A DNA stretch of 47,798 nt from an uncultured Pirellulaceae bacterium (GTDB taxonomy: Bacteria; Planctomycetota; Planctomycetia; Pirellulales; Pirellulaceae), in contig CALJOA010000001.1 of assembly GCA_937981585.1 (NCBI GenBank), positions 1-47,798 on the forward strand, given 5' to 3'. Below are positions 1-47,798 of the stretch, piece after piece; within the stretch, counting starts at the first letter, position 1; every line of letters begins with the position of its first letter. The notes beneath the pieces were generated by a model. It searched no databases. It was not told where the DNA came from and saw nothing but the letters and a program-made list of their open reading frames with translations. Made by a program: the position numbers and the translations under genes.

Positions 1-39
1 ACCTGCCCATCATCGGTATCGTCAAGGAAGGCGTTTCAG

Positions 40-963
40 ATGAACAAAAACTCGAAAAATTCTTACGGCGTGAAATCCGTTTGGCTTGGCATCAAAACCT
101 CGAGCCTGATTTGCGGAGTTCTGATTGCAACCGCATCATTGGCAACTGCGCAGAATCAATTCGCGCCTCGATCAAACTACCAACCAGATCTAGGCAACTG
201 GACTCCACCCAACACCGCCGGATCGGTTTATCGCAACAACTCCGGCTTCCCCGCTGCACCGACCAGTCCCCCATCAAGTGTGAGCTTTCCGGAATCGATC
301 ACTCCATTCGAAACCGGAATACGAACGGCGACGTATGACACGCCCGCTCCGGATCTGGCAACCGATCCAACGATCACCGACCGAATCGATGGAGCGGCAG
401 CCACGCTTTCGAAATGGAAAGACCTTGCCGGGGAAAAAGCATCGACGTTGCTCGGTGGCGTGAAACAAGACGGCAACTGGCTCGACAAAATTCAAACCTT
501 CATCAAGACTTCGGACATTGGCAAAATGCTTGGCAGCCTCGCCTTGGTGCTCGGTCTATATTTTGGCTTTGTCTGGTTCATGCAAAAGTTCAATCTCGGA
601 AGAAGCAGTGGCTTACCGAGCGAGGTTGTTGAAGCGCTTGGCCAGGTTCCCTTTGGCAGTCGTAGAAGCCTTCAATTAGTTCGACTGGGAAGCAAGGTTC
701 TTTTACTGCTCAACTCACCCGAAGGAACTCAGCCGCTGGGCGAGATTGCCGACCCCCACGAGGTCGAACACCTAGTTTCGCTTTGCCAGTCGAAACGTGG
801 TTCGCAGTTCCGCCGAGCGACTCCTGCGGCCGAGCAAGTCGCCACTCGTTTGGCCGGCCAGCCGGCTCAGCCGACCGGCAACGTTGGTGCAACCAATCTC
901 AACGACGTCGTACGAATTCTGCAACAAGCTGCCAATCCTCAACGAGCGGTTTTCGAAGCCTAA
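40..963 (+). CDS. fliO: Flagellar export-gate protein FliO (extended)
   Basis: FliO helps assemble the FliP/FliQ/FliR gate of the flagellar type III export apparatus in the inner membrane. The 307-residue protein has a signal-like hydrophobic segment at about residues 18-37, a low-complexity proline/serine-rich stretch to about 120, a transmembrane helix at about 165-183 (IGKMLGSLALVLGLYFGFVW) and then the FliO-type cytoplasmic domain (EALGQVPFGSRRSLQLVRLG, then GEIADPHEVEHL). It is longer than usual FliO proteins (roughly 100-150 residues) because of the N-terminal part. The start is supported by AAGGAAGG at 25-32, about 8 bases before ATG. It is first of the fliOPQR-flhB run, 64 bases before fliP. 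FliO is poorly conserved, so gene order carries much of the identification. Confidence 0.85.
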   Translation: MNKNSKNSYGVKSVWLGIKTSSLICGVLIATASLATAQNQFAPRSNYQPDLGNWTPPNTAGSVYRNNSGFPAAPTSPPSSVSFPESITPFETGIRTATYDTPAPDLATDPTITDRIDGAAATLSKWKDLAGEKASTLLGGVKQDGNWLDKIQTFIKTSDIGKMLGSLALVLGLYFGFVWFMQKFNLGRSSGLPSEVVEALGQVPFGSRRSLQLVRLGSKVLLLLNSPEGTQPLGEIADPHEVEHLVSLCQSKRGSQFRRATPAAEQVATRLAGQPAQPTGNVGATNLNDVVRILQQAANPQRAVFEA

Positions 964-1027
964 CTGAATCGTAACATTGTTCAAAATCCTGCATCGCTTA
1001 AACCCTGCATCGCTTTAATCGAAACCA

Positions 1028-2149
1028 ATGATGCCGACGAGCCGAAACTATAAAACTCAATTTACGATCGCCAGCACAATAACAACGCTCGCATGGGCGT
1101 TCGTGTTGTCACTCGTTCCTAGCTTTTCAGATGCTCAACAAATCGACTCATTCGGATGGTCTGAATTTGAAACTGCCGCCCAAACCAATCGACCGGCGTC
1201 CATTGAAACCGATTCTCTTAATCAATTCGTTCCACCGACAATCGCTCCGGTACAGCCGCCAGTTGATCTCACAACGGCTCAACGCGTCCCCACAGCAACA
1301 GCCTTCAACCCGCTGCCCAGGCGACCCGATCAAATTACCGCCAACGTTCGAGGTCAAATCGGGCTGGCCACGTTTGAACAACCCGTTGCCACCGATATAG
1401 AGCAAACGCCTGAATCACGAGCGACTCAAACAGTTGGAGCGGCTTCGCTGTCTGAGCTTTTCACATCACAATCGGAACAATTGACATCGCGCGAAGGGCT
1501 TGGATCATCCATCAAAGTCGCGTTGCTGTTGGCGACACTCAGTCTGGCCCCAGCGATTGTGTTGATGACAACGTGTTACATTCGAGTCATTGTCGTGCTG
1601 AGCTTGCTCAAGCAAGCCTTCGGAGCCCAACAGCTTCCACCGACACAGGTCCTGACCGCGCTTTCGCTTTTCGTCACGCTGCTGGTGATGACTCCGGTTT
1701 GGAATCAAGTCAAAACAGAAGCCATCGATCCATACCAAGCCGAAAACGGAATCAGTTGGGAGGAAGCTTGGGACCGCGGGATTGTTCCGGTCAAGAATTT
1801 CATGGCCCATCAGATCGAATCGGCCGGTAATGGCGAGTCGATTGCCATGTTTTACAAATATCTCCCCGATCACCAAACGCTGGCTCCGCCGACCAACGCC
1901 CAAGAGGTTCCACTCAACGTGCTGCTGCCCGCATTCATGGTCAGTGAACTCAAAGTCGCGTTCCTTCTCGGATTTCAGATCTTCTTGCCATTTCTGGTTC
2001 TTGATCTTGTCGTTTCCTCGGTCACCGTTTCGACGGGAATGCTGATGTTGCCGCCGACAATGGTTAGCTTCCCGCTCAAGCTGATTTTGTTCGTGATGGT
2101 CGACGGTTGGAATCTGGTGATTGGAATGTTGCTTCAAAGCTTCACCTGA
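1028..2149 (+). CDS. fliP: Flagellar biosynthesis protein FliP with N-terminal extension
   Basis: FliP forms the core of the flagellar export gate together with FliQ and FliR. Residues 1-37 look like a signal peptide, residues 38 to about 155 are a low-complexity Pro/Thr/Gln-rich stretch, and the FliP core begins near residue 160 (SIKVALLLATLSLAPAIVLM). It continues through the conserved TCYIRVIVVLSLLKQA and QLPPTQVLTALSLFVTLLVM and ends in the typical hydrophobic helices (LPAFMVSELKVAFLLGFQIF; MLPPTMVSFPLKLILFVMVD). At 373 residues it is about 120 longer than typical FliP, all at the N-terminus. Two adjacent ATG codons (1028 and 1031) can serve as start. The family call is very secure; the role of the extension is unknown. 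Confidence 0.97.
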   Translation: MMPTSRNYKTQFTIASTITTLAWAFVLSLVPSFSDAQQIDSFGWSEFETAAQTNRPASIETDSLNQFVPPTIAPVQPPVDLTTAQRVPTATAFNPLPRRPDQITANVRGQIGLATFEQPVATDIEQTPESRATQTVGAASLSELFTSQSEQLTSREGLGSSIKVALLLATLSLAPAIVLMTTCYIRVIVVLSLLKQAFGAQQLPPTQVLTALSLFVTLLVMTPVWNQVKTEAIDPYQAENGISWEEAWDRGIVPVKNFMAHQIESAGNGESIAMFYKYLPDHQTLAPPTNAQEVPLNVLLPAFMVSELKVAFLLGFQIFLPFLVLDLVVSSVTVSTGMLMLPPTMVSFPLKLILFVMVDGWNLVIGMLLQSFT

Positions 2150-2167
2150 TGGGTTTATTGCCAGTTC

Positions 2168-2220
2168 GAAGCACAAGCAAGTTGGGATCGCGCACGGAAA
2201 TCCTCACTCGCTTGCGCTTC
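2168..2220. repeat. Imperfect inverted repeat in the fliP-fliQ gap
   Basis: The 138-base gap between fliP and fliQ holds two 14-base arms, 2168-2181 (GAAGCACAAGCAAG) and 2207-2220 (CTCGCTTGCGCTTC). They pair at 12 of 14 positions as Watson-Crick pairs, the other two being G-U compatible. The transcript could form a stem-loop inside the operon, either a processing or attenuation signal or a dispersed intergenic repeat. The gene pairs on either side are much more tightly packed, which fits an insertion. Confidence 0.6.
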
Positions 2221-2287
2221 GAGCTTGTATTTTCCCATCGCCGAAAAATCGCTTACCAAAAACAAACAAACCAGCAACCAAACAACG

Positions 2288-2902
2288 ATGAACCCACAAG
2301 ACGCAATTGACTTCAGCCGGGAAGCGATCAAGACGTGCATGATGGTTGGCGGTCCGATTCTCGCGGCCAGCTTGCTCATCGGCTTGATCGTCGGAGTCAT
2401 CCAAGCCATGACTCAGGTACAGGATCAAACCGTCTCGTTCGTTCCCAAAATCCTTCTGCTCTTGCTGATGATTGGAATCTGCCTGCCGTGGCTGACAGAG
2501 CGAATGATAGACTTTTCAACCGAGTCGTTTTCAACGCCGATGACTCACTGGGAAAACTCTGGTGGCATCGGCGGCGGCATTAGCAACGTCAACGCTGACA
2601 ACGATTCGGCCCTACCATCCCAGCCTGAATTTCAGTTTCGCCAGAGCAATCCGGATCATCAAACTGAATCGAAGCTCCCTTTCAACACAGCTTCAACCCA
2701 ACCGCCAACGCCCGGCACAAGCATCGTAGCGCCAGCCCTCAAAGCTTCCTTCACGCCGCTTGACCCAACCAAGCCAGCCACGATCGGAGTCCCGAGCAAT
2801 CCAACCCAATCGTTGGATACGATCGAGCCGAGAAGGAGTTCGCCTTTCATTCTGCCGCACTACCGAATTTCCAAAGCCCCAAAAACTGACATCGAGGGGT
2901 AA
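2288..2902 (+). CDS. fliQ: Flagellar biosynthesis protein FliQ with C-terminal extension
   Basis: FliQ is a small two-helix component of the flagellar export gate. The chosen ATG gives MNPQDAIDFSREAIKTCMMV, the usual FliQ N-terminus; the frame stays open 21 codons upstream but that part does not look like FliQ. The two membrane hairpin helices are PILAASLLIGLIVGVIQAMT and VPKILLLLLMIGICLPWLTE, separated by the conserved TQVQDQTVSFVPK. Normal FliQ ends near residue 90; here another 115 residues follow, rich in Pro, Ser, Thr and Asn and without recognisable domains. The stop lies 5 bases before fliR, so the two are translationally linked. The identification is secure; the tail is unexplained. 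Confidence 0.95.
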   Translation: MNPQDAIDFSREAIKTCMMVGGPILAASLLIGLIVGVIQAMTQVQDQTVSFVPKILLLLLMIGICLPWLTERMIDFSTESFSTPMTHWENSGGIGGGISNVNADNDSALPSQPEFQFRQSNPDHQTESKLPFNTASTQPPTPGTSIVAPALKASFTPLDPTKPATIGVPSNPTQSLDTIEPRRSSPFILPHYRISKAPKTDIEG

Positions 2903-2907
2903 CTGCG

Positions 2908-3708
2908 GTGGAGTTATCTAACACAACAGTTGTTGTTTGCCTGCTGGCGATGGCGAGGATTACGGCGGCCGTAATAACGGCTCCGGTGCTGGGAAGCCGT
3001 ACCGTTCCGATTCGATTTCGCGTTGTGTTGGCAATACTTTTGACGCTCACAACGATTCCGCTGATCGACAGCGCGGACGTTGCTTCGCGACTGGCTGCCG
3101 GGAACGTTGACTTTGCCTCGATGCTGCTATCCGAGATAACGATCGGAGCAATGCTGGGCTTTGGAGTTCTGATTGTTTTCTCAGCCGCCCAAGTCGCAGG
3201 GACAGTGATCGGCCAAATGGCGGGTATCCAAATCGCCGGCAGCCTCGATCCGCAGACCGGGGAATCGACTCAGCCAGTCAGTCAACTGTTTGGAATCCTC
3301 TCGCTGGCCACATTCGCGTTGATCGGAGGACCTGAGCTCGTGATCACCGCGACGCTGGATACGTTTGCCAATGTGCCGATCGGAAAAAGCCTGCAAACCT
3401 CCAGCGTGTTTCCTTTGCTGGGTGAGTTGCTTCAACAAAGCTTCATTCTAACGCTACGCGGCGTCGCGCCAGCGGTCGCAGCACTGATGATCTCGACATT
3501 GGTGATAGGTTTGATCAGCCGCACCTACCCGCAAATGAATCTGTTGGGATTGGGACTAAGCTCAAACTTGCTGGTCATGTTTCTCGCGATCTTTTTCACG
3601 TTGGGCGGATGTGTCTGGCTCTTCGTTGACGACCTGCATCAGATCATGGCAATGATTCAAGACTCGATCGTGCAAGCTCCATCGTCAATTGAGGTGCCCC
3701 ATGAGTGA
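2908..3708 (+). CDS. fliR: Flagellar biosynthesis protein FliR
   Basis: FliR is the third core protein of the flagellar export gate. The 266-residue product has several membrane helices and family features: ARITAAVITAPVLGSRTVPIR near the N-terminus, the EITIGAMLGFGVLIVFSAAQ segment, GQMAGIQIAGSLDPQTGEST, and RTYPQMNLLGLGLSSNLLVM. Length and layout are normal for the family. The start is GTG, preceded by GAGGGG at 2894-2899. The end overlaps the flhB start by 8 bases, indicating coupled translation. Confidence 0.96.
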   Translation: MELSNTTVVVCLLAMARITAAVITAPVLGSRTVPIRFRVVLAILLTLTTIPLIDSADVASRLAAGNVDFASMLLSEITIGAMLGFGVLIVFSAAQVAGTVIGQMAGIQIAGSLDPQTGESTQPVSQLFGILSLATFALIGGPELVITATLDTFANVPIGKSLQTSSVFPLLGELLQQSFILTLRGVAPAVAALMISTLVIGLISRTYPQMNLLGLGLSSNLLVMFLAIFFTLGGCVWLFVDDLHQIMAMIQDSIVQAPSSIEVPHE

Positions 3709-4453
3709 CTCAGCTGACGACAAAATCCATGACGCTTCGGCTTCCAGGTTGCAACAGGCTCGAAGCGAAGGAGATATCGCGAAGAGTTTCGAACTCGCTG
3801 CAGCCCTACAAATGATCGGAGCGTTGCTGGCATGCTATCTGTTGCTAAGCAATGTTGGAATCTGGATTCAAAACTGGACTGTTGAATCATGGTCGTTTGC
3901 GGGGACCGAGTTGTCCGTCGAACCGACCGAGTTGACGTCGCAAATGCAAACCCTGACCGGTCTCGTGTTCATGGCGCTGGCTCCGTTGATGGTTGCTCTT
4001 TTGACTATTGGCATCGCCTCCCATTGGATTCAAACCGGACCGTTGTTCATTTCCAAAAAGGCGATCCCCGATGTGGAGCGACTGGGGCCGGGAAACTGGA
4101 AACGAAAAATGTTCTCGCTTGAAGGACTTGCTTTCCTCTTGGTCGGAATTCCAAAAACCGCAATCGCAATTAGCGTGCTTTGTTTAAGCTGCTGGTACCA
4201 CCGCAGCCAGTTTTTCGAGCTGGCTGGATATCCGGCCGACATGTTGGTCCAAAATCTCTTCTCATTAATTGTGACGATCGTCTTTCACGTTGCACTGGCG
4301 CTGCTGTTGACCTCACTGGCGGATTACTGGCTGAGGTACGTCAGCCACCAAAGACGACTGCGCATGACGGATCAGCAACTGCGTGACGAACTGAGAATGC
4401 AAAACGGCGACCCGCAAGTTCGGGCTCGGCAACGGGAATTTCGCCGGATTTAA
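3701..4453 (+). CDS. flhB: FlhB membrane domain, lacking the NPTH switch domain
   Basis: FlhB sits next to the FliPQR gate and switches export specificity by self-cleavage at an Asn-Pro-Thr-His site. This 250-residue protein has the FlhB N-terminus (SRLQQARSEGDIAKSFELAA), four membrane helices, and the conserved linker RMTDQQLRDELRMQNGDPQV. It ends at REFRRI and then TAA, just before the place where the cleavage site and cytoplasmic domain should follow. The sulfotransferase gene on the other strand ends 5 bases later, so there is no room for the missing 100 or so residues, and no frame downstream shows an NPTH motif. The ATG at 3701 is preferred over an in-frame TTG at 3689 because MSDSADDK aligns with family N-termini. 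The protein is either a natural short form or truncated. Confidence 0.9.
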   Translation: MSDSADDKIHDASASRLQQARSEGDIAKSFELAAALQMIGALLACYLLLSNVGIWIQNWTVESWSFAGTELSVEPTELTSQMQTLTGLVFMALAPLMVALLTIGIASHWIQTGPLFISKKAIPDVERLGPGNWKRKMFSLEGLAFLLVGIPKTAIAISVLCLSCWYHRSQFFELAGYPADMLVQNLFSLIVTIVFHVALALLLTSLADYWLRYVSHQRRLRMTDQQLRDELRMQNGDPQVRARQREFRRI

Positions 4454-4458
4454 GCGGC

Positions 4459-5601
4459 CTATTCTCTTTGGTATCCAAACACATCCATGTACTCGCTCCA
4501 GCCAGAATCAATGTCGGAGCGAAGTGCAGCATCAAGCGTAAACGGATTTGTTCTGTGATCTTTGCGTTGATCAAAGTAAGCCTGAACCTGTGGCTCGACT
4601 AGATCGAACTGATCCAACTCCAACTGAGCATAAATCCGCTTCATCTCGCCAACCGGATCTTCAACCAAAGATTCGAATTTGACTTCCACCAACTGATTCG
4701 ACGGAATTGCTGACCGCTGATCCAGATAAGCCGAATACATCAGGTTCTTACATTCGAAAATATAATTCTTGAGCCAGGTATCGTCGTACTTGGGCACCTG
4801 AAACCCCTGCAACGAATCCAGCAACTTCCACAACCGCATCGTCGAAGGCACCAATCGGTACGGATGACGTGACATGTGAATGAATTTGGCGTCAGGAAAC
4901 CACTGAGCCAATTGCGCCAGCCGACCCGTGTGTGGCGGTGACTTCAATACCAACCGCGATTGGTACTGAATCGTCAACATCTTGAGAAACAGCTCCATCG
5001 ATTCACGAATCTCGTTTTGCGTCTGCGGGGATGAGGATGACAAATCAAGATTCAAATGGTCACGACTGGGGCGGTTGGGAAATGCTATTCGCCGGTAGGG
5101 TGTCGGAGCTCCGTAAACGCAAAGCGCAAAATCATCTTCCTGAGGTGAGGCCACATTCATCTTCATGTTGTCCATCGGTCGCTTGCCGGGCATCAACATT
5201 TTGACGATTGGATAAAAGAACGGCCTTGAAATCAAAAAGTGGTTGGGCAGGAACGCGTCAAAGTTATTGGGAAACGCCAGCCGCTGATCCATCGTCATCA
5301 GCTCGTGCATCAACGTTGTTCCAGATCTCCAATGACCAATGATGAAAATTGGCGGTTGATCAAGAATTACTGAATCAACTTTCTGGCCGTGAGTAAGTCG
5401 CTGGACGCGGGTCAGGATTGAGTTCATCGTTGAGCATCCGGCGCCGAGTACCGTCATCGGATACTTGACCGGATGAATCTTGAAACGATTCTCGCGCAAC
5501 AACCTCCAGAAATCGCCCAGCAGCATTCCATTCCAAAACCTCGGTGCCCATGGTGGATACCAATTCGGTTTGGATTTTTTCTTTTCTGGAGTGGTTTGCA
5601 T
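4459..5601 (-). CDS. Sulfotransferase family protein
   Basis: This protein probably moves a sulfuryl group from PAPS to an unknown acceptor. The PAPS 5'-phosphosulfate loop is at about residues 84-98 (PIFIIGHWRSGTTLMHEL), with the usual hydrophobic strand, GHWRSGTT loop and following helix. A second family segment is KFIHMSRHPYRLVPSTMRLW, which matches the 3'-phosphate-binding Arg/Ser region. The length, 380 residues, is normal for the Sulfotransfer_3-like group common in planctomycetes. There is no clear signal peptide or membrane helix. It converges with flhB, separated by 5 bases. The substrate cannot be read from sequence; sulfated glycans or lipids are possibilities. Confidence 0.88.
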   Translation of the reverse strand: MQTTPEKKKSKPNWYPPWAPRFWNGMLLGDFWRLLRENRFKIHPVKYPMTVLGAGCSTMNSILTRVQRLTHGQKVDSVILDQPPIFIIGHWRSGTTLMHELMTMDQRLAFPNNFDAFLPNHFLISRPFFYPIVKMLMPGKRPMDNMKMNVASPQEDDFALCVYGAPTPYRRIAFPNRPSRDHLNLDLSSSSPQTQNEIRESMELFLKMLTIQYQSRLVLKSPPHTGRLAQLAQWFPDAKFIHMSRHPYRLVPSTMRLWKLLDSLQGFQVPKYDDTWLKNYIFECKNLMYSAYLDQRSAIPSNQLVEVKFESLVEDPVGEMKRIYAQLELDQFDLVEPQVQAYFDQRKDHRTNPFTLDAALRSDIDSGWSEYMDVFGYQRE

Positions 5602-5698
5602 AGAACGCTTGGAGGCAGTGGTTCGTCAAAGTTGAATTGAATTCGAGCCAGTCAATTCAGATTGGTTGAACCACTATTTCATGTCACTGGGGCTGTGA

Positions 5699-7495
5699 TC
5701 AAGCCGCATTACTGGAGCCAAATTCTGGCGGGACGTTTTCGGCTTTAGGAACTATCTTACCTGTGGGCGTTGTGAGATTAAACAACCCAAAGATCTCGTC
5801 TCTTGAAAGCCCGCGGCGGCCCGGCTGTGCTCCGTCAGAGAGAATCTCTTTAAACAGCTCACGCTTGGCTTCGAGAATCTCATGGATTCGTTGTTCTATC
5901 GTCCCAGCCATGATCATTCGCGTGATCGTCACGCTGCCTGCGGCCCCGATTCGGTGGGCCCGGTTGATTGCCTGATCCTCAACGGCCGGATTCCACCAAC
6001 GATCAAACAAAAACACGTAACGGCAAAACTGTAGATTCAGCCCCACCGCACCGGCGCCGTAACTCATCAGCAGCACTTTTCGATTCGGATTGTTTTTGAA
6101 TTCTTCCAGAATCGGATCCCGTTGCCGCGAAGGGATACGCCCGTGATATTCAAGCGGTTTGTGCTGCGGCAATTGCTTTCCGATCACCTCCAACGCGCCA
6201 ACCCATTGGCTGAACACAATCGCTTTCTCCCCGCTGGCGGCCACCTCTTCCATGTCGGCTTTCAAGCGGTCGATCTTGCTACTGGTTCCGGTGACAGGAT
6301 CGAAGTTACAAACCTGTTTCAGCCGCAACACCAACTCAAAAACGTGCTTGATCGTCAGTTCGTCGCCCATATCATCAAGCCGCATCACGCCGTCCTTCTC
6401 GGCGACGTCATAGGTGATCTGCTGGTCTGGCGAGAGCGCAAGTTCTGCGTCACGCATCAAACGTGGCGGCAAATCAGTCATAACAAGATCTTTGGTCCGG
6501 CGGAGGATTAGATCTTTGACCGCCACACGCACCTCGCGGGGAGTCATTCCGCTGGTCACTGCGCCTTTGGCTGCAAACTCGCAAATCCCGACCAGATCCT
6601 CAATTCCGTTCTCGATCGGAGTTCCAGTCAACGCCCAGCTTCGTTTGCGGGGAATTTGCTGGACGACGAGACTCGTCGCGTTACCTTTGTTTTTGATCCG
6701 CTGAGCTTCATCCAGAATGACCAGATCGTACTGATGCTCCGGATCGGTCACCAACGCTTCGTCACGGGTAAGCAACTCGTAGTTGGCAAGTTTCACCATC
6801 GCCCGGTTGGCCTTCCAGTGCCAGGCTCGCTGGTGCTGGTTACCCTGGACGGCAGCGACCGTAATCTCGGGAGCCCAGGTTTTGAACTCGCGTTGCCAGT
6901 TGGTAACCAGTGGTTTGGGACAAATCAAAAGGACGTTGTTGATATAACCCGATCGCAGCAACATCCGTACGGTGGTGATCGCCTGCATCGTCTTCCCAAG
7001 CCCCATCTCGTCGGCAAGTATCGCGCTTTGCCGAGGAAACAAAAAGGCAATTCCAGCGTACTGGAAGTTGAATGGCTCAAACGGAAACTCAAGCGTCTTG
7101 CCCCCGAGCAAATTCTCCAGCGGCGGCTGCAGCAAATAAAACAGCCGGTCCTCCAACTTGATTACGTCTTGAGGCGGCGCGATACGGGTACGCTGCTGTG
7201 AAGCCTGCTGGTTCTGCTTGGCCAGTTGCTGATTGGGACTGGCTGCGCCACCTGAATCGTCAGTTGAATTGGTGTATGGCTCAAATACAGAACCAGTTTG
7301 AAACTGACCACCGTCGCTTCCGTCTGTATCTCCCGAGAAGAAGAAACTGGTCGTCTTGATTCTTCGAGATCCAAGTTTCGCCGACACGACTGGTGGCAAT
7401 TCCACTAACTCCGATCGCCAAGACTGCTCCAACTCAACTGTGGACTGAGCGTCGGCGATCGCCTGATTCCAATCGATCTGGTTGGGATGATACAT
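5699..7495 (-). CDS. SNF2-family DEAD/DEAH-box ATPase (Swi2/Snf2-like helicase)
   Basis: This is a SNF2-family ATP-driven DNA translocase. Motif I (ADEMGLGKTMQAI) is at about residues 161-173, motif II (LDEAQRIKN) at 261-269 with DEAQ in place of DEAH, and motif III (ALTGTPIEN) at 288-296. The second lobe has KAIVFSQWVGALE, LLMSYGAGAVGLNLQ and motif VI (DQAINRAHRIGAAGSVTITR). The first 110 residues are low-complexity, Gln- and Ser-rich, with no domain I recognise; there is no zinc-finger SWIM domain. At 598 residues it is shorter than typical bacterial SNF2 proteins, which often carry long N-terminal domains. It may act in DNA repair or in removing proteins from DNA. No restriction or phage-defence partner is adjacent. 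Confidence 0.92.
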   Translation of the reverse strand: MYHPNQIDWNQAIADAQSTVELEQSWRSELVELPPVVSAKLGSRRIKTTSFFFSGDTDGSDGGQFQTGSVFEPYTNSTDDSGGAASPNQQLAKQNQQASQQRTRIAPPQDVIKLEDRLFYLLQPPLENLLGGKTLEFPFEPFNFQYAGIAFLFPRQSAILADEMGLGKTMQAITTVRMLLRSGYINNVLLICPKPLVTNWQREFKTWAPEITVAAVQGNQHQRAWHWKANRAMVKLANYELLTRDEALVTDPEHQYDLVILDEAQRIKNKGNATSLVVQQIPRKRSWALTGTPIENGIEDLVGICEFAAKGAVTSGMTPREVRVAVKDLILRRTKDLVMTDLPPRLMRDAELALSPDQQITYDVAEKDGVMRLDDMGDELTIKHVFELVLRLKQVCNFDPVTGTSSKIDRLKADMEEVAASGEKAIVFSQWVGALEVIGKQLPQHKPLEYHGRIPSRQRDPILEEFKNNPNRKVLLMSYGAGAVGLNLQFCRYVFLFDRWWNPAVEDQAINRAHRIGAAGSVTITRMIMAGTIEQRIHEILEAKRELFKEILSDGAQPGRRGLSRDEIFGLFNLTTPTGKIVPKAENVPPEFGSSNAA

Positions 7496-7579
7496 CGAGT
7501 TTCGTTTCTACTTCGGCCGCTGGCGTCGACCAATGCCGCATTGCTGCCAGATAGAGGGCAAACTCAGAATGGCATGTAG

Positions 7580-7603
7580 AACGGGCACTCACTCTTGCCC
7601 GTT
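7580..7603. repeat. Perfect 8-bp hairpin between SNF2 and upstream gene
   Basis: The arms AACGGGCA (7580-7587) and TGCCCGTT (7596-7603) are perfectly complementary around an 8-base spacer. No T-run follows on either strand, so this is not a standard terminator. A related GGGCAAGAGTG string lies near 7696 in opposite orientation. It is probably a small intergenic repeat in the 240-base gap. Confidence 0.5.
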
Positions 7604-7735
7604 AAAGCAAAGCGTGTTGTGAGTATTTAGATCAAGCACTGCAAACTTAAAATTCAGTAACTGCTTTCATATCAATGTTGTAAAAACGCGGAGTCGGGCA
7701 AGAGTGCCAAACCTTCAGTCGTCCAGTTCGGGTAG

Positions 7736-8299
7736 CTACGCCGACCTGAGTACTTGGTTGGCTTCGAAGATTGCTTGGCGAATCCTTTCAAATGGTTCTT
7801 CAAACGGTAACTGTTTACGAAACTGGCTGGCGTGATGCTCGATCGCGTCGAGCTCATCTGCTGAAGCGTTGAGGCAGTAAACAGTTTCGCCGTGGACCTC
7901 AAAGTGCTTCAGACCTCGCCCATCAAACGGTTGACCGTTGTTTGGTTTATCGGCCGAACCTTCGGGCTCCAAAGCCAACAACAAGGGAGCGTCGATCAGT
8001 TCGCAAACCGGGAGTATGTCAGGACAATCGGTCACCAACACTGTCGGCAACTGCTTGGCTTTGTCGACCAACGCCGCACCGATCTTGTCGCCGTAGAGGA
8101 ATCCGGGATAAGTCTTCCCGTACATGATTTCCTCAGCCCGGTTGGAGCTGACGGGCGTGGTGAAGTGAAACTCGATCGGTCGTCCAATGTTGGAGACAAT
8201 CAGTAGGCCTCCACAGTGTCCCAACGAGGGGACTTCAACGACGGTAATGAAACCGAACGTTGCCGGGGGTAAATGCGAAAATTGATTCGGCTGACTCAC
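7736..8299 (-). CDS. Conserved-looking hypothetical protein
   Basis: The product has 187 residues and no signal peptide, membrane helix or motif that I recognise. The N-terminal half is beta-rich (TFGFITVVEVPSLGHCGGLL, then GRPIEFHFTTPVSSNRAEEI) and the C-terminal half is helical and charged (ADELDAIEHHASQFRKQLPF). The regular pattern of hydrophobic strands and the lack of a long competing frame support real coding. It is read in the same direction as the SNF2 gene, 240 bases upstream of it, so the two may share a promoter, but the gap argues against tight coupling. Function unknown. Confidence 0.75.
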   Translation of the reverse strand: MSQPNQFSHLPPATFGFITVVEVPSLGHCGGLLIVSNIGRPIEFHFTTPVSSNRAEEIMYGKTYPGFLYGDKIGAALVDKAKQLPTVLVTDCPDILPVCELIDAPLLLALEPEGSADKPNNGQPFDGRGLKHFEVHGETVYCLNASADELDAIEHHASQFRKQLPFEEPFERIRQAIFEANQVLRSA

Positions 8300-8719
8300 G
8301 AAGTCGGGTCCTTGTACTTCGATTGATCAATGAGGCTTACCTCATTCGCGGCAGCAGATCAGGGCCAACGTGGTTCAGCTAACAGGATCCGATTCGGCGA
8401 CGACCAACGTCGACACACCAAAACGAAGTGTTCGAAAACCACACAGTGGCGCCACTTCAAAAAACTCAGCTGTCAATAACTTTGTCGATGTTTTTGAAGA
8501 CTATCTTTTTTGCCTTTTCCATCCTTGGAAACCGCGACGTAGATGACATCGGAGTTGCTACCAAGGGACTTGAGGCTCCCCCTTCCTAGAACACTGCGCC
8601 GTTTAAACGAAAATAGCCGTACAAATCGTTAGGTCAAACATCGCGCTGAAAAACTATACCGGTCGATCCACTTTTTCACTCAAGCGTTTCTTCAAATTGA
8701 TGATTAGATAACCAATTGC
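8300..8719. other. Intergenic stretch, no gene seen
   Basis: About 490 bases separate the divergent genes at 7736-8299 (-) and 8788-9249 (+). I see no convincing ORF, tRNA or long repeat before the promoter at 8720. The stretch presumably carries both divergent promoters. Confidence 0.5.
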
Positions 8720-8748
8720 TCGACACCCGACCAAGCGCGGTTTATACT
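8720..8748 (+). promoter_or_regulatory. Sigma-70-type promoter for the 153-residue protein gene
   Basis: TCGACA at 8720-8725 (5 of 6 matches to the -35 consensus) and TATACT at 8743-8748 are separated by 17 bases. The start codon is 39 bases further on, with GGAG at 8775-8778 as ribosome site. The call rests on motif match and position only. Confidence 0.6.
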
Positions 8749-8787
8749 GAAGGAGTTCTCATTGGAAGTTATCCGGAGTTTTAAAAT

Positions 8788-9249
8788 ATGCCGCACGAGT
8801 CACAAGACATGTCACCTGTTTTTCGCATTGATGTATCGCAAAATGCTAGCGAAAACCCGGTCTCCCAACCGGTTAATTTACAGTCGGAAATGGTGAGCTT
8901 GTTGCATCAACTGGTTGAGGGACAGGATCGTCAAAACGAGTTGCTCGAAGAAATGGTCGAGCAGATGGGTGCTTCTCAACGCCAACGATCCAATGAATTG
9001 ACACAGTGGAAAGATGCCAATCCGCTTCTTGCACGAAGGTGTCGAGCTGCTGCGGAAGCACTTTCTCAAGTCCAAACTGAATTCCTGCAAAATATGACTG
9101 CAGATGTAAACGACAGTTACGAAGGCATGATGGACAGCGATTTTGTCCTCAACGAATTCGTGGATCGCTACGGGCCACGACTTGCTCACCTCAACGGGGT
9201 ATTGCAGTTGCTGTCCCAGTTGAGCGCACAGCCACCTCAGAACCTGTGA
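8788..9249 (+). CDS. Small soluble coiled-coil hypothetical protein
   Basis: The 153-residue product is acidic and Gln-rich. Residues 35-60 (EMVSLLHQLVEGQDRQNELL, then EEMVEQMGASQ) show a heptad pattern that suggests a coiled coil. A helical middle (RCRAAAEALSQVQTEFLQNM) and a short conserved-looking C-terminal part (DFVLNEFVDRYGPRLAHLNG) follow. There is no signal peptide or membrane segment. It is a single-gene unit with its own promoter (8720-8748), GGAG ribosome site and strong terminator (9281-9308), suggesting a well-expressed monocistronic gene. I do not recognise the family and no function can be assigned. Confidence 0.85.
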   Translation: MPHESQDMSPVFRIDVSQNASENPVSQPVNLQSEMVSLLHQLVEGQDRQNELLEEMVEQMGASQRQRSNELTQWKDANPLLARRCRAAAEALSQVQTEFLQNMTADVNDSYEGMMDSDFVLNEFVDRYGPRLAHLNGVLQLLSQLSAQPPQNL

Positions 9250-9280
9250 TCTGTTTGGCGAGATACAATCCAAACCAATC

Positions 9281-9308
9281 AGCCCTGATTTCGATCAGGG
9301 CTTTTTTT
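9281..9308 (+). terminator. Rho-independent terminator
   Basis: A perfect 9-bp stem (AGCCCTGAT / ATCAGGGCT) closes a TTCG tetraloop and runs into seven T residues (9302-9308). It lies 32 bases after the stop of the 153-residue protein gene. TTCG loops are exceptionally stable, so this is a textbook terminator. The minus strand lacks a matching T-run. Confidence 0.95.
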
Positions 9309-9368
9309 ATGCAGTTTGGAAATCGCAGTTGGAAGCCCGGCGCGTAAGTTTTGAAGTTGCACATTGCA

Positions 9369-9411
9369 GCCTCGAAGAGGCGACAGGATGTAGCCCCATG
9401 CGTCAGCATGG
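9369..9411. repeat. Two small hairpins at the end of the oxidase operon
   Basis: GCCTC-GAA-GAGGC at 9369-9381 and CCATGC-GTCA-GCATGG at 9396-9411 are perfect hairpins next to each other. They lie directly after the stop of the last minus-strand oxidase-cluster gene (9414). They may protect or end that transcript, but there is no T-run. A dispersed palindromic repeat is the alternative. Confidence 0.5.
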
Positions 9412-9413
9412 CG

Positions 9414-9668
9414 TTATCGGCTGCCAGCGGCCAGCTCGGCGGCTTTTGCCCTTAGGCGAACAATCGTAACGACCCAGAAACTCATGATTAGAAATGGCAT
9501 TGCCATCATGAAGAGAATGCTCACAGCGTATGCCAACGCGGTGCCATCTGCGTGCAATCCGTCCTTACAAGTCGGACAGGCCTCCGCAAGACTCGGCTGC
9601 AAGAGTGCAATCTGGATCAACACGCAAAATGCGATCGCCAGAAATCGAATTAGTCGGCGGTTCTTCAT
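9414..9668 (-). CDS. Small secreted or membrane protein at the end of the oxidase operon
   Basis: An 84-residue protein starting MKNRRLIRFLAIAF. It has an N-terminal signal-like helix ending near LAEACPTC, a short ACPTCKDGLHADGTALAYA segment, and one transmembrane helix (VSILFMMAMPFLIMSFWVVT) before a basic tail. The start at 9668 is preferred over one 30 bases upstream because it gives a normal positively charged signal n-region. The CPTC pair would lie outside the membrane and could bind copper or form a disulfide; this is inference. It follows the ctaM-like gene in the same direction at a 55-base gap, so it is probably an accessory of the oxidase operon. Confidence 0.75.
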   Translation of the reverse strand: MKNRRLIRFLAIAFCVLIQIALLQPSLAEACPTCKDGLHADGTALAYAVSILFMMAMPFLIMSFWVVTIVRLRAKAAELAAGSR

Positions 9669-9723
9669 AGCGATATTGTACCTTAAAAGACTCATCATCT
9701 CTACGCTTCTTCGCCTTCAATTT

Positions 9724-10290
9724 TCACGAACCGTAATACGGCCTTAACATCAGATAGCAAATCGGCCCGGTCACGGCAACGTAAAGCCAAACCGGGAAAA
9801 CCCACTTAGCCATCGTTCGGTGTTTTTGAAACTGATTCGTGAATCCATAAACCCAAGTTAGCAAAATAAACGGCAAACTGATCGCGGCCAGAATGATATG
9901 GGAAATTAGCAACGCGAAATAGCAAGCCTTCGCCGCGCCTTGGCCACCAAAGCGGGTTTCGGCTGTCGTAAAGTGATAGGCAACGTAGCAAGTCAAAAAC
10001 AAAGCCGAACATATCATCGCGGCTGATACCGCCAGTTTATGCAACCGAACGTTGTTGCGTCTGATCATCACCAGCGCTGCGACCAAAAAGATCGCCACCA
10101 GCGAATTCAGCGTCGCGTGAACAGCCGGTAGAAAACTTAAACTTACGCCGTCGGGCAAAGGTATCTTTTCCGGTCGGCGCATCGCACCAACCAAACCCCA
10201 AACCAAAACTGTCACGACCCAAACGCCGATAGCTAGTCGCTTTCCCAACCTGGGGTTGGGTTCCTGTTGTACGTACTGCTGTCGACTCAT
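9724..10290 (-). CDS. ctaM: DUF420 membrane protein, CtaM-like oxidase assembly factor
   Basis: A 188-residue integral membrane protein of the DUF420 family. Family members in Firmicutes (CtaM/YozB) are needed to mature the aa3-type oxidase. Five hydrophobic helices are visible, with conserved histidines in LPAVHATLNSLVAIFLVAAL, NNVRLHKLAVSAAM, CYVAYHFTTAETRFGG and ALLISHIILAAISLPFILLT. The start overlaps the stop of the sco gene by 4 bases (ATGA), so translation is coupled. Position in the cox operon supports a role in copper or heme insertion. The gene name is by family analogy. Confidence 0.88.
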   Translation of the reverse strand: MSRQQYVQQEPNPRLGKRLAIGVWVVTVLVWGLVGAMRRPEKIPLPDGVSLSFLPAVHATLNSLVAIFLVAALVMIRRNNVRLHKLAVSAAMICSALFLTCYVAYHFTTAETRFGGQGAAKACYFALLISHIILAAISLPFILLTWVYGFTNQFQKHRTMAKWVFPVWLYVAVTGPICYLMLRPYYGS

Positions 10291-11573
10291 TTCTCGTTCT
10301 GATCCTCTTTTGAATCGAAGTCTTCACTTTCAACATCCGAGGCTTCTTCAGGCTTGTTTCCGGGCGGATCAACCGGCCGCTGAGGTCGATCTTCGGCTCG
10401 CAGTTGCTCAACGAGCTTCAACATTTCGATTTCCTGTTTCGGTTCTTGCCAATCGAACTTGCCCCGCACCTCGCCCCAGCGATCAACGACGAACAGCTCC
10501 GACGAATGATGGCCGTCGCTGGCGTGGGCTTTGAAGAACTCGGCGCCGACTCGTTTGATCAAATGACTATCACCGGTGCAGAAAAGCCAATTCTCCTTGT
10601 CGGCGGTCAACGTTTTTGCAAAATCTCGCAAATGCGCCGCCGTGTCGTTGGTTGGGTCAGTCGTAATGCTCACAATCCTCGGCGAGTCTTCCCCCAAACG
10701 TTTCTGCAAATCACGGAGGTACTTGTTTTGTGCCTTACAGATACCCGGGCAGGAGCTGAAAAAGAAGTTTGCGATCCAGACTTCGCCGGTCAAGTCTCTG
10801 GAAAAGAACTTCTTTCCGCTTCGCTCAGTCAGATGGAAATCGCGAATCCAGGGGACGTTTGCTAGGTCGGGATGCTCATAGCCAGCCAGCACATTTCGCG
10901 TGTCTACCGAGCCATCAAGCGGCGGCTCGGTTTCGGCAGCGACTTGCTTCGAAACCTTGATGAATCGTTTCATGTCCGTCGGTTGGTCCCACTTGAAACG
11001 ATCCCGATAGCGTCCCCACTTATCGACCAGCAAAATGTTGTCGGTGTGTGTGTCGCGATCGACAACGACATTGAATGTGTGTTCGCCGATTTCTTTGAGC
11101 TTATACTTCTGGCCAGTCAGAAATGCCCAGCGATCAGGCTTGGCATCATAACCTTCGGCGTATTGGCTGAGTTTTTCCGGAGTATCGTTCTCCGGATCAA
11201 CCGTGATCGTCAAAAACTGAATATCGGTGTCTTTGAGAGCGCGATTGACTCGATCAAGCTCATTGTTCAACTCTCGGCAAAAGGTCGGGCAACTGGCAAA
11301 AAAGAAACTCACCACGAACGGCCTGCCAGTCAGATCGGCACTGTCAAACGATTCCCCGTTCTGGTCGGTCAGTTTAAACCGATCTACATCAGGCAGGTGC
11401 TTCCACGGAATCGACTCAATGACCGTACCGTGTGGCACCTCGCCATTGTTTTTGTGTACCTGCTTCGGATCGACTTTCGGTCCGTCGCCCGGATTACCAG
11501 GACGGTTGAGAAAATAAACGCCGAGACAGACCGCCACCAACGCCCAAAGTACTACGGGTATTGCATATCGCAT
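10287..11573 (-). CDS. Tandem SCO1/SenC-domain copper chaperone
   Basis: Sco proteins carry copper to the CuA centre of subunit II. This protein has one N-terminal membrane anchor and two complete SCO thioredoxin-like domains. The first has SFFFASCPTFC with a downstream histidine in VDRDTHTDNILLVD. The second has NFFFSSCPGIC with a histidine in ASDGHHSSELFVVDRWGEV. Both keep the CxxxC and His copper ligands. The acidic C-terminal tail (about 35 residues) is low complexity. I chose the ATG at 11573 (428 residues) over an in-frame TTG at 11585. Most Sco proteins have a single domain of about 200 residues, so this is a fusion or internal duplication. It lies between coxD and the ctaM-like gene. 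Confidence 0.93.
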   Translation of the reverse strand: MRYAIPVVLWALVAVCLGVYFLNRPGNPGDGPKVDPKQVHKNNGEVPHGTVIESIPWKHLPDVDRFKLTDQNGESFDSADLTGRPFVVSFFFASCPTFCRELNNELDRVNRALKDTDIQFLTITVDPENDTPEKLSQYAEGYDAKPDRWAFLTGQKYKLKEIGEHTFNVVVDRDTHTDNILLVDKWGRYRDRFKWDQPTDMKRFIKVSKQVAAETEPPLDGSVDTRNVLAGYEHPDLANVPWIRDFHLTERSGKKFFSRDLTGEVWIANFFFSSCPGICKAQNKYLRDLQKRLGEDSPRIVSITTDPTNDTAAHLRDFAKTLTADKENWLFCTGDSHLIKRVGAEFFKAHASDGHHSSELFVVDRWGEVRGKFDWQEPKQEIEMLKLVEQLRAEDRPQRPVDPPGNKPEEASDVESEDFDSKEDQNEK

Positions 11574-11653
11574 TTTGACTCTCAAAACTTCTCAGGTTAA
11601 AGACCGCAACTAGGGTACCGGAATTGAGGCGCGGACGATGTAGATTTGTTAGA

Positions 11654-12091
11654 TCAGTGCTTCGACGACTCGGAAGATGGCTCAGAGGAAGCTTCAACGG
11701 CTTGTGCTTCGGCGGAAACAACTTCGGCGACCGGCGCGTTAATCCGGCGCTCATTGGAATAGGTTTGAGTTCGAAATCCAACGTCCGGCACCAGCAACAT
11801 TACCAACAGCACGCCCATGATGAATGCAGGCACGGTCAGCACGTACTTCCACATCTTCTCCCACCAAAGGTGCATGAAGAACAGGATCACCAACAACGCT
11901 TTCGCGGCCGAGACCGCCATCATCGAACCCCAACCGACGTAACGATTGTCCATCAGATGGGAATTGGCAATCCAGAACGACAGCGCCGTCAGCACGCAAA
12001 GCATCACAAAGACAGTAATGAAAACGCCGGTGTGGCTTCCATGATGACTGTCGTCATGAGTTTCGTGTTGAGTAGGTTGCGACTGATTCAT
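11654..12091 (-). CDS. coxD: caa3-type cytochrome oxidase subunit IV
   Basis: A 145-residue membrane protein with the prokaryotic COX4 layout. A His-rich soluble N-terminus (residues 1-20) is followed by three helices: FITVFVMLCVLTALSFWIAN, MMAVSAAKALLVILFFMHLW and VLTVPAFIMGVLLVMLLVPD. The AAKALLVILFFMHLWWEKMW signature is typical. The last 35 residues are an Ala/Ser/Glu tail not found in short family members. It starts 2 bases after the coxC stop. This small subunit stabilises the complex and has no cofactor. Confidence 0.9.
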   Translation of the reverse strand: MNQSQPTQHETHDDSHHGSHTGVFITVFVMLCVLTALSFWIANSHLMDNRYVGWGSMMAVSAAKALLVILFFMHLWWEKMWKYVLTVPAFIMGVLLVMLLVPDVGFRTQTYSNERRINAPVAEVVSAEAQAVEASSEPSSESSKH

Positions 12092-12093
12092 GA

Positions 12094-13446
12094 TTAAAAG
12101 AGGTAAAGCAATGGAAACAAAAAGATCCAGACGATATCAACAAAGTGCCAATACAAACCAACGTTCTCCAGAACGCCCGCACGGCGAACTCCCAGCCTCA
12201 TCGGCAACAGGATCAGGAACGCAACCAAGCCTCCAAGCACATGCAGCGCGTGGAAACCGGTTAGCAAAAAGTAGGTATTGGCCCAAGTGTTTCCGCTGGG
12301 AATCACCATCGGCAATCGCATGTGATAGTGCTCGTTGATACCGTGTTCGACAAAGCCAAACTGATCCATCGCGGCAACACGGTTTTGCAGGGGCAAAACA
12401 AGATCGGCCAGTCGGCTTGCCTCGGCCGCCGCGTCGGTCGACTCTTGCGTTAAGGACTCAAGCTGTGACCCAAGCTTAGATTCAAGTTTCTTTCTGGCTT
12501 CTTCATCCTCTTCATCGGCCGCTTTCTTGATCTTTTCATTCAAATCGTCGATTTGCTTTTGAAGATCAGTGACTTTTGCCTGAGCCGTTTTGGCATCCGA
12601 CTCTGTTGTGGCCAAGAGGGCTTTGGTTTCTTTGAGCTCATCCGCGAGGTGAGTCTCGACCCGCTCATTCTTGCCACGAGGATAAATTTGATGGGCAAGA
12701 CTTTCCAACGCCAACTCACGCTCAATTCGGCTTTCTGATTGGCCGACTTTCTTTTGCGTCCATTCGATAAGCCCAGAACGAATCAGCTCCAAACGCTCCG
12801 CCAGTTCGTCATCGTGGCCATGATGGCCGTCAGAATGATCGTGATCGGAACCAGGTTCTGATGGCTCGGTAGATTCCCCTGCATCACCCGAGCCGGCATC
12901 TCCTTCGCTTAATTCCTCCGCCAACAACAAGCTCAACTGCTCATCACAACTCGCCTTCGTCCCTGCCAGATAATTGATATCAGGTCGATCGTAGAGCAGG
13001 CTTCGCGGGGCAGCTGGATGGATCCCGTGGCTGAACTTCGAATTGTACTCATAGGCCTTGATACCCAGAAAAACGCAGCCCAGAAGAAACGTCAGCATCA
13101 ACCATTTTCTGGCTTTGTCGACGACATCCCGTTTGGCGGCTTCCATCGCAAACACGATCGTCACACTGGAACAGATCAAGACGAACGTGTTCAGCGCTCC
13201 CAGCCATTCCACAACTCGCACATCGTGAGGCGAAGGCCAGCTCCCCTGAGGCGCTCCAAATCGCAGCACAATGTAAGTTCCGATCAACGCGGTGAAAAAC
13301 ATGATCTCGGTTGAAAGAAACAGCCAGACGGCGAGCTTGCCTTTAGGAACCGGAACCGCAGGCTGGTACTGCAACTCAATGTGTCCGTGCGCACCGTGAC
13401 CTTCACCGTGGTCGGAATGATCAGTTGTATGGGACGTTGAAGTCAT
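12094..13446 (-). CDS. coxC: Cytochrome c oxidase subunit III with large coiled-coil insertion
   Basis: The N-terminal part ([20 protein letters not shown] to the helix around [20 protein letters not shown] and [20 protein letters not shown]) and the C-terminal part ([20 protein letters not shown] to [20 protein letters not shown]) are normal COX3. Between them, at about residues 135-355, sits an extra 220-residue soluble segment. It has an acidic, His-rich patch ([16 protein letters not shown]) and a long heptad coiled coil (about 240-340). Typical five-helix subunit III has about 200 residues and this one has 450. The N-terminus is also His-rich. The insertion leaves the membrane helices intact and would lie between helices 3 and 4. 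The reading frame is continuous, so this is not an assembly join. Confidence 0.92.
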
Positions 13447-13516
13447 ATTCTATTTTTAAAACGCTTCGTAAATCTTTAGCGAGACGCCGCCATTGCAATC
13501 GCTGAACGTTGTTCGT

Positions 13517-14455
13517 TTAAGTCAAACAAGCCACCAACAGCAGGATCATGTACAGCGGCAAATAAAGCAGCGAAACTCTCAGCAACTTTCGAGCGATCGG
13601 CTCGGTTCGCGATCCGTTGAATGCGATCGCCGCTTTCAAGTAAAACAACCCCAGCAAGACCGCGAGAATTGAAAACACCCAGACGTGTCCCACCGTTCGC
13701 ATTGACATTACTGGCACGAGGCTGACTGCGATCAGCAACACGCCAGTAATAATTGCTTTTCGACCTGCTGCGGCGCCAGTTGGCTCGGTAACCGTCAACA
13801 TCTTCAAGCCACCGCTTTCATAGTCCTTACGGTACATCCAGGCGATCGCCATGAAGTGCGGAAACTGCCACAAAAACAGGACGCCGAAAAAAGCCCAACA
13901 GACCAACCCGACGCTGTGTGTCGCCGCCAGCGATCCCATCACGACCGGCATCGCACCAGCAACCGCTCCAATCTCGGTATTAAAATGTGTTTTCCGTTTG
14001 AGCGGGGTATAGATGAAGACGTACAGAATCCAATTCGCGACACCACACAAAGCGGTTTCCCAATTGACCAGCGCCAACAAAAATCCAACGCCAACACCAA
14101 ACGCAATCGCGCCGAACGTTGCGACCTCAGTCGCCGACAAACGCTGAGCCGGCAAGGGCCGCTGGGCAGTACGAGGCATCAGAAAATCTGAATAGCGTTC
14201 CAGGTACATGTTCATCGCGTTACCGCTGGCCGCGATCGCGAGCATTCCAACTAGCGCACCCAACAGCAACGTGAATGTCAGGGGCTCACTGGCTGGGCCG
14301 GTTGCTGTGCCAGCCGCAAGAAACGCCGCAGCGGCAAACGTGAACAGAACCATTACCGAAATTCGTAGCTTGGTCAGCTCCACATACGCCTGCACTCGCG
14401 ACTTTTCTTTCAAGTCGGCAGGCTGAGCGTCCTGACTGGTTGTGATCGTCGACAT
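13517..14455 (-). CDS. ctaB: Protoheme IX farnesyltransferase (heme O synthase)
   Basis: CtaB adds the farnesyl chain to protoheme to make heme O, the first step to heme A. This 312-residue multi-helix UbiA-family protein shows GNAMNMYLERYSDFLMPRTA followed by QRPLPAQRLS, the prenyl-diphosphate binding region, although the first Asp of the usual DxxxD is Glu here. The second family region is KRKTHFNTEIGAVAGAMPVV with FPHFMAIAWMYRKDYESGGL. Length is normal. The start lies 2 bases after the ctaA stop, so ctaA and ctaB are coupled. Confidence 0.95.
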   Translation of the reverse strand: MSTITTSQDAQPADLKEKSRVQAYVELTKLRISVMVLFTFAAAAFLAAGTATGPASEPLTFTLLLGALVGMLAIAASGNAMNMYLERYSDFLMPRTAQRPLPAQRLSATEVATFGAIAFGVGVGFLLALVNWETALCGVANWILYVFIYTPLKRKTHFNTEIGAVAGAMPVVMGSLAATHSVGLVCWAFFGVLFLWQFPHFMAIAWMYRKDYESGGLKMLTVTEPTGAAAGRKAIITGVLLIAVSLVPVMSMRTVGHVWVFSILAVLLGLFYLKAAIAFNGSRTEPIARKLLRVSLLYLPLYMILLLVACLT

Positions 14456-14457
14456 AC

Positions 14458-15627
14458 CTAACTCGATGTTAAGGGTTGAGGAGTTGGTTGAGGAATTTGT
14501 GGTGACAACTGAGATTCCTTTTCGTTGGAATCGAGCGAATCGTTCGCATTCTGATGGCTGCCGTTGAAAGACGCATCACCCTTCGAGTTTACGTGCTTGT
14601 CTTGCGCGGACTCAAATCCGGCATGAAATCGGGCGATTGGGCCTAGTGACCAACGGCATCGTAACATGTGAACTGTCCAGAAAGCCAAAATAAGCGAACC
14701 GACTGCAACGTGGGCAGTAACTATATTGCCTTGCAAAAACGTCTTTTCGCCGACCACAAACGTCGCCGCGAAACTTTGCTGAGCAAACCAAGCCGGCCAG
14801 CCATATTTCACCACCCAGGTTCCTACGCCCAGCATGACTTGCGCCAGCACCAACAGCATCAGAACATTGATCGAACCGCGAATCCCAATTCCCTTGAACC
14901 GGGGCAATCGACTAACAACCCACTGTGTGATCGTTCCAAGCAACAACAAAACTGCGACGGCGATATGCAAAACGACTATCAAACGAAAAACGTTTGGAGC
15001 CAAACTAACAGTGGTGTGCCGTAAAAAAGCCCCAACGACCAGTTGGCCAAAACTTGCAGCCAACAAAAACGTCGAAAGAAAAATCAGTCCCGAACCACGC
15101 ACGCGGCGAGCTTTCGAGTCGCTTTTTCGATCGCTAGATTGACGCCACCACCAGCGTGAAGTCACAACGATGAAGCCTGCAACCGACGCAAAGAAAGCCG
15201 GCCCCACACACCCGTGAACTTGAGCCAGGGTGCGCTCGTCGAACAACACTCGCAATCCGCCCAACAAACCTTGAGCGATCACCAAAAGCAGTAGCGCGAC
15301 CGAATAGAGTTTCACCCAGCGCCGCGGTTCGCTGCCCAGCGTGGCGACAACCAGCACGATTGCAACCAACCCCGCCAATGAACCAAGCAAACGGTGCCCA
15401 TGTTCGACAAACAAATCAAACGGACCAAAGAACCATGTTTCCATTGGATATAGAAACATGTTGTAACCATAAGTTCCCGGCCAATCGGGAACGGCCATCC
15501 CGGCATCATACGTCGTGACCAAACCTCCAACCCAAATCAACGGAAACACGACCGCAGCCAACACGATCGCCACTCGGTGCGGCAATCGACTTGGGATGTC
15601 GTTCGGATTTTTGAGTTTGGAGTTCAT
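14458..15627 (-). CDS. ctaA: Heme A synthase (COX15/CtaA family)
   Basis: CtaA oxidises heme O to heme A for the oxidase. The 389-residue protein has about eight membrane helices. Family features are GGLVTTYDAGMAVPDWPGTY, VEHGHRLLGSLAGLVAIVLV (heme-ligand His pair), TLAQVHGCVGPAFFA and VVLHIAVAVLLLLG, plus NIVTAHVAVGSLILAFWTVH. All four heme-site histidine segments are present. The C-terminal 45 residues are a hydrophilic Ser/Asn/Gln-rich tail. It lies 51 bases after coxA and feeds the same enzyme. Confidence 0.94.
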   Translation of the reverse strand: MNSKLKNPNDIPSRLPHRVAIVLAAVVFPLIWVGGLVTTYDAGMAVPDWPGTYGYNMFLYPMETWFFGPFDLFVEHGHRLLGSLAGLVAIVLVVATLGSEPRRWVKLYSVALLLLVIAQGLLGGLRVLFDERTLAQVHGCVGPAFFASVAGFIVVTSRWWWRQSSDRKSDSKARRVRGSGLIFLSTFLLAASFGQLVVGAFLRHTTVSLAPNVFRLIVVLHIAVAVLLLLGTITQWVVSRLPRFKGIGIRGSINVLMLLVLAQVMLGVGTWVVKYGWPAWFAQQSFAATFVVGEKTFLQGNIVTAHVAVGSLILAFWTVHMLRCRWSLGPIARFHAGFESAQDKHVNSKGDASFNGSHQNANDSLDSNEKESQLSPQIPQPTPQPLTSS

Positions 15628-15678
15628 TGGTTTGAGGTCGGTCGCTCAATTGTATTCCGGGTGATTGAATCGCTTCTT

Positions 15679-17436
15679 CTATTGATCCTTGGCTGCAGTC
15701 GGTTGTGTTTGGGGGAAGAAATCATCCTCGGTGTCAGGATGACTGTACTCGTACGGCCCGCGATAAACGTAAGGTTGAATATCAAAGTTACCGTGACCGG
15801 GAGGACTTGGAGCGGTCCACTCAAGCGTGTTTGAATTCCAGGGATTCCGGCCGGCTTTCTTTCCAAACATCATGCTTCCGAAAAAGTTAAGCACGAAAAT
15901 GATCTGCACGGCGCCCATTGCAAACGCGCAAATGGTCATGAATTGATTCAGCGGCAAAAGATCCCTCAACGACTCGTTGATGTACGGATCCGCAATCCGG
16001 CGCGGCATTCGGCTGAGGAAATGCATTGGGAAGAAAGTCCCGTTGAGGAAAATGAAAGTCAAAAAGAAATGGAGCTTTCCCATTTTCTCGCTCATCATTC
16101 GCCCGAACATTTTCGGATACCAAAAATAGATCGCACCAAATACACCCAGAACGCTACTTGCAAACAAAACGTAATGCAGATGCGCGACGATGTAATAGGT
16201 GTCATGGATGACGATATCAACCGGCGGGGCCGACATCACGATGCCAGACAGCCCGCCAATGACGAACATTGAAACGAAACCAATGCTGAACAACATCGAA
16301 GTCGTCAGGTGCAACCGTCCGCCCCAGAGCGTTCCGATCCAGTTGAAGACTTTCACGCCGCTTGGCAGCGCGATCAACATCGTTGAAACCATAAAACTCA
16401 TTGCCAGCGTGTGATTCATCCCTGAGATGAACATGTGATGACCCCAGACGATGAACCCCAGACCGGCGATCGACGTAATCGAGTAAACCATCGGCTTGTA
16501 TCCAAACAACGGCTTGCGTGAGAAACACGAGATCATGTCCGACACCATCCCCATCGCTGGGAGGATCATGATCTAAACCGCCGGATGCGAGTAGAACCAG
16601 AACAAGTGCTGCCAAAGCAAAACCTGACCGCCACCACTGGCAGCCACTGCGTTGTCCATCGCCAGGTTCTCGGGAAGGAAGAAACCGGTGTGCAAAACCC
16701 GATCCGAGAGCTGCATCAAAAGCGCGGCCGTCAGAACCGGCAACGCGAACGCCTGCATGATCGCCGTGATGAACATCCCCCAGATCGTCATCGGCATCCG
16801 GAACATCGTCATCCCCGGAGCCCGCATTTGAATGATCGTCGTTAGATAATTGATCGAACCCATCATCGAAGAAATTCCGACGAAAACCATCGCCAAGAGC
16901 CACATCGATTGCGCGTCCCCATTGAAGACACTAAGCGGTGGATAAGAAGTCCATCCAGCCGCCGCTCCATAGCCGGGCATGAAGAAGCTGATGATGATGC
17001 ACGCGAACGCTGGCCACATGAACCAGTAGCTCAACATATTAAGCCGAGGAAACGCCATATCCTCGGCGCCAATCATCAACGGAATCAAGTAGTTACCAAA
17101 CGCTCCGGCCAACACCGGGATGATCACAAAAAAGATCATGATCGTCGCATGCATCGTAAAGAGCATCGTGTAAAACTCAGGCGAGATCTGTCCACCCGAA
17201 TCAGCGAATAACGCTTGTCCAACAATCGGCATGTCGGTCCACGGCCACGCCAACTGCCAGCGAACGCCAAGCGCCAACAAACCACCGACAAAAAACCAGA
17301 TCAACGACGAGAACAGGAACTGCAAGCCAATGATCTTGTGATCGGTGGCAAACACGTACGTAAAAATGAAACGGGAAATGACATTCCCCTTCCGTTTTCC
17401 GTGTCCCAAATTTTCAGCAGTTGCCTGAGCCATCAT
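15679..17436 (-). CDS. coxA: Cytochrome c oxidase subunit I, A2-type, interrupted by an in-frame amber codon
   Basis: Subunit I holds the heme a and heme a3-CuB centres and pumps protons. The frame runs 586 codons including the stop, with one internal TAG at codon 288 (16573-16575). The two halves (287 and 296 residues) are in the same frame. All metal ligands are present: H96 and H421 (heme a), H284, H333 and H334 (CuB), H419 (heme a3). The K-channel lysine K362 and an Asp at D126 in the D-channel region are also seen. The motif FYSHPAV-stop-IMILP replaces the usual HPEVY, so the stop falls on the catalytic tyrosine. The YS pair before HP marks the A2 subtype. Start overlaps coxB by ATGA. 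If the stop is real, the protein is inactive unless read through. Confidence 0.92.
16573..16575 (-). other. In-frame amber codon at the catalytic tyrosine of coxA
   Basis: On the minus strand the codons read CAT CCG GCG GTT TAG ATC ATG ATC (H P A V stop I M I). In every well-studied oxidase of this type the stop position is a Tyr covalently linked to the CuB histidine four residues earlier. TAG differs by one base from either Tyr codon. TAG also ends several other genes in this window, so general reassignment is unlikely. It may be a sequencing error, a recent nonsense mutation or a recoding site. Confidence 0.95.
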
Positions 17437-18356
17437 TTCTCAATCTGATTTGTTTGTAATTCCAGAGCCCCAGCTTCCGACATCGCCACCTTGCTGTTGG
17501 CCTCTTCGGTCTTCGCCATCGCAACATCTGGTTCTGATTCTTCGGGCTCTTTGAACTTGGGCGAGTAAGCCGATTGTTGCTCGGCCAACCATGCTTCGAA
17601 CGTCGGTCGGTCGACCAGCTTCATATCGGCGACCATTTTGTAATGGCCCCAGCCACAAAGTTCAGTACATAGAATCTCGATTTTGTCATCAAGCCCTGTT
17701 TCCTGATTGGAATTGAACCACGAGAACTGAGTCATTCCCGGCACGATATCCTGCTTCAGCCGAAGCTCCGGCACAAAGAAGCTGTGGATCACATCCCGAG
17801 ATTCCAACTGCAACACAATGTCTTCGCCCGCAGGTAGTACCAGCAAGTTCTCGATGTAAATGTCGTCTTGAGTTTCAACGACCCCGTCGGCCCCCGCATA
17901 GTGGAACTCCCAACCGAAACGCTTGGCTTTGACCATCACCATCGGCGGGACCAACGTCGTCTCGCCGTTGACCTCAACAACCGGCCGCTCCATTTTGTTT
18001 TCCGTCCAAGACTTCATTTGAAAGAAAGCCAGGAATACCAAAATGATCGCCGGTATCAACGTCCAAATCACTTCCAACAGCGTATTGTGATGAAAGTAAG
18101 CCGCCTTTTTCCTGTCGTCACCGCGATGGTCAAATTTCCAAATCGCCCACCCGATTGCCAGTCCGGTGCCCAGCAAAATCACAGACGAGAGAAGGTGGAT
18201 TCCGTTGAACAACCGGTCAATCGAATCGCCCGCAACTGAGAACGACTGCGGAAGCCAAGCGTGCGTCAACGGCCAAATCCCAAACATTGCCATCAAAAAG
18301 GTGACGACACCCAGAATCGGTACACAGAAAAACAGGATGCTCCAGAATCGGTTCAT
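17433..18356 (-). CDS. coxB: Cytochrome c oxidase subunit II
   Basis: Subunit II receives electrons from cytochrome c through its binuclear CuA centre. The 307-residue protein has two N-terminal helices (about 8-30 and 53-73) plus the helix near 93-113. The periplasmic cupredoxin domain carries complete CuA ligands: H191 in DVIHSFFVPE, then C230, E232, C234, H238 and M241 in ILCTELCGWGHYKM. The aromatic electron-entry region is visible as KRFGWEFHYAGADGVV. The C-terminal 50 residues are a Glu/Ser-rich tail without a fused heme domain; the adjacent diheme lipoprotein may serve instead. Both ends overlap neighbours by ATGA. Confidence 0.96.
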   Translation of the reverse strand: MNRFWSILFFCVPILGVVTFLMAMFGIWPLTHAWLPQSFSVAGDSIDRLFNGIHLLSSVILLGTGLAIGWAIWKFDHRGDDRKKAAYFHHNTLLEVIWTLIPAIILVFLAFFQMKSWTENKMERPVVEVNGETTLVPPMVMVKAKRFGWEFHYAGADGVVETQDDIYIENLLVLPAGEDIVLQLESRDVIHSFFVPELRLKQDIVPGMTQFSWFNSNQETGLDDKIEILCTELCGWGHYKMVADMKLVDRPTFEAWLAEQQSAYSPKFKEPEESEPDVAMAKTEEANSKVAMSEAGALELQTNQIEK

Positions 18357-19639
18357 CGATTTGAGATCGCCTCGTCGTTAACGGGAAGCTCAACTCGATC
18401 ACTCAAATTCTCAAACGGAAGCGACTTGACGTAAGCAACGATCTTCCAAATCTCATCCGACGTTAAAGCCGAAGAAGCCGGCATAGGCGTGCCTTCGATT
18501 CCATTGGCAACTCGCAAATAGATATCGTCAGGATGATCACCTCCGCGATAAACGGGAAGGTGAAGATTCCTTGGCATGATCGGACGAGGGGGCAGGGCAC
18601 CGACTGCAATAAAGTCTGCATAGGTTTCGGGATCGAACGGATCCACGTTGGCCGTCTTGATCCAGTCGTTGGTCCAGTCGTCAAAGTTACCAAGCTGTCC
18701 GTCGCCGGCTCCCGTTTGACCGTGACACTGCATGCAGTTGCCTTTGGAGAAAAACAACTCCCGCCCCTGAAGCACAAAATCTTCATGGCTCGCATGGGCA
18801 AGGTCAAACATTTCCGGCGCCGGCGGGACTTTGCTGACTTTTCGGTCCGGCTTGAGCCATCGCGGAATAATTCCCTCCTGCAACCCTTCTCCGATGAAGG
18901 TGTACATCTGGTCTTCGAATTCTTCGACATCATCGTCCGACGGTTTCTCACCGTCTTTGGTTTCAGATTTCAACGACAGGTCGATGATCGAGCCTCCGTC
19001 AAGGTTTGCGATTTCCGAAATCAGATATCGCTCATACTGACCACGGATCGTCAGGTACTTAACGTACTCAACCAACGCCTGTAGCTCTTCTTTTGGAAGC
19101 GTGCGAAACGACGGCATCGCGGTGCCAGGAATTCCATTTTCCAGAATCGTCATCAAGTCATGGTCGGTCGGTGGCTGACGCAGTGGCGTTGATTTGAATT
19201 TATACTTCGAGAGCCGAAAATCTCGCGGATAGGGATTGAGCACCTCGGCCGTCGGGCCGGCGCCGTCTCCAGTCACGCCATGGCAATGGGCACAGTGCTC
19301 GCGGTAAAGGCCCTGATGCTCGCCTTCGATGCCGCTTTTGACCGCTCCGGCAGCAAGCTTGAGGTTATCAAGACCGATGACGTCGTGAGCCGGATCGTCT
19401 TCGCCAAGCAGGTAAGGAAACTTGGGCTCGTCCGGTGTCCCAAACAGCGTCGTCAAGATCGACCCGATCTCCTGCTTGTATCCTTCATCAAATTTGTCGT
19501 CACCGGAAAGGTGAAGCCGCTCCTGTTTAAGCCATTCAACCGAGTTGAAACGGAAGTTGGGCGGCGGCGATTTCTCGCATCCGGCAACTACAATAAGGCC
19601 GGCAAGCAAAAGCGCGAAATGGAGGGGCTTGGAAAACAA
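18353..19639 (-). CDS. Diheme cytochrome c lipoprotein, electron donor to the oxidase
   Basis: A lipoprotein signal peptide with lipobox LIVVAGC (Cys21) is followed by two cytochrome c domains. Heme sites are CAHCH at 116-120 and CMQCH at 302-306. The axial methionines are likely in GIPGTAMPSF (about 175) and GIEGTPMPAS near the C-terminus. About 100 residues without a known domain separate the two hemes. The start is TTG at 19639: a TAG lies 10 codons upstream and no better start codon is available. It is the first gene of the oxidase operon and overlaps coxB by ATGA. It probably passes electrons to the CuA site of subunit II, in place of a fused cytochrome domain. Confidence 0.92.
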   Translation of the reverse strand: MFSKPLHFALLLAGLIVVAGCEKSPPPNFRFNSVEWLKQERLHLSGDDKFDEGYKQEIGSILTTLFGTPDEPKFPYLLGEDDPAHDVIGLDNLKLAAGAVKSGIEGEHQGLYREHCAHCHGVTGDGAGPTAEVLNPYPRDFRLSKYKFKSTPLRQPPTDHDLMTILENGIPGTAMPSFRTLPKEELQALVEYVKYLTIRGQYERYLISEIANLDGGSIIDLSLKSETKDGEKPSDDDVEEFEDQMYTFIGEGLQEGIIPRWLKPDRKVSKVPPAPEMFDLAHASHEDFVLQGRELFFSKGNCMQCHGQTGAGDGQLGNFDDWTNDWIKTANVDPFDPETYADFIAVGALPPRPIMPRNLHLPVYRGGDHPDDIYLRVANGIEGTPMPASSALTSDEIWKIVAYVKSLPFENLSDRVELPVNDEAISNR

Positions 19640-19729
19640 AGAATTGCCAACGAAACGTTGGTCCTATGGCCGTCGATGGTTTGAGCTGATCCCGAAAAAG
19701 TCAGCTAATATTCTCGTTAAAAACGACAT

Positions 19730-19746
19730 TTTGTCGAGCGGACAAA
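19730..19746. promoter_or_regulatory. Small palindrome upstream of the oxidase operon
   Basis: TTTGTC and GACAAA (19730-19735 and 19741-19746) form a perfect 6-bp inverted repeat with a 5-base spacer. It lies about 90 bases upstream of the first oxidase-operon gene. It could be an operator, but a site this short is expected by chance often enough that the call is weak. Confidence 0.25.
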
Positions 19747-19903
19747 TTGCCGCAGGGACGAAAAGATCCGACGTTATAACCGTTTTATGTTCGCGTCATT
19801 AACGCTGGGGCGAATACTTCAAAGCATATACGCGTCGGGGGGTAGATGCGGAGCTTGGATCGCCAATTCCGTGGCACAAGTTGAGAGAGATTGTGATGCT
19901 ATG

Positions 19904-19930
19904 AACCGTTTTGGCACTAGCCACGGTTGA
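19904..19930. repeat. Partial copy of the GCCGTTTTGGC-CTAGCCACGG repeat
   Basis: The string AACCGTTTTGGCACTAGCCA followed by CGGTTGA matches the core arm of the inverted-repeat elements at 25391-25506 and 26926-27037. Only one arm is present here, so it is a degraded or partial copy. Confidence 0.55.
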
Positions 19931-19979
19931 ACACGTCTCGCGCCGCAAACGAGTGAGAATCGGTCAATTCCAATTGTCA

Positions 19980-20126
19980 CTAATCCCAATCCAGGTTTTT
20001 GATTTCCTTGTCGAGCGTTTCGACATCGGACTGGTCGTAACTAAGCTCCGGAGCAACGGTTCGCTGATAGCAACCTGCGCACAGAATCAATTGAAGACAA
20101 AACAAAATGGCGAGATAACTTTTCAT
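19980..20126 (-). CDS. Small lipoprotein, 48 residues
   Basis: The minus strand holds an ORF starting MKSYLAILFCLQLILCAGCY and ending KEIKNLDWD then TAG. It has a charged start, a hydrophobic helix and a lipobox LCAGC with the lipidated Cys at residue 19. The mature part is only 30 residues and acidic (five Asp and three Glu among the last 22 residues). The layout is that of a typical small outer-membrane or periplasmic lipoprotein; planctomycetes have many. It sits between the cupredoxin-like gene and the oxidase operon in the same direction. A lipobox in a 48-residue frame is unlikely by chance, but no family is recognised. Confidence 0.65.
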   Translation of the reverse strand: MKSYLAILFCLQLILCAGCYQRTVAPELSYDQSDVETLDKEIKNLDWD

Positions 20127-20396
20127 AGACAGAAAATCCGTGTCAGTTGGAAGTTGATTGGTAGATTCTAATCAGAATGTTGATTTTTCAAAGTAGCACG
20201 CCTATCGGAGGGCGTGAAAACTCGCTGAAGAGAGACTAACCTACGCAATGCTTCTTACCGGAGCATAAGCAATGACAACCCAAGCGAAGGCGAGGTTAAG
20301 TCCACTTCGCCCTCGCTGACGCGTCAGTTCTCCATTAGTCACTTCCCCGGTGATGTGCCCGGTGATGTGCCCGAAATGCAACTAATCAACATCCAA

Positions 20397-20449
20397 CAGG
20401 GCCGATTCCTACCGTCCGCATTTCCGTCGGCCGACAAGAACCGGCCCTG
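20397..20449. other. Long hairpin downstream of the cupredoxin-like gene
   Basis: On the minus strand, arms of 14 bases (20449-20436 and 20410-20397) can pair with only two G-U pairs (CAGGGCCGGTTCTT with AGGAATCGGCCCTG). The loop holds a perfect palindrome, GTCGGCCGAC (20426-20435). It starts 37 bases after the stop at 20486. There is no T-run, so it may be an RNA-stabilising hairpin, a factor-dependent terminator or a small structured RNA. The rest of the 20127-20485 gap holds a short direct repeat, GTGATGTGCCCG, twice near 20350-20373. Confidence 0.5.
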
Positions 20450-20485
20450 CATTGTGCCAATTCTGAATCTGGATTTTCAGTTCGA

Positions 20486-21319
20486 TTAGTCCTCGAACGC
20501 TGCGGCCGGCAACGTCAGCGTGCCCAGATCCAGCGTTTTCCCGTTTTCAATTTTGACTTCGATCACAGCCTTGCGGCCTTCTGGCTCGTAGCCCTCGATT
20601 TCAAGTGTGTCCAAGTAACCGGCCTTTTTGTGCCAGAAGTGAAACTGCCAAGTACCAGCCGGAATGTTCTCGATCCGAAACGCACCTGTTTCATCTGAGA
20701 TCGCAACGTAAGGGTTGTCGCGAATCAGAATCAACGAATCCATCCACTTGTGAATGTCACAACGAACTTCTCCGGGAACTTTATCAGAAGCGTCGTCCAC
20801 CTGAAGCTCGACTTCTTTGTTAGGCGGAATATTTGGATTGTGTTCCTGCTTGAACGTCGTGATGTGACAGTTATGCCCAACGTTGTCGCTATTCTTCAAA
20901 ATCATAGTTTGGCCTGCGCGGACAAAAACTGCTTTGGGAACAAACCGGCAATTGACATTATCCAGCGTCAACTTGACTTTCTTTTTCTCATCGTAGGAAG
21001 GATGGAACTTTTCAGGAACCTCGGCACCGCGACCTTCATACATGATCACGTAAACATCTCGAAGCTGCTTTTTATCGTTGACGACGATGCCGTCATCCAG
21101 CGGAATTTTGCCATCGACAAGACAAGCCGCTCTGTCTTTTTCTGCTGCACCCTCAAGATTCTCCGGAGCATTCTTGGGGGCGTCTCCGCTGATCACGATC
21201 TGACCGGTCAGATGCCCCCAAGCTCCCTCGTCCTGCGCAAAAGCAGTCGAGTCATTGGTTGACGCCATAAAGGCAATCGCGATCCCAAAAATGAATGTGC
21301 CTAAAGTGATCCGCTTCAT
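20486..21319 (-). CDS. Secreted cupredoxin-like protein
   Basis: The 277-residue product has an N-terminal signal peptide (MKRITLGTFIFGIAIAFM to about residue 29). A cupredoxin-like part has possible copper ligands His in NVGHNCHITTF, Cys and His in EVRCDIHKWMD (CxxH), and the following Met. A carboxypeptidase-regulatory-like beta domain (about 200-270, AISDETGAFRIENIPAGTWQ) follows, ending in TLTLPAAAFED. The layout is known from planctomycete and methylotroph 'methylamine utilization-like' proteins. It probably binds copper in the periplasm and may carry electrons, possibly linked to the nearby oxidase cluster. It is not coupled to a neighbour. Confidence 0.78.
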   Translation of the reverse strand: MKRITLGTFIFGIAIAFMASTNDSTAFAQDEGAWGHLTGQIVISGDAPKNAPENLEGAAEKDRAACLVDGKIPLDDGIVVNDKKQLRDVYVIMYEGRGAEVPEKFHPSYDEKKKVKLTLDNVNCRFVPKAVFVRAGQTMILKNSDNVGHNCHITTFKQEHNPNIPPNKEVELQVDDASDKVPGEVRCDIHKWMDSLILIRDNPYVAISDETGAFRIENIPAGTWQFHFWHKKAGYLDTLEIEGYEPEGRKAVIEVKIENGKTLDLGTLTLPAAAFED

Positions 21320-21622
21320 ATCTATCCCGCTACATTAAAAGTGTTGTTGTGCTTGCCAATTCAATTCAAATTGTCCAAGCTCGTCTGTAAATCTGATGTT
21401 CGGAACCAAACGATTATTGTAATAACAATTTCATATTGTACCGCAGAATTGGCTTAATCGGGTTGTCCTACGAAACCTAGGGTCAAACTGTTTACGCCTA
21501 ATCGAAAGTTTGCCCCTGTTACCGAGAATTCAAACCCGTAAAATCCTCGACTGTTGTCCCGCAAATTCGCCAATTCTTTGCCATTCAATTAAACAAAAAA
21601 TTCTCAAACAAAAAACTCAGGC
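21320..21622. other. Divergent promoter region
   Basis: About 300 AT-richer bases separate the start of the cupredoxin-like gene (-) from purD (+). I see no ORF, terminator or repeat here. It presumably contains both promoters but I cannot point to convincing boxes. Confidence 0.4.
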
Positions 21623-22924
21623 ATGAAAGTTTTAGTAGTTGGAAGCGGTGGACGTGAGCACGCGATCGCCTGGAAAATCGGTCAAAGTTCGCGAGCGACC
21701 GAGGTCTTCGTGGCTCCCGGCAATGCCGGCACAGCAACCGATGCACAGAACGTTGATATCGCGATGAACGATATTTCGGCGCTGGTCAAGTTCGCCAAAG
21801 AGAACGACATCGGACTAACGGTCGTCGGTCCCGAGATCCCGCTTTGCGACGGCATCGTGGATGCGTTCGAGTCCGAGAACCTCAAAGTATTCGGGCCCAG
21901 CAAAAGCGCGGCTCAGTTGGAAGGCAGCAAAGTCTTTTGCAAAAACGTTTTGCGAAGTGCCGACGTTCCAACTGCAGACTTTCAGGAATTCAAAGACGCC
22001 TCGACCGCCGAACGATACGTCAACGAACGCTATGCCGAAACGCCAAACGATTGCCCATTGGTCGTCAAAGCCGACGGGCTCGCCGCAGGCAAAGGCGCGA
22101 TCGTCTGCTCGACGCGCGACGAAGTCCTTGAGGCCATCGACATCATCGCGCGCCAGAAACAATTCGGAAGCGCCGGTGACAAGATGATCATCGAAGATCG
22201 CCTTCAAGGCGTCGAGGCCAGCATCCTGGCAATCACCGACGGCCGCACGATTTTGACTTTCCCGCCCGCCGAAGATCACAAGCGCGCCCACGATGGTGAC
22301 GCCGGACCCAACACCGGTGGAATGGGAGCCTATTGCCCAACGCCCTCGATCGACGAAAAAACATTGCGATGGGTTGAGTCGAGCGTCTTGGTTCCGACGG
22401 TTCACGTGATGAAGCGACAGCGCAATCCGTTTCGAGGAATCTTGTACGCTGGCATGATGATGACGCCTCAAGGGCCAAAAGTGCTGGAGTACAACGTGCG
22501 ATTTGGTGACCCTGAGTGTCAGCCGCTTTTGATGCGAATGAAAACTGACTTTTTGGATTTGCTCGAAGCCACCGTTGATCGACGGCTCGGCGAAATCGGC
22601 CCGCTGGAATGGGACGAGCGGCCAAGCGTCTGTGTCGTAATGGCGTCCGAGGGATACCCCGGCGAGTACGAAAAAGGAAAACCGATTCGCGGGCTTGAAG
22701 AAGCGGCCAAGATCGAAGACGTCAAAGTCTTTCACGCTGGAACAAAACTCGACGGCGAGGGGAACCCCGTAACCAACGGCGGACGGGTCCTGGGGGTCAC
22801 TGCCATGGGCGACACCGTTTCGGCGGCGAAACTTCAGGCGTACAAAGCCATCAAATGCATCCGCTGGGACGGGGCTTGGTGTCGCAAAGACATTTCGGAC
22901 AAAGCGATCACGATGAACATTTGA
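21623..22924 (+). CDS. purD: Phosphoribosylamine-glycine ligase (GARS)
   Basis: PurD joins glycine to phosphoribosylamine using ATP in purine synthesis. The 433-residue product shows the family N-terminus (KVLVVGSGGREHAIAWKIGQ), the APGNAGT segment, GPSKSAAQLEGSKVFCKNVL, and the ATP-grasp region (PLVVKADGLAAGKGAIVCST). The signatures HDGDAGPNTGGMGAYCPTPS, GILYAGMMMTPQGPKVLEYN and RFGDPECQPLLMRMKTDFLD follow. The length is normal for the enzyme alone, without purM or purN fusion. It has no purine-gene neighbours, as is common when pur genes are scattered. Confidence 0.98.
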   Translation: MKVLVVGSGGREHAIAWKIGQSSRATEVFVAPGNAGTATDAQNVDIAMNDISALVKFAKENDIGLTVVGPEIPLCDGIVDAFESENLKVFGPSKSAAQLEGSKVFCKNVLRSADVPTADFQEFKDASTAERYVNERYAETPNDCPLVVKADGLAAGKGAIVCSTRDEVLEAIDIIARQKQFGSAGDKMIIEDRLQGVEASILAITDGRTILTFPPAEDHKRAHDGDAGPNTGGMGAYCPTPSIDEKTLRWVESSVLVPTVHVMKRQRNPFRGILYAGMMMTPQGPKVLEYNVRFGDPECQPLLMRMKTDFLDLLEATVDRRLGEIGPLEWDERPSVCVVMASEGYPGEYEKGKPIRGLEEAAKIEDVKVFHAGTKLDGEGNPVTNGGRVLGVTAMGDTVSAAKLQAYKAIKCIRWDGAWCRKDISDKAITMNI

Positions 22925-23321
22925 GATTCACCTCCGCTGATCGCAAAAGAGGTTCACTTTTTTCGCCGTCACAAGCAAGGCCTGTATCATTCATCTCACT
23001 GCTTCCGGCTATTATCCGTGGCTAGCGCCAAAACGGCTCAAGCTGCTTGCTTCGGCATCGTCGCGTAGCGACCGACCATTCATTAGCTTTATACGTGGCT
23101 TAACGCCTGCGCGGGAATGGCGGCTGGGGATCGAGGGACTAGTAATGCTTCGCGTGGCCATGTCCAACCCGCAAATCAAGCTGCGCTAGAGCGTTAGCTC
23201 TTTCTCTCACCTTTTCTCTTGCCTTTTTTGAATTCGATTCAAATATTCTTCCTGCACCAGCGAAGACACCCCATTGGCACTGCCTGCGCTTCCAAAACAG
23301 ATTATCCGCGGAGTAAGAATT
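22925..23321. other. Intergenic stretch with a repeat arm
   Basis: About 400 bases without a convincing gene. It contains ATCCGTGGCTAGCGCCAAAA followed by CGGCTC at 23014-23039, a single arm of the inverted-repeat element family seen at 25391 and 26926. A small AGAGC-GTTA-GCTCT hairpin with a pyrimidine-rich flank lies near 23188-23201 and could end purD transcription. Confidence 0.45.
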
Positions 23322-24677
23322 GTGAAAAAAGTCTCATTTATGGTCGCTTTGCTCGCGGTCATCCAAATCCTGCTCGGCTCGCGGATCGCCCAAGCCCAAA
23401 ACCTCAGAATTGATGATCGTCACGATGACCGGGCCACAGTCGAAGAAGCCCTCGATCGCGCCGGCGAAGACATCGGTGAGGAACTCGAAGAACTCTTCGC
23501 ACAGCTCGAAGAAACCGCGGAAAAACTTGGCGGCGAGCTAGAGCGCTGGGCCGAAGAGAACTCCGAAGAGCTCGAAGCCTGGTCAGAAAAGTACGGCCAC
23601 AAATGGGAACAGTTCGGCGAGCGATTCGAGCGCGCGATGGAATCCATTGCTGAGGATCAAGAAGGCGTCTGGTCGCAGTGGGCCGAACGTTACGAACGAG
23701 AGCTCGAAGACTGGAGCAACGATCTCCCGCGCGATGGACTCAAGGCTCAAGACATCGGCCGGTTCATTGACGATAACCTCGAAGCGCTCAGCCAAATGCC
23801 GCTGGGACAATTGGTTGATCAGGCGCTTGACGAAGGCTTCGGCGAACTGCGCACCGCGCCGTGGGAAAGCCTTGAAGAACTTGGCTCGCTTGCCAAAGAC
23901 GCTTTGCAGGAACCGATCGAAGAATTAGCCGACTTGAGCATTGAAGGCGCCAAGGCCCGCCGAGCACTACAACGCAGCGCCCGGGAAATGGAACGTTCAC
24001 TGGAACGCCTGACAGACGATCTGGGACGAAACATCTCCGATGTAGATCCGCGTATCAGGCGTTTTAAGGAACTGTTGCAACGGGACGACGTAACCGAACA
24101 ACAACGTCAATCGATTGAAGACATGATCGATGCAATTCGTAGCTCTGACCAACGGCCCGATGCTCGCCCACGTCTTCGTGAGACAGAGCGGCGAGACATC
24201 GATGTTCCCAGAAGAGACCAGATTCTCGAACGGATTGACCGAGAAAAGAAACGTCATGCTCAGGCGCTTGACGATTTCAACATGGACCTCCAACGCTCCA
24301 GTGAAGACTCGCGACAAGAACAACGTCGCAAATTGGATATCGAATGGCAAAAAAAGGACTCGCGGGCTCCCAAGCGAACCGATGGCCGAAACCTTGACGT
24401 TCAGCCAAATTCTCTAAGAACTGATCAACTCCGGTTGTTCCGCGACGGAGACGGACGCCAACCGAGAACTCAGAAACAAAACTCGCGACGCCCGTCGAAT
24501 CGAAAGTCAGGTCGCGATGGCGAACGACCGGATGTCGATTGGATTCAAGACGATGAAGTTGAACCCGGCTCCGTTGGTGAGGGTGGAGAGAAGCAAAAGC
24601 AATCTCTCGAGTCGTTGCTCAAGCAGATTGAAGAGCTTCGCAAAGAAGTCGAAGAGCTCAAACGCAATCGGTGGTAA
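23322..24677 (+). CDS. Secreted protein with 11-residue amphipathic helix repeats
   Basis: From the GTG start at 23322 the protein has 451 residues and a signal peptide (VKKVSFMVALLAVIQILLGS, then RIAQAQ). A highly charged part with repeats of 11 residues follows (about 71-133): GELERWAEENS, EELEAWSEKYG, HKWEQFGERFE, RAMESIAEDQE, GVWSQWAERYE and RELEDWSNDLP. Glu dominates and Trp/Phe recur on one side, the pattern of apolipoprotein-like amphipathic helices. The C-terminal half is Arg/Asp/Gln-rich and ends in a coiled-coil stretch (ESLLKQIEELRKEVEELKRN). GGAG lies 9 bases before the GTG. An in-frame upstream ATG at 23274 would spoil the signal peptide. Family not recognised; envelope or membrane association is likely. 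Confidence 0.82.
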   Translation: MKKVSFMVALLAVIQILLGSRIAQAQNLRIDDRHDDRATVEEALDRAGEDIGEELEELFAQLEETAEKLGGELERWAEENSEELEAWSEKYGHKWEQFGERFERAMESIAEDQEGVWSQWAERYERELEDWSNDLPRDGLKAQDIGRFIDDNLEALSQMPLGQLVDQALDEGFGELRTAPWESLEELGSLAKDALQEPIEELADLSIEGAKARRALQRSAREMERSLERLTDDLGRNISDVDPRIRRFKELLQRDDVTEQQRQSIEDMIDAIRSSDQRPDARPRLRETERRDIDVPRRDQILERIDREKKRHAQALDDFNMDLQRSSEDSRQEQRRKLDIEWQKKDSRAPKRTDGRNLDVQPNSLRTDQLRLFRDGDGRQPRTQKQNSRRPSNRKSGRDGERPDVDWIQDDEVEPGSVGEGGEKQKQSLESLLKQIEELRKEVEELKRNRW

Positions 24678-24715
24678 TCGTTAGGTCGTACAGTTGTGCG
24701 TTACAGCTCAGAAGA

Positions 24716-24812
24716 GAACACTAACCCTCACTGATTAACACTAATTTCCAATACGGAAAAGCAGCGAATTATCCAGTCGTCGATTAGTGAAGATTAGTGC
24801 AAATTAGTGTTC
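24716..24812. repeat. 97-bp inverted-repeat element, copy 1
   Basis: The left end (GAACACTAACCCTCACTGAT then TAACACTAAT) and the reverse complement of the right end (GAACACTAATTTGCACTAAT then CTTCACTAAT) are imperfect 30-base terminal inverted repeats. A copy of identical length, with a different middle, occurs at 28161-28257. It lies in the gap between convergent genes. It is MITE-like, with no coding capacity. Confidence 0.75.
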
Positions 24813-24826
24813 CTCTTTCTGAATTG

Positions 24827-25375
24827 CTACCAGGAACCTTCGTCGATTCCAAATTCCTTAGCCCAGTCAACGTTGTCGAGCTGAGCCGGAATGTCTTTTT
24901 CGCTATCCGATTGAGCAAGGTTCGTCGAACGAGAAACATCGCCTGAGTTGGATTCGAAAACTTCTTCCAACTGGTCATACCAGACGTCACTGTCGATCGG
25001 AGTGGACTTCCGCCGCAGCGCGGCTTTGTGAAGCCGATGGTCACTCGAAACGACAACCAGTTGCTTCGGGTTGGAATGGGTTCGGATTATTTCTTCGATC
25101 ATCGAATCGGCGTCTTCAAAATCGACTGCGTAGATAATCGTCAGCCCGTCTTGCTCTGACACTTTGTGATCTTCCTTGATCGGCAACCTGCTGGCGTCAA
25201 ACACGATCGCAGTATGCAAACGCTGCTGACCAAGCCACTTGCTGATTGTTTGAACTGCGCGCTGACGTGCTTTTTCAAGTGCTAAAGAATCGCGGCGCTT
25301 TCCCTCCAGGCCACATTGAAAAATGAGGTTATAGCCGTCAATCACGGTTCGGTAGTTGTCGCGAATCTTCGTCAT
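24827..25375 (-). CDS. NYN/YacP-like RNA-binding or ribonuclease protein
   Basis: A 182-residue protein of the NYN (YacP-like, PIN-fold) family. Family features are the N-terminal strand with acidic residue (VIDGYNLIFQCGLEGK), the HTAIVFDASRLPIKE strand, GLTIIYAVDFEDADSMIEEI with acidic residues, and KQLVVVSSDHRLHKAALRR. The conserved Asp residues at the first strand, in EDADS and in SSDHR form a likely metal site. The first 145 residues hold the domain and the C-terminal tail is Ser/Asp-rich. B. subtilis YacP (Rae1) is a ribosome-associated mRNA-cleaving nuclease; a similar role here is inference. Confidence 0.88.
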   Translation of the reverse strand: MTKIRDNYRTVIDGYNLIFQCGLEGKRRDSLALEKARQRAVQTISKWLGQQRLHTAIVFDASRLPIKEDHKVSEQDGLTIIYAVDFEDADSMIEEIIRTHSNPKQLVVVSSDHRLHKAALRRKSTPIDSDVWYDQLEEVFESNSGDVSRSTNLAQSDSEKDIPAQLDNVDWAKEFGIDEGSW

Positions 25376-25390
25376 CGTGTGATACTCTCC

Positions 25391-25506
25391 GAGGCTGTGA
25401 TTTTATTAGCCGTTTGGGCGATAGCCCCGGTTGAACTGCCATTAACCGTGGCTATCCCCAAAACGGCTGATGTTGTGAAGGAGTGTTTTGAAAAAATCAC
25501 AACCTC
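25391..25506. repeat. Nested inverted-repeat element (about 116 bp), full copy
   Basis: The outer arms GAGGCTGTGATTTTATT (25391-25407) and AAAAAATCACAACCTC (25491-25506) pair at most positions. Inside, AGCCGTTTGGGCGATAGCCC (from 25408, running to CGGTT at 25432) pairs with TAACCGTGGCTATCCCCAAA (from 25443, running to ACGGCT at 25468). It is a palindrome within a palindrome with no coding capacity. It lies 16 bases upstream of the NYN gene. Related copies occur at 26926-27037 and 30049-30114. Confidence 0.8.
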
Positions 25507-25555
25507 TCCGTGTTCCAACCTATCAGACCACATATCGGCAGGTAATCGAGCGCAT

Positions 25556-25584
25556 AAAAAAACCCATACCGGAATCGGCACGGG
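25556..25584 (-). terminator. Rho-independent terminator of the minus-strand DUF1559 gene
   Basis: Reading the minus strand, CCCGTGCCG-ATTC-CGGTATGGG forms a 9-bp stem with two G-U pairs, followed by seven T residues (25562-25556). It lies 30 bases after the stop of the gene at 25614-26714. Confidence 0.9.
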
Positions 25585-25613
25585 CTTGGTTTTCCAGAGG
25601 ATCAACTTGCGAT

Positions 25614-26714
25614 CTACTGCTCGAATTTCTTCGTTGCTTGGCCAGCGTTGAGGAAAGTACCAGTGTACATCTCGAATGGACCGACTTCGGTTTCCGAATC
25701 TGTATAGCCAGTATTTCCGAAACTCGCATTGGTGCCAACGGCAAAGCCGGGATTAATGAAGCCATCTCCGTTGACATCTTCGAGAGCCCTAACGCTACCA
25801 TCAGAAAATACAATGTTGACGGTCTTGTTGTGATAAGCAAACCAGTCTCTGGTGTCTTGAAGAACGACGTTCGCTAAACCGGGTTCGCCTTTGAGAGGAA
25901 AGTTGGCAACCTCAAAAACACTGCGAACAGACCCAGATTCAACAAGCAAAACAGCATCCGAACCGTTAGACATTGAAGGGCCATCGTTGAAGCTCTCTGC
26001 CGCTGGAGCACCGGCAACCAAACCAAGTCGCTCCGAAACCGTATTAGGAAGGATTCCATCTCCAGTTCCATCTGCCCCGACGTCACCCTGAGTCGCACAT
26101 CCGATAAATGGTACTGTGTTCGACGAAACGCTACCGGCGTCTAACTGCCGCAGCGTCAAAGGACCAGTACAATGCTGATTGGCACCTTTCCACCAATCCT
26201 TCAAACCGCCAACAGTTCGCCCTCCAACAAAAAGGGGCGCCGAACGAACCAGGTGCCAGCTCGTCGCGTAGTTCGTGTTGTAACCAGCTTCAGCGGTTTC
26301 TTGCAAGCTAAGCTTGAGCCCAACCGCCCGTCTGGCTGGAGGTGCTTTCGATTGGCCGGCGGGAACGTTTGACGAACCTAAATTCCACTTTTCCGATCCC
26401 AGGCAAATCGAAGAAGGGCAAAGTAATTGACCAGGAATGATATCTTGATCAACACAATCAGAAACCCACGAATAGCGATCGAACGCACCGTCACGAACGG
26501 TGTCAAAAGCTCCGGTGCAGAATTTTCCAGATGGAGTGTTTGAAGCTTTGGCGATCAACGCGATTCCGAACTGCCGAAGATTGCTTTTGCACTGTGTCGA
26601 TCTGGCCGCACCTCGAACTGCAGTCAACGCCGGAAACAGCAGCGCGATCAAGATGCCAATGATCGATATTACAACAAGCAGCTCCACCAATGTGAATGCC
26701 TTCCTCTTTGACAT
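25614..26714 (-). CDS. DUF1559 pseudopilin-like protein
   Basis: A 366-residue protein with a class III-type prepilin N-terminus: [20 protein letters not shown] then a hydrophobic helix. DUF1559 features follow: [20 protein letters not shown] and a C-terminal repeat of the [20 protein letters not shown] type with a calcium-loop-like DVNGDGF. The prepilin peptidase should cut after the short leader before FTLVELL. Planctomycetes have large families of these. They are thought to be secreted through a type II secretion-like route and to form cell-surface structures, though function is not settled. It is monocistronic with its own terminator (25556-25584). Confidence 0.92.
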
Positions 26715-26925
26715 TTGTCGTTCCTTATGAGAGATAACTGAGCAAAGCTCAAACGGCTTTGTAATGTGCAGAGGTTATCTTTGAATGTTTAAGATTCGAT
26801 TAAGCGAATGTTTAGATTGGAAGAATGTTTGTTGAAGAACTGCTAACGAATTCTTCTTCAACACTTCATCTGATTCACACGAAAAACTCTCGATATATCT
26901 ATAGAATCCGGCTGTCCTAATTTCC

Positions 26926-27037
26926 GAGGCTGTGAATTTTTTGGCGTCATGCCTCAACAACATCAGCCGTTTGGCGCTAGTCGCGGTTAAGGGGGCAACT
27001 GTGGCTAGCGCCAAAATGGCTCGTAGAATTACAACCA
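26926..27037. repeat. Nested inverted-repeat element, second copy, reversed
   Basis: The copy starts GAGGCTGTGAATTTT and ends with AATTACAACC. The inner arms AGCCGTTTGGCGCTAGTCGC (from 26974, running to GGTT) and AACTGTGGCTAGCGCCAAAA (from 26997, running to TGGCT) pair. Relative to the copy at 25391-25506 it lies in the opposite orientation, as AACAACATCAGCCGTTT shows. Its right end is more eroded. Confidence 0.75.
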
Positions 27038-27059
27038 TTTCCTATGTCGGCCCTTACTT

Positions 27060-27101
27060 CCCGGTCTCGTCTCCCCGGTCTCGTCTCCCCAGTCTCGTCT
27101 C
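27060..27101. repeat. Three 14-bp direct repeats upstream of a DUF1559 gene
   Basis: CCCGGTCTCGTCTC occurs twice and CCCAGTCTCGTCTC once, back to back, 25 bases before the ATG at 27126. The position between the palindromic element and the gene suggests a regulatory or slippage-prone tract in the 5' untranslated region. Confidence 0.85.
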
Positions 27102-27125
27102 TTAACAGAATCGTTTGGCAAACCA

Positions 27126-28103
27126 ATGTTCAAAACCAGTAAATCCATTAAGTCCGATGCTGCTCCGGTTGCTGATGGCCTTTTTTCTCCCCCTCTTCGA
27201 TCGGCGTTCACACTGGTCGAATTGCTCGCAGTGATCGCGATTATTGGAATCCTTGTCGGGCTGACGTTTCTCGCAGCTCAAGCAGTTCGTCAGTCTGCGC
27301 GGCGGGCACTTTGCTCTTCAAACGTTCGGCAGCTCATGACCGCCACGCTCAACTACGAATCCAGCGCGGGTGCGTTTCCGGCCGCCGACAACGGCAATGG
27401 AGGGAGTTTCGTAGTTTCTCTGTTAAGCTACATCGAACAAAGCGCTTTGGATCGACAAGCCCAAGAAAGACTAGCCCCTGGTAAAACCTATCAGGACCGC
27501 TGGCTTGGCCTTTCCAACAAGTCCGTCGAAGTCTTGATTTGCCCGGCAACGGCACCGGCTGACAATGAAACGGAGCTGGAGTTTCACGGTAAGTTCACCT
27601 CTCATTACTTTGGGGTTGCCGGACCGGCTATCGATGACTTGAACGATCTGGCCCGCTATCGAGTGTTGACGCCAACTTCGGCCGACGGTCCGATTGGACT
27701 ACAAGGACTTTTTTCGCCAACGGCGCGAGGATCCTATAAACCTCGCCGCCATCGGGATGTCACCGATGGAACATCCAACACGCTGGCGTTTGGCGAAATC
27801 GCCGGCACTCCTCCTCGAACTTACAAAACTTCTCCTGATCGGGGCGGTTGGGCTTACGGGGCGGACTACAATTCTTCTGGCGTGGTGATCAAGACGTACA
27901 GCAGCAAGACGATTTCCAAACCCATCAATTTGCCGAACTCATCGTTCAACGACATTCCGTTTCGCAGCAACCACCCCGACGGGGTTCAATTTGCTCTGAT
28001 CGACGGTTCCACTCACTTTATTGAAGACGAAGTCGATTTTTATATCTTCAAAGCGATGTCCACCGTCAATGGTCAAGAAGCGATCTCTGCAACGACGTAT
28101 TAA
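27126..28103 (+). CDS. DUF1559 pseudopilin-like protein
   Basis: A 325-residue protein with a prepilin N-terminus, here preceded by a longer leader of about 26 residues (MFKTSKSIKSDAAPVADGLF, then SPPLRS). The segment [20 protein letters not shown] then forms the membrane helix. DUF1559 features follow: AVRQSARRALCSSNVRQLMT, VTDGTSNTLAFGEIAGTPPR and the late HPDGVQFALIDGSTHFIEDE. It is divergent in sequence from the neighbour at 25614-26714 and transcribed in the other direction, so it is not a recent tandem copy. The role is inferred from the family: secreted or surface protein. Confidence 0.9.
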   Translation: MFKTSKSIKSDAAPVADGLFSPPLRSAFTLVELLAVIAIIGILVGLTFLAAQAVRQSARRALCSSNVRQLMTATLNYESSAGAFPAADNGNGGSFVVSLLSYIEQSALDRQAQERLAPGKTYQDRWLGLSNKSVEVLICPATAPADNETELEFHGKFTSHYFGVAGPAIDDLNDLARYRVLTPTSADGPIGLQGLFSPTARGSYKPRRHRDVTDGTSNTLAFGEIAGTPPRTYKTSPDRGGWAYGADYNSSGVVIKTYSSKTISKPINLPNSSFNDIPFRSNHPDGVQFALIDGSTHFIEDEVDFYIFKAMSTVNGQEAISATTY

Positions 28104-28160
28104 GTATGTGACCGGGGCACCTACGGCTGGTCAGGTGCGATAGGTAGCTCCCTTTAAAAG

Positions 28161-28257
28161 GAACACTAATAGGCACTAATCTTCACTAATTAGGTGCCGG
28201 GGCGTTAGCTACTTTTTGGACTTGGGAATTAGTGTCAATTACCGAGGATTAGTGTTC
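28161..28257. repeat. 97-bp inverted-repeat element, copy 2
   Basis: The left end GAACACTAATAGGCACTAAT then CTTCACTAAT is almost the same as the reverse complement of the right end of copy 1. The right end reads GGAATTAGTGTCAATTACCG then AGGATTAGTGTTC. The length of 97 bp is identical to copy 1 at 24716-24812 although the middles differ. The rest of the 28104-28514 gap shows no gene. Confidence 0.75.
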
Positions 28258-28514
28258 TTTTCTTTGCCGCGCTGGTCGACTGTTAACGATTTTCGCTCGC
28301 CAAAGCCAGACGCAGCAAGCCTCTAACGGTGTCCACGCCCAACTGCCGGCTGAAATCAAGCCCTCGGCTGCGACAGACTCTAACCTCGGCTAGCGAAAAC
28401 GCGGCATCGCCCTAAAATCGGTGCTCCAGGCCGCGATTGAGATTGATTTGAATCGCGAGTATCGGCGAAGCTATCAAGCCACGTAAAACAGTTGGACGGG
28501 ACAAGGTTGAGAAA

Positions 28515-29954
28515 TTGAAAACTGAGAAACCGCTTCAGGATGCCCGCACGAAAACGGTCGCCACTGTTGGCCCGGCTTGTGCTACCAAGGCGACGTTGGT
28601 CGAGCTTCTCAAAGCCGGAGCTGACGTTTTTCGAATCAACATGGCACATGGTGGCCGGAAAGCACACGAAACGGCGATCTCCAATATCCGAGCGGCAGCC
28701 GAAGAAACGGGGTTTCCCGCTGGCATCCTGATTGACCTAGCGGGCCCAAAAATCCGACTTGGTCAACTGACTCAGGATCCGCTTAAAATCCGCAACGGAC
28801 AACAAGTCCGGTTTGTGCGAGGCGTCGAATCAAAAACCGATGACCAGCTAACCTGCAATTATGAAAGCCTGATCGACGAAGTCACGGTAGGCGAAGACAT
28901 CGTTTTGGCCGACGGCCAAGCACGTTTAGAAGTCACCGACAAAACCCCAGACACCTTGGTTTGCAATGTTGTCGATGGCGGCAAGATCCGCTCTCGGCAA
29001 GGCGTCAATCTGCCGGGAACCAACCTGAGCGTTCCCGCCTTGGGTGAGGTCGATGTCGACAATGCAATCTGGGCGGCGGGGCAGGGCGTTGAGTTTGTCA
29101 GTTTGAGCTTCGTTCGCAACGCCAAAGAAGTCGATCAACTCAAACAACTACTGGCTGACAACAACAGCTCGGCATTGGTGATCGCAAAAATCGAAAAGGC
29201 AGAAGCCCTGGATCAACTTGACTCGATCGTCCAAACGGCTGGCGGAGTAATGGTTGCCCGTGGCGATCTGGGAGTCGAGATTCCAATCGAACAGACTCCT
29301 GCAGCGCAAAAAAGAATCATCAAAAAGTGTTTGCAGTACCGTAAACCGGTTATCGTTGCGACCCAAATGCTCGAGAGCATGCACACCTCCAAACAACCGA
29401 CTCGCGCCGAGGTGACCGATGTTGCCAATGCAATCCTCGATGGTGCCGACGCGTGTATGCTCTCAGGTGAAACTGCGATCGGTGAGTATCCGGTCGAAGC
29501 CGTTTCGATGATGAACAAGATCATGGGCGAAACTGAAAAAGCATTCGCATCTCGCAACTCACGAATGACGGCTCACTCAGAAGCCACCGGTTGGGAGATC
29601 TCCGATGCAGTGATCTTTGGTTCGGCACAAATTGCCCGACGAGTCGAAGCCTGCATGGTTGTGATCGCGAGCACGGGTTCCAAAACTGCTTTGCTCAAAT
29701 CCAAACAACGCGACTACGTTCCAACGGTTTGCATTACAGATGACATCAGTTCATTTCGGGCAATGTCACTGTTCTGGGGGGTCATCCCGGTGATGTGCCC
29801 AACGCCAATCGAGGAAACAAGATTGCGAACCTTCGTTAACAACTGGGCCAAGGACTTTACCGAGCTCAAATCGGGTGCTCCGTTCATCATCATTACCGAC
29901 ACCGAAGTCCTTCCCGGAATCCACGATTCAGTGCTGGTTGCAAAAATCGACTGA
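28515..29954 (+). CDS. pyk: Pyruvate kinase
   Basis: Pyruvate kinase makes ATP and pyruvate from phosphoenolpyruvate at the end of glycolysis. The 479-residue product has the N-terminal KTVATVGPACATKATLVELL, the substrate/metal region RINMAHGG, the active-site signature IAKIEKAEALDQLDSIVQTA, then GGVMVARGDLGVEIP, and AEVTDVANAILDGADACMLS followed by GETAIGEYPVEAV. The C-terminal regulatory domain is normal. The start is TTG at 28515 with AAGG at 28503-28506. It is a single gene with no glycolytic neighbours. Confidence 0.97.
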   Translation: MKTEKPLQDARTKTVATVGPACATKATLVELLKAGADVFRINMAHGGRKAHETAISNIRAAAEETGFPAGILIDLAGPKIRLGQLTQDPLKIRNGQQVRFVRGVESKTDDQLTCNYESLIDEVTVGEDIVLADGQARLEVTDKTPDTLVCNVVDGGKIRSRQGVNLPGTNLSVPALGEVDVDNAIWAAGQGVEFVSLSFVRNAKEVDQLKQLLADNNSSALVIAKIEKAEALDQLDSIVQTAGGVMVARGDLGVEIPIEQTPAAQKRIIKKCLQYRKPVIVATQMLESMHTSKQPTRAEVTDVANAILDGADACMLSGETAIGEYPVEAVSMMNKIMGETEKAFASRNSRMTAHSEATGWEISDAVIFGSAQIARRVEACMVVIASTGSKTALLKSKQRDYVPTVCITDDISSFRAMSLFWGVIPVMCPTPIEETRLRTFVNNWAKDFTELKSGAPFIIITDTEVLPGIHDSVLVAKID

Positions 29955-30048
29955 TCAACCGTTTAGATGCGTGCCTCGATCAAATTCGAACGTTCGCTGC
30001 TGATCGGTCTCGACGAAGCATAGCCCAACGACTTAAGCCGTCTGGTTT

Positions 30049-30114
30049 AGGTTGTGATTTTATTAGCCGTTTGGGCGATGTTGTTAAGAAATGTTTTGAA
30101 AAAATCACAGCCTC
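30049..30114. repeat. Nested inverted-repeat element, core-deleted copy
   Basis: AGGTTGTGATTTTATTAGCC then GTTTGGGCGATGTTGT runs directly into AATGTTTTGAAAAAATCACA then GCCTC. Compared with 25391-25506 the whole inner hairpin after the first arm is missing. The deletion joins two GAT trinucleotides, which suggests slippage across the hairpin. Confidence 0.75.
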
Positions 30115-30146
30115 GTTGAGATGAACTACCGGCCATAAGCCCAAAC

Positions 30147-30176
30147 AAAAAAGGCTTGCCCAATCAAGGACAAGCC
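30147..30176 (-). terminator. Terminator-like hairpin on the minus strand
   Basis: On the minus strand, GGCTTGTCC-TTGATT-GGGCAAGCC forms a 9-bp stem with one G-U pair, then six T residues (30152-30147). The nearest recognised minus-strand gene (30688-31131) ends 510 bases upstream of it, so either its transcript has a very long tail or an unrecognised small RNA or gene lies between. Confidence 0.75.
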
Positions 30177-30587
30177 ATTTTGCAAGCGGTGAAAAACTGG
30201 CGTTCGCTACGTACTGAGTTAGCTTTGTTTCATCGTCTGGATGATATGCCTTAGGTTCACCGCAAAAATCTCAGGGAGAGTTTTGGGAGAGCTTGCGTTC
30301 ACAACGCATCTGTAGCTAAAGCAGTTGCTGTGCCAATCGAGCTGAAACCTCTAATTGGAATCCTCAAGAGCCCATTGCTTTCTGCACTCATTATCACCGC
30401 GACTAACAAATATCGGGCCAAATGAACGCCGCATAAGATATCACAAAGATTCCGATAGCTTGCCAGCACTTGCGCTGATGAATGCTCCACTTTGGAAATG
30501 CACAACTTACCGTGTAATCGTTACACGGTTTTGGGTTCGCTCCGATAACTAATGGTTCGTCAAAGCTAAAATGCATAGTTCGAAGTC

Positions 30588-30619
30588 CCGCCTTCAGGCG
30601 GAATTCCGGCTAAAGCCGG
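30588..30619. repeat. Double hairpin (REP-like)
   Basis: CCGCCT-TC-AGGCGG (30588-30601) and CCGGCT-AA-AGCCGG (30606-30619) are two perfect hairpins 4 bases apart. The motif is typical of dispersed palindromic intergenic repeats; copies elsewhere cannot be checked here. Confidence 0.7.
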
Positions 30620-30687
30620 TACTACAAACCAGTCAATTCAGCTTGGCCAGGCCAAGACATCGCACTCTACCATGGTCCTAAGCCTGG

Positions 30688-31131
30688 CTATTGAGATTCG
30701 TCAACCGCTCGCAGCAGGCTGACCGAAATTGCTTTGAACACTAAATCCTGTTCGTCAAAGACACGATCTTCGGCTTGGGCCCAAAACAGAAAAAGGTTTT
30801 CCGACGTCTCCACGATCTGCAACTCGGCTCGAATGAGAAAATCCAAACAGTAAAACATGGCTTCAACACCCGCCCCTTCGGTCCCACCAAAATCGGCTGT
30901 AGCGGGTGCGACTTCCAGGTCTTCGTAAGTCTCCTGAAGTGAAGCCAACGTCTCCTTGAGTACTACATCACGATCGGTATCGGCGGGGTAGACGTGAACC
31001 GCCCAAGTGCAACTTCCGTCTGGCGTCTCCAACGTAATGACGTGCGGAGAATCAGAATCTGATTCATCGATCAACCGCCAGTTCTCCGGGTAGAGAAACT
31101 TCAATCCAAGCTTGTCGTAAACTGCCGTCAT
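30688..31131 (-). CDS. Hypothetical protein, PsbP/DUF1795-like fold suspected
   Basis: A 147-residue protein without signal peptide or membrane segment. The opening (KLGLKFLYPENWRLIDESDS) resembles the 'FSFYYPENWKV' start of PsbP-like and DUF1795 proteins. A beta-rich body follows (HVITLETPDGSCTWAVHVYP) and a C-terminal strand-helix pattern (LFLFWAQAEDRVFDEQDLVF). Such proteins are small beta-sandwich modules of unclear job. It is transcribed alone. The family link is a fold-level guess. Confidence 0.72.
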   Translation of the reverse strand: MTAVYDKLGLKFLYPENWRLIDESDSDSPHVITLETPDGSCTWAVHVYPADTDRDVVLKETLASLQETYEDLEVAPATADFGGTEGAGVEAMFYCLDFLIRAELQIVETSENLFLFWAQAEDRVFDEQDLVFKAISVSLLRAVDESQ

Positions 31132-31469
31132 CGTTTTGCTGCGTCTCCATTTTTTCCATGAACTGCTAGCGAACCCTCAACCGCCTTGATCAGAACGGCT
31201 CGCCTTTTGAACCAGAACAACAGTTATACCGGTTTCGGATTGCTTTGTAATTGACGTTGGCACTCACGCGAGAAAAACCGAACGATCTGGCTTTGGTTCG
31301 GTCTCGTTGCTACTCTCTGGCTCGAAATTCTTGATTGTTGACTGTTGGCGAAAGACTGATTCGAGTCTTGAACCATCAGTCTGCGCCTCGCTCCAGGACC
31401 AATTGATTGCCGGCTTCAGTCCCTCAAACACCGATCGACGATTCGACTGCCTCAGACTCGCCATTGTAT
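31132..31469. other. Intergenic stretch, no gene seen
   Basis: About 340 bases between divergent genes. I see no RNA gene, terminator or repeat; it should hold the divergent promoters. Part of it may belong to the next gene because that start is uncertain. Confidence 0.35.
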
Positions 31470-32435
31470 GTGCGCAGGCTGTGCAAGTTTGATCGACAGA
31501 GCTTGATGTTGTTTGGAGTGGTTTGGTTTTTATTGCTCGCCGGTTGCCAGACGTTTCATCCATTCGCGCAGAAAACCCGAGAGAAGATTTCATCAGCTCG
31601 GCAGTGGGCCAACAATGGCTTGGTCGCTTTCCAAGAGGGGCAACTTGATCAGGCGAAGGGTCTGTTCTCCCGTGCTTCGGAGCAAAGCCCCAACGACTAT
31701 AAAATTCGCGCCAATCTGGCTCGAACATTGCACCAAAGCGGTGATCGCGACCAAGCGATCGCCGAGATGTCCCGAGCGGTCGCACTTTCCCGCAACGATC
31801 CCAGAATGCTGGTCACTCTTGGTCAGATGTACCTCGACAACCGCCAACCCGACCAGGCGCGGCAACAAATTGAACTAGCCCTGACGTCGAATCATCGTTT
31901 CGCTCCCGCCTGGGAGCTGAGCGGCAGGATTGCGAAATCAAAAGGCGATTTCAATACCGCGCTGGCGGACTTTCAAAAGTCGCTTGGTTACGCTCCGGAT
32001 GTTTCGAGTGTTCAACTCCAAATCGTTGACACTTACCAAGCCATGGGCGAACCACTGCGTGCGCTTTCCGCGGTAGAACAAATACTGAGTAAGCAGCCGC
32101 TCGACCAACAACCCGAGTCAACTCTAATCGCCAAGAGCGCTGCCCTGATTGAGCTCAAGCAATTTAGCCCGGCGATTGATTTACTGCACGCCGCCAGCCA
32201 GAGACCTGGTGCATCAAGCGACGTGTTCTTAAGACTCGGGCATGCACAGCTTTCGGCCGGTGATACAACGGCGACCCGAGCCACTATCGCCCGTGGTCAG
32301 CAGGCGTTCCCGCATCTCCCGGTTTTTGAACAACTTACCCAAGCCCTTTCTCAAGCAGCTCAAACAATGCCAACCGAAGCACAACAGCCGGCTATGGTTG
32401 CGGGCGATATTGCTACCCGAGACTTGCTCAGATAG
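31470..32435 (+). CDS. TPR-repeat lipoprotein
   Basis: The protein has a lipoprotein signal (SLMLFGVVWFLLLAGC) and five or more tetratricopeptide-like repeats, for example ANNGLVAFQEGQLDQAKGLF, ARTLHQSGDRDQAIAEMSRA, GQMYLDNRQPDQARQQIELA and SGRIAKSKGDFNTALADFQK. TPR lipoproteins act as scaffolds in envelope complexes, but no partner is encoded nearby. The start is uncertain: GTG at 31470 gives a basic n-region (RRLCKFDRQ) and is preferred, ATG at 31506 is possible, and the frame is open to 31407. No clear ribosome site helps to decide. Confidence 0.85.
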   Translation: MRRLCKFDRQSLMLFGVVWFLLLAGCQTFHPFAQKTREKISSARQWANNGLVAFQEGQLDQAKGLFSRASEQSPNDYKIRANLARTLHQSGDRDQAIAEMSRAVALSRNDPRMLVTLGQMYLDNRQPDQARQQIELALTSNHRFAPAWELSGRIAKSKGDFNTALADFQKSLGYAPDVSSVQLQIVDTYQAMGEPLRALSAVEQILSKQPLDQQPESTLIAKSAALIELKQFSPAIDLLHAASQRPGASSDVFLRLGHAQLSAGDTTATRATIARGQQAFPHLPVFEQLTQALSQAAQTMPTEAQQPAMVAGDIATRDLLR

Positions 32436-32607
32436 TGAGTATCTAAGTGCGATAACCGATGCAATCCTTACAGACTTGTCTCCAATCTTGGATTAGCCGG
32501 TTGATCAGGGAGTCGTTTGGGGCCTCGACAGCCCACTGCCGATGAATTGAAAGTTAACGATTCACTTGCGCAACCAGAGTTGCGGCTTATGACTATTGGA
32601 GATTTTT

Positions 32608-32865
32608 ATGTCAACTGACAACCGAACCTTTGGTTCCAACCAAGACCTTGACGCTGCCGCTTTTGTTGACAGACGTGGCAGGTCGGGAGCAGAAGCAAGT
32701 CCCAGTAAGGAGCGGCGACAATTTTCTGACGGTCGAGAAAACCTCTCTCCCGAGGCGGCCGAGCTCGCCAACGCGGTGGATCAATACAAAATGGCCAACC
32801 GCCGAAAGTATGTGAGCTACGAGGAAGTGCTTACCGTCATCAAGAGCCTTGGCTATTCGAAGTAG
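32608..32865 (+). CDS. Small hydrophilic hypothetical protein
   Basis: An 85-residue protein without hydrophobic segments. It has a disordered, charged N-terminal half (DRRGRSGAEASPSKERRQFS) and a helical C-terminus (LSPEAAELANAVDQYKMANR, then RKYVSYEEVLTVIKSLGYSK). The ending resembles short planctomycete proteins of unknown function. The ATG at 32608 is chosen over an in-frame upstream ATG because GGAG at 32598-32601 sits at the right distance. Its own transcript is likely. Confidence 0.75.
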   Translation: MSTDNRTFGSNQDLDAAAFVDRRGRSGAEASPSKERRQFSDGRENLSPEAAELANAVDQYKMANRRKYVSYEEVLTVIKSLGYSK

Positions 32866-32941
32866 ATCTGTTGGCAGATTTATCAAACGCGGGTTGGCTG
32901 GACAGAGCCACGTTCACAACCTGTCTGTCCAGTCCGGCCAT

Positions 32942-33922
32942 TCATCGCTGCAACGAGCCCAGCGGACCATTGAGGAGTGGGTCGGTTAGCTGATCGATAA
33001 AAAGCAATCCAACCGTTTGGCCAGACAAACCGACGACTCGCCGGACCGTCTCCCGTTCCGATTGCATCTGCATAATCGTCTCGCCAAACAACTCGCTGCG
33101 TTTGACATCATCAAATTCTCGGAGCAAGTCTCGAGGCGTCTCGTCGGTTTTGGAAATCAGCAGATCCACTGTCCGGACATAGCCGACGAAATTACTTTTT
33201 ACTCCGTCATACAAAACGATATCTGAATACCGCTTGTTGCGTGCGAACTTCAGCGCTTCTTCACGCGTGGAGTCGATACTGATCGATTTGACTTCTGAAC
33301 GAGGCGTGCAAAACCCATCAACTCGCTTCGAAGCCACGACAAAGAAGCTTTGTCCCAGATGTCTCTGAGTCGGGTGGAGGATTCCGGCTTCCAAGCCGTC
33401 TTCGAGAACCTGCTGGAGTTCTTTACGAGCCAAAATCAAACGGACCTTTTCAGGTGACTCACCGAGAATCCGTTTCAACAGCCGCCCCATTCCCCACAAC
33501 ACCGCTGCAACCGGTGCAAACAAACACGTGAAAAACAGGAATACCGGAGCGGCCAATCGAAGCAGGTAATTGGGAGCTTGGTAACACAGGTTCTTCGGGA
33601 GCAACTCGCCATAAACGAATAGCAATGGCGACATCAAAATCGGGGCCAGCATCTCGGCGGACGTTGAATGGGTCAGATGCTGGGCAATCAACACAATGGC
33701 CAGACTGGTCAAATAGTTGGCTACGTTGTTCCCAATAAGCGTCGTTGCAACAAACAGCGTTGGGTTATTGATCAGCTTAAGCAGGTACTGCGAAACGCGA
33801 TCTCCATCGAGCCCCGCCATGACAACTCGAACACGACTGGCTCGGTAAAATCCGGTTTCGGATCCACTAAAAAAAGCGCTCAAAAAGATCCCGATCGCAA
33901 GCAGTGCAGAGGCGATGATCAT
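32942..33922 (-). CDS. CNNM/DUF21-domain membrane protein with CBS domains
   Basis: A 326-residue protein with a DUF21 (CNNM) membrane domain at about residues 1-180, including FFSGSETGFYRASRVRVVMA and LPKNLCYQAPNYLLRLAAPV, and a cytoplasmic CBS-pair region (VDGFCTPRSEVKSISIDSTR, then DIVLYDGVKSNFVGYVRTVD). It lacks the CorC_HlyC domain seen in the next gene. The family moves or senses divalent cations such as magnesium. The start overlaps the stop of the upstream paralog by 4 bases, so the two may form a heteromeric pair. Confidence 0.9.
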   Translation of the reverse strand: MIIASALLAIGIFLSAFFSGSETGFYRASRVRVVMAGLDGDRVSQYLLKLINNPTLFVATTLIGNNVANYLTSLAIVLIAQHLTHSTSAEMLAPILMSPLLFVYGELLPKNLCYQAPNYLLRLAAPVFLFFTCLFAPVAAVLWGMGRLLKRILGESPEKVRLILARKELQQVLEDGLEAGILHPTQRHLGQSFFVVASKRVDGFCTPRSEVKSISIDSTREEALKFARNKRYSDIVLYDGVKSNFVGYVRTVDLLISKTDETPRDLLREFDDVKRSELFGETIMQMQSERETVRRVVGLSGQTVGLLFIDQLTDPLLNGPLGSLQR

Positions 33923-35229
33923 GCTGTCTCGCCCTCCTCGGGTTCAGCAATTCGAACTTCAACCAGCATCGAACCGCGCTGCGCCAGTTCAACGACATGA
34001 AACTCAAACGGCCCCCAATCGCAGCGATCATCCGGTTCGGCCAGGCGTTGCATCGTTTCTTGAATCACTCCCCCGACGGTAACACTGTGCGTATCAGGAA
34101 TTTCGACTTCCAATCGCCGCGCCAATTGGCGCAGGCTCATGATTCCGGCGACTCGATAAGTCATCTCGTCGATTTGCTCCAGCGGTGGCATGTCAAGCAA
34201 ACGGGCACTGCGACTGGGCGAATAGGCAAACACCGTCTCAAGTATGTCTTCTATCGTAAGGACCCCAATCGTGTCGCCAAACTCATTGACAACCACCGCG
34301 ACTTCCCGATCCCGGTGTGACATTTTCTCCAACACATCGGCAACTGTTGCGCACCACGGCACGTACAAAACCGGTTCCGCGTGGCGCTGTAGGTCCTCCT
34401 CATCGAGATGGAATTGATTGTCGAGCCGAATCGCTTTTTCAATTTCGCGGCTGTCGGGTTCGGTTACCAGAAGATATCCGCTGGCCGGCAACGTTCCGTT
34501 AAGGTCCGCAAGTTTGACGGGTGGCTGATAGGAAACGAATTGAGTTCGCGGCCGCATCCACTCTTCGGCGCGGATAGTGGAAAGCTGGACGATGTTTTGT
34601 AAGACCGCTTGTTCCTGTTTGATCAGCGCGGCGTCTTTGCCCGAATGCTCAATCGCCCTCTCGAGATCGGTAAGCTCCAACAGCGGTTCTGGTTTAAAAC
34701 CGGGCCAGATCAAACGACGCGAGACAAGATTGACCCAGCGCAACATCGGCATCAGTGGATCGAGGACGCGCACCGCCCACCACAATGGCAAACTCAGCAT
34801 CGACGCCAGAGCCCGCGGTCTCAAAACACCAAAACTCTTGGGAAGCATCTCACTGAAAAAAATGATCGCCAGAAGCGCAATTCCAGCGAACCCAACGGCA
34901 AACGAATTGCCCAGGTCGGGATCGGTTTCCATTCGAATCGCGACGATCGAAGCGATCGAAAAGTAAGCGATGTTGATGACGAGGTTCCAGAACAGAATCG
35001 ACGACAACAACCGGTCAGGCTTTTCCAACAGCGCCGCGGCGGCTTTCTCGCCCGCCCCGCCACTGGACATATCACGGCGATCTCTGGGCTGCAGGTAAAA
35101 CAAAGCCGCTTCACTGGCCGAGAAAAACCCCGAACAGGCCATCAAGACGGCCATCGCAAAGAACCAGGGCGACAAAGCGATCAAGCTATCCATCGAAGTT
35201 CCAGTCGGCTGCAGAAAATACTGAAGCAC
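33919..35229 (-). CDS. CNNM/CorC-family transporter with CBS and CorC_HlyC domains
   Basis: A 436-residue protein. The DUF21 domain includes FFSASEAALFYLQPRDRRDM and MLPKSFGVLRPRALASMLSL. Two CBS modules follow (EEWMRPRTQFVSYQPPVKLA and VADVLEKMSHRDREVAVVVN with EFGDTIGVLTIEDIL). The CorC_HlyC domain is at the end (HSVTVGGVIQETMQRLAEPD and FHVVELAQRGSMLVEVRIAE). GTG at 35229 overlaps the upstream stop by one base; ATG at 35193 (MDSLIALSPWF) is an alternative start. Likely role: divalent-cation efflux or homeostasis, with the smaller paralog as partner. Confidence 0.92.
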   Translation of the reverse strand: MLQYFLQPTGTSMDSLIALSPWFFAMAVLMACSGFFSASEAALFYLQPRDRRDMSSGGAGEKAAAALLEKPDRLLSSILFWNLVINIAYFSIASIVAIRMETDPDLGNSFAVGFAGIALLAIIFFSEMLPKSFGVLRPRALASMLSLPLWWAVRVLDPLMPMLRWVNLVSRRLIWPGFKPEPLLELTDLERAIEHSGKDAALIKQEQAVLQNIVQLSTIRAEEWMRPRTQFVSYQPPVKLADLNGTLPASGYLLVTEPDSREIEKAIRLDNQFHLDEEDLQRHAEPVLYVPWCATVADVLEKMSHRDREVAVVVNEFGDTIGVLTIEDILETVFAYSPSRSARLLDMPPLEQIDEMTYRVAGIMSLRQLARRLEVEIPDTHSVTVGGVIQETMQRLAEPDDRCDWGPFEFHVVELAQRGSMLVEVRIAEPEEGETA

Positions 35230-37166
35230 TAACCATTCTCAGCCACCTTGGAGCGTCCCGTTGAAACGAGAAACTCGCTGAGCCGCGGGATCATCATCGC
35301 GGTCGTTGCAAAACCGTAGGTAAAGCAAAGAACCAGCAGCACCGCGAGGTAGTTTCCGATCAAAAGACTGGTGATCGAATAGAACATTGCAATTGGCAAC
35401 AGCGCACACGCCAGCACTAACGCGGGAGAGGGCGTATTCCAACCCAGTGCAACGTACAAGCCAATCGCTCCGCCGACGATACAAGCCAAAAACGGAGTTA
35501 GCTGAGCCTCAACGTTTCCGGTGAATGAAATCATCATGAACATCACCGTGACGACGCCCAGAAACAGAAAGAACACCGTTCCGAGGCTGACACCGATCGC
35601 TTGCCGTGACCCGCCATACGACATACCACAATGAATCCCCAGCATTGCAACGAACACATAGAGCACGAACAAGCCGATGCAGATGTATAAAAAGTTCTCC
35701 CCACTAACAACGCCGCTGTACCACAGGTAACCACAAATCAAAATTGGCAGCAGAATCATATCGGAGACGACATACAAAACGCCGCCAAGTTTGCCGAACA
35801 GAAATTCTTTCGGAGAAATATCGGTAACCATCAACAGATCCAGGGCCCGTCCATCACGCTCAGTCGTGATCGAGGTCACAGCAAGTGCGTTGACCATCAC
35901 GATACTGACTAGGATAAAAGGCGCCAAAGGCTGAGCCGCAATTGGAATCGTGACACCTGCATCTGCAGTTACCCGTGTCGCAGCACCTGAGCTAACCATT
36001 TGATAGACGGCAAAGCAAACACATGCCGCCAACAGCCAGTAAGCGAATCGGATGAAGAGGATTTTTTTGCCGTAAGCCCAGGTCTTCATTTCCCGCCAGA
36101 GAACCGGGTTGTCCCAGACTTTGCGGCTTTTTTGGCTTGCCGTTCGAGCGCGATCATCCACGTGCCCCGAACGAAGCTTTTCCGAATCAGCAACGACCTG
36201 TCCAGCCAAAACCGCGTCGCTGAGTTTGCCAGTGGTTGCCTCAACTGACCTTCCCTCTGCCGAAACTGCTCCGCCGGTGTGATCGATTACCTGACCAGTG
36301 AACATGTCGATGTCGCCGGTTTCGGATTGCGAATCGGATGCCGTTTGGCCAGTGCGCACATCGCGGCTTGGGTTCCAGCGTCGAACTTTCCAAATTGCCA
36401 ACCCACACAGTAAACACGAAATACTGATGCTGACGACCAGATACGGGGCAACGGATACTGGCCAAGTCGACGAAACGGTTGGGTTGCTCGCCGCGATGAT
36501 CGCGCGGATCGGACTGGTTGCAGCAGCGATTTTGGAACCGGCGATGCCAAACAATTCGATGCCCGAAAGCCCGATGCCTTCCCAGAGCCCCATCCAGAAC
36601 ACGATGCACATGGCAACCAAAGCGAGCGTTTGAAATGTCTTCTCTCGCCACAACGCGATTGTGGCTCCCAAGCTGCCGGCAGCCATCGCGGTGGCGGCGG
36701 TAACGGCAAACGTCCATCCGACTTGCTCAAACGAGGTTCCACCAAAAAGCACGACCAACATAAAAATTGGCAGGCTCGCGATCAACATCACTCCAATATT
36801 GAGCAAGCTGGCCAGCAGTTTGCCGAGAACCAGTTCGCTGTTGGAAAGCCGACTCATCAAAAGCAGAATCAATGTCTGACGATCTTTTTCGACTGCAATG
36901 TTACTGGCGGCTTGGATTGCAGAAAGAAACAGAATCAGCGCCAGTTGGAGCGGAGCTAGAATCTGAAAAAGCACCATTCCAAAGCGGGCCATGTCTCCAA
37001 CGTTCTGGATCTGTTGGGTCTTGGTGAGGATCATCCAAGCAGTACAGATCAACAGCATTAGAAGAAGAGCGTAGACCGTCCGCATGATGTAGTGACGGGC
37101 GCGGCGCGGGGCAACGGCGGCTTCGCGGGAAAAAACGGGACCGATGAACAACTCGTCAGGCTCCAA
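35229..37166 (-). CDS. Fused tandem ABC-2-type permease
   Basis: A 645-residue membrane protein built of two similar halves. Each half has a short N-terminal cue (PVFSREAAVAPRRARHYIMR and PVLWREMKTWAYGKKILFIR) and the same cytoplasmic coupling motif (VEKDRQTLILLLMSRLSNSE near residue 92; TERDGRALDLLMVTDISPKE near 435). An acidic linker of about 90 residues (265-352) separates the halves. The family exports drugs, lipids or polysaccharides together with an ABC ATPase. No ATPase gene lies in this window next to it, so the partner is elsewhere. It is translationally coupled to the CNNM genes. Confidence 0.9.
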   Translation of the reverse strand: MEPDELFIGPVFSREAAVAPRRARHYIMRTVYALLLMLLICTAWMILTKTQQIQNVGDMARFGMVLFQILAPLQLALILFLSAIQAASNIAVEKDRQTLILLLMSRLSNSELVLGKLLASLLNIGVMLIASLPIFMLVVLFGGTSFEQVGWTFAVTAATAMAAGSLGATIALWREKTFQTLALVAMCIVFWMGLWEGIGLSGIELFGIAGSKIAAATSPIRAIIAASNPTVSSTWPVSVAPYLVVSISISCLLCGLAIWKVRRWNPSRDVRTGQTASDSQSETGDIDMFTGQVIDHTGGAVSAEGRSVEATTGKLSDAVLAGQVVADSEKLRSGHVDDRARTASQKSRKVWDNPVLWREMKTWAYGKKILFIRFAYWLLAACVCFAVYQMVSSGAATRVTADAGVTIPIAAQPLAPFILVSIVMVNALAVTSITTERDGRALDLLMVTDISPKEFLFGKLGGVLYVVSDMILLPILICGYLWYSGVVSGENFLYICIGLFVLYVFVAMLGIHCGMSYGGSRQAIGVSLGTVFFLFLGVVTVMFMMISFTGNVEAQLTPFLACIVGGAIGLYVALGWNTPSPALVLACALLPIAMFYSITSLLIGNYLAVLLVLCFTYGFATTAMMIPRLSEFLVSTGRSKVAENG

Positions 37167-37688
37167 ACGTGCATTGAATTTTTTTCGGTAACTAAAAACC
37201 GAATTATAACGTGCTGTTCAATTTTTAGAGTGCCACAACCAATCCAAAACCCTCAACAGCAGTATTTTTGCAACCATCAATACGCATTTGGACGTGTTTT
37301 GGTTTGAGCTTGTCCCGCAGCGCAACTTCGAACCCATCAGCTGATTTTTAGCTGCTCAAACTGCGTCTCAACTTCAACTATGACTGAGGGGTCGCTCAGC
37401 GGTAATCCAAACAAGCCCCAATGCCCAACCGCTCAACAACGGTTGCCGGAGGTTAGGCTCCCCTTGGAGAGTTTGTCCGCAAAGCTTGTCCAGAAGCCGC
37501 TTGGACCGCCTGTTCAGCGGCCCGAATATGGTAGAATATGCAGTTCTGCGGGTGATTGGCTTCAAAAGGCCCGGTTTTTCCCGATTGCCACCAACATTTT
37601 TTTGCCCGACTTTCGCAAAGTATCAATAATTTTCGGAGTTCAAGCGTCTTATTTGACGAGCAGGACTGGCTCTGGCTTTGGTGAAAAT
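37167..37688. other. Divergent intergenic region
   Basis: About 520 bases between the permease gene (-) and the sigma factor gene (+). The sigma reading frame is open upstream to 37380, but that part encodes a Pro/Arg-rich stretch unlike sigma factors, so I leave it non-coding. No terminator or repeat is clear. Confidence 0.4.
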
Positions 37689-38261
37689 GTGACTTCCAAA
37701 TCTTCTAAACCAGACCCGCAGTTGTTTGATGCGGACCGGGCAAAACTGGTCTACGAAGAACACTCTGTCGGGCTGGGCCGATTCCTGCTTGGTTTGCTTC
37801 GCAACGAAGCTGCTGCTGCTGACGCCTTACAAACGACTTTCATCCGATTGTTGGAAAAGGGGCATACAGTTCAGCAGCGGGACTCACTCAAATCGTGGTT
37901 GTTCCGTGTTGCCTACAATGAGGCGATGTTGATACGACGACGCAAGACGATCAGTCGCAAGCATGCCGAGGGGGTTGCCTGGAAAGTCCAAAGTCTAGGC
38001 GGCGCCGATCGCGGAACTGATGACCGGCTTAGCCAGTCAGTCCACTTTGCGATTCAGCAAGAAGACATCCAACGAGTTCGGAAAGCACTTACACAGCTTC
38101 CAGATGCTCAACGAGCGGTTGTTGAAATGAGAATTTACGAAGGCCTTAAATTTCGAGAGATTGCCGAACAGCTTGACGAACCACTCGGCACCGTGTTGGC
38201 TCGAATGCAGGCGGGATTGAAAAAACTTAAACCGATTCTCAAACCACCTGAACTCAACTAG
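37689..38261 (+). CDS. Sigma-70-family RNA polymerase sigma factor (ECF-like)
   Basis: From the GTG at 37689 the 190-residue protein shows the sigma region 2 (FDADRAKLVYEEHSVGLGRF, then AAADALQTTFIRLLEKG and SLKSWLFRVAYNEAMLIRRR) and region 4 helix-turn-helix (ALTQLPDAQRAVVEMRIYEG, then LKFREIAEQLDEPLGTVLAR). The length is typical for ECF factors. Upstream extension to 37380 is rejected as non-family. The next gene encodes a membrane anti-sigma-like protein, the usual partner layout. Regulation and regulon are unknown. Confidence 0.9.
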   Translation: MTSKSSKPDPQLFDADRAKLVYEEHSVGLGRFLLGLLRNEAAAADALQTTFIRLLEKGHTVQQRDSLKSWLFRVAYNEAMLIRRRKTISRKHAEGVAWKVQSLGGADRGTDDRLSQSVHFAIQQEDIQRVRKALTQLPDAQRAVVEMRIYEGLKFREIAEQLDEPLGTVLARMQAGLKKLKPILKPPELN

Positions 38262-38329
38262 AGAACCACATTACGACGAACCACTTCCACATTTCCAAGA
38301 CCACTCAATTTAGAAGTTGAAAGATTAGA

Positions 38330-38926
38330 ATGACTCGCGACTTGCGAAATCAGAATCCTGATGATCAATCAGGGCCCCACGATGCCAACCAGGAACTTCA
38401 ATGGCTTGCATTTCGATATGTCAGCGACGAGATGCCTCGGCCTGAAAGGGATGAATTTGAAAAACGGTTAGAGACCGATTCGGATGCCCAATCAGCCCTC
38501 GTCGATGCAATGCAATCTACTCAGCTGATTTATGCGGCGTTGGATTCAGAAAAGAAAACAGTTCAACTGCCCGACCGTTCGGCTGCGGCAGCTCAGCCTC
38601 TCTTTCGACGCCAAAGCGCACTACTTGCCGCAGCTGCCGCAATCTTGTTGATCTTTGGCGGCTGGGCGATCTACAACAGCGGAGCCCCAGATCCAACCGG
38701 CGTTGCCGACAGCAACTCCAACTCAACAGAATTAGCAGTCGCGTGGGCCGACACGTTATTCGACCGGGATCTTGTGATGCTCGAAGCCGAACTCGATGAG
38801 CTCGCCGAAGACGTCGAATTCGAAGATTTCATCACCTTTGATTCGTCCGAAGAAACCAAAGACTGGATGTTCATCACCTTGGTTGACCTCGCAGAAACCG
38901 AAGAATCTGCCGAGGGCCCCCAGTAA
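38330..38926 (+). CDS. Membrane anti-sigma-factor-like protein
   Basis: A 198-residue protein with one transmembrane helix at about 96-115 (SALLAAAAAILLIFGGWAIY). The N-terminal cytosolic part has an anti-sigma-like helical segment (LQWLAFRYVSDEMPRPERDE, then FEKRLETDSDAQSALVDAM). There is no clear Cys/His zinc site, so it is a non-ZAS type. The C-terminal part outside the membrane is strongly acidic. Its position right after the sigma factor supports the role. It overlaps the next gene by one base (TAATG). Confidence 0.8.
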   Translation: MTRDLRNQNPDDQSGPHDANQELQWLAFRYVSDEMPRPERDEFEKRLETDSDAQSALVDAMQSTQLIYAALDSEKKTVQLPDRSAAAAQPLFRRQSALLAAAAAILLIFGGWAIYNSGAPDPTGVADSNSNSTELAVAWADTLFDRDLVMLEAELDELAEDVEFEDFITFDSSEETKDWMFITLVDLAETEESAEGPQ

Positions 38927-39891
38927 TGCCCAAACTGGCTTCCAATTCGGCTTTGCTGTTAGCCTTTGCACTGGGGGTGCTGCTCTGTTGCTGCGACACG
39001 CTCGAAGCGCAGACCTCGACGCTTGATAAAGTTAGCAAGTCCATTAAAACCGACCCGCAAAAGTCCCCACAGCGACAACTGGCTCAGCGAAGCGCTCCTT
39101 CAGAGCAGGAGCCGTCCAAAAAAGCTAAATCGTCAGACAAAAAGCCGGCACCTGCAAAAAAAGACCAACAGCCCAAGGCAAACGACAAACCCAAGACAGC
39201 AGAAAAGAAACCGGCTCCCGAGCCGATCTCCAAAGAGCGCCGCGCCGAACTGATGGCTTTTGTGAAAGCCAACCATCCCGAGTTGCAACCGCTTCTTAAT
39301 CAGCTGAAATCGAAACGGGAAAAGCAATTCCAGTCGGTCCTTCATTCAATTGATCGAAGCTTGAAAGACTTGCAGTCATTGGAGAAGAAATCTCCATCGC
39401 GCTACAAGCGGCAGCTGGAGCTCTGGGGAATTACTTCCCGAATCCAGCTACTGTCGGCCCAACTGGCGATCAAGAAATCTGAGAAAGACAAGAATTCGAT
39501 TCGTAAAAGCATTCGTGCCTTGCTCACTCAGCAATTCAATTTACGACGAGAGCAGATAGCGACCAACGCCAAGACCGCCCAAAATAGAGCCGACAAACTC
39601 ACCGAGCAACTCAAGAAACTCGATAAGAATCGAGACTCTGAAATCGCCCGTAAGATGAATGAAATCGACGAGACCTCTAAACGCGTCAGTGCTCAACACC
39701 AAAAGAGCGTCGAAAAGAAGAATGCGGCCAAAAAACCTCCAGCCAAAAAACCTCCAGCTAAAAAACCTCCAGCTAAAAAACCTCCAACTACAAAACCTCC
39801 AACTACAAAACCTCCAACTGCAAAACCACCGGCTGAAAAGTCGAAACCTCCCGTCACACCAAAAAAGGAGAACAAGAAAGCCAAAGAGTAG
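38926..39891 (+). CDS. Secreted Lys-rich protein with PPAKK repeats
   Basis: A 321-residue protein with a signal peptide (SALLLAFALGVLLCCCDTLE). Residues about 30-95 are Lys/Pro/Ala-rich and disordered, and 95-265 form a long charged helix (KSRWRL-type heptads such as EKKSPSRYKRQLELWGITSR). The C-terminal tail has seven tandem 5-residue units (KKPPA, TKPPT). It has no enzyme motif. Translation is coupled to the anti-sigma-like gene, so it belongs to the same regulatory operon and may sense the envelope or bind DNA or cell-surface polymers. Function unknown. Confidence 0.8.
   Translation: MPKLASNSALLLAFALGVLLCCCDTLEAQTSTLDKVSKSIKTDPQKSPQRQLAQRSAPSEQEPSKKAKSSDKKPAPAKKDQQPKANDKPKTAEKKPAPEPISKERRAELMAFVKANHPELQPLLNQLKSKREKQFQSVLHSIDRSLKDLQSLEKKSPSRYKRQLELWGITSRIQLLSAQLAIKKSEKDKNSIRKSIRALLTQQFNLRREQIATNAKTAQNRADKLTEQLKKLDKNRDSEIARKMNEIDETSKRVSAQHQKSVEKKNAAKKPPAKKPPAKKPPAKKPPTTKPPTTKPPTAKPPAEKSKPPVTPKKENKKAKE
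39727..39831 (+). repeat. Seven tandem 15-bp repeats in the coding region
   Basis: Units of GCCAAAAAACCTCCA (two), GCTAAAAAACCTCCA (two), ACTACAAAACCTCCA (two) and a diverged ACTGCAAAACCACCG follow one another. They encode Ala/Thr-Lys/Thr-Lys-Pro-Pro and are prone to copy-number change without frameshift. Confidence 0.95.
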
Positions 39892-40132
39892 TCATCGGCA
39901 ATCGGACGTCAAAGATTTGACGACCCAAAGATGGCTTAGCAAACTATTACTGGGGGTCTCTTGTTCATTCGCGTTTGAGGGCCCAGAAACACCACAAACC
40001 ACTGTGGCTTTGATCAACACCTAAGAACTCATCGTCAATCACTAAGTTATTGTTACCCAGGCACTGCCGTCTCACTTCCAAAATTTGACGCAGCACATCC
40101 AAGTTTCAGCGCCTTAAACCAGGAACAACTTC
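39892..40132. other. Intergenic stretch, no recognised gene
   Basis: The 904-base gap from 39892 to 40795 has no recognised protein family. The first 240 bases show no ORF or hairpin that I trust. See the candidate sORF and terminator that follow; 40356-40795 also shows no supported gene. Confidence 0.4.
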
Positions 40133-40255
40133 ATGGCACGACATCGACAATGTTACGGTCTGAATATCAAACTTCGATCGGCCGTCCGATTCCGTTCTAC
40201 GCGACGGAAACCTGCCCAAAGGCTTGTTGGGCTGAGAAACAGAGAAATAGATTGA
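40133..40255 (+). CDS. Candidate 40-residue basic protein (sORF)
   Basis: ATG at 40133 opens a 40-codon frame (MARHRQCYGLNIKLRSAVRF, then RSTRRKPAQRLVGLRNREID) with AGGA at 40121-40124 about 8 bases before it. The peptide is very basic (12 Arg or Lys). No family is recognised. It is supported only by the ribosome site and the strong terminator 64 bases downstream, which shows that some transcript ends here. A small RNA in the same place is the alternative. Confidence 0.3.
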   Translation: MARHRQCYGLNIKLRSAVRFRSTRRKPAQRLVGLRNREID

Positions 40256-40315
40256 AAGCCTTTGCCTCTTAACGGTAGCTCGCAATTATTTTTTTTGAGT
40301 TACTTGGCTTTCAAT
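40251..40315. repeat. Inverted repeat ATTGAAAGCC
   Basis: ATTGAAAGCC at 40251-40260 and GGCTTTCAAT at 40306-40315 are perfect complements, 45 bases apart, with a T-run between them. They overlap the end of the candidate sORF and lie just before the terminator stem. Confidence 0.6.
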
Positions 40316-40318
40316 TTA

Positions 40319-40355
40319 GGCCCGGTGCAAATGCCTCTGCACCGGGCCATTTTTG
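40319..40355 (+). terminator. Strong rho-independent terminator
   Basis: A perfect 11-bp stem (GGCCCGGTGCA / TGCACCGGGCC) with an 8-base loop is followed by ATTTTTGTTT. It is among the strongest terminators in the window, yet no recognised gene precedes it within 400 bases. It ends an unidentified transcript from 39892-40318. Confidence 0.93.
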
Positions 40356-40795
40356 TTTATTCTTCGGGTTCGCTGTACAGTTTACGCGAATGCCAAAAAT
40401 GACTTCACTTACTCATTGGCAACCCGACCAAGTCGCGTGCCAGCGCCAAAACGTAAAACGAAAAACGTTAAACCGGCTCATAAAACCACGGCCTCGTCGC
40501 GTTGGCGAGAGTCCACTGACTTTCTCCCAATCAGATTCGACGAAGGCGAGTGGATTGAACTTGCCTTTCGTCATCAGTTTCATCTTCTCGATATCGCGCC
40601 TGCGCAACGAGTCAAAAACGACTTTCCGAACCGCCGCTCGATTTCCAGCGCGTGGTGAGGTTAAAATCGTCAATATTGGGAGAGTTGAGGCGAACGGGCC
40701 CCCTACAGCCGAAACTTACTATTATCTGACAAGGCAACAGAGCACCTACGGGCCAAGGCAATACATTTGGTGCCCTCACTGAAATCTCGATCGAC

Positions 40796-42346
40796 ATGAA
40801 ACTAGGCAAATCATTTTCCAGCATCTTTCTACTCGCCATCGCTGTGGTGATTGGACTAGCACTGCTGTATTTGCCCAATTGGATCATGACCAACTACGGG
40901 CGCGCCCAGGCGTTGGGAAGTTTTTGGGGCACACTTTACCTGATCGTCGTGGGGCTTGGAGCGTTACTGTTGATCGGCAGTGCGCTATGGACGACCTGGA
41001 AACTTTGGGGCGCTTCGTTACTCAAAAAGCGTCGTCGCGCTCGAAGAAACAAAAATCCAAGTGAGCTTTCGATTGGCCAACGCGAAAGTGAAATTGACGA
41101 AAACCTCTCGCAGATTGAAAAGTTGGCTTCCGAAGCCGACGACGACTCCGACCTCAAAGACCAACTCGACCCGCTTGTCAAAGAGATCGAGGAAAAACGC
41201 GAAGCCCAGACGCTGGAGATCGTCGCCTTTGGAACCATCTCCAGTGGAAAATCCTCGGTACTCAATCTGCTTGCCGGTCGCGACGTATTTGAAACCGACG
41301 CGCGCGGTGGTACCACCGTCACAAGAAACGAAATCCCATGGCCTGGAATCGACAAAGTCACGCTGGTTGACACGCCCGGGATCGGAGAGATCGACGGAGC
41401 CGGCCACGTCAACATCGCAGCCGAATCCGCTAAAGACGCCGATGCCGTGCTGGTCGTTGTTGACGGCCCGCTGAGAGAAAGCGAACACAATCTCCTCGAG
41501 CGACTCGGGGAAATGGAAAAACGCGTCGTCATCTGCCTCAACAAATCAGATTGGTATTCCGAATCGGATCGCGAAAAACTGGTCGGTCAGATCTTCCAGC
41601 AAACAGGTGACTTTGTCCACAAAGAAGACATCGTCTGCATCCAGGCTCAGGATGGCCATCGCGTTCGCAAGAAAATCAAAGCCGACGGCACCGAAGTCGA
41701 AGAAACCGTAACGGTTGAAGCAAACATCGAACCGTTGGCACAGCGAATGGTTCAGATCGTCAATCGAGACGGTAAAGACCTCTTGATGGCTAATCTGTTG
41801 CTCCAATCACGCGGCTTGGTTGAAAAGGCCAGAGGCCGTGTCAAAGATGCGCTCGATCGAAAGGCTTGGGCGATCGTTGAAAAGTACATGTGGGGAGCCG
41901 GCGGAGTTGCAGCGCTGAGCCCGTTTCCGGTGGTTGATCTAATTGCCGGGTCAGCGATTTCGACCAAAATGATTATCGACTTGGCCGAGGTGTATCAACA
42001 AAAAGTCGATCTCGACACGGCTTCAAAATGGCTCGGCGAAATGGGCAAGAACCTGATCGGCGTTTTGGGCGCGCAAGGAGCGACAGTCGCCGTCAGTGCA
42101 GTTGTCGCATCGTTGATAAAGACCATCCCGTTCGCCGGTACGATTGCGGGAGGCGTTTTGCAGGGCGCGGTTCAAGCCCTCATTACGAAGTGGATCGGCT
42201 CGGTTTTCATTGAGTACTTCCGCAACGAAATGCAAACTCCCGAGGGTGGCCTGTCCGGTTTGGCGCGGCGAAAATGGGAAGTCGTCACCAGCGTGGATGA
42301 GCTTCGAAAACTCGTTCAAACAGCGAGAGAAAAACTCAGCGAGTAA
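40796..42346 (+). CDS. Membrane-anchored Era/dynamin-like GTPase (first of pair)
   Basis: A 516-residue protein. Two N-terminal membrane helices (FLLAIAVVIGLALLYLPNWI and LYLIVVGLGALLLIGSALWT) are followed by an acidic linker and a GTPase domain with G1 (FGTISSGKSSVLNLL), G2 threonines (RGGTTVTRNE), G3 (LVDTPGIGEI) and G4 (NKSDWYS). A C-terminal hydrophobic region (AGGVAALSPFPVVDLIAGSA and AVVASLIKTIPFAGTIAGGV) resembles DUF697. All four nucleotide-binding motifs are intact. It ends 9 bases before the next GTPase gene. The function of this GTPase-DUF697 group is unknown; membrane remodelling or stress is possible. Confidence 0.9.
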   Translation: MKLGKSFSSIFLLAIAVVIGLALLYLPNWIMTNYGRAQALGSFWGTLYLIVVGLGALLLIGSALWTTWKLWGASLLKKRRRARRNKNPSELSIGQRESEIDENLSQIEKLASEADDDSDLKDQLDPLVKEIEEKREAQTLEIVAFGTISSGKSSVLNLLAGRDVFETDARGGTTVTRNEIPWPGIDKVTLVDTPGIGEIDGAGHVNIAAESAKDADAVLVVVDGPLRESEHNLLERLGEMEKRVVICLNKSDWYSESDREKLVGQIFQQTGDFVHKEDIVCIQAQDGHRVRKKIKADGTEVEETVTVEANIEPLAQRMVQIVNRDGKDLLMANLLLQSRGLVEKARGRVKDALDRKAWAIVEKYMWGAGGVAALSPFPVVDLIAGSAISTKMIIDLAEVYQQKVDLDTASKWLGEMGKNLIGVLGAQGATVAVSAVVASLIKTIPFAGTIAGGVLQGAVQALITKWIGSVFIEYFRNEMQTPEGGLSGLARRKWEVVTSVDELRKLVQTAREKLSE

Positions 42347-42355
42347 CATAGCAGC

Positions 42356-43705
42356 ATGTCCACAGACTCACACAACTCGAATTCGGTCTCCGACGCTCAG
42401 TATCAAGAAGCGATCGCGGCAGTAGAAAAAACACTGGCTGATCTGCGTGGTTGTCCCGACGCCGAGAAGCAGCGGCTTCAAGATGACATCGCGCAGCTCC
42501 ACTCAATGCACGAAAAAATTTCCAGCGGCCGAGTGGAGGTCGTCATCTTCGGCGAGATTAGTACCGGTAAATCTGCACTGGTCAACGCGCTGATCGGTCG
42601 CGACGTTGCCGATGTCGATGTGCAGGGCGGATGGACCAAGCAAGTCTGGGGGACGGCTTGGGAAGGGGCAGGGCACCGAATCAAAGGACTTGATTCATCC
42701 GAAGTTGTCATTGTTGACACACCAGGAATCAATGAAGTCGGAGGAGCGGACCGCGCCGAACTTGCCGACGTCACCGCACGACGCGCCGATCTAATTCTGT
42801 TTGTAACCGATTCAGATTTGAATGACACCGAATACGCGGCGCTGGTCGAACTCGCCGCAGTTCAGAAACCCATCATCTGCGTCTTCAACAAACAGGATCT
42901 TTACCAGCCCCAGGAGAGAGAGCAGCTAACGCAGATGATCAAGCAGCGACTCGACGGCTTGATTCCTGCCAATCACTTCGCGCTGACAACTGCCGACCCA
43001 CGAGAGGTCGAGTATGTGATCGAGCAACCCGATGGATCAACGAAATCGGAATGGCGAAAACCAGATCCGGATGTTGGCGAACTCAAATCGTTGATTCTGG
43101 AAATTCTTGAGAAGGAAGGGCTTGGACTAATCGCGCTCAACGCAGCGATGTACGCATCGGACAAAAGCGATCGCGTTGCGGCGCTGAGAGTGGAAATGCG
43201 CAACCGTGAGGCAGATCAGGTCATCTGGACGATGGCTGCCACCAAAGCCGTCGTTGTGGCTGCCAATCCAATCCCAATTCTCGACATCATTGGTGGACTT
43301 GCCGTTGATGCTGCGATGCTCGCCACGCTTTCCAAAGTCTACGGTTTGTCCTTTTCAATGAGCCAAGCACGTGGACTGGCGAAATCAATCAGTGCCGCCG
43401 GCGGCGTCTACGCTCTGGGTGAACTTGCCACCAGCGCCGGCGCAAGCTTCTTCAAGCTAATAACAGGGACGCTCGGAACCGCTCTGACGCTGATACCGCA
43501 AGGCGCAGCCGTCGGGTTCGGTTCATACATCATCGGCAAAGCCGCGAAGAAGTATTTTGAGCAAGGTGGTTCTTGGGGCAACGGTTCGGCGAAGTCCGTT
43601 GTTAAAGACATCTTGGCCAATACCGACAAAGACTCCGTGGTCAGTCACTTGAAAGACGAGATTCGTCAGAAGTTAGACTGGAATCGACATGGTGAAAGGA
43701 GCTAG
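42356..43705 (+). CDS. Era/dynamin-like GTPase with DUF697-like tail (second of pair)
   Basis: A 449-residue protein that lacks the N-terminal membrane helices of its neighbour. GTPase motifs are G1 (FGEISTGKSALVNALIG), G3 (IVDTPGINEVGG) and G4 (VFNKQDLY). The G2 region is unusual (DVQGGWTKQVWGT), with a single Thr. The C-terminal half has hydrophobic segments (AVVVAANPIPILDIIGGLAV and LTLIPQGAAVGFGSYIIGKA) parallel to the first GTPase. The two genes are probably co-transcribed and may act as a heterodimer, as bacterial dynamin-like pairs often do. That is inference. Confidence 0.9.
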   Translation: MSTDSHNSNSVSDAQYQEAIAAVEKTLADLRGCPDAEKQRLQDDIAQLHSMHEKISSGRVEVVIFGEISTGKSALVNALIGRDVADVDVQGGWTKQVWGTAWEGAGHRIKGLDSSEVVIVDTPGINEVGGADRAELADVTARRADLILFVTDSDLNDTEYAALVELAAVQKPIICVFNKQDLYQPQEREQLTQMIKQRLDGLIPANHFALTTADPREVEYVIEQPDGSTKSEWRKPDPDVGELKSLILEILEKEGLGLIALNAAMYASDKSDRVAALRVEMRNREADQVIWTMAATKAVVVAANPIPILDIIGGLAVDAAMLATLSKVYGLSFSMSQARGLAKSISAAGGVYALGELATSAGASFFKLITGTLGTALTLIPQGAAVGFGSYIIGKAAKKYFEQGGSWGNGSAKSVVKDILANTDKDSVVSHLKDEIRQKLDWNRHGERS

Positions 43706-44146
43706 CAGTTTTTCAGTGCTTTACGTGCTCATTTTTACAAATGTCCAACTGCGAAAACCCCTAGTTTAACTAGACGTTTGACGTTTGAAGCTCGGGATCT
43801 AATACTTCGGGCGTTCGTCACAAGTCGTTTCTTGCAACGAGTCAATCCAGAACCCAAGCCCCCCGCCTTGCCTCCCTGTCCAGATCTCTCCCCAACTGGT
43901 TTTCCAAGACCAATCAGTATTCGATATTTCCAGCCCTGTGATTATAAATCTTTCAGTGCCTAGCCCCTCAAGTGCTGTCACGTGCGATATCATGCGGTTC
44001 GTAGCCCATTGTTGCTTGCTGAGATTCCAAGCACCTGTAGTTGCGAAACCACCTTTCCCACAAACAAATCAAGGCCGTTTCTCAACTCGAGTTCAGCTTT
44101 GTATAAATACACACTTCTAAACCTTTTTATTCCCCAGGAGTCCAAA
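43706..44146. other. Intergenic stretch, no supported gene
   Basis: About 440 bases. It contains the 13-base palindrome CTAGTTTAACTAG at 43761-43773 and a GACGTTTGACGTTTGA direct repeat right after it, perhaps a regulator site. The long frame that opens upstream of 44147 is rejected because its start region is not hydrophobic or family-like. Confidence 0.4.
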
Positions 44147-45421
44147 GTGACAAACATCAGCAATTTCCTTCCTCTAGGACAGGGCGCCGCCGATGTCGCC
44201 GGAAAAACCGGAGACGTAATCACAGAATCGTTGGGTGGAGGCAGTAATTTTTTCAGCGGCATCACCGATTCGATGGCTCCGATGCTCGGTGAGTATCTAC
44301 CCAAGATACTCGGTGCGTTGGTCATTCTTGTCATCGGTTACATCATCGCTCGCATCATCAAAGCGATCATTACTGCCGTGATCGGCAAGACCGGCGTGGG
44401 AGAAAAACTGAGTCCTTACCTTGGAAGTTCGGCCGCCGACAGCGGAGCGGGTTTGGCTAACGGTTTGGGCACTGCAGCATTCTGGGTCACAATGCTATTC
44501 GTTGGGATCGCAGCTCTTAACGCATTGGATCTTAAAGCTGTCAGCGAGCCACTAACTGGTTTGCTAAACGACTTCTCTGCATTTGTCCCCAATGTAATCG
44601 GAGCTGCAATTCTGGGCGGCATCGCTTGGCTTGTAGCTACGTTTGCGAAAATCGGTTCGACCAAAGCTTTGGAAGCCGCCGACGTTGACACGCGCCTGAA
44701 GCTTCAGCCTGGAACACTGACAAATGCTTTGCCTCTGGCCGCGTTCAGTTTCATTTTGCTTTTCTTCATTCCTCCTGTTCTTGACGCTCTGGGAGTTGAT
44801 TCCCTCAGCGGTCCGGTCAAGGGAATGGTTACTCAGATCATGGACTTCCTTCCGACTTTGCTGACCGCGGCGATCGTCTTGGCGATCTTCCTGTTCGTAG
44901 CGAACTTGGCCAGCACGCTTGTTTCAAGTCTGCTAACTGGAGTTGGCTTCGATGACATGCCACAGAAAATGGGCCTTAACGCTTCAAGCTTGCCGATGCC
45001 AGCTTCTGACTTGGCTGGTAAAGCCACTTTTGGAATCATCGGTTTGATGGGAGCACTTCAAGCGATTGATCTCTTGAAACTGGAAACACTTAGCTCGTTC
45101 GTTAACGAAGCCAAGGATTTCGTGATTCCAATTGTTATTGGTTGTGCCATCCTCGGCGTTGGACTTTGGCTTGCCAATATGGCCAAGAAAGCAATCTTGT
45201 CCAGCAACATGGCCAACAGCGGCACCATGGCTAGCGTCGCCTTTGGTGCGATCATGGTCCTGACGGGCGTAATCGCGCTCAAGCGAATGGGCTTGGCTGG
45301 CGAAATCGTCGATCTTGGATTCGGATTGGCTTTGGGCGGGATGGCTTTGGCTTTGGCCTTGGCATTCGGCTTGGGCGGACGAGACGCGGCTGCCAGATTC
45401 CTGGACAAAAGAGTTAAGTAA
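44147..45421 (+). CDS. Four-repeat conserved TM-helix protein (mechanosensitive-channel-related)
   Basis: From the GTG at 44147 (CAGGAG at 44135-44140) the protein has 424 residues and about ten membrane helices. It has four copies of a helix of the conserved TM-helix type found next to MscS pores: LPKILGALVILVIGYIIARI, VPNVIGAAILGGIAWLVATF, LPTLLTAAIVLAIFLFVANL and VIPIVIGCAILGVGLWLANM. Cytoplasmic linkers are short and Gly/Ala-rich. The MscS beta domain and pore helix are absent, so channel function is unproven. The terminator at 45479-45507 shows a single-gene transcript. Confidence 0.82.
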   Translation: MTNISNFLPLGQGAADVAGKTGDVITESLGGGSNFFSGITDSMAPMLGEYLPKILGALVILVIGYIIARIIKAIITAVIGKTGVGEKLSPYLGSSAADSGAGLANGLGTAAFWVTMLFVGIAALNALDLKAVSEPLTGLLNDFSAFVPNVIGAAILGGIAWLVATFAKIGSTKALEAADVDTRLKLQPGTLTNALPLAAFSFILLFFIPPVLDALGVDSLSGPVKGMVTQIMDFLPTLLTAAIVLAIFLFVANLASTLVSSLLTGVGFDDMPQKMGLNASSLPMPASDLAGKATFGIIGLMGALQAIDLLKLETLSSFVNEAKDFVIPIVIGCAILGVGLWLANMAKKAILSSNMANSGTMASVAFGAIMVLTGVIALKRMGLAGEIVDLGFGLALGGMALALALAFGLGGRDAAARFLDKRVK

Positions 45422-45478
45422 TCAGACTTTTCTCGCTATCATTAGAATGCCAGTGAATTTAACATTCACGGCCTCAGG

Positions 45479-45507
45479 TGCCCCGTCATTCATGGCGGGG
45501 CATTTTG
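45479..45507 (+). terminator. Rho-independent terminator
   Basis: TGCCCCGTCAT and ATGGCGGGGCA (11 bp, one G-U pair) close a tiny loop and are followed by TTTT. It lies 58 bases after the stop of the TM-helix gene. Confidence 0.85.
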
Positions 45508-45695
45508 CGTCTATTTCTGAACGTTTCTGAGCAATTAGCCACTGACAATCGTGATCAAGCGGATAATTGTTACAGCCGGTACCTTTTCCCATCCGTCAGC
45601 TTCTCTAAAAAACTAATTTCCCGTTAGTGCTGAGATATTGAACTACATTTTGGAAACGTCTCAACGATGTCTACCAACTTTTTCAACACAGTACA

Positions 45696-45884
45696 ATGAT
45701 CTCAAAATCACAAAAAATTCGTTCGTTTCTAAGTGAAGACGATGGCACCACAGCCGTTGAGTATGCGGTAATGCTCGGCTTGATTATCTTGGCTTGCATT
45801 GGGTCAATCGTCACGCTAGGCGGCTCATCAGGCAGTCTTTGGGGTGATACTCTGAGCGAAATTACAAGTCACTTTGGCAATTAG
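45696..45884 (+). CDS. Flp/Fap-type pilin
   Basis: A 62-residue protein with a short charged leader (residues 1-17, MISKSQKIRSFLSEDDG) and then TTAVEYAVMLGLIILACIGS, the Flp pilin signature. Cleavage by a TadV-type prepilin peptidase should occur after Gly17, leaving E22 and Y23 in the mature N-terminus. Flp pilins assemble into tight-adherence pili. The Tad secretion genes are not in this window, so this is an orphan pilin gene. Confidence 0.9.
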   Translation: MISKSQKIRSFLSEDDGTTAVEYAVMLGLIILACIGSIVTLGGSSGSLWGDTLSEITSHFGN

Positions 45885-46027
45885 TTTGCCTCCCAGCACT
45901 ACGCTCGCTGGAAGATGGCTAAGAACAACGGACGGCATAGCTCGTCCGTTTTGCTTGCGCGGTCGCTATTCCGCCCAGCCAAGACGACCTACAATCAAAT
46001 TATCTATTTGGATTGTGAGGAAACCTC

Positions 46028-46495
46028 TTGAGCTCTAAATCAGTCTTGTTTGTCTGTCTTGGAAACATTTGCCGCTCCCCAACCGGCGAAGGCGTCATGC
46101 AGCATCTCGTCGACCAAGCCGATCTCGCCGACCAAATAAAAGTCGACTCGGCAGGAACGATCGGATATCACGCCGGTCATCCGGCGGACCAACGGATGCA
46201 AGCCGCCGCAGAGAAACGCGGCTTCGAACTACGCAGCCGTTCGAGAAAGATCGTAGAACGGGACCTACAGAAGTTCGACCTCGTCATAGCCATGGACCGG
46301 GAGAACCTTAGCGATATTCTGACCATTGATCCCCAACCAACTGCCTCGGTCAAACTGTTAAGCAGCTACCTTGGCGAGGACTGGCCTTCAGATGTCCCCG
46401 ACCCATATTACGGTGGGGAAGAAGGGTTTGAATACGTTCTCGATATGATTCAAGCCGCATGTCCTCACATCCTTGAAGAGTTGGTCCCAGGTTAG
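46028..46495 (+). CDS. Low-molecular-weight protein tyrosine phosphatase
   Basis: A 155-residue cytosolic enzyme of the LMW-PTP fold that removes phosphate from tyrosine. The phosphate-binding loop VCLGNICRSPTGEGV has Cys10 and Arg16 in CX5R. The general acid Asp is in the late VPDPYYGGEEGFEYVLDM segment. Length and domain are normal. The start is TTG at 46028, with GAGG 7-8 bases ahead. In bacteria these enzymes often reverse BY-kinase signalling in polysaccharide export, but no such genes are next to it. Confidence 0.96.
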   Translation: MSSKSVLFVCLGNICRSPTGEGVMQHLVDQADLADQIKVDSAGTIGYHAGHPADQRMQAAAEKRGFELRSRSRKIVERDLQKFDLVIAMDRENLSDILTIDPQPTASVKLLSSYLGEDWPSDVPDPYYGGEEGFEYVLDMIQAACPHILEELVPG

Positions 46496-46538
46496 AGTTA
46501 CTTGTCGACATGTTTGCAAATTTTAGGAAAGCTCTTTG

Positions 46539-47774
46539 ATGACGTTTTTCAATCGCTCTTCTTGGGCATTGCTGACAGCGTTTGTTCTCAGCGTCGCTGG
46601 TTGCAATACATCGTTTGCCCCCGTCACCGACGTAACCACTAGTACACCAGCTCAAGATTCGGCAACCGTTCGGGTCGCCACCTTTAATATCTCGTTCAAC
46701 CGCAAGAAAGAAGGCGAGCTAAAGAACGAATTAGACAAAGCCGAAACAACCAAACCCAAACAAATCGCCGAGATAATTCAGCGCGTTCGGCCAGACGTGA
46801 TCCTTCTCAACGAATTCGATTTTGATGGCGATTTAGCGGGCATCAAGTCCTTCCTTGAAAAGCATCTTGGCGTTGCCCAAAACAATGAAAAACCGATTGA
46901 GTACCAGTTCGTCTATTCCAAACCAGTCAACACTGGCGTCGATTCGGGACTTGACCTGGACGGGGACGGCAAAAAGTCGACGCCAAGAGACGCGTTCGGA
47001 TACGGAGTTTTTCCAGGCCAGTACGGAATGGTCGTTCTATCCAAGTATCCAATTGATGAAGACAACGCGCGCACGTTTCAAAATTTTCTGTGGAAAGACA
47101 TGCCCAATTCGCTTTGGCCAATCGAACCGCAAACCAAAAAACCGTTTTACAACGACGAGATCAAGTCAAAATTCCGCCTGTCCTCAAAAAGCCACTGGGA
47201 CGTTCCGATTAGGATCGGCGACCAGACAATTCACTTGCTCGCAAGCCATCCGACTCCTCCGGTTTTCGATGGCGAAGAAGATCGCAACGGGTGTCGAAAC
47301 CACGATGAGATACGATTCTTTGCCGACTATGTTGATCCCGAGAAATCGGAATATATCTATGACGACAACGGTAAAAAAGGCGGACTGGCCGAAGGTGCCA
47401 GTTTCGTAATCGCTGGCGATTTAAATGCGGACGAGTTTGATGGAGACAGCACCAACGACGCCGCCAAACAACTGACGCAGCATCCGCTGATCAATCACGA
47501 AATGCCGCCAAAAAGCGAAGGCGGACCGTTCTATTCTCAAAAACAACGCGGCTGGAATCTTCATCACAAAGGCAATCCGGCGTTTGATACCGGTGATTTT
47601 AACGACCGTTCAGTCGGCAACATGCGTATCGACTATTGCTTGCCTTCGAAGAACCTGAAACTTCGAGACAGTGGAGTGTTTTGGCCCAAACCCGATCAGC
47701 CCGGTGGCGGTCTGGTTGATGCGAGTGATCACCGGCTGGTTTGGATCGATATCGAGTTACCAAAAAAGAAGTAA
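46539..47774 (+). CDS. Endonuclease/exonuclease/phosphatase-family lipoprotein
   Basis: From the ATG at 46539 (AGGAAAG at 46526-46532) the protein has 411 residues. It carries a lipoprotein signal peptide with lipobox LSVAGC (Cys near residue 22) and an EEP-fold domain. Motifs are ATFNISFNRK (catalytic Asn), VILLNEFDFDG (catalytic Glu), GMVVLSKYPI, LLASHPTPP (catalytic His), FVIAGDLNADEFDGDS (Asp/Asn pair), and VDASDHRLVWIDIELP (catalytic His). All standard active-site residues are present. Members hydrolyse DNA, phosphodiesters or sugar phosphates; this one should act outside the cytoplasm. It may be co-transcribed with the phosphatase gene 43 bases upstream. Confidence 0.9.
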   Translation: MTFFNRSSWALLTAFVLSVAGCNTSFAPVTDVTTSTPAQDSATVRVATFNISFNRKKEGELKNELDKAETTKPKQIAEIIQRVRPDVILLNEFDFDGDLAGIKSFLEKHLGVAQNNEKPIEYQFVYSKPVNTGVDSGLDLDGDGKKSTPRDAFGYGVFPGQYGMVVLSKYPIDEDNARTFQNFLWKDMPNSLWPIEPQTKKPFYNDEIKSKFRLSSKSHWDVPIRIGDQTIHLLASHPTPPVFDGEEDRNGCRNHDEIRFFADYVDPEKSEYIYDDNGKKGGLAEGASFVIAGDLNADEFDGDSTNDAAKQLTQHPLINHEMPPKSEGGPFYSQKQRGWNLHHKGNPAFDTGDFNDRSVGNMRIDYCLPSKNLKLRDSGVFWPKPDQPGGGLVDASDHRLVWIDIELPKKK

Positions 47775-47798
47775 CACGGCTAGGCGGACCACCTTTAC

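Follow-up and report, generated by a model that had tools for sequence, protein, structure and literature searches.

How should a lone amber codon be read when it falls on the catalytic tyrosine of a respiratory oxidase, inside a gene that otherwise looks whole? The question is raised by coxA in a 47,798-nucleotide stretch of DNA from an uncultured Pirellulaceae bacterium (hereafter the window), which is contig C1 of a 3.5-Mb MAG of 158 contigs, 80% complete. A sequence-only reading of the window had reported this TAG at 16573-16575 and, judging that a random mutation would hardly hit exactly that codon, had leaned towards site-specific readthrough or recoding, with a sequence error or a strain-level pseudogene named as further options. 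It is these further options that fit best. With high confidence, one changed base has created the stop in an A2-type coxA that is intact in all other respects, either through a consensus or assembly error or by a very recent mutation, and most likely it represents no new kind of genetic recoding.

The coxA gene and its operon

The gene belongs to an oxidase operon on the minus strand (19639-9724), whose members are given below in the order of transcription, together with the parts of coxA.

18353-19639, minus strand: cytochrome c protein (PF13442, PF00034)
17433-18356, minus strand: coxB, subunit II (PF02790, PF00116)
15679-17436, minus strand: coxA, A2-type heme-copper oxidase subunit I with one TAG inside (PF00115 match, translation, NCBIfam match for each half)
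16576-17436, minus strand: 5' part of coxA, 287 codons ahead of the stop (open frame)
16573-16575, minus strand: in-frame TAG, codon 288, cross-link tyrosine position (translation and comparison with relatives)
15679-16569, minus strand: 3' part of coxA, 296-aa frame (open frame, NCBIfam match)
14458-15627, minus strand: COX15/CtaA-like gene (PF02628)
13517-14455, minus strand: UbiA-family gene (PF01040), from its place probably heme O synthase
12094-13446, minus strand: subunit III (PF00510)
11654-12091, minus strand: subunit IV (PF03626)
10287-11585, minus strand: SCO1/SenC-like gene (PF02630)
9724-10290, minus strand: DUF420 gene (PF04238)

In the syntenic stretches of seven relatives the UbiA gene directly follows coxA, and the COX15/CtaA-like gene that lies between the two here (14458-15627) is unmatched.

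The coxA frame opens with an ATG at 17436 and closes with a stop whose end lies at 15679; its lone internal stop is the TAG at 16575-16573. Membership of the COX1 family is given by a PF00115 score of 492 bits (cut-off 34.8), with the TAG inside the match, while the NCBIfam subunit I model TIGR02891 scores 611.7 bits on the read-through protein, under its curated cut-off of 670.75. The two halves align to adjoining stretches of that model (positions 1-237 and 240-503), and the frame is indeed continuous on both sides of the stop, as the sequence-only reading had it. The same holds for the claim that the metal ligands and the K-channel lysine are all present: the motifs are intact, with His96, His284, His333/334, His419 and His421 as metal ligands and Lys362 in the K channel. 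The motif at the stop reads YSHPAV*IMILP, where the asterisk at codon 288 occupies the position of the helix-VI cross-link tyrosine.

In A-type enzymes this tyrosine is bonded to a CuB-ligand histidine, and the definition of the A2 type includes a tyrosine in place of the D-channel glutamate (PMC3084760). The window's coxA has the A2 trait (FYSHPAV at 281-287) and, as sequenced, lacks the A-type one, having TAG in its place. It shares with the A2-type subunit I of the Rhodothermus marinus caa3 oxidase the Tyr-Ser pair in the D-channel glutamate region, the ligand histidines and the K-channel lysine, and differs from it, as the sequence reads, in the stop at the cross-link tyrosine. According to a computational study, every cytochrome c oxidase conserves this residue, and proton pumping requires it (PMC8079940).

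Codon 288 in relatives and the age of the stop

By tblastn, an aligned residue was obtained at 112 of 112 loci, two of which are the window itself. At all 110 other loci (109 from relatives, some of whose genomes are present under two names, plus the genome's own second coxA) codon 288 is a tyrosine codon, TAC or TAT, which confirms that the TAG stands in place of the cross-link tyrosine. The named relatives are Mariniblastus sp., other Pirellulaceae and Planctomycete MAGs, the nearest at 86% identity; for the 5' part of coxA, identity to the closest relatives is 83-87%. The comparison with close relatives, which had been proposed as a check, thus returned a normal tyrosine codon at 109 of 109 loci, and the conserved stop that would mark programmed recoding was found at none of them. 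More widely, a degenerate pattern of uncalibrated sensitivity detected a TAR stop at the coxA motif in one of 392 genomes of the phylum, the window's own. Among the window genes matched in the syntenic stretches of the seven relatives, only coxA has an internal stop in its own frame. Where other same-strand gene matches contain a stop, it comes shortly before the start codon, and all further stops belong to shadow frames.

Is the gene then decaying? In an alignment of 104 distinct proteins from 110 coding sequences, window included, coxA departs from 1 of 186 columns when conservation of 97% or more is required, that one being the stop itself, and from 3 of 268 at the 90% level. An old pseudogene is therefore rejected, the other 185 columns being unchanged. 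Nonsynonymous differences to eight close relatives are similar in the two halves (0.083-0.100 versus 0.084-0.096 per site); synonymous sites are near or at saturation against the same relatives, so that dN/dS is unable to date the stop. As a rough estimate from the sequence, some 400 nonsynonymous sites without further change would limit any neutral period to less than about 0.7% divergence. Since no further damage is seen, the stop must be an artefact, very young, or decoded.

A probable accident of sequencing or a recent mutation

With a tyrosine codon assumed at 288, there are 185 single-base routes to a stop in coxA, of which 2 fall at codon 288 (1.1%) and 42 at all tyrosine codons together. 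The premise that chance would rarely strike this codon thus stands numerically, and a precise catalytic hit, at about 1 in 90 random nonsense routes, does count against an accident; the premise loses its force in that such a hit is unlikely if the codon is named beforehand, yet this codon was picked out after the fact. Lone stops also occur elsewhere. A survey of COX1 across 296 genomes of the order gave at least 150 matches, and of the 150 listed, which do not include the window's own, one has an internal stop. This is a MAG of another family (G080), where coxA (frame 31-1767 of L174, on G080:C40) has a single in-frame TAG at the equivalent of window residue 386, a non-ligand position, and which also has an unbroken near copy of the gene. 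Multiplying 1 in 150 matches listed by 2 in 185 suggests, very roughly, a stop at exactly codon 288 once per 14,000 such genes, a rate at which it would be unsurprising to meet a few cases in the collection of 97,973 genomes.

Low coverage is known to produce spurious internal stops (PMC11017572). The stop in coxA is similar to those described there, being isolated in an otherwise intact conserved gene, and is a candidate for a further case. Against such an origin, stops are not frequent in the assembly, with none found within 13 sulfatase and 43 ABC-transporter matches. A systematic Illumina error was also considered, as GGCGGT precedes the TAG site and errors after GGC or GGT have been described; the candidate was dropped because the same source finds such short motifs to be poor predictors of errors (PMC3622629). 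For a real mutation there is a likeness in ccoP of Neisseria meningitidis, where a single-base change to TAG also affects an oxidase component; there, however, the nonsense codon is a species marker and costs the protein a C-terminal domain, whereas the coxA TAG was seen a single time and would cost subunit I its catalytic core (PMC2924362).

The tyrosine at every other locus, the single stop-bearing genome among the 392 of the phylum, the absence of any other change at the highly conserved columns and the confinement of the damage to coxA in the syntenic comparison all speak for a nonsense change of one of these two kinds, as do the RF1 gene and the ordinary use of TAG as a stop (see below), the stop at a different codon in G080 and the published effect of low coverage. 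The genome's second coxA, a search for which had been advised, adds to this: it lies on contig C27, is unbroken, keeps the cross-link tyrosine and has a coxB and a subunit III gene of its own beside it. The more likely option, and in our view a probable one, is a consensus or assembly error. That the sequenced strain truly carries a nonsense mutation of very recent date is a tentative second choice. If it is real, translation would end after 287 residues, the window's operon would presumably yield no active oxidase, and oxygen respiration would depend on the other oxidase operon, which lies on contig C27. Because that operon is intact, the loss would be survivable.

Could UAG be decoded?

Site-specific recoding would have a dedicated or suppressor tRNA read UAG as tyrosine or a modified residue, giving a full-length, active oxidase. 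The frame intact on either side of the TAG and the catalytic nature of the site speak for it, and recoding of TGA at a redox site does occur in the genus (see below). TAG is nonetheless an ordinary stop in this genome, as the sequence-only reading had noted for several genes: among stop-to-stop frames that reach 200 codons in 448 kb of the genome, shadow frames included, 115 out of 296 end in TAG, and the RF1 gene is present, above its model's cut-off. On these two grounds genome-wide amber reassignment is rejected. A second release-factor gene, matched by the same model below the cut-off, is probably RF2. Among the matches listed in the literature searched, none described an oxidase subunit I with an in-frame UAG, or a code change in Planctomycetes.

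The suggested search for an amber suppressor tRNA found no CUA anticodon among the 47 tRNA genes of this 80%-complete MAG, tRNA-Cys being likewise missing. This is weak evidence against decoding, because an incomplete MAG with neither tRNA-Cys nor a tRNA-Sec above the cut-off could be missing such a tRNA too. The tRNA genes include two dense arrays, one of 11 genes (G000:C19:144-1896) and one of 10 (G000:C143:10242-11630), several of which are extra to copies elsewhere in the genome. Pyrrolysine decoding is rejected, as PylS exceeded its cut-off in 0 of 30 genomes, this one included. No recoding hairpin was found in the 83 nt from the stop, which fold no better than shuffled RNA (z -0.74). With the TAG in none of the compared relatives, no decoding machinery found, no RNA fold beyond shuffles and a related MAG bearing its lone TAG at another coxA codon, the earlier leaning towards recoding is not borne out, and we consider such recoding very improbable. 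In its most specific form, one of the two oxidases would depend on a rare amber-decoding tRNA that the incomplete assembly lacks and that supplies the tyrosine, or a modified tyrosine, of the cross-link; this would be more improbable still.

What, then, does real recoding look like in this genus? A search for single stops with an open frame of 150 codons or more on each side yielded 29 pairs of frames, of which 7 are separated by TAG. Judged by eye only, the protein continues past the stop in two pairs: coxA, and, on contig C29, a thioredoxin-like protein with W-TGA-GPC (L195 17476-15512, minus strand, that is G000:C29:35512-37476; TGA at L195 16639-16637). The latter is likely a selenoprotein, and selenoproteins in Planctomycetes have already been published (PMC4807772). 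The TGA at W*xPC recurs in 10 of 10 homologous loci fetched (its own and those of nine other genomes). Some weaker homologues are without a stop and others gave rows with TAG or TAA; in the five TAG-row homologues fetched, the TAG is the protein's end and not its active site. A second match with one TGA lies at G000:C13:5384-6448. No match to tRNA-Sec reached the cut-off in this MAG; it exceeds 60 bits in 22 of 24 other genomes of the genus, and ARAGORN named it in 5 of 5 relatives' loci scanned. The coxA TAG resembles selenocysteine recoding in having a stop codon where a catalytic redox residue belongs, but the TGA recurs in relatives and its cognate tRNA occurs in the genus, and the coxA TAG has neither. 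On comparison of sequences, true recoding in the genus, with its TGA kept across loci, looks unlike the coxA TAG.

Two further readings take the stop as real and are weaker again. Near-cognate reading of UAG is a known general phenomenon, and tRNA-Tyr is present, so low-level decoding by it or by another near-cognate tRNA might give some full-length active enzyme; no sequence feature favours leakage, however, the yield would be low and a second oxidase exists, which makes this reading highly unlikely. Least credible of all are two polypeptides that assemble, the second being the 296-aa frame from the ATG at 16569, two codons past the TAG, since that ATG is the motif Met of unbroken relatives and so was not gained for a restart, and since the pair would lack the conserved tyrosine that the computational study describes as required for proton pumping (PMC8079940).

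Amber decoding at the cross-link tyrosine, if true, would give UAG a new natural role in respiration; no finding favours it. The lesson of the window's coxA is rather one of caution, an isolated stop on a catalytic codon being no evidence of recoding. The same genome offers the contrast, for the TGA at its thioredoxin-like active site, common to relatives, is what recoding looks like when seen by comparison.
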